Source of the DNA: a virus
Direction: 5' to 3' (one strand)
IMG/VR virus record: IMGVR_UViG_3300022745_000096
Span: 1 to 37,592 of that record
DNA length: 37,592 nt
Shown here piece after piece: positions 1 through 37,592 of the stretch. The translations under genes and the position numbers were made by a program. Positions within the stretch are counted from its first letter, which is position 1. Every line of letters begins with the position of its first letter. The notes under the pieces are model-generated. The model did not search any database. It saw only the letters and a program-made list of their open reading frames with translations, and was not told the origin of the DNA.

Positions 1-449
1 GACCATGCCGCCGACCGTGCCGCCTCCGCCGCCGCCTCCGCCGCCGCCGACCATGCTGCTGCTGCCGCCGACCATGCCGCCTCCGCCGCCGACCATGCTG
101 CTGCTGCCGCCTCCGACCTCTCACCTTCCGACGCATTGTCATTGAGCGCCATGGCGATAGCGAGGCGAGGGCGGTTATCGTTGGGGTAGAGGGCCTCAAA
201 GTTCGACAGTACCTGCTCTGCGCACCACGCTGCAAAATGGCGTGACAGTCGCTCGTCGCAGCCGGTGTACTGGAGTACCCAAAGGGTGTCATCCAATCCA
301 TTGCTATCGAGGATGGTCAGCAGAGACAGTGGCTCGTCGTCGCCTTTCGTCTTGCCAAGAGATGAAAGCAACTTGACCCATCCCGGCTCACAAGGTGATT
401 TTGCACGGATGGCATTGAGAGTAGTCGTGGCGCTGTATTTGGTGGTCAT
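1..449 (-). CDS. Ala/Trp-rich repeat protein, N-terminal part (continues past the window edge)
   Basis: The leftward frame opens at ATG 449 behind a good ribosome site (GGAGA) and stays open to base 1. The first ~115 residues look globular (start MTTKYSATTTLNAIRAKSPC, with WVLQYTGCDERLSRHFAAWC in the middle). After about residue 112 the protein becomes a run of AAAWSAAEAAW-type units encoded by GC-rich tandem repeats, probably a long amphipathic helix. The matching C-terminus lies at 37525-37592, so the gene spans the window junction. It belongs to a widespread phage and prophage family of unknown function with Ala/Trp repeat tails. Its ATG overlaps the stop of the frame at 446-659. The true repeat length cannot be known from this window. 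Confidence 0.8.
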   Translation of the reverse strand, partial: MTTKYSATTTLNAIRAKSPCEPGWVKLLSSLGKTKGDDEPLSLLTILDSNGLDDTLWVLQYTGCDERLSRHFAAWCAEQVLSNFEALYPNDNRPRLAIAMALNDNASEGERSEAAAAAWSAAEAAWSAAAAAWSAAAEAAAEAARSAAW

Positions 450-659
450 TTGTCGTCTCCTGCGAGGTCGCGAAGGGCTTTGATATGGCCCGTCGAGTAT
501 CCGTTGGGCATCGCACGGCTGAGAGCGGCATGGAGCGTGGATGGGTTGTCCAGCAGCACCCGCGCCGAATGCCTGGACCTTGGCGAGGTTGTGAGCCAGT
601 CCGACCGCGTGTTTTTCAGCGCGGTAGAGGTCGGCGGGGGTCGGGGTGTGGTCAGTCAT
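446..659 (-). pseudogene. Small hypothetical protein, frame broken by an apparent 1-nt insertion
   Basis: From ATG 659 the leftward frame reads a plausible start (MTDHTPTPADLYRAEKHAVG, then LAHNLAKVQAFGA). It then turns into unnatural Pro/Arg-rich sequence. Dropping one base in the CCC at 559-561 (GGG on the coding strand) joins it to a sensible continuation, VLLDNPSTLHAALSRAMPNG followed by YSTGHIKALRDLAGDDK, whose TGA overlaps the ATG of the next gene in the usual ATGA fashion. The restored product would be about 70 residues. The extra base may be a sequencing or assembly error, a real mutation or, less likely, a +1 frameshift site. No function is recognised. Confidence 0.55.
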
Positions 660-1404
660 GCTTGATCTCCTTTGTTGCATATCCGCCCCATTGCAGGGCT
701 GCTGCCGCAGCGAGGCCCGGAAAAGTGCGGCTGCGGAATTTTGCGCGGTCAGGACCCGGAGACGCCCGGTGAATGGTTGACCAGTCAGCATGCCGCTGCG
801 GATCATCGGCCTTGCGGGGCGGGTCCAGTTTGGCTGTCGGGCGCAAGAGCGGCAGGCCACGAAGGTAAAAGCCGGTCGCCTTGAATGCCGGATCGCCAAA
901 CCACCACGGCTGGACGATTTGCGGCTTTGCCAGCGCGGCGGGCAAACGCTCGCGGGCATGGCGGTGCATGATCGGGTTTTCCACCGCGACCCGCTCAACC
1001 GGGGCATCCCAACAGGCGCGGAACAGATCAACCCCCTCGTCCAGTTCGTCCCACATTTCGCGGAGGGTCCGACCCGGAGGTGGCACAGACAGCCAGCGGA
1101 CGCCCGAGTTGCAGAGGCGGGTGCATGGCGGATGGGCCACCACCAGCAAATCCCAGCCGTCATGCAGATGATCCCGCACGTCGCCGCGAATGTGGTGGTT
1201 GGAGCCGTCTGCGGCGGGCAGCAGGTCGCAGGACCATGCGTCATGGCCCAAGGCCGCAAAGGCCCGCCGCATGACGCCGCTTTCCTCGCAGGCAATCAGG
1301 ACGCGGAGAGGGGTCACATCCGGACTGCGGCCAAGGGCAAGCTCGATCCCGGTGGAGGCCCCGCCGCCGCCCGCGAAGCTGTCGATGATGACGGTGTTGG
1401 TCAT
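652..1404 (-). CDS. Chimeric DNA cytosine methyltransferase-like protein
   Basis: 250 residues; ATG 1404 is chosen because it overlaps the stop of the upstream gene (ATGA). Residues 5-28 carry a textbook C5-methyltransferase motif I (IIDSFAGGGGASTGIELALG), but the rest of that domain is absent. From about residue 33 a second, complete-looking domain begins (VLIACEESGVMRRAF), with a PPC element at 92-94 like motif IV and a VENP element at 141-144 like motif VI. This second part matches a family of short phage methyltransferase-like proteins that normally start at that point. The gene therefore looks like a fusion made by deletion between two adjacent methyltransferase genes. A role in DNA modification or restriction avoidance is inferred; activity is uncertain because motif order and spacing are atypical. 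Confidence 0.7.
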   Translation of the reverse strand: MTNTVIIDSFAGGGGASTGIELALGRSPDVTPLRVLIACEESGVMRRAFAALGHDAWSCDLLPAADGSNHHIRGDVRDHLHDGWDLLVVAHPPCTRLCNSGVRWLSVPPPGRTLREMWDELDEGVDLFRACWDAPVERVAVENPIMHRHARERLPAALAKPQIVQPWWFGDPAFKATGFYLRGLPLLRPTAKLDPPRKADDPQRHADWSTIHRASPGPDRAKFRSRTFPGLAAAAALQWGGYATKEIKHD

Positions 1405-1739
1405 GCCAGCCACCGCAGCATGACCAACACCGTCGCGAAGATGCCGCCGACAGCCCCAAGTGCCGCGAACAGAACAGCGCCCGCGACGCCATCGAAGAAA
1501 TCAGCACGCCACGACCGGAAAGGCGCGGCGTGCTGCGGCGCATAGTCCAAGACCGGAACGTGAACCGGAATGATGACGCGGGGTGTGGTGCCGGGTTCGG
1601 CCATGATCAGATCCTCGGGGGCTGTGTCGCCGGTCATGCTGGCGGCGATTTCCTTGATCCACGCGGGCGTCTTGGCGTCCTGCATGGCGCGGCGGGCCGG
1701 TGCGTGACCGGGCGGCAGATAGTGGACAGTCGCGGTCAC
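1401..1739 (-). CDS. Hypothetical protein with C-terminal membrane segment
   Basis: 112 residues from GTG 1739, which overlaps the upstream stop (GTGA). The N-terminal ~75 residues are soluble with no recognised domain. Residues ~84-111 form one hydrophobic helix (GAVLFAALGAVGGIFATVLV), so the product is probably a tail-anchored inner-membrane protein. It is coupled on both sides by 4-nt overlaps within the leftward early operon. Function unknown. Confidence 0.65.
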   Translation of the reverse strand: MTATVHYLPPGHAPARRAMQDAKTPAWIKEIAASMTGDTAPEDLIMAEPGTTPRVIIPVHVPVLDYAPQHAAPFRSWRADFFDGVAGAVLFAALGAVGGIFATVLVMLRWLA

Positions 1740-2107
1740 GCTGCCCTCCGATCATCAGCCGCTTCCCGCGCCGCGTCTGAGCCGCGCTGTTCAGGTGCAT
1801 CGCCCTCGTCATCGGCGGGGGCCGTCATCCAGTCGGGGAAGTCGTCTTTGCGCTGATTGCACCATTCCTGAATGCGCAGGATCGCTTCTTCGGTCACGTC
1901 GCGGATGGTGCCGCCAAGGAAGGCAATCTCGTAGACCCGCGCAGGACCGCCGTCCTTCATGGCCTCGCCAAAGCTGTCGACAGCGTCGTCAAAGACGGAA
2001 GTCAGGCATTCCGTGTCCAGCGTCGTTCCCGCCGGAAAGCCCAAGGTGGCCAACGGACGCGTGTATTCGCTGATCGTCAGGTAGTAGGTCTGGCCGAGGA
2101 GTTTCAT
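1736..2107 (-). CDS. Hypothetical protein
   Basis: 123 residues from ATG 2107, which overlaps the upstream stop by ATGA. The product has a mixed alpha/beta look (MKLLGQTYYLTISEYTRPLA) and a charged, acidic, probably disordered C-terminal tail of about 25 residues. No domain is recognised. It lies second in the leftward early operon, directly behind the hexapeptide-repeat gene. Confidence 0.65.
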   Translation of the reverse strand: MKLLGQTYYLTISEYTRPLATLGFPAGTTLDTECLTSVFDDAVDSFGEAMKDGGPARVYEIAFLGGTIRDVTEEAILRIQEWCNQRKDDFPDWMTAPADDEGDAPEQRGSDAAREAADDRRAA

Positions 2108-2646
2108 GCTGCCACCGTCGGAGCGACCAGTTGGCCATGCGCGATCGTACCGCTGCGCAGTTCAGCGATGACCTGAGCCTCTTCGATCCCTGGCAAGCGC
2201 CACATGCATAGACCAACGAAAATCCGCAGTTGGGCCGAAACCCACTTAGCGGAGACAGAGAAGCCAGCTTTGATCCCCCAGCCAGCTTCGATCCCCTCGC
2301 CAGCTTTGATCCCCGAGCCAGCTTTGATCCCCCAGCCAGCTTCGATCCCCGAGCCAGCTTCGATCCCCTCGCCAGCTTCGATCCCCGAGCCAGCTTCGAT
2401 CCCCTCGCCAGCTTCGATCCCCCAGCCAGCTTTGATCCCCCAGCCAGCTTCGATCCCCGAGCCAGCTTCGATCCCCGAGCCAGCTTTCGCGATAATATAG
2501 CCCTTTGCGGTCAGCGATGCTGCAAACCGGACCCAACCAAGATCGGCTGCAACCTCAATGTGCCCCGCCCAGTTGGTCACATCAGCCGCGCCGATGTACA
2601 GCCCGGTCGGGTCAAGGTCGTCTTTCGTGATTTTCAGGATTTCCAA
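2104..2646 (-). CDS. Hexapeptide-repeat (GxGI[EK]A) protein, first gene of the leftward operon
   Basis: 180 residues if started at TTG 2646, which follows a GGGAG ribosome site by 7 nt. An in-frame ATG exists at 2718, but it lies inside the promoter and operators and would be upstream of the expected transcript start. Residues ~1-50 are globular (start LEILKITKDDLDPTGLYIGA). Twelve 6-residue units of the type G-[SWE]-G-I-[EK]-A follow, then a conserved tail (FSVSAKWVSAQLRIFVGLCM). The period and the isoleucine spacing suggest a beta-solenoid like the left-handed hexapeptide helix. Similar repeat proteins occur in many temperate phages, with no known role. As the first gene after an operator-controlled promoter it should be expressed early on infection or induction. 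Confidence 0.75.
   Translation of the reverse strand: MEILKITKDDLDPTGLYIGAADVTNWAGHIEVAADLGWVRFAASLTAKGYIIAKAGSGIEAGSGIEAGWGIKAGWGIEAGEGIEAGSGIEAGEGIEAGSGIEAGWGIKAGSGIKAGEGIEAGWGIKAGFSVSAKWVSAQLRIFVGLCMWRLPGIEEAQVIAELRSGTIAHGQLVAPTVAA
2264..2479. repeat. Twelve tandem 18-bp repeats coding for hexapeptides
   Basis: Twelve consecutive 18-bp units of the form CCAGCTTYGATCCCCNNN, with no spacers. The only variable places are one C/T and the last three bases (CAG, TCG or GAG). Read on the minus strand these give E or K at one place and W, E or S at another. The array is in frame within the leftward gene. All six frames stay open through it, which creates spurious reading frames. Confidence 0.95.
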
Positions 2647-2687
2647 GGTCGCTCTCCCATCGCAGCGGTGTGCTGCTGATGGGGTGA

Positions 2688-2715
2688 AGGTATAGGGGAC
2701 ATTTGTCCCTGTCAA
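2688..2715 (-). promoter_or_regulatory. Leftward early promoter (PL-like)
   Basis: On the minus strand a perfect TTGACA (-35) lies at 2715-2710. A TATACC (2694-2689, 15-nt spacer) or ATACCT (2693-2688, 16-nt spacer) can serve as -10. The spacer is almost exactly one operator palindrome, so repressor binding would block RNA polymerase. Transcription would start near 2680, just ahead of the TTG start at 2646. Confidence 0.65.
2696..2709. promoter_or_regulatory. Operator site in the leftward promoter spacer
   Basis: GGGACATTTGTCCC is an inverted repeat with 6-bp arms (GGGACA/TGTCCC) that fills the -35/-10 spacer of the leftward promoter. It is the exact reverse complement of the site at 2724-2737 and shares GGGAC-N4-GTCCC with the two sites by the repressor gene. 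Confidence 0.75.
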
Positions 2716-2723
2716 CATGAAAA

Positions 2724-2737
2724 GGGACAAATGTCCC
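2724..2737. promoter_or_regulatory. Operator site upstream of the leftward promoter -35
   Basis: GGGACAAATGTCCC is an inverted repeat with 6-bp arms, centred 28 bp from the companion site and just upstream of the leftward -35. The pair suggests cooperative binding by the phage repressor or the Cro-like protein. Confidence 0.75.
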
Positions 2738-2780
2738 GAAACTATTCGACGCCCGACAGAATCACGTGCTATCGTCGGAC

Positions 2781-2807
2781 AAAGAAAAACCCCGCACGGG
2801 GCGGGGT
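2781..2807 (-). terminator. Intrinsic terminator of the repressor/immunity operon
   Basis: Read leftward, a 7-bp stem (ACCCCGC/GCGGGGT, loop of 5) is followed by TTTTTC. It lies just past the gene at 2838-3089 and before the leftward early promoter, so it insulates the lysogeny transcript from the early operon. Confidence 0.8.
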
Positions 2808-2837
2808 CTTGGAGGTTTGGAGTGTGCTATGAAAAGT

Positions 2838-3089
2838 CTAGTTGATCTGGCTGGCCGTCGGTGGCGTCTCTGGGCTTCGAAGCAACTCCAGCGCCTTGCC
2901 GATAGCTTGGGCGAGGTCCGCAGCAGCGGCGGGGCTGCACCGAAGATGGGCGGTAGTTACGTTTCGAACATGGACAGCCCCGTCTGGTCCAACATCCAGA
3001 ACAGCAGCGCCCAACTCAATGCGGACTGCCCCATTGATCTGCCCATACGCAGAAACGCCGTCAAAATAGACAAATAGATCGTCGCTCAT
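2838..3089 (-). CDS. Hypothetical protein of the lysogeny operon
   Basis: 83 residues from ATG 3089 (start MSDDLFVYFDGVSAYGQING). The N-terminal half looks like beta strands and the C-terminal part is an Ala-rich helix (AAAADLAQAIGKALELL). No domain is recognised. A longer frame upstream of ATG 3089 overlaps the lipoprotein gene and is rejected. The gene sits between the lipoprotein and a leftward terminator, so it is probably co-transcribed with the repressor in lysogens. The ribosome site is weak. Confidence 0.6.
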   Translation of the reverse strand: MSDDLFVYFDGVSAYGQINGAVRIELGAAVLDVGPDGAVHVRNVTTAHLRCSPAAAADLAQAIGKALELLRSPETPPTASQIN

Positions 3090-3102
3090 GGGAAGGTCGC
3101 TT

Positions 3103-3354
3103 TCACTGGTTAGACCACGCTGTGCAGCCGGGGACGGTGTCTGACACCGCAACTGGCTGAACCGGCATGGGAATAGTGCATGCCCGCACGGCGCCAGTTT
3201 GGGTATTGATAACCCAGACCCAAGTCTTGTCCGCAGTGGTGACAAGCTGGTAAGAGCCACCCGCAGGTATAGTCGTATCTGCGGTTGCACACGACGCGAT
3301 GATGCACGCGGCCACGACACCAAATCTTGTTGCGATAATGATTCGATTCAACAT
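3103..3354 (-). CDS. Small predicted lipoprotein, possible superinfection-exclusion factor
   Basis: 83 residues from ATG 3354, preceded by AGGAAAGG. The N-terminus has a charged start (MLNRIIIATR), a hydrophobic core and a lipobox IASC with the acceptor cysteine at residue 22, typical of signal peptidase II substrates. The mature part is ~60 residues with three further cysteines. It lies downstream of the repressor in the same direction and ahead of the operon terminator, so it is expected to be made in lysogens. Small phage lipoproteins expressed that way often block superinfection at the cell surface. That role is inferred from context only. Confidence 0.65.
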   Translation of the reverse strand: MLNRIIIATRFGVVAACIIASCATADTTIPAGGSYQLVTTADKTWVWVINTQTGAVRACTIPMPVQPVAVSDTVPGCTAWSNQ

Positions 3355-3510
3355 GTTGGGCCTTTCCTGTGGATAACTGAAAATGAGCGCGATGGGCTGC
3401 GGCTTGGCGATGTTCTCGTTTCGTGCTAGTTAAGAATTGCCTTGAATGGGGTGATTAGATGAAAAGCTTTACTGCGCAGGACTTGGCCTCAGCCAGGGAT
3501 GCAATCCGAA

Positions 3511-3840
3511 CTATCCTTGCTCTCCCTCACGGGCCTGATCGGCAAGCCCTCGTCCGGTCGCTTGCAGCAACAGGCGTTCCTCTCTTGATAGACGATTGTA
3601 AGTCTCGGCTGTCTCAGCTCGGTCTTGCGCCAAGTGGTCGTCAACAAACTCGTTGACCGTCATCCCGAAGAATGCCGCGATCTTCATCGCATCATCGACG
3701 TTAGTTTTTGCATCAAGTCGCTGGCCGATCTTCTTGACCTGCTCATAAGACACGCCAGCCCCATCGGCTATCGCCTTTAGGGACAGCCCCGGTTTCACGC
3801 GGGACAAAAGTGCATCTCTGAACGTCTTAGCCATGTTCAT
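3511..3840 (-). CDS. HTH phage repressor (XRE-type, short form)
   Basis: 109 residues from ATG 3840, with AGGGGA six bases upstream. Residues ~20-58 form an XRE-like helix-turn-helix (LSLKAIADGAGVSYEQVKKI). The rest is a short charged helical tail, with no S24/LexA-type peptidase domain. It is divergent from a Cro-like gene with operator palindromes between them, the standard CI/Cro layout. Lack of a self-cleavage domain suggests that induction works by something other than RecA-stimulated autocleavage, for example a separate antirepressor. The leftward transcript would continue into the lipoprotein gene. Confidence 0.8.
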   Translation of the reverse strand: MNMAKTFRDALLSRVKPGLSLKAIADGAGVSYEQVKKIGQRLDAKTNVDDAMKIAAFFGMTVNEFVDDHLAQDRAETAETYNRLSREERLLLQATGRGLADQAREGEQG

Positions 3841-3863
3841 TTTGTATCCCCTGGAAAGTTTTC

Positions 3864-3891
3864 AGGGTAGGCGACAAAAGTCCCTTGACAA
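3864..3891 (-). promoter_or_regulatory. Promoter for the repressor operon (PRM-like)
   Basis: On the minus strand TTGTCA (3891-3886) and TACCCT (3869-3864) are spaced by 16 nt. The spacer holds the operator at 3871-3884. Its -35 overlaps that of the divergent Cro promoter, so the two promoters should compete. Confidence 0.5.
3871..3884. promoter_or_regulatory. Operator site proximal to the repressor gene
   Basis: GCGACAAAAGTCCC has one mismatch from a perfect GGGAC-N4-GTCCC palindrome. It lies in the spacer of the repressor promoter. The imperfect arm suggests weaker binding than the site at 3896-3909, as expected for a site that autoregulates the repressor. Confidence 0.7.
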
Positions 3892-3915
3892 TATGGGGAC
3901 AAAAGTCCCTTATGT
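3885..3915 (+). promoter_or_regulatory. Rightward early promoter (PR-like)
   Basis: A perfect TTGACA lies at 3885-3890. No ideal -10 is present; TTATGT at 3910-3915 (19-nt spacer) is the best candidate. The operator at 3896-3909 fills the spacer. The start point would fall at or next to ATG 3920, so the Cro-like gene may be read from a leaderless mRNA. Confidence 0.5.
3896..3909. promoter_or_regulatory. Operator site proximal to the Cro-like gene
   Basis: GGGACAAAAGTCCC has perfect 5-bp inverted arms and sits 25 bp from its neighbour at 3871-3884, in the spacer of the rightward promoter. Confidence 0.75.
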
Positions 3916-3919
3916 GTTT

Positions 3920-4120
3920 ATGGATAGAGAACACATCATCAAGGCGATTGAGGCGTTTTCGGAGCGGTCCGGCTTGGCCCCCGCGACGATTACGGGCCGG
4001 GCTGTCGGGAACAGCCGCCTTTACCAACGCATGAAGGACGGCGGTGACTGCACTACCGAAATCGGCAAGCGCATCATCGCCTTCATCGAAGTACCGGCTT
4101 CTCAAGCCGGGGCGGTCTGA
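3920..4120 (+). CDS. Cro-like HTH protein
   Basis: 66 residues from ATG 3920 (start MDREHIIKAIEAFSERSGLA). Residues ~20-37 form a helix-turn-helix (APATITGRAVGNSRLYQRM). It is divergent from the repressor gene, with two operators between, and is the first gene of the rightward operon. In-frame starts further upstream (ATG 3893, GTG 3914) lie in the operator and -10 region and are less likely. No ribosome site precedes ATG 3920, which fits leaderless translation. Confidence 0.7.
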   Translation: MDREHIIKAIEAFSERSGLAPATITGRAVGNSRLYQRMKDGGDCTTEIGKRIIAFIEVPASQAGAV

Positions 4121-4121
4121 C

Positions 4122-4448
4122 ATGGCATCCGTCATGGTGGCCCCGTCTGTTTCGGTTGCATCGCGTGTCTCCTTGGCTGCGTTGCCAATGGCTAACACGG
4201 CGAACCCGGGGAAGCCTTCGGGACATTCCCCGGACCCGCACCGCTTCCGTGCGCTGTATCCCGACCGCTGGCACACGTTCCTTCACTCGCACTTCCGCGA
4301 CCATATCCACGTCGCTTTTGCCTTCGGCGTGAGTGAACGCACGGGCCGCGATTGGTGGGAAGGCAAGACCGGATCGCAAGGCTGGGCCGTCGCCTATGCC
4401 GCCGAAATCATCCCCGAAACAATCAACGAATTGACAGGTGCCGCATGA
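4122..4448 (+). CDS. Putative HTH regulatory protein (early operon)
   Basis: 108 residues from ATG 4122, one base after the Cro-like stop. After a ~40-residue low-complexity N-terminus comes a folded part (RFRALYPDRWHTFLHSHFRD). A probable helix-turn-helix lies at ~62-80 (HVAFAFGVSERTGRDWWEG). Position right behind Cro recalls CII-type regulators in lambdoid phages, but no clear family membership is visible. The 3' end overlaps the next start by ATGA. Confidence 0.6.
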   Translation: MASVMVAPSVSVASRVSLAALPMANTANPGKPSGHSPDPHRFRALYPDRWHTFLHSHFRDHIHVAFAFGVSERTGRDWWEGKTGSQGWAVAYAAEIIPETINELTGAA

Positions 4449-4720
4449 ATCCCCGCACACACGCCCTTGCCTTCAGGATTTGGCAGCATTGCCAGCCGAT
4501 TGACTGGAACATCACCGTTCCCGATTTGGCCGAAGCGTTGAACGAGCCGACAGGCCGCGTCCGCTCCGTCGTCACCCTGAAAGGCTGGCAGACCCGCCTT
4601 CGCAGCGTCAGAGCCCGCGATGAGGACAGCGGCGCACATATGCGCAATGCCTTCGACGGGCCGGTGTATCTGCGGCGCGGCGACCTTGACGTGCGTTTCA
4701 GCGTCGGGGCGATGGAATGA
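4445..4720 (+). CDS. Putative winged-helix DNA-binding protein
   Basis: 91 residues from ATG 4445 (ATGA overlap). A helix-turn-helix-like stretch (ITVPDLAEALNEPTGRVRSV) is followed by KGWQTRLRS, and the C-terminal part looks like strands. Probably a small DNA-binding protein of the early operon; no family is recognised. Its stop overlaps a further short frame. Confidence 0.55.
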   Translation: MNPRTHALAFRIWQHCQPIDWNITVPDLAEALNEPTGRVRSVVTLKGWQTRLRSVRARDEDSGAHMRNAFDGPVYLRRGDLDVRFSVGAME

Positions 4721-4857
4721 GCAATTCGAACCGCCAGCCGTGGGGTGTCTCCTCCCCTGCCGCGGCTAACTCTCCTGCGCTGTCGAGCCAATCCGGCGCA
4801 GGGGCTTTTTATTCCACGCATGGCGTCGCAGGCGGTTGCTCCCCGCGTGACCTCTGA
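4717..4857 (+). CDS. Doubtful 46-residue open frame
   Basis: The frame starts at ATG 4717 through an ATGA overlap and encodes a Ser/Ala/Gly-rich 46-residue peptide (MSNSNRQPWGVSSPAAANSP at its start). It runs straight through the hairpin and T-run of the terminator at 4774-4810. Translational coupling favours it; composition and the overlapping terminator argue against it. Confidence 0.25.
   Translation: MSNSNRQPWGVSSPAAANSPALSSQSGAGAFYSTHGVAGGCSPRDL
4774..4810 (+). terminator. Intrinsic terminator/attenuator in the rightward early operon
   Basis: CCTGCGC (4774-4780) pairs with GCGCAGG (4796-4802), with two further pairs outside (one G-T), and CTTTTT follows. It separates the three regulatory genes from the recombination and replication genes, so downstream expression needs readthrough, antitermination or a second promoter. 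Confidence 0.6.
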
Positions 4858-4887
4858 GCCGGGGCAGGGGTGCGACGCATCCCCGGC
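4858..4887. other. GC-rich hairpin upstream of erf
   Basis: GCCGGGG (4858-4864) pairs with CCCCGGC (4881-4887) around a 16-nt loop. No T-run follows, so it is not an intrinsic terminator. It lies about 10 bases before the erf ribosome site and could act as an RNA element or protein site. Confidence 0.4.
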
Positions 4888-4908
4888 AAACACAAACGGA
4901 GAAGCAAA

Positions 4909-5550
4909 ATGAATGACCAAACCAAGATCTCGGTGAAGGGCATTTACCACGCCCTAGCAGCCGCACAGATGGAAATGGGGCCTGCGTTGAAAGACAGCAC
5001 AAACCCCGCTTTCAAGTCGAAATATGCCGACCTCGCAAGCGTCATGGCCGCATGTATGCCTGCGTTGAACAAGCACGGCATTTGCGTGTTGCAGCCGATC
5101 TGCGACGAAGACGGCAAGCGGTACGTCAAGACGATCCTCGCCCATGAGGCGGGCGATATGGTCGAATGCCGCGTTGAGTTGATCGTCGGCAAGAATGACA
5201 TGCAGGGCTATGGCTCAGCCGTCACCTATGCCCGCCGCTATGGCCTGATGGCGATGGCTGGCATTGCCACCGAGGATGACGACGGCAACGCGGCGGCGAA
5301 GGCTGCGCCTGTCGTGGATGAACGGGCCGCATTTGAAGCGGAAGTCACCCAAGCCATCCGCGCCATTGGCCGAGAAAAGACGTTGAAGGGCCTTGGCGAG
5401 TTTTGGGCTGACTTTTCCCGCAACCACCGCGACGTGGCCACGGATGCCCGCGTGATGAAGGCCAAGGAAGACCGCAAGGTTGCGTTGAATCCTGCCCCCG
5501 CCGTTCCCCATGCCGCTGCCGATCTTGGCGGCGATGCCATCCCCTACTAG
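4909..5550 (+). CDS. erf: ERF-family single-strand annealing protein
   Basis: 213 residues from ATG 4909 behind CGGAG. The family core is clear: ALKDSTNPAFKSKYADLASV near the start, then a GYGSAVTYARRYGLMAMAGI element near residues 105-125, as in P22 Erf and relatives. These proteins form rings on single-stranded DNA and anneal complementary strands, and in P22-like phages circularise the genome after injection. The last residues, GGDAIPY, resemble the acidic/aromatic C-terminal tip of SSB proteins. It heads a recombination cluster with a coiled-coil protein and SSB. Confidence 0.92.
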   Translation: MNDQTKISVKGIYHALAAAQMEMGPALKDSTNPAFKSKYADLASVMAACMPALNKHGICVLQPICDEDGKRYVKTILAHEAGDMVECRVELIVGKNDMQGYGSAVTYARRYGLMAMAGIATEDDDGNAAAKAAPVVDERAAFEAEVTQAIRAIGREKTLKGLGEFWADFSRNHRDVATDARVMKAKEDRKVALNPAPAVPHAAADLGGDAIPY

Positions 5551-5560
5551 GAGCCGAAAA

Positions 5561-5995
5561 ATGGAAGAGTGGCGCACCGTCCCATCATGGCCAGATATCT
5601 CGGCCTCAAGTCTTGGGAGAGTATTGCTGAGCCCATGCAGCGCAAAAATGCCATCTGGGTATATTCGTGAGTATCAGCCCAAACCCACTTTTGGCGTTGA
5701 GGAAAAGACTGCAACTGGACGCAAAGATTCGGCTCGCCGTCGTATCATTCGCGTTGGCAGACTTTGCAAAACATTCAAGGTTCATCGGCTTGTTTGCGAA
5801 GCATTTCACGGCCTCGCACCGTCTGAGGATCATATCGTCCTGCACATTGACGAAGACCCATCTAACAACAGGCCGGAAAATTTGCGTTGGGGAACGCGCA
5901 AAGAAAACCAGAATTTCCCAAAAGTGATTGCTGCATTCAGAAACAGGTCCGGGGCGAATAGCGCTTGGGCAATTCACAAATCAAATCAAAGGTGA
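5561..5995 (+). CDS. HNH homing endonuclease-like protein
   Basis: 144 residues from ATG 5561, behind AGGAG. The N-terminus (EEWRTVPSWPDISASSLGRV) fits a NUMOD4 module. The C-terminal half fits the HNH_3 type: FKVHRLVCEAFHG, then VLHIDEDPSNNRPENLRWGT and KENQ. Base composition is visibly more AT-rich than the flanking genes, which suggests recent insertion between erf and the coiled-coil gene without disrupting either. Confidence 0.85.
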   Translation: MEEWRTVPSWPDISASSLGRVLLSPCSAKMPSGYIREYQPKPTFGVEEKTATGRKDSARRRIIRVGRLCKTFKVHRLVCEAFHGLAPSEDHIVLHIDEDPSNNRPENLRWGTRKENQNFPKVIAAFRNRSGANSAWAIHKSNQR

Positions 5996-5999
5996 CCCC

Positions 6000-6689
6000 A
6001 TGAACCAACTTGCCCCGATGGGCCACAATCTTCCCAAGTCCCCGATGGAAGAGGCCGTTGCACCGTTCGATGATTTCCTGATCGAGGCGGGCAACTGGCT
6101 AGACGGAAAGCGCGTCACGAACGAGGCCGAAATGAAGGCCGTGGATGCGCTGATCAAGGGCCTGAAATCCGCCCGCAAGGCGGTTGATGATGCCCGCGAT
6201 GCTGCGACGAAACCGCTGCATGAGGCATGGAAAGCCGAAGTTGCGGCATGGAAGCCGACACAGGACGATCTTGACCTGCAAGTCAAAGGACTTGTCGCGC
6301 TGGTTGACGGTTTCAAGCGGCAACTGGCAGCGGAGAAGGAAGCCGCCCGCAAGGCCGCATGGGAAGCCGCAGAAGACGCACGGCGTGAGGCAGAGGCCAA
6401 GATGGCGCTGGCAGACGTTGCCAACATTGAAGCGCAACGTGAGGCCAAGGCGGCGATGGAATCCGCAGAGATTGCCCGCGCTCAGGCTGCGGTGGCGCAG
6501 AAGGATACCGTCAAGGGTATGCGTACCGTCACGCGGTATGAAATCACCGATCATCGCGCCCTGCTCAACTGGATTGCCAAGAATGCCCGCGATGACGTGA
6601 CGGCATTCATCGAGGCATGGGCTCAGAAGAACCACAAAACCACAACCGCCGATGGACTGAAGGTCTGGCAGGAAAAGGAAGCATTCTGA
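6000..6689 (+). CDS. Coiled-coil protein of the recombination cluster
   Basis: 229 residues from ATG 6000, preceded by AAAGGTG. Most of the middle (~residues 60-175) is a charged, Ala/Glu/Lys-rich coiled coil (AAEKEAARKAAWEAAEDARR). The end is globular (a TVTRYEITDHRALLNWIAKN stretch). Proteins of this type sit between Erf or RecT and SSB genes in many phages. A role in recombination or exonuclease inhibition (Gam-like) is possible but not shown. Confidence 0.65.
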   Translation: MNQLAPMGHNLPKSPMEEAVAPFDDFLIEAGNWLDGKRVTNEAEMKAVDALIKGLKSARKAVDDARDAATKPLHEAWKAEVAAWKPTQDDLDLQVKGLVALVDGFKRQLAAEKEAARKAAWEAAEDARREAEAKMALADVANIEAQREAKAAMESAEIARAQAAVAQKDTVKGMRTVTRYEITDHRALLNWIAKNARDDVTAFIEAWAQKNHKTTTADGLKVWQEKEAF

Positions 6690-7123
6690 TGAAATCCATC
6701 ACCATTGCGGGGAACATCGGCAAGGATGCCGTCACCCGCACCACTCAAGGCGGCGATAAGGTCACAAGTTGGACCGTTGCCGTTGAAGACCGCCAAGGCC
6801 AAGAAAAGCGCACGATCTGGTTTGATTGCGCCATATGGGGCAAGCGCGGCGAGACCCTGGCGCAATACCTGACTAAAGGCGGCAAGGTCAGCGTGGCCGG
6901 GGATTTTGGCACGCGGGAACATGAGGGCAAGACCTATCTGACCATCCGCGTTGATCAGGTTACGCTCTTGGGCGCAAAGCCCGATGACGGCGGTCAAGGC
7001 CGGGAATATGAGCCTTCCCCCAAGGCCAAGGTGGCTGATGCGGCGCAACGTCCGGCGCAACAGCGCAGCCCAATGAACGATCTGGATGGGGATAGCATCC
7101 CGTTCATCATGGAGTGGCGATGA
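6689..7123 (+). CDS. ssb: Single-stranded DNA-binding protein
   Basis: 144 residues from ATG 6689, overlapping the upstream stop. A clear OB-fold SSB: MKSITIAGNIGKDAVTRTTQ, WTVAVEDRQGQ, IWFDCAIWGKRGETLAQYL, GKVSVAGDFGTREHEGKTYL. The usual acidic tip is present as DLDGDSIPF but is not terminal; IMEWR follows before the stop. Binds ssDNA during replication and recombination. The extension may alter recruitment of partner proteins. Confidence 0.92.
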   Translation: MKSITIAGNIGKDAVTRTTQGGDKVTSWTVAVEDRQGQEKRTIWFDCAIWGKRGETLAQYLTKGGKVSVAGDFGTREHEGKTYLTIRVDQVTLLGAKPDDGGQGREYEPSPKAKVADAAQRPAQQRSPMNDLDGDSIPFIMEWR

Positions 7124-7542
7124 TGGGCCGTCGCGAAACCATACCTGCGCCAATCGTGCGGCTCCGGGGCGAACTGCTTTCCCCGGTGTCGCAGTTTGAC
7201 GCGGAAGAACTCGCCCGCCATCCAAATGGCACCGAGTTTGATCTGGTGGCGCGCACCAAGCGCAGCCATCCGCAACATCGGACATACTGGAAAGCCCTCA
7301 CGCTGGCTGTGGAGGCCACAGGATGCTGGCCTTCGCGGGAAGCCCTCCACGTAGCTCTCAAGATCAACTGCGGGCTTGTAGCCCCTATCCTGAACCTCAA
7401 GGGGCAGGTGACCGGGATGCAAGCCAACAGCACCGCCTTGGATCAAATGAGCCAGGTGGAGTTTCAGGACTATTTCGAGAAATCAATGGCCATGCTTTCC
7501 GAAGCTATCGGCCAAGACGCTTTGGGGTGGATCAACCAATGA
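7120..7542 (+). CDS. Conserved phage protein, DUF1367-like
   Basis: 140 residues from ATG 7120, which overlaps the ssb stop and has GGAG five bases before. Key features are a RTKRSHPQHRTYWKAL element, SREALHVALKINCGL, and MSQVEFQDYFEKSMAMLSEA near the end. This order (HPxHRxxW, SREAL, F.DYF) resembles DUF1367, seen in replication and recombination clusters of temperate phages. Function unknown. Confidence 0.6.
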   Translation: MMGRRETIPAPIVRLRGELLSPVSQFDAEELARHPNGTEFDLVARTKRSHPQHRTYWKALTLAVEATGCWPSREALHVALKINCGLVAPILNLKGQVTGMQANSTALDQMSQVEFQDYFEKSMAMLSEAIGQDALGWINQ

Positions 7543-7781
7543 CGAACGCAATGAACGTGACAGCCGAAGAACTGCGCCAATTCATCGAGCAGATTGAGCA
7601 TATCAACGCGGAAATCTCCGACCTTACCGAGACGCGGAAAGAGGTTTTCAGCGAGGCCAAGGGCCGGGGCTATGATACCAAGGTCTTGCGCAAGCTGATC
7701 GCCCTCCGCAAGCGCCGCGCCGACGATCTGGCAGAGGAAGAGGCTATCCTTGCCGTCTACAAGGCTGCGGTGGGAATGTGA
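7539..7781 (+). CDS. gapR: GapR-like nucleoid-associated protein (DUF2312)
   Basis: 80 residues from ATG 7539 (ATGA overlap). The family signature is complete: ELRQFIEQIEHINAEISDLT, then VFSEAKGRGYDTKVLRKLIA, and a C-terminal LAEEEAILAVYKAAVGM. In Caulobacter, GapR is an essential protein that encircles overtwisted AT-rich DNA ahead of moving polymerases and stimulates topoisomerases. A phage copy next to ssb suggests help with fork progression or interference with the host protein. Confidence 0.88.
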   Translation: MTNAMNVTAEELRQFIEQIEHINAEISDLTETRKEVFSEAKGRGYDTKVLRKLIALRKRRADDLAEEEAILAVYKAAVGM

Positions 7782-8449
7782 TGATCGGACTGATAGAGCA
7801 AATCAAAGCCGAGTTGCAGGCGAAATCAGGGGATGACCTGATTACAGCAATCAACGAACTTCGCGAGGCAATTCACCAGCAATCGCCCTTCAAGTCTGAG
7901 CCTGTCGATTTTGTTCGATGGGTCAAGAATACCGAAGTGACCGCAAACGACTACAACCCGAATAGCGTTGCCCCGCCTGAAATGGAACTTCTGCGCTTGT
8001 CGATCAGCGCAGATGGATACACGCAGCCGATTGTTGCCAATGCCGAAGGTAACGGTATGGTTGTTGTTGACGGTTTCCACCGCCACCGGGTTGGGAAAGA
8101 ATGCGCAGACGTGCAAGAGCGGGTGAAGGGATATTTACCAGTAGTGCAGATCAGGTCAGAGCGAGTAGACCGTGAGGACCGCATGGCGTCCACAATCCGC
8201 CATAACCGGGCAAGGGGGAAGCATAGCGTTGACGCCATGTCGCAGATTGTGGTGGATCTTAAACGGCGAAATTGGTCGGATGAAAAGATCGGGCGCGAAT
8301 TAGGGATGGACCCTGATGAAGTTTTACGCCTGACCCAAATCAGCGGATTGCGGGAAATGTTTGCCGATGTCGAGTTTTCACAGGCTTGGGAAGTTGGCGA
8401 TGATGAAGTGAGCCTATCGGATGTTGAGGATGAAGAGGCGCTGACATGA
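7781..8449 (+). CDS. ibrB: ParB/Srx-fold protein, IbrB-like
   Basis: 222 residues from ATG 7781 (TGATG overlap). After an N-terminal helix comes a ParB-type domain: DYNPNSVAPPEMELLRLSIS, ADGYTQPIV, and the catalytic-type loop VVDGFHRHRVGKE at ~94-106. A helix-turn-helix stretch (WSDEKIGRELGMDPDEVLRL) and an acidic tail follow. The pairing with a PAPS-reductase-like gene two positions on matches IbrB/IbrA of E. coli prophages, known as regulators of Eib immunoglobulin-binding proteins. It is not a plasmid partition protein by context, as no ParA is present. Confidence 0.8.
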   Translation: MIGLIEQIKAELQAKSGDDLITAINELREAIHQQSPFKSEPVDFVRWVKNTEVTANDYNPNSVAPPEMELLRLSISADGYTQPIVANAEGNGMVVVDGFHRHRVGKECADVQERVKGYLPVVQIRSERVDREDRMASTIRHNRARGKHSVDAMSQIVVDLKRRNWSDEKIGRELGMDPDEVLRLTQISGLREMFADVEFSQAWEVGDDEVSLSDVEDEEALT

Positions 8450-8844
8450 AGCGCGAATACTTCCACTTCAATGACCTTGAGGAATATCACAACGGCATGT
8501 GGCGCATTGTCGGAGGATTGGCAAAGGCACGAAACGCTTTGAATGCCGCAGAACTGATGCGGGATAGCGCCAAGTTTGAAGGTGCCATGATGCGGGCTTT
8601 GGAGGAATGGCCGAACTCTTGCCGCCATAACTTGACCGCAGAAGATACAAACCGCCTTGCGTGGCTTGGTCATGCTGGGTGCTGCATTGCGGTTGGATCG
8701 CCGGAAGAAAACACGCGGACAGGCTGGCATTTGCTGAAAACGGCAGAGCAAGATGAGGCCAATGCAACAGCGCAGCGCGTTCTTGACGCCTGGATTGACG
8801 CAAATTCAGAAACCCCGCCGCTCCTGAAAATCATGGGTCTGTGA
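8446..8844 (+). CDS. Hypothetical protein between ibrB and ibrA
   Basis: 132 residues from ATG 8446 (ATGA overlap), ending with a TGATG overlap to the next gene. Mostly helical (start MKREYFHFNDLEEYHNGMWR), with a central WPNSCRHNLTAEDTNRLAWL stretch. No domain is recognised. Tight coupling on both sides suggests that it works with the ParB-like and PAPS-reductase-like proteins. Confidence 0.65.
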   Translation: MKREYFHFNDLEEYHNGMWRIVGGLAKARNALNAAELMRDSAKFEGAMMRALEEWPNSCRHNLTAEDTNRLAWLGHAGCCIAVGSPEENTRTGWHLLKTAEQDEANATAQRVLDAWIDANSETPPLLKIMGL

Positions 8845-10073
8845 TGCTGAAAAAACCTTTAGGAATGAATGTACACACAGCGGCAATCCAGCGGATTGAG
8901 CAGACGTTTGCTGACTTTGAAAGTGTCTATCTTAGCTTTAGCGCAGGGAAAGATAGCACAGTCATGCTTCATCTTGCGGCTGATGTTGCCCGCCGTATTG
9001 GCCGCAGGTTTGGCGTCCTGCTGATCGATCTGGAAGGCCAATATAACCTCACGATATCTCACGCCAAAGCTTGCGTTGAGATGTATCGCGATGTGATCGA
9101 TCTCTATTGGCTGTGTCTTCCTCTGCAACTCAGGAACGGCGTTTCTGTGTATGAGCCTTACTGGAAGTGCTGGGATAAGGACAAAAAAGACATTTGGATT
9201 AGAGATATGCCTGAATGGGCAATCTCTGACGAAATCTTCTTCCCGTTCTTCACAGATGGTATGGAATTTGAAGAATTTGTTCCGTTGTTCGGTGAGTGGT
9301 ACGGAAATGGAAAGACAACAGCTTGCATGGTTGGAATCCGCGCCGATGAAAGCCTAAACCGCTTTCGGACGATTGCTAGCGACAAAAAGAGCATGTGGAA
9401 AGGGCATAAGTGGACAACGCAAGTCACTGACCATTGCTTCAACATTTATCCTATCTATGATTGGAAAATCTCTGACATTTGGCACTTCCATGCCGCTTTT
9501 CCTGATAAGCCTCATAATCCTCTTTATGACATGATGCACAAGGCAGGGGTGGCGCTCGGGAACATGCGGATTTGCGAGCCATATGGGGATGACCAACGCA
9601 GGGGGTTATGGTTGTTTCATATCATTGAACCGGAAACGTGGTCAAAGGTTGTGGCCCGCGTAAATGGCGCGTCATCGGGTGCGCTGTATGTTCAAGAATT
9701 GGGAAACATCAACGGATACCGGGGCATTACCAAGCCTGCCGGGCATACTTGGAAATCATTTGCCGAGTTGTTGACGCTTTCCATGCCGAAGAAGACGAAA
9801 GAGCATTTCCAGAATAAAATCATGCTCTACCAGCGTTGGTTTTTGGTTCGCGGCTATCCTGATGGCATCCCGGATGAAGCCCCGTATGAGTTGGAGCAAG
9901 CCGGGAAAGCCCCTTCATGGCGGCGCGTATGTAAAACGCTCTTGCGCAATGACTATTGGTGCAAAGGCCTCGGATTTTCTCAACAGAAAAGCACGGGATA
10001 CACAAAATACATGGAACTCATGCGGCGCAGAAAATCGGAATGGGGCGTATCGGAAGGGCAGTTATCACTATGA
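8844..10073 (+). CDS. ibrA: PAPS reductase/sulfotransferase-family protein, IbrA-like
   Basis: 409 residues from ATG 8844, coupled by TGATG. A PP-loop ATP-pyrophosphatase motif, SFSAGKDST, is at 31-39. It is followed by ADESLNRFR and by a long C-terminal part (GYRGITKPAGHTWKSFAELL, then FLVRGYPDGIPDEAPYELEQ) like the DUF3440 region of IbrA. PP-loop enzymes adenylate a substrate; relatives include DndC (DNA phosphorothioation) and sulfate-assimilation reductases. The substrate here is unknown. Codon use is more AT-rich than in the structural genes, a sign of separate ancestry. Confidence 0.85.
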   Translation: MLKKPLGMNVHTAAIQRIEQTFADFESVYLSFSAGKDSTVMLHLAADVARRIGRRFGVLLIDLEGQYNLTISHAKACVEMYRDVIDLYWLCLPLQLRNGVSVYEPYWKCWDKDKKDIWIRDMPEWAISDEIFFPFFTDGMEFEEFVPLFGEWYGNGKTTACMVGIRADESLNRFRTIASDKKSMWKGHKWTTQVTDHCFNIYPIYDWKISDIWHFHAAFPDKPHNPLYDMMHKAGVALGNMRICEPYGDDQRRGLWLFHIIEPETWSKVVARVNGASSGALYVQELGNINGYRGITKPAGHTWKSFAELLTLSMPKKTKEHFQNKIMLYQRWFLVRGYPDGIPDEAPYELEQAGKAPSWRRVCKTLLRNDYWCKGLGFSQQKSTGYTKYMELMRRRKSEWGVSEGQLSL

Positions 10074-10402
10074 CAAACCTCGCAGGCTTGCCCCCGCTTG
10101 GTCAGAAGATCAAGCAAGAACGCGGCACAGTCGCAGCGCGTGGTCATATGGCCCGCGTTGCAGCCTGCCCCTGCGTTGTCTGCCACAAACCTGGCCCGTC
10201 CACGGTGCATCATTGCATCTGTGGGCGGTATTCCCAAGCCCGTGCCAGCGACTTCGCGACGATCCCGCTGTGTTGGGAATGCCACCTTGGACCGCAGGGT
10301 ATCCACGCCAACAAGTCGGCATGGGTCGAGGCCAATGGGCCGGATACCGACTTCCTGCCCGTGGTCGCAGACATGATAGCTGGTGACTGGGTGAGGCCAT
10401 GA
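10070..10402 (+). CDS. HNH-like zinc-binding nuclease, DUF968/Ref-like
   Basis: 110 residues from ATG 10070 (ATGA overlap). Metal-binding residues are clustered: CPCVVCHK (C35, C38), HHCICGR (H47, H48), CWECHLG (C68, C71, H72) and GIHANK (H79). This layout matches small phage HNH proteins of the DUF968/RecA-dependent nuclease (Ref) type found in nin-like regions. A role in recombination or DNA cleavage is inferred. Confidence 0.7.
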   Translation: MTNLAGLPPLGQKIKQERGTVAARGHMARVAACPCVVCHKPGPSTVHHCICGRYSQARASDFATIPLCWECHLGPQGIHANKSAWVEANGPDTDFLPVVADMIAGDWVRP

Positions 10403-10403
10403 A

Positions 10404-10631
10404 TTGCCGTGCAACATTTGCGGGGCTGAGAACGCTCCTTTTGGGTACGGCTTCCCAGGAACCCGCCGAACCCTGCCAGCCGACAAGCGGGGCCGTCTCT
10501 GGGCCTGTGACGACTGCCGCCCCGCAGCAGAAGCCCGATGGCTTGGCGCTACTCAGTCAGCGCGAAATGTGGGCGAGGCTGGGAGAGAAGGCACGGCAAA
10601 ACCGCCAAAGCAGGCAAGCCTCGATCTGTGA
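10404..10631 (+). CDS. Small zinc-finger protein (TTG start)
   Basis: 75 residues from TTG 10404, seven bases after GGTGAGG. The overlapping frame from ATG 10399 has that ribosome site too close and gives unnatural sequence. Two CxxC pairs (C3/C6 and C35/C38, in CNICG and CDDCRP) bracket GTRRTLPADKRGRLWA, typical of small phage zinc-ribbon proteins. No function known. Confidence 0.65.
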   Translation: MPCNICGAENAPFGYGFPGTRRTLPADKRGRLWACDDCRPAAEARWLGATQSARNVGEAGREGTAKPPKQASLDL

Positions 10632-10678
10632 GGCACATTGTCGAGATGCGGTAACAGCAATCTTGCGGATGGGTCCAG

Positions 10679-10978
10679 ATGCGTAGGGCCGCAGCGGTTG
10701 ACCGCAATCAATCGGAAATCATCGCTGCCCTTCGCGCCGTGGGTGCAACCGTCCAGCCGCTGCATTCGGTCGGCCAAGGTTGCCCCGATCTGGCCGTAGG
10801 GTATCGCGGCATCACGTATCTTATCGAGGTCAAGGATGGCGCTAAGCCCCCATCAAAGCGGAGCCTGACTGACCCACAAATTGAATGGCATGGCGGCTGG
10901 AAAGGTCACGTCGCCGTCGCCGAGAACGTCAAGGATGCGTTGACCATCATCGGCGCGTTGCGGGGTGTCGTGTCGTGA
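10679..10978 (+). CDS. PD-(D/E)XK (VRR-NUC-like) nuclease
   Basis: 99 residues from ATG 10679. The short nuclease core is visible: GCPDLAV (D37), then YLIEVKDG (E50, K52), followed by LTDPQIEWHGGW. This size and motif order fit small phage VRR-NUC/Holliday-junction resolvase-like enzymes that process replication or recombination intermediates. The stop overlaps the GTG start of the next gene. Confidence 0.8.
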   Translation: MRRAAAVDRNQSEIIAALRAVGATVQPLHSVGQGCPDLAVGYRGITYLIEVKDGAKPPSKRSLTDPQIEWHGGWKGHVAVAENVKDALTIIGALRGVVS

Positions 10979-11823
10979 GCAGAACCCCGTACATGCAATT
11001 TTACGTTGGCGACTACATCCAAAAGACGTTGCACCTGACGACGGAGCAGAACGGCGCTTATTTGCTTCTGCTTTTCGCCATGTGGCAAGGCAATGCATGC
11101 CTTCCGAACGATCAAACAAAGCTGGCGCGGATTGCCCGTGTCAGCCCGAAACGTTGGCAGTCGGTCTGGCGTGAAATTCACGTATTTTTCACGTTTGACG
11201 GGGACGTGATCCGACAGGACAGACTGACAAAAGAGTTCCAAAAGGTTCTTTCGATATCGCAGGAACGGAAGACATCTGGAAGTCTTGGCGGGAAAGCTAA
11301 GGCATTGAAAAATAACGTTAGCGACGTAGCAAAAGCTAACGTTTTGCTAGAGCAAAAGTCTGGCATACCAGAACCAGAACCAGAAGAAGAGAAAAGAGAA
11401 GCTAAAGCTTCTCCAAAAAAACGCGGGTCACGTTTGGCGGATGACTGGTTTCTGCCGATGACGTGGGGCGAATGGGCCATCGCGGAAGGCTTCCAAATGG
11501 AGGCTATCAGGGCAGAGGCCGAGAACTTCAAAGACTACTGGCACGCCAAGGCAGGGCCAACGGCAACCAAGATGGATTGGAAAGCCACATGGCGCATTTG
11601 GATGCGCAAAACCTCAAAATCCTCTCAGCCACGGAAAAACAGCAATGAGCAATTCGGCGCAGCTATCCACCACCTCGCAGGCCGTCTCAGTGACGGAACT
11701 GCCCGCATCGACCTTAGCAACCGCGATCCGTTCACCGTCAGACCAAGGGGAAATCCTGCGCCGGACGAACTCGGTGCTATCCCTCTATTTCGATCCGGGG
11801 CTGGACCCCGCGACCAAGGCTGA
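10975..11823 (+). CDS. DUF1376 replication-initiation-type protein
   Basis: 282 residues from GTG 10975 (GTGA overlap). The N-terminal ~90 residues match DUF1376/YdaU: MQFYVGDYIQKTLHLTTEQN, then GAYLLLLFAMWQG and ARVSPKRWQSVW. The middle is a charged linker. The region ~160-210 (WFLPMTWGEWAIAEGFQMEA, then KMDWKATWRIWMRK) resembles primosomal replication proteins. Likely a replication initiator or helicase-loading component. Its last ~60 codons overlap the next gene in another frame, so the C-terminus may be non-conserved. Confidence 0.75.
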   Translation: MSRTPYMQFYVGDYIQKTLHLTTEQNGAYLLLLFAMWQGNACLPNDQTKLARIARVSPKRWQSVWREIHVFFTFDGDVIRQDRLTKEFQKVLSISQERKTSGSLGGKAKALKNNVSDVAKANVLLEQKSGIPEPEPEEEKREAKASPKKRGSRLADDWFLPMTWGEWAIAEGFQMEAIRAEAENFKDYWHAKAGPTATKMDWKATWRIWMRKTSKSSQPRKNSNEQFGAAIHHLAGRLSDGTARIDLSNRDPFTVRPRGNPAPDELGAIPLFRSGAGPRDQG

Positions 11824-12097
11824 ACTTCGGCAGGAGTTTGTCATCGCCCTCGACGGCATTCCGAATTGGGCCACGCAACGCGCCTTTGACCAGTGGGTCA
11901 GGGATGAAAAGCGCCGCCCCTCGCCTGGTGACATCGTGACGCTTGCCCGCAAGCATCTGCGCCCGATCTATGAGGAACTGGCCCGCCGTGAAAAGCGCAC
12001 CGAAGAGCCGAACCGGGAGCGTGTGACGCCGGAAGCCGCTGCGGCGATTTTGCAGGCGGCAGGCTTTGCCCCGAAGCGCATGGGGGTCGCAGAATGA
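11645..12097 (+). CDS. Hypothetical protein, possible replication partner
   Basis: 150 residues from ATG 11645. The first ~45 residues are low complexity and overlap the upstream gene by 179 nt. From ~45 on it is well ordered (YFDPGLDPATKAELRQEFVI, WATQRAFDQWVRDEKRRPSP, GDIVTLARKHLRPIYEELAR). The pattern with PSPGDI resembles small phage proteins encoded after DUF1376-type replication genes. No name can be given. Confidence 0.6.
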   Translation: MSNSAQLSTTSQAVSVTELPASTLATAIRSPSDQGEILRRTNSVLSLYFDPGLDPATKAELRQEFVIALDGIPNWATQRAFDQWVRDEKRRPSPGDIVTLARKHLRPIYEELARREKRTEEPNRERVTPEAAAAILQAAGFAPKRMGVAE

Positions 12098-12294
12098 ACA
12101 GCGCATCTCAAGTCTCGAAGGTTCTCAAGCTGCACTTCAAGCATGGCTACAGCTACGGCGTCATCGGCCTGCGTCTTGGCATGACCCGCAGCCGTGTGGC
12201 TGGCTTGATCCATCGGCACCGCGCCGAACAGATCGCCCCGCGCAATCCCGGCGGGTCTGATGTGGGCAACAAGACCGTGTGGGCCGCGCAATGA
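12094..12294 (+). CDS. Small GcrA-like HTH protein
   Basis: 66 residues from ATG 12094 (ATGA overlap). A basic helix-turn-helix (YSYGVIGLRLGMTRSRVAGL followed by IHRHR) resembles the DNA-binding part of the alphaproteobacterial cell-cycle regulator GcrA (I..LG.TRNAVIGK.HR). The rest of GcrA is absent. Probably a DNA-binding regulator; the GcrA link is an inference from the motif. Confidence 0.55.
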   Translation: MNSASQVSKVLKLHFKHGYSYGVIGLRLGMTRSRVAGLIHRHRAEQIAPRNPGGSDVGNKTVWAAQ

Positions 12295-12560
12295 GCCACG
12301 GACATCTCCCCCGCGAACCTCGCCCGCGGCTGTACGTCGTCACCCACGGCCTGACACTGACCGCCTACGTTGACGGCCTGCCCGTCGCGGCAAAGCGCCT
12401 GGCACCGCATGAAGCGGCAAACCTCGCAATCGACCTGCTGACGGGGCTGCGCATGTCCCTCGGCAACACCCCCACCGAAAACCTGCCCTTTCGCCAGCAC
12501 ATCGAAAACCGCCGCGCCGATGGGGTCACAATTCACGCCGACCATGAGGAACAGCCATGA
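12291..12560 (+). CDS. Hypothetical protein
   Basis: 89 residues from ATG 12291 (ATGA overlap). An N-terminal strand-rich part (RLYVVTHGLTLTAYVDGLPV) is followed by a helix (PHEAANLAIDLLTGLRMSL). No family is recognised. It lies in the run of small coupled genes between replication and late control. Confidence 0.55.
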   Translation: MSHGHLPREPRPRLYVVTHGLTLTAYVDGLPVAAKRLAPHEAANLAIDLLTGLRMSLGNTPTENLPFRQHIENRRADGVTIHADHEEQP

Positions 12561-13150
12561 ACGCCCACACCCCCGCCGATCTACTGGCCGATGCCTTCAC
12601 CTGCTCCGGCAGCGTGCGACCAGACAGCGCCGCATGGAAATCACAGGCCATCGGCAACCTTGAGGCCCGCCTTGCCGTCGCATGGGCCGATGCACGCGCC
12701 AAGGAACGCAAGCCCGCGCCGGAAATCATCCTGGACGCAACCGGGGCGCAAACCACCCGCGACGAACGTGACCGCGCCGTGTTTGCGGCCATAGGAAAAC
12801 ATGCCCTTGTCCCCGACATTCAAGCCGCCGCCAAACTTCCTCACCCGCAGGTATTGGAAAGCATCCGCCGCTTGATCCACGGCGGATATATCACCCGCAA
12901 GCGCATCGGCGGAAACAGTATCCACGCACAGGCCATAGGAAGCCCGCCAGATGCCCTTGTCGATGATCTGGGGCCAGTGGGCGCAGCGGGACGACTTGCT
13001 AGCCTAGAGGCCCGGAAAACCGCCAAAGCGCAGAAGGTGGTGGAGATTGCGGCCATGCGCGAGGAAGGCTTGCCGATCAGGGAAATCATGGCGCGGGTGA
13101 GCCTGTCGAAATCGCAGATCGTCCGCTTGATGCGCGAGGCAGCAAAATGA
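12557..13150 (+). CDS. Protein with two HTH-like segments
   Basis: 197 residues from ATG 12557 (ATGA overlap). The middle (~70-115) looks like a winged helix (DIQAAAKLPHPQVLESIRRL, then IHGGYITRKRIGG). The C-terminal ~30 residues form a second helix-turn-helix (GLPIREIMARVSLSKSQIVR). Probably a DNA-binding regulator or replication accessory protein; no family name can be assigned. Confidence 0.6.
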   Translation: MNAHTPADLLADAFTCSGSVRPDSAAWKSQAIGNLEARLAVAWADARAKERKPAPEIILDATGAQTTRDERDRAVFAAIGKHALVPDIQAAAKLPHPQVLESIRRLIHGGYITRKRIGGNSIHAQAIGSPPDALVDDLGPVGAAGRLASLEARKTAKAQKVVEIAAMREEGLPIREIMARVSLSKSQIVRLMREAAK

Positions 13151-13455
13151 ACAACCTCGGCACCGACAAACTCAAAGCCGACACCTTGGCGCGGTACATG
13201 GAAGTAAAGCACCTGTCCGACATCGACGCGGCAATCGCCTTGGGCCGCACCCGCCACGCGGTCAATACCTATCGTCAGCGGTATCCCGAATGCAAACCGG
13301 AGGCCGCGCCGAAGCCACAGCGCCCCGCCGATGTGCCAAAGCCCGTCCGCGACGACGTGCGCAAGGTCAACGTGGCCAACGTCGCCGGGTCGTCAACGCA
13401 ATGGGGCTCCATGTCCGTCAGCCTGCCAAAAGAGCCGTTCGAGGTGCCAGTATGA
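13147..13455 (+). CDS. Small HTH-like protein
   Basis: 102 residues from ATG 13147 (ATGA overlap). The N-terminal ~45 residues contain a helix-turn-helix-like segment (DIDAAIALGRTRHAVNTYRQ). The rest is Pro-rich and likely disordered. Function unknown. Confidence 0.55.
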   Translation: MNNLGTDKLKADTLARYMEVKHLSDIDAAIALGRTRHAVNTYRQRYPECKPEAAPKPQRPADVPKPVRDDVRKVNVANVAGSSTQWGSMSVSLPKEPFEVPV

Positions 13456-13619
13456 GTGAGCAAAAACTGTGTCACGCAAAAATGGCGTGCGGTGATCGAA
13501 AATCATCAAACAATCATGACAAATGGTTTTGCTGGAAGTGCCAATGGACAGGGTGGGTGACGAAAAGCACAAAAATCGTTGACGCCTGCATGGCAAACCA
13601 AGCGGGGAAGCGCCCATGA
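13452..13619 (+). CDS. Small Cys-rich protein
   Basis: 55 residues from ATG 13452 (ATGA overlap). Cysteines at 7, 13, 27 and 30 (CHAKMAC and CWKC) could bind zinc. DNA here is more AT-rich than its neighbours. The 3' end overlaps the start of the NusG-like gene. Confidence 0.5.
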   Translation: MSEQKLCHAKMACGDRKSSNNHDKWFCWKCQWTGWVTKSTKIVDACMANQAGKRP

Positions 13620-14146
13620 CCCATCTCCGCATCCTCGCCACCGCCTCGCCGTCCGAAGTCTTCGCCGTATGCGATGCCATCAACGACCTGGGTGGGCTTG
13701 CCGTCGCGCCACGTAAGGTCGAACTGGTGCGCCTGCCAAAACAGCGCCGCCCGCAGATCGTGGAAAGCCCGTTCCTCGGGGCCTACTTCTTCGCCAGCCT
13801 ATCCGCAAACGACTGGCACGCTACGAAAGCCGATTACCGCACCGTCCAGGAGATTGGCCCGACTGAATGGCGGCATGTGCAAGCGTTCTGCGCCCGTGTG
13901 GAGCAAGACTACCAAATGCGCATGGGCCAATACGAGGCGGGCAGGCGGTTGGAGGAATACAACCCCGGTGACGCGCTGCAACTGCTAGGCGGGCTGTTTG
14001 CCGATCACTTGGCGACATTCCAGCGGCTTGACGAAAGCGGCCCCGTTCCGATGATCAAGGCAACCGTGCAAGGGGTGGAACTGCTAGGCCGTCCGGTTGA
14101 AGTGACGGTTGATCCGATCAACGCGAAAAGGTGGGCGGCGGAATGA
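13616..14146 (+). CDS. NusG-like transcription antitermination protein
   Basis: 176 residues from ATG 13616 (ATGA overlap). The N-terminal ~100 residues fit an NGN-type fold (MTHLRILATASPSEVFAVCD, with ESPFLGAYFFASL as the conserved strand). The C-terminal part starts with YNPGDALQLLGGLFADHLAT, matching the KOW-type F.PGD.V....GPFAG pattern, and ends in strands (VELLGRPVEVTVDP). NusG paralogues bind RNA polymerase and change pausing and termination. Placed just ahead of the late promoter and a leader terminator, it is a good candidate for the late-gene regulator, replacing Q. The family assignment rests on motif pattern only. Confidence 0.7.
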   Translation: MTHLRILATASPSEVFAVCDAINDLGGLAVAPRKVELVRLPKQRRPQIVESPFLGAYFFASLSANDWHATKADYRTVQEIGPTEWRHVQAFCARVEQDYQMRMGQYEAGRRLEEYNPGDALQLLGGLFADHLATFQRLDESGPVPMIKATVQGVELLGRPVEVTVDPINAKRWAAE

Positions 14147-14319
14147 CACAGCTATTCACAATCGTCAGCATAGGCCAGCCCATGCAAGACCTGTCCGAAG
14201 AAATGGCCGACCAGATCAAGGATGTGATCTATGACTACGCGGGCCGCGTGCCTTTGACGCTGGCAATGGGCGTTATGGAAGTGGTCAAGTATGAAATCAT
14301 GCGGGATGCGGAGGAATAG
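14143..14319 (+). CDS. Hypothetical protein
   Basis: 58 residues from ATG 14143 (ATGA overlap; start MTQLFTIVSIGQPMQDLSEE). Largely helical and acidic. Last gene of the rightward early operon, coupled to the NusG-like gene, which may point to shared use. Function unknown. Confidence 0.55.
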   Translation: MTQLFTIVSIGQPMQDLSEEMADQIKDVIYDYAGRVPLTLAMGVMEVVKYEIMRDAEE

Positions 14320-14329
14320 CCCCGCACAC

Positions 14330-14358
14330 TTGCAAAATCGCAAGATGTGGTATATGGT
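14330..14358 (+). promoter_or_regulatory. Putative late promoter
   Basis: TTGCAA (14330-14335) and TATGGT (14353-14358) are spaced by 17 nt in the 197-bp gap before terS. It would produce a leader of about 150 nt holding a terminator hairpin before the first late gene. Confidence 0.5.
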
Positions 14359-14453
14359 CGGCGTTAGGTGCTGCTTTGCAGGCTCTGCCGCTGGCGGTCT
14401 TGGTTCTAATGAGGACCGTCAAGCCCGAAATGTCCCCAACGCAAACAACGATA

Positions 14454-14474
14454 GGCCCCCAAGCGGGGTCTTTT
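14454..14474 (+). terminator. Leader terminator ahead of the late operon
   Basis: GGCCCC (14454-14459) pairs with GGGGTC (14465-14470), one G-T pair, 5-nt loop, followed by TTTT. It sits between the putative late promoter and terS, the place of the lambda tR' site that Q overrides. Confidence 0.6.
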
Positions 14475-14516
14475 CGCATAGGAGCGGCGACCAGACGTGT
14501 CGCCCCGGAGTGCGCT

Positions 14517-14942
14517 ATGGCCGAGTTTAGCGCGGAACTGTTTGACCGTATCTGTGAGCGCATTGCCGATGGGGAAAGCCTGCGGGCTATTTGCGCCGAT
14601 GAAGACATGCCTAGCACGACAGCCGTGAAGAAATGGCTGATCAAGGATGATGGCGGCGCACTTGTTGCCCAGTACGCGCGTGCGCGGGAAGCACAAGCAG
14701 ACGCCCTTTTTGATGAAGTGCTGGACATCGCAGACGACGCAACACGTGACCGCAAGTCAGCAGGCAAAGGCGACGGTTCGATGACGTTCGACGCTGAACA
14801 TGTGAACCGCGCCCGCCTTCGGATTGATACGCGCAAGTGGATGGCGGGGAAACTTCGCCCCAAGGTCTACGGCGACAAGGTGGATGTGAGCGGGAATGTT
14901 GGATTTACCGTTACCATCGCAGGAGACGACGCGGACCTTTGA
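14517..14942 (+). CDS. terS: Terminase small subunit
   Basis: 141 residues from ATG 14517, with GGAG six bases upstream. The N-terminal helix-turn-helix (FDRICERIADGESLRAICAD, then EDMPSTTAVKKWL) and the QYARAREAQADALFDEVLDI segment are typical of small terminase subunits that recognise DNA and present it to TerL. The end overlaps the TerL start by 47 nt. Confidence 0.85.
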   Translation: MAEFSAELFDRICERIADGESLRAICADEDMPSTTAVKKWLIKDDGGALVAQYARAREAQADALFDEVLDIADDATRDRKSAGKGDGSMTFDAEHVNRARLRIDTRKWMAGKLRPKVYGDKVDVSGNVGFTVTIAGDDADL

Positions 14943-16272
14943 ACTGACGCAGCGCCAGAAGGAAGTCCGCGCTGTTTTCGCGACGGCGGCGAAATACTTC
15001 CTGATCTACGGCGGCTCGCGGTCCGGCAAGACGTTCCTCACGATCTACACGATCATCATGCGGATGATCAAAGCGCCGGGTTCGCGGCATGTCGTCTTCC
15101 GCAATGATGGCATCGACGCAAAGCAGTCCATCGGCAACGAGACAATCCCGGCGGTCCTAAAGCTGGCATTCCCCGGCCTGACGCTGAAATGGCACGATCA
15201 GGACGGCTACTATGAAGCCGCCAACGGTTCGCAGCTTTGGCTTGCCGGGTTGAAGGACAAAGCCCGCCTGGACAAGGTTCTCGGCAAAGAGTTTGCGACG
15301 ATCTACCTCAACGAAGCCTCACAGATCACGCTAGAGGCGTTCAGCGTTGTCCAAACCCGCCTTGCGCAGGTGGTCATGCAGACCAACGGCAAGCGCCTGC
15401 CATTGCGGCTCTATGTTGACCTTAACCCAACTGTCGCGGCGCATTGGACCTATCAGATTTGGGTCATGGGCGTTCACCCATCGGACAACAAGCCCGTGCC
15501 GCACCATGCTGAACAATACCGGCATATGACGATCAACCCGGCTGACAACGCCAACAACCTGCCAGCCGACTATCTGCAAGCCTTGGCAGCGTTGCCCGAG
15601 CGTATGCGCCGCCGTTTCTTTGATGGTGCTTTCACGGCTGATGATGACAACGCGCTGTGGCGGCGCGCATGGATACGGCGCGACAGCTTGCCCGAATATG
15701 GGCGGATCGTCGTCGCGGTTGACCCGGCCACAACGAACAACCCCGGATCGGACGAGACGGGCATCATCGTAGCGGGGCAGGGCGGCGACAAGCGCGGCTA
15801 TGTCCTGTCGGATGACAGCGGCAAGTATCGACCAGAGCAATGGGCGCGGCGTGCCATCAGCCTGTATGACACGTTCGGCGCTGATGCGATTGTCTGCGAA
15901 GTCAACCAAGGCGGCGACATGGTGGAAGCCATGATCAAGGCCGAAGCGCGTGGCCGCGTTATCCCGGTGATCAAGGTCACGGCAACACGCGCCAAGCACG
16001 TCAGGGCCGAGCCTGTGGCGGCATTGTACGAACAAGGGCGCGTTGCCCATGCCGAAGACTTCCCGACGCTAGAAGACCAGATGTGCGCCTTCACGGTGGA
16101 CTTTGACCGCGATGCGCAGGGCTACAGCCCGGACCGTGTTGACGCGCTTGTGTGGGCTTTGACTGAACTATTCCCGTCCATGACCCGCGCCCCGAAAAAG
16201 AAGGGGCTTGGGCCATCTCTCCCCAATGCTGGCCCGATGATGGGGCCTCAATCGACAGGTTGGCTTAGATGA
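14896..16272 (+). CDS. terL: Terminase large subunit (packaging ATPase/nuclease)
   Basis: 458 residues from ATG 14896. The ATPase part has Walker A GGSRSGKT at 39-46 and a Walker B-type IYLNEAS around 136-142. The C-terminal nuclease shows acidic residues at D276 (VVAVDPATT), E335 (VCEVNQGGD) and D416 (DRVDALVWAL). TerL docks on the portal, pumps DNA into the prohead and cuts the concatemer. The start lies inside terS, and the stop overlaps the portal start by ATGA. Confidence 0.93.
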   Translation: MLDLPLPSQETTRTFELTQRQKEVRAVFATAAKYFLIYGGSRSGKTFLTIYTIIMRMIKAPGSRHVVFRNDGIDAKQSIGNETIPAVLKLAFPGLTLKWHDQDGYYEAANGSQLWLAGLKDKARLDKVLGKEFATIYLNEASQITLEAFSVVQTRLAQVVMQTNGKRLPLRLYVDLNPTVAAHWTYQIWVMGVHPSDNKPVPHHAEQYRHMTINPADNANNLPADYLQALAALPERMRRRFFDGAFTADDDNALWRRAWIRRDSLPEYGRIVVAVDPATTNNPGSDETGIIVAGQGGDKRGYVLSDDSGKYRPEQWARRAISLYDTFGADAIVCEVNQGGDMVEAMIKAEARGRVIPVIKVTATRAKHVRAEPVAALYEQGRVAHAEDFPTLEDQMCAFTVDFDRDAQGYSPDRVDALVWALTELFPSMTRAPKKKGLGPSLPNAGPMMGPQSTGWLR

Positions 16273-18311
16273 CCGAAGACGACCTGATCAAGGAAGTGAA
16301 AGAACGGTTCAAGGCCGCGCAAGAGTGGGAAGAACACACTCGCCGCCTGAACATCGACGACCTGAAGTTTGGCACAGCGGACAGCGACAACGGCTATCAG
16401 TGGCCGCAGGATATCGCGAAACAGCGCCAGTTGGGCACTCAGCCGATGCTGACGATCAACAAGACACGCGTGCATTGCCTGCACATCATCAACGACGCCA
16501 AGCAGAACAAGGTTTCGATCAAGATCAGCCCGACCGGGGACGGCGCTACCTATGACGCGGCGCAAATCCTGCAAGGTGTGGTTCGGCATATCGAATACCA
16601 GAGCAACGCGCAGGACGTCTATGACAACGCGGTGTGGTGGAATGTCTACACCGGCATCGGCTATTGGCGCGTGACGACGGACTACATCGACGACAGCACC
16701 TTTGATCAGGAAATCTATCTCAAGCCAGTCAATGACCCACTGTCGGTCTATCTTGATCCGGACATCATCGAGGCGGATGGATCAGATGCCAAGTGGGGCC
16801 TGCTTTACGAGGATGTGCCGCGCTGGCAGTTCGAAAAGGACTACTCGCAGCACAAGGACGTGACGTCGGACCCGCTCTTGGAACTGACCCAGGGCCTGAA
16901 ATCCGACACGCATATTCGCGTAGTAATGTACTACCGGCGCAATCCGAAACCCGACACGCTCATCAGCAAGGCGGACGGAACGACCGTCCTCAAATCGCAA
17001 CTCAAGGGCGCGGATGCCATCATCGAGGGGCTGATGGCTGAACCGGGCGTCAAGACACGCAAGGTCAAGCGTCACGCGGTGGAGTGGTTCAAGATTGCCG
17101 GGGGCTGCGTTGTCGCCAAAGGTGATTGGCCGTCGCAGTACATCCCGATCGTGCGAGTCATCGGAGAAGAGACATTCATCGACGGCGTCTATGACCGCCG
17201 GGGGCATGTGCGGGCGCTGAAAGACCCGCAGCGCATGTACAACTATTGGGCGTCGGCCAATGTCGAAATGGTCGCGCTGCAACCGAAATCGCCGTTCATT
17301 GGCGCGATGGCCAGCTTTGACGGGCTGGAAACCTACTGGAACCAAGCCAACACGTCTGCGCTGGCGTGGTTGCCCTACAACGGCTACGACGACGAAGACC
17401 GCCCCCTGCCGCCGCCGCAGCGCCAAGTCCCGCCGCAGATGGCAGAGGCGCATATGGCGGGCCTCAAGATCGCCGCCGAAGACATGCAGCTTGTCACCGG
17501 GCAGCATGAGGAGGCGATGGGCCAGCAGAGCAACGCCGAATCCGGCATTGCCATCACGGCACGCCAGCGGCGCGGCGACCAAGCGACCTATCACTTCGTG
17601 GATTCGCTGGCATCTGCCATCCGGTACACCGGGCGCATCCTGATCGACATGATCCCGAACGTGTATGACACGGCGCGGATTATCGAAATCATGGAAGAGG
17701 ACGGGTCGCAGAAATCGGTTCAGATCGACCCTGACCATCCCGAGGCGATGAGCCAAGACCAAGATGGCGAAGACGTCGCCATCATCTTCAACCCGTCCAT
17801 TGGCCGTTATGCGGTGACGGCTGATGTCGGGCCTAGCTTCGGAACCAAGCGGCAAGAGGCGTTCAACGCCATCATGCAACTGATCGGCGCGGACAAGGGT
17901 ATCCTGCCGATTGCCGGTGATTTGCTGATGAAGGCCGCAGACTTCCCGATGGCAGATGAATTGGCCGAGCGGCTCAAGAACATGGTTCCGTCGCAAGCTT
18001 TGGGCGGGCCGTCTGCCGAGACGCAGGCCATGCAGGCGCAGTTGACGCAGCAGCAGCAGGTCATTCAGAAGCTGATGGGTGAATTGGTCGCCAAGCAGAG
18101 CGAGGCGCAGTCCAAGCATGAACTTGAGGAATACCGGGCCGAGACGGACCGGATGCAGGCCATCAAGAGCATCGACCCCGACGCGTTGAAGCCAATCGTG
18201 CGGCAAATGGTGCTGGAAGCGATGGGCAACAGCGTTGCGGAACTACAGGAGCGGCACGGCATCCAGCCCGAGCAGCAAGAACAGCCGGAAACGGCCCAAC
18301 CCCAGGAGTAA
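16269..18311 (+). CDS. Portal protein, P22-like
   Basis: 680 residues from ATG 16269 (ATGA overlap), close to the 725 of P22 gp1. Typical portal segments include MLTINKTRVHCLHIINDAKQ near the start, DPLSVYLDPDIIEADGSDAK, and a middle QRRGDQATYHFVDSLASAIR. The C-terminal ~90 residues are Gln/Glu-rich helix, like the P22 barrel. It forms the dodecameric ring at the packaging vertex. Followed closely by a small head gene. Confidence 0.92.
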   Translation: MTEDDLIKEVKERFKAAQEWEEHTRRLNIDDLKFGTADSDNGYQWPQDIAKQRQLGTQPMLTINKTRVHCLHIINDAKQNKVSIKISPTGDGATYDAAQILQGVVRHIEYQSNAQDVYDNAVWWNVYTGIGYWRVTTDYIDDSTFDQEIYLKPVNDPLSVYLDPDIIEADGSDAKWGLLYEDVPRWQFEKDYSQHKDVTSDPLLELTQGLKSDTHIRVVMYYRRNPKPDTLISKADGTTVLKSQLKGADAIIEGLMAEPGVKTRKVKRHAVEWFKIAGGCVVAKGDWPSQYIPIVRVIGEETFIDGVYDRRGHVRALKDPQRMYNYWASANVEMVALQPKSPFIGAMASFDGLETYWNQANTSALAWLPYNGYDDEDRPLPPPQRQVPPQMAEAHMAGLKIAAEDMQLVTGQHEEAMGQQSNAESGIAITARQRRGDQATYHFVDSLASAIRYTGRILIDMIPNVYDTARIIEIMEEDGSQKSVQIDPDHPEAMSQDQDGEDVAIIFNPSIGRYAVTADVGPSFGTKRQEAFNAIMQLIGADKGILPIAGDLLMKAADFPMADELAERLKNMVPSQALGGPSAETQAMQAQLTQQQQVIQKLMGELVAKQSEAQSKHELEEYRAETDRMQAIKSIDPDALKPIVRQMVLEAMGNSVAELQERHGIQPEQQEQPETAQPQE

Positions 18312-18314
18312 AAA

Positions 18315-18599
18315 ATGGCTACCTTTTCGCCCGTTAACGCGGTTCTCAGCACCAGTCAGGCGCTCACGCCTGTTGCTGTTGCCACGATCACCTCGGCAGA
18401 ACAGACCTTCACCGTCACCGGCCTGACCACGTCGATGGCCGTGCTTTCGGTGCGTCCTGCCGTCGCGCAGACCGCTGGTATCGGCCTGACCGGCGCACGC
18501 GTTTCCGCCACGGACACGCTGGCCTTGACCTTCACCAACCCGACGGCTGGTTCGCTGACCCCGGTTGCATCGACCTACACCATCGTCGTTCAGGCTTAA
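18315..18599 (+). CDS. Small Ala/Thr-rich virion protein (possible decoration protein)
   Basis: 94 residues from ATG 18315, preceded by CAGGAG. Beta-rich, Ser/Thr/Val/Ala-rich sequence without charged clusters (PVAVATITSAEQTFTVTGLT, VASTYTIVVQA), as in small capsid decoration or Ig-like head proteins. Position between portal and scaffold supports a head role. No family is recognised. Confidence 0.65.
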   Translation: MATFSPVNAVLSTSQALTPVAVATITSAEQTFTVTGLTTSMAVLSVRPAVAQTAGIGLTGARVSATDTLALTFTNPTAGSLTPVASTYTIVVQA

Positions 18600-18675
18600 C
18601 GGCCTGAACCACCCTATTCGCGGTTAGTCCGCGCTGCGCAGTGGCCGCTTGCCACACATCAGGGAACACCTGCAC

Positions 18676-19347
18676 ATGTCCGACGAAGAACTCCCGGTTG
18701 AGGCCGTAGAGGCTGAGGCTGCACCCCAAGAAGAGACGATTGCCCCGGCTGTTGACACGGCTGCACAAGAGAAAGAACGCCTCGGGCGTGAGGCGCAAAA
18801 GCGCATCGCCCGCTTGACCTACGAGCGCGAAGAAGCGCGGCGCGAACTTGCCCGGCTCAAAGCCGCACCCCAAACCGCAAGCGCACCGACCTTTGACGAT
18901 CAGGTCAAACAGACCGCCGCAGAACTGCGAGCGCAAGAGAAATTCGCGGAAGAATGCAACGCCACCTTTGCAAAGGGTGTCAGTGAGTTCCCCGACTTCG
19001 CGGACAGCGTTGAAACCCTACAAAACATCGGCATGGGTCAAAACAACGACTTCCTTGATGCGGTGAACGATCTGCCCAACGGCGCGGCAATCCTCCAGCA
19101 CTTGGCCGGGAACTTGGAGGAGGCGCAAAGCATCCTCAAGATGAAACCCGGCAAAATGGCTGTGAAGCTGGCAAGCCTTTCCGGTGAACTCGCCAAGCCA
19201 AACGTCAAGCCAATCTCCAAAGCCCCTGCGCCGCCCGAAAGCATCGGCGGCAAGGCCACGCCAACCTCGAAGAACCCCGACGACATGCCAATGGCGGAAT
19301 ACGTCAAGTGGTTCAACGAGCAGCGGCAAAAGCACAACCGGCGATAG
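18676..19347 (+). CDS. Capsid scaffolding protein
   Basis: 223 residues from ATG 18676; AGGGA lies ~11 bases upstream. Acidic N-terminus (MSDEELPVEAVEAEAAPQEE), long charged helices, and a basic C-terminal helix (AEYVKWFNEQRQKHNRR) like the coat-binding end of P22 gp8. P22 gp8 is longer (303 residues). It guides procapsid assembly and leaves before packaging completes. Two small hairpins (18619-18633, 18641-18655) precede its start. Confidence 0.85.
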   Translation: MSDEELPVEAVEAEAAPQEETIAPAVDTAAQEKERLGREAQKRIARLTYEREEARRELARLKAAPQTASAPTFDDQVKQTAAELRAQEKFAEECNATFAKGVSEFPDFADSVETLQNIGMGQNNDFLDAVNDLPNGAAILQHLAGNLEEAQSILKMKPGKMAVKLASLSGELAKPNVKPISKAPAPPESIGGKATPTSKNPDDMPMAEYVKWFNEQRQKHNRR

Positions 19348-19404
19348 CGCCCGCTGTCGTATTCCCCAGCGGCTTAGGCACCCGCCCTCCAAGGAGAGCC
19401 TGTC

Positions 19405-20643
19405 ATGGCAAACACCCTTCTTACACCGTCAATGGTGACCAAGGCCGCAGTGCCTTACTTCCTGAACTCCAACGCGTTCTTGGGTCAGATCAACAAGCAG
19501 TACAGCGATGAATTTGCTGTCACCGGCGCGAAGATCGGCAGCACCCTCAACGTTCGCCTGCCGTCCAACTACGTTGTGTCTGACGGCCCGACGCTCTCGG
19601 TGCAGGACAACACCCAGACCACGACCCCGCTGACTGTCAGCAAGCAACGCCATGTTGATATTGCCTTCACGTCGAAGGAAATGTCGCTGTCGTTGATGGA
19701 GTTTGGGGAACTGATCCTCAAGCCCGCCATGAACACGCTGGCCGCGACTGTCGCTAACGACATCATGTCGGTTGCCCTGAACACCCCGAACCTTGTCGGC
19801 AACGGCGTGGCTCTGGATGGCACCGGCACCCTGATCAGCCCGACCAGCCAGACCTTCAACTCGGCGCGTGCACGTATTCTTCGCAACTCCGCTCCGCCGT
19901 CTGACCTCTGCGCCATCATGGACTATGACACCGACGTGCGTGCCATGAACTCGCTGCAAGGCTTGTTCAACCCGACCGGGCGCATCTCGGCCAACTATGA
20001 CAGCGGCGAAATTCGCGGCCCTGCTCTCGGCATCGCCAACTGGATGTCGGACCAGACCGTGCAAGTCACCAACTTCGGCACCTATACCACCATGCCGACC
20101 GTCAATGGCGCGAACCAAACCGGTTCCACCATCACCCTGACGGCGGGTACTGCGGTGGCGCTGAACGTCGGCGACATCATCACCTTCGCGGGTGTCAACG
20201 GTGTCAACCGCATCACCGGCCAATCTACCGGCCAGCTTGCGCAATTCGTGGTGACTTCGACCTATTCGAACGGCACGACGATCAACATCTACCCGGCGCT
20301 CATCCCCGCTGTCTTCGTCAACGGCCTGAACACTGTGCCGGGGGCCACCTGCACTGCATCGCCCGCCAACAGCGCTGCGGTGAAGGCTGCGCTTTCCACG
20401 GGCCTTGCCTATCGCCGGAACTTGGTGTTCCACCCGCAGGCGTTCACCCTGGCAACTGCCGACCTGCCGCTTTACGGCTCTGGCGTCATCGCCTCGGCCC
20501 GTGAGAACTTCGGCGGCGTCTCGCTGCGCTTCCTGCAATCCTACGATGTCAACAACGACCGGGCCATCACCCGCATCGACATCCTGTATGGCTACGCCCA
20601 GCTTCGCCCGGAATGGGCCTGCGTGGTCGCGGACATCATCTAA
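19405..20643 (+). CDS. Major capsid protein, P22 coat family
   Basis: 412 residues from ATG 19405 behind AAGGAG, near the 430 of P22 gp5. The start (MANTLLTPSMVTKAAVPYFL) and the segment KQRHVDIAFTSKEMSLSLME are family hallmarks. A strand-rich insertion around 225-300 (VGDIITFAGVNGVNRITGQS) corresponds to the P22 I-domain. The end ITRIDILYGYAQLRPEWACV is also typical. An intrinsic terminator follows directly. Confidence 0.93.
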   Translation: MANTLLTPSMVTKAAVPYFLNSNAFLGQINKQYSDEFAVTGAKIGSTLNVRLPSNYVVSDGPTLSVQDNTQTTTPLTVSKQRHVDIAFTSKEMSLSLMEFGELILKPAMNTLAATVANDIMSVALNTPNLVGNGVALDGTGTLISPTSQTFNSARARILRNSAPPSDLCAIMDYDTDVRAMNSLQGLFNPTGRISANYDSGEIRGPALGIANWMSDQTVQVTNFGTYTTMPTVNGANQTGSTITLTAGTAVALNVGDIITFAGVNGVNRITGQSTGQLAQFVVTSTYSNGTTINIYPALIPAVFVNGLNTVPGATCTASPANSAAVKAALSTGLAYRRNLVFHPQAFTLATADLPLYGSGVIASARENFGGVSLRFLQSYDVNNDRAITRIDILYGYAQLRPEWACVVADII

Positions 20644-20652
20644 CACGGCTTT

Positions 20653-20682
20653 GGGGCGGCTTCGGTCGCCCCATCCCTTTTT
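20653..20682 (+). terminator. Partial terminator after the coat gene
   Basis: An 8-bp stem (GGGGCGGC/GTCGCCCC, one G-T pair) closes a TTCG tetraloop and is followed after ATCCC by TTTTT. The offset T-run suggests partial termination, which would make coat mRNA more abundant than that of the tail genes. Confidence 0.6.
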
Positions 20683-20694
20683 GCGGGGTGCTTC

Positions 20695-21420
20695 ATGGCC
20701 TACCTTGTCGGCGACATCGTCACGCGGTCCCTGCGCATGTCAGGCATCATCGGCATCGGCCAGCGTATGTCTTCGGATGATGCGCAGACGACGATGGACG
20801 CGCTTTCGGACATCCTCGCGCAGTGGCAGGTCCAACGCTGGCTTGTCTATGGGCTTGAAACCCACAGCATCACCGCCAATGGCGCTCTGTCCTATTCCAT
20901 CGGGCCGGGTGGTGATTTCAATATGGTCCGCCCGGATCGGATCGAGGCCGCGTTCATGCGGTTCAACAATACCGGCGTGACGACGGTTGACCGCCCCTTG
21001 GTCCTGATCAACGCCCGCGAAGATTACAACCGGATCGCCACCAAGAACATCGGTTCCGTGCCGAACTCCGTGTTCTACGACAACGCCTATCCCGTCGGCG
21101 AAGTGTATTTCTGGCCTGTTCCGGCAAGCGGAACCATCAACTTATTCGTGACCACGAAAACGCCACTGCCGCAGATTAGCGACATGACGCAAGTGCTGGA
21201 TATGCCGCCAGAGTATATCGCCCCGCTGCGGTATGAGTTGGCATCGCTGTTGCGCACCGAATACACGCTGCCGCCCGATCCGAAGCTTGAAGCCCTGCTG
21301 ACCAAGGGCAAGTCAATCCTCCGCAATGCCAACGCGCAAGTGCCGACCCTGCGCATGGGCGCGACTGTGCCCGGCGGCAATGGCGGCTGGTACAACCCCT
21401 ATTCGGACAGCCGCACATGA
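20695..21420 (+). CDS. Head-tail adaptor, P22 gp4-like
   Basis: 241 residues from ATG 20695, behind GGGGTG. The family pattern is clear: DALSDILAQWQVQRWLVYGL, LVLINAREDYNRIA, and AYPVGEVYFWPVPASGTINL, with MPPEYIAPLRYELASLLRTE near the end. P22 gp4 (166 residues) binds the portal after packaging and starts the neck. Stop overlaps the next start (ATGA). Confidence 0.88.
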   Translation: MAYLVGDIVTRSLRMSGIIGIGQRMSSDDAQTTMDALSDILAQWQVQRWLVYGLETHSITANGALSYSIGPGGDFNMVRPDRIEAAFMRFNNTGVTTVDRPLVLINAREDYNRIATKNIGSVPNSVFYDNAYPVGEVYFWPVPASGTINLFVTTKTPLPQISDMTQVLDMPPEYIAPLRYELASLLRTEYTLPPDPKLEALLTKGKSILRNANAQVPTLRMGATVPGGNGGWYNPYSDSRT

Positions 21421-23072
21421 CGCAGATAGCGCTTGTCGATGGGGCCTATGAGGCGCGTTCCGTGCTTGCCTCGGCGCAGCGGTGCGTCAACCTGTTCCCC
21501 GAAGTCAACCAACTGAACAAGACGCTGTTTTACCCGCAGCAGATGACCAACACGGTCATCACGCATTATCCGACGCCGGGGCTGCGGGCGCTTGGCACCA
21601 TCGGCACCGGGCCAATCCGGGGGCTATTCGTCGCCAGCACGAATGAACTTTACTGCGTGAGCGGCGGCGCGGTCTACCTTGTCGCGGCCAACTACACCGC
21701 GGCCAAGCTTGGCAACATCGGATACGCCACAACGCCTGTCAGCATGGCCGACAATGGGCTGTCGCTGGTCATCGTTGACGGCTCGGTGAATGGCTACACC
21801 GTCGATCTGGTCACGCACGCGTTTTCACAGATTTTTGACGACGCGTTCTATGGCGCGGACCGTGTGGACTTCATCGACACATATCTGGTGTTCAACAAGC
21901 CGGGGACGTCGCAGTTCTATTGTTCCACGTCCAGCGCGGTTTCCCCATTTGACCCGCTCTACTTCGCCGCCAAGACTGCAAAGCCGGATCGTCTTGTTGC
22001 CCCCGTTGTCATGCACGACGAAGTCTGGCTTGTCGGCGAGAAAACGACCGAAGTCTGGTATGTGAGCGGGGACGCGGCTTTTCCGTTTGCCAAGGTTCCC
22101 GGCGCGTTCATTCAACACGGCTGCATGGCCAAGGACAGCATCGCGGTCCAGAACCTGCAAATATATTGGTTGAGCCAGAACGCCCAAGGCGAACGTGTCG
22201 TCTTGAAGGGCGAAGGCTACGTTGTTGATCGTATCTCAAGCCATGCAATCGAAGCCGATATTGCCAAATATGCGCGGGTGGATGACGCGATTGGCTTCAT
22301 CTATCAACAGCAAGGCCATCAATTCTACGTTCTGACGTTCCCCAGCGCGGGCAAGACGTGGGCATATGACACGCAAACCGACCTCTGGCACGAGCGGATG
22401 TACCTGATCAACGGCGTTGAAGACCGGATCAGGGCAAATTGCGCCGCCGCCTTCAACGGGCTGAACATCGTCGGCGACTGGCAGAACGGCAAGGTCTACG
22501 CGCTTGACCCGGACGTCTACACCGACGACGGCGCACCGATTGAACGCATCCGGGGCTTTCCGACGCTGCAAAACGAACTGAAACGCGTGGCCTATTACTG
22601 CTTTGTGGCCGACATGGAGCCAGCAGGATCGACCGACGCGGGGCCGGTTATCGAGCAGCACTCGCTAGATGGCAGCGGCAACCCGGTTTACGTTGATGCG
22701 AACGGCGTGGAAATCCTGACGACTGAGGGAAATGACACGATTTCGGCGGTTGGCGATTATGGCCTGTCCGATATTGTGCTGAACCCGGAAGAAACGGGGA
22801 AATATGCCAAGTATTGGCCGATCACCAACCAAGACGCGGTGAATGCTGCTCAATTCGGCATCCCGATTGGCCTGCGGTGGAGCGATACCGGGGGCCAGGA
22901 CTGGTCTGACATCGTCTATCAGACGCTCGGATATGCGGGGGAATACGAAACTAACCCGCAATGGACCCGCCTCGGCCTTGGACGGCGGCGCGTGTTTGAA
23001 TTGCGCTGGTCGGCTCCGGTCAAGACGGCCCTGAACGGCGCTTATGTTGACGTGCATCGGGCGGAAGAATGA
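21417..23072 (+). CDS. Packaged-DNA stabilisation protein, P22 gp10-like
   Basis: 551 residues from ATG 21417 (P22 gp10: 472). The N-terminus (YEARSVLASAQRCVNLFPEV) and the repeating beta segments (TTEVWYVSGDAAFPFAKVPG, FIQHGCMAKDSIAV, TWAYDTQTDLWHERMY) are those of the gp10 beta-propeller-like hub. It extends the neck under gp4 and holds DNA inside the head. The C-terminal ~130 residues are longer than in P22. Confidence 0.9.
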   Translation: MTQIALVDGAYEARSVLASAQRCVNLFPEVNQLNKTLFYPQQMTNTVITHYPTPGLRALGTIGTGPIRGLFVASTNELYCVSGGAVYLVAANYTAAKLGNIGYATTPVSMADNGLSLVIVDGSVNGYTVDLVTHAFSQIFDDAFYGADRVDFIDTYLVFNKPGTSQFYCSTSSAVSPFDPLYFAAKTAKPDRLVAPVVMHDEVWLVGEKTTEVWYVSGDAAFPFAKVPGAFIQHGCMAKDSIAVQNLQIYWLSQNAQGERVVLKGEGYVVDRISSHAIEADIAKYARVDDAIGFIYQQQGHQFYVLTFPSAGKTWAYDTQTDLWHERMYLINGVEDRIRANCAAAFNGLNIVGDWQNGKVYALDPDVYTDDGAPIERIRGFPTLQNELKRVAYYCFVADMEPAGSTDAGPVIEQHSLDGSGNPVYVDANGVEILTTEGNDTISAVGDYGLSDIVLNPEETGKYAKYWPITNQDAVNAAQFGIPIGLRWSDTGGQDWSDIVYQTLGYAGEYETNPQWTRLGLGRRRVFELRWSAPVKTALNGAYVDVHRAEE

Positions 23073-23647
23073 CCGGGCAACCTTTCCCAAGCCTCAACAG
23101 CAAAATGACCGGGCCAGACGGCTCCGTAACGCCTGTTTGGCGGGCTTTCTTTCAAACGCTGTGGGATCGTGGCGGCGGGGCGATTGGTTCGGCCTTCGCA
23201 TCCATCAACGGCAACAAAGCGCAGCGGTTCGAGGCGGCGCAGGCCAGCGGCCCCTATGACGTTGTTCCGCTGGCCCAAGCATCGGCGCTCTATCAGCCCA
23301 TCGGGGCCTATGCGGCGCTGGCGGGCAACACGGCGCAGACCTTTGGCGTGGCCGATGCTGCGGCGTCAACTGACGCAACCTCGCTGCAACAGGCCAACAC
23401 GCTCATAGCAGCTTCGGCGGCGCTGTCGGTCACGCTTGCAGGGCCGCAGACGATCACGGGGGCGAAGACGTTCAGCGCCCCGGTCGTCACGGCACCGACG
23501 ACGGTTGCGGCCCTTCCTGCGGCGACTGCGGGGGCGCGGTCATTCGTGACGGATGCGCTGGCCCCGGTATTTGGCGCGGCAGTTGTCGGCGGGGGCGCTG
23601 TTCCGGTCCCGGTTTATCACGATGGCACACAATGGAGCGTCGGATGA
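23069..23647 (+). CDS. Tail-associated protein (possible tail needle/neck component)
   Basis: 192 residues from ATG 23069 (ATGA overlap). The start (MTGPDGSVTPVWRAFFQTLW within the first 32) resembles short tail proteins. The middle is Ala/Thr-rich helix or repeat. The end (VPVYHDGTQWSVG) is the usual last strand of phage tail-fibre or needle proteins. In P22 the gene after gp10 is the tail needle gp26; equivalence is inferred from position. Confidence 0.6.
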   Translation: MTGQPFPSLNSKMTGPDGSVTPVWRAFFQTLWDRGGGAIGSAFASINGNKAQRFEAAQASGPYDVVPLAQASALYQPIGAYAALAGNTAQTFGVADAAASTDATSLQQANTLIAASAALSVTLAGPQTITGAKTFSAPVVTAPTTVAALPAATAGARSFVTDALAPVFGAAVVGGGAVPVPVYHDGTQWSVG

Positions 23648-24096
23648 TCACCTATCAGATTGAAGACTGGCACGACGTCAAGGATGAAGCCCTGCCGCTC
23701 TTGCAGCGCCATTGGGAAGAGGTTGCCGCCGATAAGGCGGAGATACCGCTTGCCATTGACTACGCGTCCTATGACGCGCTGGCGGCGTCTGGCGTGCTGC
23801 ACATCTTGGTTGCACGCAAAGACGGCGAAATGATCGGTTATTACTGCGCCGTCGTTCGGTCGCACCTGCACTACGTTACGACGTTGTTTGCATTCACCGA
23901 CATTTTCTTCATCGCGCCTGAACACCGCAAGGGCATGGCCGGGGTGCGGTTGTTCACCGAGATGGAAAAGAGCTTGAAAGCGCGGGGGGTCAAGAAGTTC
24001 TTCGGCGCGACGAAGCCTTGGTTGGATGTCGGGCCGATCTTTGAGCGGCTTGGCTATACCAAGCACGAAGTTGTCTATTCCAAAATGATCGGGTGA
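23644..24096 (+). CDS. GNAT-family N-acetyltransferase
   Basis: 150 residues from ATG 23644 (ATGA overlap). The acetyl-CoA loop HRKGMAGVRLF and the preceding strand TDIFFIAPE are clear, with FFGATKPWLDVGPIFERLGY near the end. GNAT genes are common at this place between neck and ejection genes in podovirus-like phages. The substrate is unknown; a virion or host protein is possible. Confidence 0.85.
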   Translation: MITYQIEDWHDVKDEALPLLQRHWEEVAADKAEIPLAIDYASYDALAASGVLHILVARKDGEMIGYYCAVVRSHLHYVTTLFAFTDIFFIAPEHRKGMAGVRLFTEMEKSLKARGVKKFFGATKPWLDVGPIFERLGYTKHEVVYSKMIG

Positions 24097-24100
24097 CGTC

Positions 24101-24778
24101 ATGGCTATCAGTGCAATCATCGGGTCATCGGTTGTCGGCGCGGCGGGGGCCATGTCGGCGGCTCATACGCAATCCAGCGCGGCCAAGAGCGTGGCGAAGA
24201 ACCAGCTTGCGGCGGGGCAAGATGCGGCAACCAAGTTGCAGCCCTTCGTGGATGAAGGCAAGGTTGGGATGGGCTATCTCAATTCCAACTTGCCCTATTT
24301 GACGACGCCCTACGCCCCCACGATGGAGCAGTTGCAAGCCACGCCGGGGTATCAATTCACGCTGGATCAGGGCCTGAAATCGACGGCTAACGCGGCTGCG
24401 GCAAAGGGTTTGGGGATCTCGGGAGCAGCGCTCAAGGGGGCGGCGTCTTACGCAACCGGGCTGGCCAACAATACCTACGCGACCAACGCGGGCATCTATC
24501 AGCAGAACCAGCAACAGATCGGCAATCTGCTGACTGGCATGGTTGGCGCTGGCCAGAACGCAGCGGCGGGGCAAGGCAACTTGATCACGGGCCAAGCCAA
24601 TGCGGCGGGGCAAACGCAGATGAACGGGGCCACGGCGGCGGCGTCTGGCATCGTCGGGGCAAGCAATGCCATCTCCAACGGGCTTGGCAATCTCTACCAG
24701 AACAACCTTGTCAATCAGATGCTGGCGCAAAACGGCGCGGGCAATCTGGCCGGGTCTGGCATCAACTTCAAATTCTGA
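24101..24778 (+). CDS. Ejection (internal virion) protein, gp7-like
   Basis: 225 residues from ATG 24101. The hydrophobic Gly/Ala/Ser-rich N-terminus (IIGSSVVGAAGAMSAAHTQS) could insert into a membrane. The rest is Gln/Asn/Ala-rich helix (QQNQQQIGNLLTGMVGAGQN). Location and composition match the small DNA-injection protein of P22-like phages, which is released with DNA into the host envelope. Confidence 0.75.
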   Translation: MAISAIIGSSVVGAAGAMSAAHTQSSAAKSVAKNQLAAGQDAATKLQPFVDEGKVGMGYLNSNLPYLTTPYAPTMEQLQATPGYQFTLDQGLKSTANAAAAKGLGISGAALKGAASYATGLANNTYATNAGIYQQNQQQIGNLLTGMVGAGQNAAAGQGNLITGQANAAGQTQMNGATAAASGIVGASNAISNGLGNLYQNNLVNQMLAQNGAGNLAGSGINFKF

Positions 24779-24786
24779 GGGCATAA

Positions 24787-26262
24787 ATGGGCGATTTTCC
24801 TGCATACCCGGCGCTCTCGATTACGCCAATGGCTAGCCCGCTTGATTTGGCGGGCAAGGCGGCGGCGTTGAATGGCCAGTTGCTGCAAAATACCGGGATG
24901 GGGCTGGAACAGCACTATACCCGTCTCAGCGCCATGTTTCGCGCCGGGATGGCCTCGCTGAACGCGGACGGCACCGCCGACCCGCAAGCCGTCAAGAACG
25001 GCATCACGGATATGGTCAAAAACGGGATCATCAGCCCGACCGAGGGCGCGACGGCCCTGACCAGCGTGCCGAATGACCCCAAGGCGGCGGGCGCTTGGCT
25101 CCGGTCGAACTTGGCCGGGGTGGGGAATAACCTCGCGGCCATTACGCCGCACATGCAAAGCTTTGACACAGGCGCTGGCGCTGTCTATCGGCAGGACAAC
25201 CCGTATGCGGCGGGCGGGAACCAGACCCCGACGCAGATCAACGAGGGGCAGTCGGTCACGGACGCCACCGCCATCGTGTCGTGGCAAGACCCCAAGACCG
25301 GGCAGATCGTCATGGGCACCAAGGCGCAGCAGCTTGCCGCCCTTGGCGTCAACGCCGCCCCGCAAGTAACGGAGGCAGGCGCACAGCCTGCATCGCAGCC
25401 GCCCCAACAGCCCGTGCAAGGCGTTCCTGCGCCTGACCCCATCGCCGCAACGCCACTGCCGCCCACGGGGCAGGATGTGGCCGCGCAGACGATGGCGGCT
25501 CTTGGCAAGCCGAACATGCTGACCGGGAAAAAGCCCGTTGTCGCCGCTAACCCGCTAACCGGAGCGCAGCCGACGCAGCAGCCAGCGCCGGGGACGGGCG
25601 GAACGCCGATGGTTCAAGACCCGCAGCGGCCCGTCTATCAGGCCGACAACGCAACCAACTTCCAAGCCGACGTCAACGCCGGAACTGGCCCGCAGATGCA
25701 AACGCGCATCGACAACCTGCACGAGTTGGCCGGGACGATTGACGATGCTTACACGGGCGGCGCTCAAGATACGAAGGTCTGGGCGGAGAAACTGGCGGCG
25801 GCGGTTGGTGTACCGATTGACATTGGCGCGACCGGCTCGGACATCATGCACAAGCTGTCGCAGCAGGCGGCGTCCTATCTCCCAGGCTCGGGGGCATCGG
25901 ACGCAGCCCGCGCCGCTGCAATGGGCATGACCCCCAACGGCGACATGACCGAGGACGCTATCCGCTCCACGACGGCAATGGTTCTCGGCAAGGCGCAGTT
26001 TGACGTGCAATTCGCCAAGGACGCGCTGGCTTGGCAACAGGCGGGCGGCGATCCGACGAACAACTATGCCGCGTTCAAGTCGCAGTATGCCGACACGCAC
26101 CCCGGACCGATGCTTTACGCCATGCTGGCCATGCGCGAGACGGGCGACGTCAAGGGCTTCAACCGCATGTTGGATTACATCAAGAGCCTACCGGCAGGCG
26201 AACGGGCCAAGGTCAGCGCGCAAATCGGCATCCTCAAGGGGCAGATGAATGGCCAACAGTGA
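24787..26262 (+). CDS. Ejection (internal virion) protein, gp20-like
   Basis: 491 residues from ATG 24787, behind GAGGG. Ala/Gln/Pro-rich with no catalytic motif. The middle is low complexity and the end is helical (FNRMLDYIKSLPAGERAKVS). By size and position it matches the second ejection protein of P22-type phages. The 3' end overlaps the next gene by 14 nt. Confidence 0.7.
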   Translation: MGDFPAYPALSITPMASPLDLAGKAAALNGQLLQNTGMGLEQHYTRLSAMFRAGMASLNADGTADPQAVKNGITDMVKNGIISPTEGATALTSVPNDPKAAGAWLRSNLAGVGNNLAAITPHMQSFDTGAGAVYRQDNPYAAGGNQTPTQINEGQSVTDATAIVSWQDPKTGQIVMGTKAQQLAALGVNAAPQVTEAGAQPASQPPQQPVQGVPAPDPIAATPLPPTGQDVAAQTMAALGKPNMLTGKKPVVAANPLTGAQPTQQPAPGTGGTPMVQDPQRPVYQADNATNFQADVNAGTGPQMQTRIDNLHELAGTIDDAYTGGAQDTKVWAEKLAAAVGVPIDIGATGSDIMHKLSQQAASYLPGSGASDAARAAAMGMTPNGDMTEDAIRSTTAMVLGKAQFDVQFAKDALAWQQAGGDPTNNYAAFKSQYADTHPGPMLYAMLAMRETGDVKGFNRMLDYIKSLPAGERAKVSAQIGILKGQMNGQQ

Positions 26263-28516
26263 CGTTCCGACGAACGCGGCTTACGCGTTCCAATACTACG
26301 TCAAGGCCGGTGTGCCGCCGCAGGTCGCGGCTGGCATGGTTGGAAGCCTCATGCAAGAGAGTACCAACCGCAAGACGGGGGACATCGACCCCGGCGCTGT
26401 GAACCCGTCCAGCGGGGCCTATGGCGTTGCGCAGTTCTTAGGCGACCGGAAAGCGGGATACCTGGCCTATGCGAAATCGCAGGGCAAAGACCCCGGCGAC
26501 CTGACGACCCAACTCGATTACACCATGATTGAGGCCAACAAGGGCGAAGGCGGCGCTTGGACAAAGCTTTGGAACGCCAAAGACCCCGGAGAGGCCGCTG
26601 TCATCGCATCCCAAGCCTATGAACGCCCCGGCGCGGATGAGGCCAACAACGGCGCACGGGTGGCCAATGCGCAGCGCATTTATGCCGCCATGACCGCGCC
26701 GGGTGCGCCGCAACTCTACGCCGAACCGCCCAAAGCAGAAAAGCCCCCGGCAGACCCGACCTCGCCTGACGCAAATTTGGATTGGTTGCAGACGATGGTC
26801 CCGACCGAAAAGGCCGCGCCGGACACCAAAGCCGCACCCGACGTCAATCTGGATTGGTTGGCATCCCAAGCCCCAACGGCAAAGCCGAAGAAGGTTGATC
26901 CGGTAGACAAATTGGCAGCCGCCATTGGTGGAGCTGCGGGCAAGATCGGCGATGGGGCCATGACGGGCGTGACCGAGGGATTCGGCAGCGGCCCGCTCTT
27001 GGACACAAACTATTGGCAATCCTCGCCGGATGCGCCGGGGTATTCCAAGGCGCTGGATACCGTGGCAAACCATACTATCGGCCCGGTGCTGTCCTTGGCT
27101 GGCCGGGGCTTGAATGCTCTGACGGGTGGCGTGCAAGGTGGGCTTTACGAGGCCGGGAACTTGATCGACCCGAGCGGGCGGCTGGGTGCGGATGCGGCGG
27201 CTATGGTAACGGCCCCGCCCATCCCGGAATTGAACATGCTTGCCGCAGCCCGTGGGACGGTCCCTAGAGCGACGGTTGCGGCTGACCAGCCTGCCATCCC
27301 GCCACGGGCCGAACCCCTGCGCATTGAGCCTGCCATGACGCGCCCTGCGCTTCCCGCGCCGGGGCCAGCGGGTATGCCGCAGAACCTGAGCGCGGCGGCG
27401 ACACCGCAGGAACTCGCCACCATGTCCCCGGCAGAACTGGCGGCGGCGGAGGCTGGCGACAACCTCAAGCGGCTGTCCGAAGGCGGCAAGACGATGGACC
27501 CGAGCGGGGAGGTTTATGTCCCCGGCTCTGTTCCGCTCAAAGGCGAGTATTCCACCAACACGGCGGACGCGATCCAGCACCGTGCGGCGATGTCGTCAGA
27601 CCCGGAATACGCGCATCAAGTCACACAACATCAGGCGGGCCAGAACGAGGCGCGGCTGAATTACTTCGGCGACATGGCCGGAAGCCCTGAGACGGTGCAG
27701 GCCAAGACGGCCATGCTTAGTGACGAGTTTGACAAGGGCTTGAAGACGGTCTTTGCCGATAAAAAGCCCGCCGATGCTAGCCCTGTCGTTGCAACGATCA
27801 ACGGCATTCTTGATGGGCCGGACGGCAAACGGGCGGCGGTTGAGAAGGCAATGGAAAGCGTCTCGGCCAGCCTGAAAAACCGCAAGACGGGCGAACTCGA
27901 AACCGACCCGGAAATGCTTTATGGGGTGCGCCAGCACATCAATGACATCACGTCACCGGAGGCCCTGCGGGAAGCCCCCATGTCGGCCAAGGCTGTCGCT
28001 GCTTTGATGGAAGTCAAGGCATCGCTGGATGCGCAGATCGAGGCAGCAGCGCCGGGGTTTGGCGAACTGATGAAGCAATACGCGGCGCAGAAGGCCCCGA
28101 TTGACGCGATGGAGTATCTGCAAGGCAAATTGCCGAGCCTGATGAACCAAGGCGTATTGTCGGCAGCGAAATTCCGGAATTTCATGCGCAGCATCTACGA
28201 ACAGCGCAAAGCGGGCGGCATTCTTCCGGCAACCAAACTCAGTCCCGAGCAGCTTACGGCGCTGTGGAACATCGACAAAGACCTGCAACGGTCAACCCGC
28301 CTGATGGGCGGTATGCCGGGTGGGTCCAACACCGCGCAGAACCTTGCGTCATTCGCCAAGAGTGCGGTTGAGACGGGGCTTAGGACGGGTGCAGCGCACA
28401 TGACGGCGGGCATGTCCGAGCTTGCCATGCCCTTCATCAAGGGCGCGGTGAAGTCCAACAAGACCGCGAAGCTGCGGAATTACCTGCTGGAACCGCCTAA
28501 AAACGGCGCGGAATAA
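26249..28516 (+). CDS. Large ejection protein with N-terminal lysozyme-like domain
   Basis: 755 residues from ATG 26249. Residues ~8-140 fit the phage tail lysozyme domain (AAGMVGSLMQESTNRKTG with probable catalytic E37, GAYGVAQFLGDRKAGYLAYA, AAVIASQAYERPGA). Two copies of NLDWL follow in a Pro/Lys-rich linker. A long helical C-terminal part then resembles injected proteins such as P22 gp16. Likely it degrades peptidoglycan locally and forms part of the DNA conduit. The last 20 nt are overlapped by an opposite-strand gene. Confidence 0.8.
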   Translation: MANSDVPTNAAYAFQYYVKAGVPPQVAAGMVGSLMQESTNRKTGDIDPGAVNPSSGAYGVAQFLGDRKAGYLAYAKSQGKDPGDLTTQLDYTMIEANKGEGGAWTKLWNAKDPGEAAVIASQAYERPGADEANNGARVANAQRIYAAMTAPGAPQLYAEPPKAEKPPADPTSPDANLDWLQTMVPTEKAAPDTKAAPDVNLDWLASQAPTAKPKKVDPVDKLAAAIGGAAGKIGDGAMTGVTEGFGSGPLLDTNYWQSSPDAPGYSKALDTVANHTIGPVLSLAGRGLNALTGGVQGGLYEAGNLIDPSGRLGADAAAMVTAPPIPELNMLAAARGTVPRATVAADQPAIPPRAEPLRIEPAMTRPALPAPGPAGMPQNLSAAATPQELATMSPAELAAAEAGDNLKRLSEGGKTMDPSGEVYVPGSVPLKGEYSTNTADAIQHRAAMSSDPEYAHQVTQHQAGQNEARLNYFGDMAGSPETVQAKTAMLSDEFDKGLKTVFADKKPADASPVVATINGILDGPDGKRAAVEKAMESVSASLKNRKTGELETDPEMLYGVRQHINDITSPEALREAPMSAKAVAALMEVKASLDAQIEAAAPGFGELMKQYAAQKAPIDAMEYLQGKLPSLMNQGVLSAAKFRNFMRSIYEQRKAGGILPATKLSPEQLTALWNIDKDLQRSTRLMGGMPGGSNTAQNLASFAKSAVETGLRTGAAHMTAGMSELAMPFIKGAVKSNKTAKLRNYLLEPPKNGAE

Positions 28517-28691
28517 ATACCGCCTTCAGCCCCTCGGCCAGGGCCCAAAAGAACCCAACGACGATCACGTCCACATAGAACCCACTTCCCCAAGCGGGGC
28601 TGTGGACCCCGAACAGGGCTGAGAAAATCGGCCACAGGGCAAGCCCGATCACCAGCGCAAACCGCGTCACCTTGTCCAATCTATTCCACAT
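28497..28691 (-). CDS. Small two-helix membrane protein antisense to the late operon
   Basis: 64 residues from ATG 28691, with GGAGGG five bases upstream on the minus strand. Two hydrophobic segments, ALVIGLALWPIFSALFG and YVDVIVVGFFWALAEGL, end in a basic tail (IPRRF). It fills the 198-bp gap between the large ejection gene and the first tail-fibre gene, where no rightward frame fits. Direction suggests expression apart from the late genes, for example a lysogenic-conversion or exclusion factor. No promoter is obvious. Confidence 0.65.
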   Translation of the reverse strand: MWNRLDKVTRFALVIGLALWPIFSALFGVHSPAWGSGFYVDVIVVGFFWALAEGLKAVFIPRRF

Positions 28692-28714
28692 CACACCCTC
28701 CGAAAGGCTGCTAA

Positions 28715-29605
28715 ATGAGCGCCATCATTCCGCCTGCCAAAACGCAGTTTTTGGACAGCATAGGACGGCCCCTAACAGGTGGGCTTGTCTACACCTATGC
28801 GCAAGGCACAACGTCACCGAAAGCGACGTACAAAGACCGTGCGCTGACGATTTCCAACACAAACCCCGTCACCCTGGACGCGTCAGGCTCGGCGGCGATG
28901 TGGGGCACCGGCGCTTATTCGATGGTCGTCGCCAATTCGGTTGGCGCGGTCATCTTCACCGGCGACAGTTTCGCCGACAACTTTGACGGAACCGCCGTCA
29001 CGATCACGGGCGGCACGATTGACGGAACGAACATCGGCGCGACCACGCCGGGGACGGGCAAATTCACCAGCCTGACCATCACGGGCGGCATCGACGGAAC
29101 GAACCTCGGTCTGACGACCCCCGCTCAAGCCGCCTTCACCAGCCTGACGACCACGGGCAATGCGGTCATCGGCGGCAATGGTTCTGTGTCGGGAACGCTG
29201 ACCGTCACCGGTCAAGCAACTGTGCCAGCGGCAACGGCGGACACGTCGGCGGTCAACAAGGGGCAGGTCAAGGGCATTGCGCCCATATCGGCCCAACAGA
29301 CCGCCACAGCGGCAACCACCGTCACGGCGACGACTGCCAGCTTTACCGCGCCGACAAAAGGCTTCCTCATCATCAACGTCCACGGGCTTTGCGATACGTC
29401 CAACCGGATCAACGGCCTGACGATGTCGGCCACGCTGGCGGGGATCGTGACGCAGCAAACCAACTGGCTCGGCATGACGTCCATCGGCCTTGCCTATCTG
29501 CCCATGAACTCGGGCGATGTGACTACCGTCACCGCCGTTCAAACCGCATCTGCGGCGTCGAACATCAACCTAGTCGTCCGCGCATTCTTCCAACCCGCTC
29601 CGTGA
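28715..29605 (+). CDS. Tail fibre/tailspike-type protein
   Basis: 296 residues from ATG 28715. The N-terminus (FLDSIGRPLTGGLVYTYAQG and TTSPKATYKD, NPVTLDASGSA) is the conserved particle-binding head domain of many podovirus tailspikes and fibres. Repeated GGTIDGTNIG/GGIDGTNLG units and a beta-rich end follow. Probably attaches to the tail hub and carries or is itself a receptor-binding fibre. Confidence 0.82.
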   Translation: MSAIIPPAKTQFLDSIGRPLTGGLVYTYAQGTTSPKATYKDRALTISNTNPVTLDASGSAAMWGTGAYSMVVANSVGAVIFTGDSFADNFDGTAVTITGGTIDGTNIGATTPGTGKFTSLTITGGIDGTNLGLTTPAQAAFTSLTTTGNAVIGGNGSVSGTLTVTGQATVPAATADTSAVNKGQVKGIAPISAQQTATAATTVTATTASFTAPTKGFLIINVHGLCDTSNRINGLTMSATLAGIVTQQTNWLGMTSIGLAYLPMNSGDVTTVTAVQTASAASNINLVVRAFFQPAP

Positions 29606-29612
29606 GGTTAGC

Positions 29613-31568
29613 ATGACCACGATTACTGACTTGCCGACCGCCGCGACTGTCAACGCAGATGACACAATTCCGATTGCCCAAGGTGGTGTCACAAAACAAG
29701 TGCGCACCGATGTCTTTGCTGCGGGCTTTCTCGCCAGCGCCAGCGCGTCGGCAATTGCAGCGTCTACCAGCGCAACCGCATCTGCCGCATCCGCCACGGC
29801 ATCGGCCACGTCCTCAACCGCCGCAGCAGCGTCACAAACCGCCGCAACATCTAGCGCCGCTTCTGCATCTTCCTCGGCTACCGCAGCCGCAACCAGCGCT
29901 GCCAATGCACAGTCCTCGGCATTTACCCTTGCCACCTGGACCGCGCTTTCTGCGATCACTGGCTCTGCGGCGGGGCAGGGCGCGGAGGTTCTTGACGCGG
30001 ATACCGGGACGCACACTGACCCCGTGGTCGGCGGCACTGTTGCCAACGCAGGGCGTTTTACGTGGTCGGCATCGCCTGCGGGTTGGAAGTGGATAGGGGC
30101 GACTGGCCTGTCGGCCAAGGCGAGCACCTCTTACGTCAAGGCTTTGGCCGAGAATGACGGCTATCTTGATCCCGCAATCTTGCAGCGGTTCACCGATAGC
30201 ACGGGGCAGATTTTTGGTACGGTTGCGGCGGATGCAACTTGGGATATTTTGCTATCGGCTTTGCGGTCGGGTGATCTGACGGCTTCTGAATATGTCATGC
30301 TTGGGGCGACGGCGACGGTTTATGTTACGGACAGCGCCAACAATATTACTGGATTTATCCCTCTGGCAGCGAATGATGCATCGACCGAAGTCGTAGCTGC
30401 GCGCGGGTCAAGGTCTAGCCTCGATACGCGCATTTCACAAGCTTTGTCGGCCTATGGCACACCGCTCACTCCTCGGTTCGGGCAAGAGACCATGCGGGCC
30501 GAGCATTACCTGCTGACGAAACTGGCTTACGGTGAAGCCGCACAATGCAACATCGCTTTTATTGGCGACAGCTACACGCACAATGCGACCCGCTACACCG
30601 GAATCGTGGCCGATCTTTTGACCGCCAAATATGGCGACGCTGGCGGCGGCTGGACGGGCTACGGCTTTGCCACGGCGGGGACCACGCCTTATGCGGCGGG
30701 CGGCAATCAGCCGTCCTCAATCAATGGCAATGTGCGACCGTCCAAATACGGGCTGACCTATGTGGGCCTGTGGACCTGCACCTATAACGCCTCTGACAGC
30801 CCTGACCTGAGCCATGTCGTCTCAACCACGGCGGGCGACAGGATCACGCGCACGGTCCCGGCCAGCCCGACCCACACAGCGCTGCGAGTGGTATTCATCG
30901 GCACCTCCAATGGTGTCGTGCGGTGGCGCGTGAACGCTGGCTCTTGGACGACACAGAACGTGCAAGGCACGGTTGGGGCAGTGCAGTTCTTTGATATTGC
31001 CCTGACTGCGGGGGCTTCGACAACTGACATTGAGACAGTTTCCGGCACGGTCTGGCTTTGCGGCGATGACGCGCTCTCGTCGGCTTCCGGCGCGTGTATT
31101 CACAAGCTGGGCGGCACTGGGTCACAGATCAGCCAGTGGGCCGCTCGGACGGCTGCGCAGCAACAAGCCGGGTGGGCTATCCTCGCGCCAGATGCGTTCT
31201 GGATCATGGATGGCACGAATAGCCAGACCTCGGGCGTATCTGCATCCGCGTGGAATACGAGCCTGACAACCATGATTACGCGATTTCGGGCGGCTGTGCC
31301 GTTCCCGGATATTTGCGTGATGATGCCGCCCGAAAACCAGCGCGGATTGACCCCGACAATAGCCACCTATGCCGCGCAAGGGCGAGAGGTGGCGGCGTTG
31401 CTGGGAACGGCATTCATCGACCTTCAGCGAGATTTCGGCCTTGTCGCATCTGACTATGCTTCCACCTCGGGACGTCCGCTTTTTAACGTTGACGGTATCC
31501 ATCCCGAACCCGCCACGGGTGGCCGCGTGATCGCAGCCGCCGTCCTTGACACCATCGTAGCCTATTGA
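29613..31568 (+). CDS. Tail fibre with SGNH/GDSL hydrolase domain
   Basis: 651 residues from ATG 29613. The first ~35 residues look like a fibre attachment tag. An Ala/Ser/Thr coiled-coil-like stalk follows (~40-105). From ~310 an SGNH esterase domain appears: block I IAFIGDSYTH with S320, and block V VDGIHPEPATGG with D627 and H630. Such fibres deacetylate or cleave surface polysaccharide during adsorption. The substrate is unknown. Confidence 0.85.
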   Translation: MTTITDLPTAATVNADDTIPIAQGGVTKQVRTDVFAAGFLASASASAIAASTSATASAASATASATSSTAAAASQTAATSSAASASSSATAAATSAANAQSSAFTLATWTALSAITGSAAGQGAEVLDADTGTHTDPVVGGTVANAGRFTWSASPAGWKWIGATGLSAKASTSYVKALAENDGYLDPAILQRFTDSTGQIFGTVAADATWDILLSALRSGDLTASEYVMLGATATVYVTDSANNITGFIPLAANDASTEVVAARGSRSSLDTRISQALSAYGTPLTPRFGQETMRAEHYLLTKLAYGEAAQCNIAFIGDSYTHNATRYTGIVADLLTAKYGDAGGGWTGYGFATAGTTPYAAGGNQPSSINGNVRPSKYGLTYVGLWTCTYNASDSPDLSHVVSTTAGDRITRTVPASPTHTALRVVFIGTSNGVVRWRVNAGSWTTQNVQGTVGAVQFFDIALTAGASTTDIETVSGTVWLCGDDALSSASGACIHKLGGTGSQISQWAARTAAQQQAGWAILAPDAFWIMDGTNSQTSGVSASAWNTSLTTMITRFRAAVPFPDICVMMPPENQRGLTPTIATYAAQGREVAALLGTAFIDLQRDFGLVASDYASTSGRPLFNVDGIHPEPATGGRVIAAAVLDTIVAY

Positions 31569-31577
31569 GGTAACAAC

Positions 31578-32459
31578 ATGGCTCTCGTCCTTAAATCTAC
31601 CGTTGCATCCACGGCGTCCGGGTTGAGAAAACTTCGGCGTGACATGGGGCTTTTGGACGGTGGCACTTCTCCTGGCCCTGATTTGGGCGGTGTAAAATTC
31701 GCTTTCGATCTGGCGTTTAGTTACTCATGGCCAACACTGGCTGCGCCATCCTCGAGCCAGACCGTGTTGGATACGGCGGAAGTCGGCAATGGCTCCATGA
31801 ATATCGCAGCCAGCCAGACTGTGACTTATGCGGGCGGCGGGTTTGACTTTACGGCCATGACGCTTGATCCGTGCGAGGTGGTCGGGCCGTCCGGTTGCCT
31901 GTCCAGCATCTATTCTGGCTTGCAGTATTTCTTGGTATCGGGCTGGTACAAGTTCCCGATCTCAGGCGACTGGAATACCAACGCAGCTTTGATGGCTATG
32001 TTTACTGCTACCAGCGTAGCGAATGGATATACTGCAGAGGCCGATCTGCTGACCATTGCGCAAAACAATACACCGTATCTGACGTTCCGACGCCAGACGA
32101 ACGGCGGGTCGACTACCGACCAGATCAACCTGTCACCCGCTCTGCACTACGGCAATGTGGCGCAGGTGGCATTCTGGCGCAATGCAGCGGGACAAGGTGC
32201 AAGAATAAAATCGCCGGGCGGCACAACAAATGGCACACTTGCCGTCGGTTCGGCCAATACTGGCAACTTCTCTGCCAAGCAACCACGCTGGGGTATTTGC
32301 GGCAGTTTCAGCGACTTGACTTTGGCGCCACACCTGAACGCGTCAAATATGCGGTTATATCGTGGCCATGTCGAAGACCTGCAAATCTCAGGCCGCGATC
32401 CTGTGACGGTGCTAGACGCCAACTATGCTGCCGTCACGGCGCGGGCGGCGTTCTCGTGA
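31578..32459 (+). CDS. Putative receptor-binding fibre protein
   Basis: 293 residues from ATG 31578. Beta-rich, with a concanavalin/LamG-like look (FLVSGWYKFPISGDWNTNAA, and MRLYRGHVEDLQISGRDPVT near the end). The last of three consecutive fibre genes. A carbohydrate-binding role is inferred. Its stop overlaps a tiny GTG-started frame. Confidence 0.6.
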   Translation: MALVLKSTVASTASGLRKLRRDMGLLDGGTSPGPDLGGVKFAFDLAFSYSWPTLAAPSSSQTVLDTAEVGNGSMNIAASQTVTYAGGGFDFTAMTLDPCEVVGPSGCLSSIYSGLQYFLVSGWYKFPISGDWNTNAALMAMFTATSVANGYTAEADLLTIAQNNTPYLTFRRQTNGGSTTDQINLSPALHYGNVAQVAFWRNAAGQGARIKSPGGTTNGTLAVGSANTGNFSAKQPRWGICGSFSDLTLAPHLNASNMRLYRGHVEDLQISGRDPVTVLDANYAAVTARAAFS

Positions 32460-32527
32460 ACTGGCTCATCCCCTGCATCATCGGAGGCGCTTCGGTGTGG
32501 GCCGTGGTGCTGTGGCACCTGATCTAA
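32456..32527 (+). CDS. 23-residue single-span membrane microprotein
   Basis: GTG 32456 overlaps the upstream stop (GTGA) and opens a 23-codon frame, MNWLIPCIIGGASVWAVVLW ending HLI. Nearly the whole peptide is one hydrophobic helix. It sits at the start of the lysis region. A small lysis or membrane accessory role is possible. Confidence 0.5.
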   Translation: MNWLIPCIIGGASVWAVVLWHLI

Positions 32528-32531
32528 TCGC

Positions 32532-32561
32532 CCCACCCCGGCGCGCAAACACCGGGGCGGG
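32532..32561. other. Hairpin in the 64-bp gap before the lysis micro-ORF
   Basis: CCC-A-CCCCGG pairs with CCGGGG-C-GGG around a 10-nt loop. There is no T-run, so it is not a standard terminator. It could be an mRNA stabiliser or processing site. Confidence 0.4.
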
Positions 32562-32591
32562 ACTGACCTTCGCAAACAGAAAGGATCTGCG

Positions 32592-32654
32592 ATGGCTGAG
32601 ACGTACATGGGGACGCGGGGCCGCTGGGGCAACGTGTCTGAAAGGGTAGCCTGA
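32592..32654 (+). CDS. 20-residue micro-ORF coupled to the lysis gene
   Basis: ATG 32592 has AAAGGA six bases upstream and encodes 20 residues (MAETYMGTRGRWGNVSERVA). Its TGA overlaps the ATG of the next gene (TGATG). It may be a leader that couples translation of the coiled-coil membrane protein rather than a functional peptide. Confidence 0.45.
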   Translation: MAETYMGTRGRWGNVSERVA

Positions 32655-32923
32655 TGGATGAGATGATCCAGAAATACTGGGCGGTGGTGTTCGCCGTGGG
32701 CGGGATCGTCGGCGGCTGGCTGTTGGGGCTGCGGCGGGCGCAGTGGTCGCTTGATCAATTCAAGATCGAATTGGCGGATCTGAAGAAACGGGTGGGGCAT
32801 TTGGAAACGCAGGGCAATACCGGGGCTGCCACGCTGGCAGGCATCGCGGCCACGCTGGAGGCGATCCAGGAGACATTGCGCGAGATAAAGAGCGAGTTGC
32901 GCGGGAAGGCGGACAAGCCATGA
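32654..32923 (+). CDS. Membrane-anchored coiled-coil protein (spanin-like)
   Basis: 89 residues from ATG 32654. One N-terminal membrane helix (YWAVVFAVGGIVGGWLLGL) is followed by a long periplasmic-type coiled coil (FKIELADLKKRVGHLETQ, ATLEAIQETLREIKSEL). This plan matches i-spanins and similar lysis accessory proteins and is encoded directly before the endolysin. No o-spanin lipoprotein is embedded in it as far as can be seen. Confidence 0.65.
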   Translation: MDEMIQKYWAVVFAVGGIVGGWLLGLRRAQWSLDQFKIELADLKKRVGHLETQGNTGAATLAGIAATLEAIQETLREIKSELRGKADKP

Positions 32924-33414
32924 CCTTTTCCCTGTCAGCCCGCAGCCGCGCCAATCTGGCGGGTGTCCACCCCGATCTGATCCGCATTGTCGAGGGGGCT
33001 ATCGTCACCAGCGCCGTTGATTTCGGTGTCGCGGCCAAAGCGGTGCGCACGGCGGAGGAGCAGCACGAACTCTACAAGCAAGGCGTCACCCAAAAGGACG
33101 GCTACAAGAGCAAATCCCACCACCAGCCTTGGGCCGATGGCTTCGGCCATGCAGTTGACCTGACGCCGTTTGCGGGCGGGCGTTTCGTCGTCACCGACGC
33201 CGCGTGGGAATACTACCCCGCCGTCGCCTCGGCCATGTCGCGCAGCGCCAAGGCGCTGGGGCTGGCCGCGCGGCTGATGTGGGGCTGCAACTGGCTGGAG
33301 ACGATGGATCGCTACGGCAGCGACCCTGCTGATATGCGGGCGGCAATCGAGCGGTACAAGCGCGCCCATGCTGGCCCTGATTTCATCGACGGGCCGCATT
33401 TCCAACTGACCTGA
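32920..33414 (+). CDS. Endolysin, M15-family (VanY-like) peptidase
   Basis: 164 residues from ATG 32920 (ATGA overlap). Zinc-site motifs are visible: SKSHHQPWADGFGHAVDL (H67 or H68, D80) and DGPHFQL near the end (H160). AVRTAEEQHELYKQG is the usual preceding helix. These enzymes cut peptide cross-links of peptidoglycan. No signal peptide, so a holin is needed for release. Confidence 0.88.
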   Translation: MTFSLSARSRANLAGVHPDLIRIVEGAIVTSAVDFGVAAKAVRTAEEQHELYKQGVTQKDGYKSKSHHQPWADGFGHAVDLTPFAGGRFVVTDAAWEYYPAVASAMSRSAKALGLAARLMWGCNWLETMDRYGSDPADMRAAIERYKRAHAGPDFIDGPHFQLT

Positions 33415-33476
33415 ACCATTCCTCGCAAAGAGGCTTCCCCCGCCCGAGGGTCAACGGGCCAAGAAGGAAAAGACAC

Positions 33477-33731
33477 ATGAATGTCAAAGCGCGCTTCATC
33501 TGCACGGAAATCAAGCATGTCCTGACGCATTCGCAGCCGAACACGAATACCGGCTTCGCCAACCTGACGTTTGTCCCGGTGTTCGGGTCGTACGGCGACG
33601 GCGAAGTCAACAAGACTTGGGCGAAGTATACGCCCTCAGGCAAGCTGGAAATGGCAGTCACCAATCCCGATGCCATCGCGGCATTCGAGCTTGGCAAGGT
33701 CTACGAACTGACCTTCGAAGCGGTCGCCTGA
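33477..33731 (+). CDS. Conserved hypothetical protein
   Basis: 84 residues from ATG 33477, behind AAGGAAAAG. Beta-rich (KARFICTEIKHVLT, ANLTFVPVFG) with a C-terminal KVYELTFEAV strand. It lies between endolysin and holin-like genes; similar small proteins occur near phage lysis modules. Function unknown. Confidence 0.6.
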   Translation: MNVKARFICTEIKHVLTHSQPNTNTGFANLTFVPVFGSYGDGEVNKTWAKYTPSGKLEMAVTNPDAIAAFELGKVYELTFEAVA

Positions 33732-33786
33732 CATAGGCGCAGGGCCAATGTCAGAAACCCAACCCCAAAATGACAAAGGACGGATC

Positions 33787-33948
33787 ATGTACATTCTCAA
33801 GCGCCTCACCGAGGCCTCCTCTGCGGCTGGCATCGCGTCGATCATCGGCGGTGTCAAACTCTGCGCCTCGGGCGATTACATCACCGGCATCGGTATGATC
33901 TGCGCCGGGGTTGCAGCCATCCTGATCCCCGGCGGCAAGGCGGCATGA
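33787..33948 (+). CDS. Holin-like small membrane protein
   Basis: 53 residues from ATG 33787, with AAAGGA six bases upstream; an in-frame ATG at 33748 is less well placed. After a short basic start (MYILKRLTEASSAAG) it has one or two hydrophobic helices (IASIIGGVKL and ITGIGMICAGVAAILIPGG). Size, location after the endolysin and hydrophobicity fit a holin. No family match is claimed. Confidence 0.6.
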   Translation: MYILKRLTEASSAAGIASIIGGVKLCASGDYITGIGMICAGVAAILIPGGKAA

Positions 33949-33992
33949 AGCGCCGCCGCCCGTTCTACCGGCGCTGGCTTTGGCGCTGGTGA
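33945..33992 (+). CDS. 15-residue cationic Arg/Trp micro-ORF
   Basis: ATG 33945 overlaps the holin-like stop (ATGA) and encodes MKRRRPFYRRWLWRW. Seven of 15 residues are Arg/Lys and three are Trp, as in membrane-active peptides. AAGG lies five bases upstream. Coupling suggests that it is translated. Confidence 0.4.
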   Translation: MKRRRPFYRRWLWRW

Positions 33993-34020
33993 TCTGACCA
34001 AAGTGCATTTCGTGCACATT

Positions 34021-34053
34021 GCCCGTCCGGTTCTTGCCGGGCGGGCTTTTTTT
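34021..34053 (+). terminator. Strong terminator of the late operon
   Basis: GCCCGTCCGG pairs with CCGGGCGGGC (10 bp, one G-T) around TTCTTG, followed by seven T. It closes the rightward late operon exactly where the convergent leftward operon ends. Confidence 0.92.
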
Positions 34054-34364
34054 CATTTCTGGCGCCGCACCATCGGCACCACATCAGCGCCCGTCTCTGT
34101 CACCAAAGGCAGCCACTTCCATCCGGCGAATTTGTCGCCCGTCTGCCGCAGGTGCGTGTATCGCTGCAGGCTGGCCCATGATCGGTGCCCCGTCACTTCG
34201 GCCACGCGAGGAATCTGCCACCCCTGTTCAAACAACCTCGATGCTGCCTCATGGCGGAGATCGTGGAAGGTCAGGCCGTCGATCTTCAGGAACTTGCAGG
34301 CCCGGGTGAAGGACGCGCTGATGGCCTTTTCGAACTGAGCCATGAGCAAGAATGCGGTATTCAT
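34053..34364 (-). CDS. Truncated tyrosine recombinase (integrase C-terminal part only)
   Basis: 103 residues from ATG 34364 (ATGA overlap). Catalytic box II is intact: HDLRHEAASRLFEQG, TGHRSW and YTHLR with the nucleophile tyrosine. The arm- and core-binding domains and the first catalytic arginine region are missing. The first ~12 residues do not look like integrase, and no integrase N-terminus is visible upstream in any frame. It is the last gene of the leftward operon, the usual place for int. Alone it should not be able to recombine DNA. Confidence 0.8.
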   Translation of the reverse strand: MNTAFLLMAQFEKAISASFTRACKFLKIDGLTFHDLRHEAASRLFEQGWQIPRVAEVTGHRSWASLQRYTHLRQTGDKFAGWKWLPLVTETGADVVPMVRRQK

Positions 34365-34597
34365 CGGCCCCCCTCAATCTGTGCGGCGGCTGGCTCTCCC
34401 TCAACCGCTTTGCCCACAGCCATATAAAGCCGCACCCCGTTCCAGATTTGCTTGGCCAGCGCTGCCCGGGCGAGGGCGTCATTGACCGTGATCGCCCCGG
34501 CCCGCAGGTCGGACAAGTCCGCCGACAGGTCGCGGATCAGGGATTTCAGTCCGAGTGCATCGGAGACCGGGGTGGAGGCGTAATCACGTTCGGACAT
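34361..34597 (-). CDS. Hypothetical protein
   Basis: 78 residues from ATG 34597 (start MSERDYASTPVSDALGLKSL); an ATG at 34612 in the same frame is an alternative. Helical (LIRDLSADLSDLRAGAITVN, ALARAALAKQIWNGVRLYM). The stop overlaps the integrase fragment. Such proteins recur beside antirestriction-type genes in phages of this group, function unknown. Confidence 0.6.
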   Translation of the reverse strand: MSERDYASTPVSDALGLKSLIRDLSADLSDLRAGAITVNDALARAALAKQIWNGVRLYMAVGKAVEGEPAAAQIEGGR

Positions 34598-34854
34598 GGC
34601 GGGTCGCCTCATGTTGCAGTTGATCGGAGAGGGCGCGGATTTGGCTGAGGATGCGCTTGTCCGGGCTGGTTTCGCGGCGGTAACGGTAGCGCCAACTGTA
34701 GCCCGTGGCCCATTCCCCGCCTTGCTCGCAGGCGCGGCAGAGCGGCGGGATTGGCCAGTTCCAGGCGGACGGCCCAGCGATGATTTCGCGGGTGCAGATC
34801 GCGCAGGTAAAGTTCGGCGTAGGCGCCGAGGGTGTGGACTTTAACGCGGGTCAT
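34584..34854 (-). pseudogene. Zinc-finger HNH-like protein, frame broken near its start
   Basis: ATG 34854 overlaps the upstream stop, but the frame it opens is Pro/Arg-rich and unnatural. One base further on, the frame reads a sensible protein with two CxxC pairs (FTCAICTREIIAGPSAWNWP, then PPLCRACEQ) and a basic end (RRETSPDKRILSQIRALSDQ) stopping at 34584. That frame has no start codon. Removing one base within CGCG at 34845-34848 joins the two (MTRLKSTPSAP at the start). Either an extra base in the assembly or a real mutation. Small zinc-binding phage protein. Confidence 0.6.
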
Positions 34855-35036
34855 TTTGCACCTTCTGAGAGAAGTTTGACGAGGTCCATGTAGGACGCTT
34901 CGTTGATGGGTTCGATGAGGAGGAAGACGGAGGCCTCCTCGAGGGTCTTGGCGGTGAGGAGGAGGAGGTCGGCCTCGAACCCATCGTTCTGGTGGAACGT
35001 TTGGGATGCGGCGCGGAGGCGCTGGGCGAGAGTCAT
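34851..35036 (-). CDS. Hypothetical small helical protein
   Basis: 61 residues from ATG 35036. Helical throughout (MTLAQRLRAASQTFHQNDGF, ADLLLLTAKTLEEASVFLL). Coupled to neighbours by short overlaps on both sides. No family is recognised. Confidence 0.55.
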   Translation of the reverse strand: MTLAQRLRAASQTFHQNDGFEADLLLLTAKTLEEASVFLLIEPINEASYMDLVKLLSEGAK

Positions 35037-35104
35037 TTCTTTGTTCCCTTCATGACGGCGGCGATGAGCCCAAGGATGATTGCGAGGATGATGGTGGGGG
35101 TCAT
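35033..35104 (-). CDS. 23-residue membrane microprotein
   Basis: ATG 35104 overlaps the preceding micro-ORF stop (ATGA), with AAAGGA eight bases upstream. The peptide starts MTPTIILAIILGLIAAVMKG and ends TKK: a single hydrophobic helix with a Lys-rich end. Second of two tandem membrane microproteins. Confidence 0.6.
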   Translation of the reverse strand: MTPTIILAIILGLIAAVMKGTKK

Positions 35105-35190
35105 TCTGGTGGTCCTTTCATGTCGCGGATGGCGAGGAGGATGATGAGGAGGGGGATGAGGATTGCGGGGATGGCGAGGAGGTGGATCAC
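35101..35190 (-). CDS. 29-residue membrane microprotein
   Basis: GTG 35190 overlaps the upstream gene stop (GTGA) and is preceded by AGGAGGG. The peptide begins MIHLLAIPAILIPLLIILLA and ends IRDMKGPPE: one long hydrophobic helix and a short polar tail. Coupled to the 23-residue microprotein. Confidence 0.6.
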   Translation of the reverse strand: MIHLLAIPAILIPLLIILLAIRDMKGPPE

Positions 35191-35789
35191 ACCCCCTCCT
35201 GCTTGCGGATGGCGGCGGCGATGCGGGAGCTATCCGTTTCATCTATCAGCTTATCAAGCCACCCAACGGTCTTTGCCCACTCTACCGCTTCGGCGTGGAA
35301 GCTATCCGCCACCTTCGCCGCCCGTTCTCGTTCCTCCGCCCTTGCCGCAGCAACGGCCAGCCGCAGTTCCTCCGTGCAGGCGATGCGCTCGGCTTCGACG
35401 GCCTGTGCGACTGGCACGGCTTCCACCGATGCAAGGATGCGGGCTTCGTAGTCGGCTTGTGCGGCGGCTTTGGCGGCTTCGAGGGTGATGTAGTAATCCC
35501 ATCCTTTTCTTTTTGCACGCTTGAAACGACCATCGGATTCCCGAAAAATCCAGAACCCCAAATCACCCAATCCGACGTTGGGCGGCGTCCCGATAAATCG
35601 GCCTCTGACGCTTTCCTCCCAAACCAGCGGCTTGACCTTCACCGCTTGCGCAGTCAGCAGCGGGGCGATCTGGTCGAGGAGGGCGGTGGCGTCTAAGAGT
35701 GCCCTCTTTTTTGCCGCATCTGGGAGACTGTCAAAATCGTAGACAAGCGCCCGCGCCACGGCTTTGATTGCTTCGGGGGGATGGGTCAT
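35187..35789 (-). CDS. Hypothetical phage protein
   Basis: 200 residues from ATG 35789 (ATGA overlap, AAGGAG upstream). An N-terminal helical part is followed by a strand region (VKVKPLVWEESVRGRFIGTP, then WDYYITLEAAKAAAQADYEA) and a long coiled coil (AEERERAAKVADSFHAEAVE). The KPLVWEE...W.YYI pattern recurs in small early phage proteins. No known function. Confidence 0.65.
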   Translation of the reverse strand: MTHPPEAIKAVARALVYDFDSLPDAAKKRALLDATALLDQIAPLLTAQAVKVKPLVWEESVRGRFIGTPPNVGLGDLGFWIFRESDGRFKRAKRKGWDYYITLEAAKAAAQADYEARILASVEAVPVAQAVEAERIACTEELRLAVAAARAEERERAAKVADSFHAEAVEWAKTVGWLDKLIDETDSSRIAAAIRKQEGV

Positions 35790-36022
35790 TTCGGCTCCTT
35801 CGCGTCCATCGCGGCCAAGACGGCGCGGCCAAGGGGGGTGATACTGGACTTGCAATCTTCGGTGGGTTGGATCAACGCGTCGTACTCATGGGAATACTTG
35901 AGGCCAAGCCAATCCTCATGTGGGCAGTCCGCCTCATAAGTCATTTGGTGTCCGATGTCGTATAGACGCAGCGCCCGCACCTGCGCCGGGGTCAGCTTGG
36001 CGGCAATCTCTTCGGGGGTCAT
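35786..36022 (-). CDS. Hypothetical protein
   Basis: 78 residues from ATG 36022 (ATGA overlap). Helical start (PEEIAAKLTPAQVRALRLYD), and LTPLGRAVLA-like end (SITPLGRAVLAAM), a pattern often seen in winged-helix-like phage proteins. Function unknown. Confidence 0.6.
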   Translation of the reverse strand: MTPEEIAAKLTPAQVRALRLYDIGHQMTYEADCPHEDWLGLKYSHEYDALIQPTEDCKSSITPLGRAVLAAMDAKEPK

Positions 36023-36279
36023 GGGCGCGGCTCCTTGATCAGGGCGAGGCTCTCCGTGATGTTTCGGATCAACTCGCGGTCCAGTTTGTCCTTGCCTTCG
36101 AGACAGCCGACTACCGCTTCAATCTCCGCAATCGCTTCCCGCGCCGTCTTCAGCGCGGCCTCTGCCGCATCCGCCCGCGCCTCCTCTGCGTCGAGGGCGG
36201 CGCAGAGGGCCTGCACATATTCGTAGGTCAGATCAGACCATCCGGCTTGCTCGTAGTTTGATGGTTCAATTGCGTCCAT
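36019..36279 (-). CDS. Coiled-coil hypothetical protein
   Basis: 86 residues from ATG 36279, whose first base is the last base of the preceding micro-ORF stop (TGATG). Mostly coiled coil (ALDAEEARADAAEAALKTAR). Part of the coupled leftward chain; no domain is recognised. Confidence 0.6.
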   Translation of the reverse strand: MDAIEPSNYEQAGWSDLTYEYVQALCAALDAEEARADAAEAALKTAREAIAEIEAVVGCLEGKDKLDRELIRNITESLALIKEPRP

Positions 36280-36359
36280 CACGCATCCCCTTTCAGATTG
36301 ACGATTGCTTCCGAAAATGCGCGGTGAGCGTCACCGGGTTTCTTAATGTCGTCACTCAT
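36279..36359 (-). CDS. 26-residue micro-ORF
   Basis: ATG 36359 has GGAGG six bases upstream and overlaps the preceding gene by 8 nt. The peptide begins MSDDIKKPGDAHRAFSEAIV and ends NLKGDA. Its start region (CCAGCC-ATG-AGTGACGAC) nearly repeats that of the upstream gene at 37002 (CCAGCC-GTG-AGTGATGAC). Confidence 0.55.
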   Translation of the reverse strand: MSDDIKKPGDAHRAFSEAIVNLKGDA

Positions 36360-37002
36360 GGCTGGCCTCCGTGATGGCGCGAAGGGCGGTGCGAATATCG
36401 CTGCTTGCCCATATTGTGACGTTGGGATGGTGTTTTATGCTGAACTCGGTGAAGTCGCCGCAGAGAATAACTTTACGGCCATGGGCAAGGGCAGCGCCGA
36501 CCTCCGCCCATGCGCCTTTTAGGATTTCACCCAGTTCGCGATAGGCAATCAGATGAGTGCAGTCTGATGCTTCAGAAATACAGCGTGACCACAGACCGGG
36601 CCAGTTTATGGTTTCGCCTACCCCGCTTTCATCAATCCAAGTCGAAATGATCGGTAGGCCTGCATCACGAAGCTGCACCCACTTTGGCCCATGCAGGGCC
36701 TTACTGGCGATGTACACCCGCGCCGCCTCCGCCCGCGTCTTCTCTGCGTCGAGGGCGGTGCGGACGTACTCTGGGAAATCTATGGATGCGTAGATATAGG
36801 CTTCGTTGTCGCCGTGAGCGGCCACTTTAGCCAGCCACTTTTCATCGTACCACCCAAGCAGTTTTGACCCGCGCGACAGCATCCACGGCTTCGGCCCCTG
36901 TCCATATGACGGACTAATCATGTAATCCCGGCATCGCTCTGTGTCGGAATTTCCCGCCCATTCAAGGTGTCGGATAATCGGTTTCATCACGTCATCACTC
37001 AC
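36352..37002 (-). CDS. Nucleoside 2-deoxyribosyltransferase-like protein
   Basis: 216 residues from GTG 37002, with AAGGGA seven bases upstream. The first ~90 residues are specific to this gene. From ~95 on the family pattern is visible: RVYIASKALHGPKWVQLRDA, PIISTWIDESG, CTHLIAYRELGEILKGAWAE and VGAALAHGRKVILCG. Members move deoxyribose between bases or act as NAD/nucleotide-binding Rossmann-like proteins; phage members are poorly known. Confidence 0.65.
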   Translation of the reverse strand: MSDDVMKPIIRHLEWAGNSDTERCRDYMISPSYGQGPKPWMLSRGSKLLGWYDEKWLAKVAAHGDNEAYIYASIDFPEYVRTALDAEKTRAEAARVYIASKALHGPKWVQLRDAGLPIISTWIDESGVGETINWPGLWSRCISEASDCTHLIAYRELGEILKGAWAEVGAALAHGRKVILCGDFTEFSIKHHPNVTIWASSDIRTALRAITEASHE

Positions 37003-37528
37003 GGCTGGTCCCTTTCAGCTTGGCTAAGGTGTTACTGCCCTTCCAAGCATGCGATGGATCACCTTCAATCCAACCTCCGTCATAGCCATCCGCAAAGCCT
37101 TCGAAAAAGGCATCCTCCACCACCGCCCGCACCTCCTCCAGCGCCAGCGCATCGGCCAGCAACTGCGCGGGCGTGGGGCCGGGGATGGCGAGGATGGCGG
37201 CTTGCGACACGTAGACGTGGGCTCCAATCATCGTCGCGCCGCAGTTTGCTGCTGATACGCCCAAAAGTTGCCGCTCCATACTTGCGACAGGACGACCACC
37301 ATTGGCCGCCTCCCGCCGCATCCACTCCGCGCCGATGGGGTCGGGCTGCGGGGCGCGGATGTTCCACTCCTCGGGAGGATCAGCGTCAGGTTGTTCAACC
37401 GGGCCAACTGATTTGCACCAGTCGCACTCATACCATTGCGTCCGCTCGTCCTGCACGACAAGATTGATCGTCGTGCAGCCGCAGAACGGGCAGGGCAGCA
37501 GTTCAACGGATTCCTTGGGGTGGGTCAT
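36995..37528 (-). CDS. Restriction-alleviation (Lar-like) protein
   Basis: 177 residues from ATG 37528, which overlaps the stop of the Ala/Trp repeat protein. The N-terminal ~55 residues form a Lar-type zinc ribbon (LLPCPFCG with C13/C16, YECDWCKS with C35/C38, EEWNIRA). The rest is helical and specific to this phage. Lar of the Rac prophage modulates type I restriction-modification. The same role is inferred here from the N-terminal motif. Confidence 0.7.
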   Translation of the reverse strand: MTHPKESVELLPCPFCGCTTINLVVQDERTQWYECDWCKSVGPVEQPDADPPEEWNIRAPQPDPIGAEWMRREAANGGRPVASMERQLLGVSAANCGATMIGAHVYVSQAAILAIPGPTPAQLLADALALEEVRAVVEDAFFEGFADGYDGGWIEGDPSHAWKGSNTLAKLKGTSRE

Positions 37529-37592
37529 TTGTCGACCCCGCATAGCATGCTGCGAAGGTGGGCGGTTTGTGCCGCCTCCGCCGCCGACCGTG
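37525..37592 (-). CDS. Ala/Trp-rich repeat protein, C-terminal end (partial at window edge)
   Basis: The leftward frame enters at the window edge as RSAAEAAQTAHLRSMLCGVD-K and stops at 37525. The repeat unit is the same as at 1-115, and 37580-37592 shares 13 bases with 7-19, so this is the missing end of the gene at 1-449. The stop overlaps the ATG of the Lar-like gene. Confidence 0.75.
   Translation of the reverse strand, partial: RSAAEAAQTAHLRSMLCGVDK

Follow-up and report, generated by a model that had tools for sequence, protein, structure and literature searches.

The window analysed here, the whole 37,592-nt stretch of viral DNA (IMG/VR record IMGVR_UViG_3300022745_000096), carries at its early/late border a gene for a NusG-like protein of 176 aa (13616–14146, + strand). 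The initial annotation rightly called it the last but one early gene, since an ORF ending at 14319 separates it from the leader. This ORF of 58–62 aa (58 aa at 14143–14319, + strand) overlaps the stop of the NusG-like gene, has a weak match to PHROG_3546, of unknown function, and is kept beside the NusG-like gene in L001 (IMG/VR 3300022744_000071), the only close relative of the window. On the same strand there follow a late promoter candidate (14330–14358), a leader hairpin (14390–14424), a 29-nt spacer (14425–14453), an intrinsic terminator (14454–14474) and terS, the Sf6-type small terminase gene and first late gene (14517–14942), which starts at ATG 14517 with a GGAG upstream at 14507–14510. 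The terS, terL and portal genes were identified by Pfam and PHROGs, and beyond them PHROGs recognised genes for head, tail and endolysin; the late region stays on one strand and extends to about 33.95 kb, which gives a late operon of ∼19.5 kb, and a strong terminator stands at its end (34021–34046, + strand, −23.2 kcal/mol, T7 run). The late-leader layout read earlier from the letters (NusG-like gene, promoter candidate, leader terminator, terS) is thus well supported, and the comparative evidence given below ties the gene more closely to the leader. Elsewhere, the left early region contains a strong terminator-like hairpin on the − strand (2786–2810, −15.3 kcal/mol), and the early region also encodes, at 8841–10073, a protein of 410 aa that has PAPS-reductase and DUF3440 domains and is of the kind annotated as IbrA-like.

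The HMM search with the NGN family, which the initial annotation had proposed as a check, failed: the protein lies below threshold for every Pfam and NCBIfam NusG model (PF02357 included), and a search of the window with PF02357 and phrog_6386 gave no match above threshold. PHROG_6386, ‘transcription antiterminator’, reached only E 0.08 and, like PHROG_23142, matched weakly at the C-terminal barrel, and tblastn with the protein against phages and plasmids gave no match. Due to this failure of the Pfam and NCBIfam models, kinship had to be judged from fold and profile comparison. The top phmmer matches among 177,635 PDB sequences were seven NusG sequences, all weak (E 0.066–0.46), with alignments spanning residues 22–143, from the NGN into the KOW region; conversely, when E. 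coli NusG was used as the query against 12,958 ORFs from 164 phage loci, the copy in L001 was the sole pick (E 0.011). Profile–profile alignment (hhalign) of the protein with six housekeeping NusGs covered its full length (residues 3–172, E 1.3e-4), and after addition of one alphaproteobacterial RfaH-like protein reached probability 95.9 and E 5.7e-9, whereas five column-shuffled control queries gave P 0.15–0.86. A profile of the window and L001 proteins, run against 385 alphaproteobacterial genomes, found one stop-free match longer than 65 residues, an RfaH-like protein (E 9.6e-4) whose gene adjoins a polysaccharide gene. The same profile alone retrieved no NusG from eight host genomes; a three-row alignment did retrieve host NusG, but since the clear NusG of G022 is part of this alignment, the result is not independent.

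Structure prediction against NusG and RfaH, also named beforehand as a check, gave a clear answer. All 29 PDB chains matched by Foldseek at E ≤ 0.001 with the AlphaFold model (six alignment rows, modest pLDDT of 65.7; an earlier three-row model was poor, pLDDT 54) are NusG, RfaH, LoaP or Spt5, with RfaH structures among the best matches and the NusG–RNA complex 8f5g, presumably that of LoaP bound to the dfn hairpin, also included; matches in the viral library include phage proteins annotated as RfaH and NusG. In the N-terminal half (NGN-like, about residues 2–103) the elements run E-H-E-E-E-E-H-E-H, which is the NGN order, and are closest to the NGN domains of RfaH, NusG and Spt5; one of these best matches is 8pen (Z 7.9, rmsd 3.0, 92 aligned), where a VIA-align Z below 8 is not decisive alone. 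The KOW-like barrel (about residues 115–174) includes the KOW-like segment YNPGDALQLLGG (residues 115–126) and has five strands at 120–172, on which Foldseek aligned the NusG C-terminal domain 2mi6 at 2.5 Å (TMt 0.70); the C-terminal rows of VIA-align were dominated by PsaE barrels, and this method alone cannot tell so small a barrel from the SH3-like PsaE. Fold search and full-length profile alignment together bear out the earlier reading of a NusG-like protein, and its membership of the NusG family is almost certain. We regard it as a very diverged phage-borne copy of NusG and file it only as a member of the NusG superfamily.

The leader hairpin with T-run that had been noticed at 14454–14474 is present as GGCCCC-CAAGC-GGGGTC-TTTT (in the RNA GGCCCC-CAAGC-GGGGUC-UUUU, −9.3 kcal/mol), with a z of −3.3 and a fold better than that of 199/200 shuffles. 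A strict terminator scan of the whole + strand of the window gave three sites, including this one and 34021–34046, against 1.7 expected in shuffles; the count alone is not beyond chance, and the case for the leader terminator therefore rests on its position and conservation. The initial annotation had missed a second structure, the 35-nt hairpin GCUGGCGGUCUUGGUUCUAAUGAGGACCGUCAAGC at 14390–14424, which has 14 bp with one bulge and one internal mismatch (z −3.2, with 1 of 200 shuffles as stable), is longer than the terminator stem-loop, is the best-conserved part of the leader and is the single site of its kind within the window. Its apical loop, closed by GU/AU, reads UCUA in the window and CCUA in L001, and we consider it a putative recruitment site. 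The spacer that joins it to the terminator is identical in L001 and possibly serves as a pause or contact site. Rfam gave no match, and neither did blastn of the leader DNA against phages. An ATG at 14409, within the hairpin, opens a reading frame (14409–14516) that in the window runs into terS in the same phase, whereas in L001 it closes after 23 codons.

Whether the leader exceeds chance is decided by the comparison with L001. The two NusG-like proteins are 93% identical and 17 of 80 fourfold sites of their genes are changed, while the conserved leader core (14387–14459, + strand), which holds the 14-bp hairpin and the spacer, differs at 1 of 73 nt, and this sole change falls in the hairpin loop (binomial about 6e-7 for the two rates, by our own arithmetic). 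In the terminator of L001 the loop and one closing pair are altered, and the remaining stem and the T-run are kept. The first ∼65 nt of the leader carry about one change per six sites, near the fourfold rate; because this less conserved flank shares an aligned block with the core, recent transfer of the leader alone cannot explain the conservation of the core. Since the frame from ATG 14409 shows no synonymous change in the core, the alignment indicates that constraint acts at the nucleotide level. In L001 two further small genes, one of them HTH, separate the NusG-like gene from the leader, and the genes downstream of the leader are unrelated to those of the window: a 244-aa PLD-like ORF precedes a terS unlike that of the window (the small genes and the PLD-like ORF lie at L001:4695–5137 and 5338–6222). 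These gene orders speak for mosaic exchange around both the NusG-like gene and the leader, yet both have been kept. A pattern search of viral contigs for the leader returned only the window and L001, and two leaders are too few for stem covariation.

Diverged NusG-like genes also lie 0.3–2.2 kb upstream of the terminase in unrelated phages of Sinorhizobium, Bradyrhizobium, Rhizobium, Microcystis and Nostoc, and most of these pairs have a terminator in between. Iterated profiles over 253 loci found NusG-like ORFs in prophages of Shinella, Acuticoccus, Rhizobium, Sinorhizobium and Methylorubrum at 0.9–2.2 kb upstream of terL, measured from the end of the ORF to the start of the terL match, a distance that is biased because the loci, which span 10 kb on both sides, were gathered around terL; no significant NusG-like match lay downstream of terL in these 253 loci. 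Less biased are the cases reached with NusG-type rather than terminase queries, namely L265, yong2, phiLM21, phi3LM21, Nsp-JY10, ppBjS10J-1 and RHph_N28_2. In L265 the terminase downstream belongs to a different class, in the record of Microcystis phage yong2 NusG is the last gene and terS the first, the terminase of ppBjS10J-1 was recognised by PHROG, and for RHph_N28_2 the sole candidate was a DUF2280 gene that may be terS. In phiLM21/phi3LM21, RHph_N28_2, yong2 and Nsp-JY10 the NusG-like gene ends the replication region and shares its strand with terS/terL, which follow downstream, as in the window; these proteins have diverged beyond the reach of tblastn with the window protein, the leaders are unrelated in sequence, and several of these phages have other genes between NusG and terS. 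A terminator separates the NusG-like gene from terS in yong2 (−22.1), L265 (−26.9), phi3LM21 (−14.7), Nsp-JY10 (−13.4) and phiLM21, and no clear one was found there in G022/L166, L182, L184, L185 and L186; shuffled regions yield 0–3.4 terminators each. Terminators are common at phage early/late borders whatever the regulator, so those in the other phages would be expected without antitermination too and are supportive only. Matches by tblastn in ‘Salmonella’, ‘Acinetobacter’ and ‘Staphylococcus’ phage records, apparently host chromosome or unannotated, were left unused. In the Rhizobiales prophages L175, L184 and L185 (7–8.4 kb) the NusG-like proteins keep the NGN and have a much altered C-terminal region, and those of L175 and L185 apparently lack a normal KOW segment. 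A phage NusG paralogue had been expected to be an uncommon solution; the gene is indeed there, but its position just upstream of the terminase is a recurrent arrangement in several unrelated phage groups, some with genes annotated as NusG-like antiterminators, and not a singularity.

Among known systems, the closest experimentally studied layout is that of LoaP, in which a NusG paralogue binds a hairpin in a leader that also has a pause site and an intrinsic terminator before the first gene, and in which deletion of the hairpin abolishes read-through (PMC12691694). In both cases a NusG-family gene adjoins its long target operon, and the leader has an RNA hairpin, a spacer and an intrinsic terminator in this order; the LoaP targets are polyketide genes, whereas the putative target in the window is a phage late operon. 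LoaP reads a hairpin loop of the UNCG type, and with UCUA or CCUA in the leader loop the window protein is not LoaP itself. RfaH of Escherichia coli and the plasmid-borne ActX/pRfaH share the fold of a specialised NusG paralogue. The RfaH target is the ops element GGCGGTAGnnT, of which the window leader has GGCGGTCTTGGT only, and the + strand of the window holds 26 copies of the GGCGGT shared with ops, of which the leaders of the other phages show no excess over expectation; by this test the window protein is not RfaH. Moreover, the C-terminal domain of RfaH is an autoinhibiting, all-helical hairpin, whereas the model of the window protein has a β barrel there, at low confidence (pLDDT about 60–70). 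In lambda, Q, pR′ and tR′ control the late operon, and the window has the same succession of last early region, late promoter candidate, leader terminator and late operon, with the NusG-like protein in the same place and apparently the same job. To our knowledge lambda Q is not a NusG homologue, and antiterminator Q families gave no HMM match to the NusG-like protein and the other early proteins scanned, a test that a diverged Q could escape. In the gene transfer agent of Caulobacter crescentus, GafZ controls the late cluster, which is alphaproteobacterial and phage-like, by antitermination; it does so together with host NusA, NusG and NusE (PMC11150451), whereas the window phage has a NusG paralogue of its own.

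Because the window has the element order of LoaP, and because operon-specific NusG paralogues such as loaP, taA and upxY are often encoded beside their targets (PMC7819879), we propose the following mechanism. The paralogue would be made from the 13616 gene alongside the early genes, and the leader RNA would arise from the promoter candidate or by read-through from the early operon. The leader would carry the 14390–14424 hairpin, and the terminator would halt RNA polymerase before terS unless the paralogue were recruited to the elongating polymerase via the hairpin and/or the conserved spacer, as LoaP is by the dfn leader hairpin. It would then stay on the polymerase via its NGN domain, so that the polymerase passes the terminator and transcribes the late operon, and paralogue and leader would functionally replace Q/pR′/tR′ of lambda. 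Promoter activity, hairpin binding, antitermination and timing are what we infer here, and such recruitment with read-through at 14474 is probably the late switch of this phage; transcription may start at 14365, in the manner of Q, or may arrive from the early operon, in the manner of N.

This last point concerns the first alternative, in which the late genes have no promoter of their own: early transcription would continue across the NusG-like gene and the leader, and the protein, having joined the polymerase at the hairpin of the early transcript, would take that polymerase through the terminator into the late genes. The promoter candidate, TTGCAA (14330–14335) and TATGGT (14353–14358) at 17 bp, exists as had been described, but it has only 8/12 consensus bases and is absent from a mechanical scan of the window at 9/12, and its flanks diverge near the fourfold rate while the hairpin–spacer–terminator core does not. 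Against this, L001 has both hexamers unchanged at an equal distance and differs only within the spacer (5/17), and the 15 nt directly after the expected start are identical, as would suit an active promoter; we therefore consider N-type read-through rather unlikely, though it is the alternative that survives best. Less likely still is a general role for the protein, as an elongation or anti-Rho factor in competition with host NusG on every phage transcript, with the leader belonging to another regulator. NusG family proteins do generally bind RNA polymerase, and the 66-aa HTH protein encoded at 12094–12294, with sub-threshold similarity to sigma-70 region 4 (E 2.5e-4) and GcrA (3e-3), is a candidate activator of a late promoter; but L001 retains both gene and leader amid changed neighbours, such genes are recurrently placed next to the late operon, and this adjacency is typical of operon-specific paralogues (PMC7819879). 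Control of the terminator by translation of the ATG 14409 frame (MRTVKPEMSPTQTTIGP...), which is present in both leaders, is very improbable, since the conserved part, without synonymous change, includes 22 nt upstream of this ATG, no Shine–Dalgarno sequence is evident there, and terS homology and the GGAG site indicate a start at 14517.

Recruitment of the paralogue to the late leader is thus the reading that we prefer, and the known targets of specialised NusG paralogues are otherwise operons for capsules, pili, toxins and antibiotics; in the literature searched, with subscription papers outside its scope, no direct study of a phage-encoded NusG controlling late genes was found. More tentatively, and with somewhat less than even confidence, we suggest that these phages represent a distinct class of late switch, in which a phage NusG paralogue directly reads a leader hairpin as LoaP does and replaces Q, and which arose or spread among unrelated alphaproteobacterial and cyanobacterial phages, each with its own leader code. 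Phage NusG paralogues can escape Pfam and NCBIfam models, as the present one does. If the proposal is true, the gene and leader pair would be a compact antitermination cassette, it would explain a recurrent phage gene that is annotated but uncharacterised, and it would give phages a third way, besides N and Q, of turning an elongating polymerase to the late genes.
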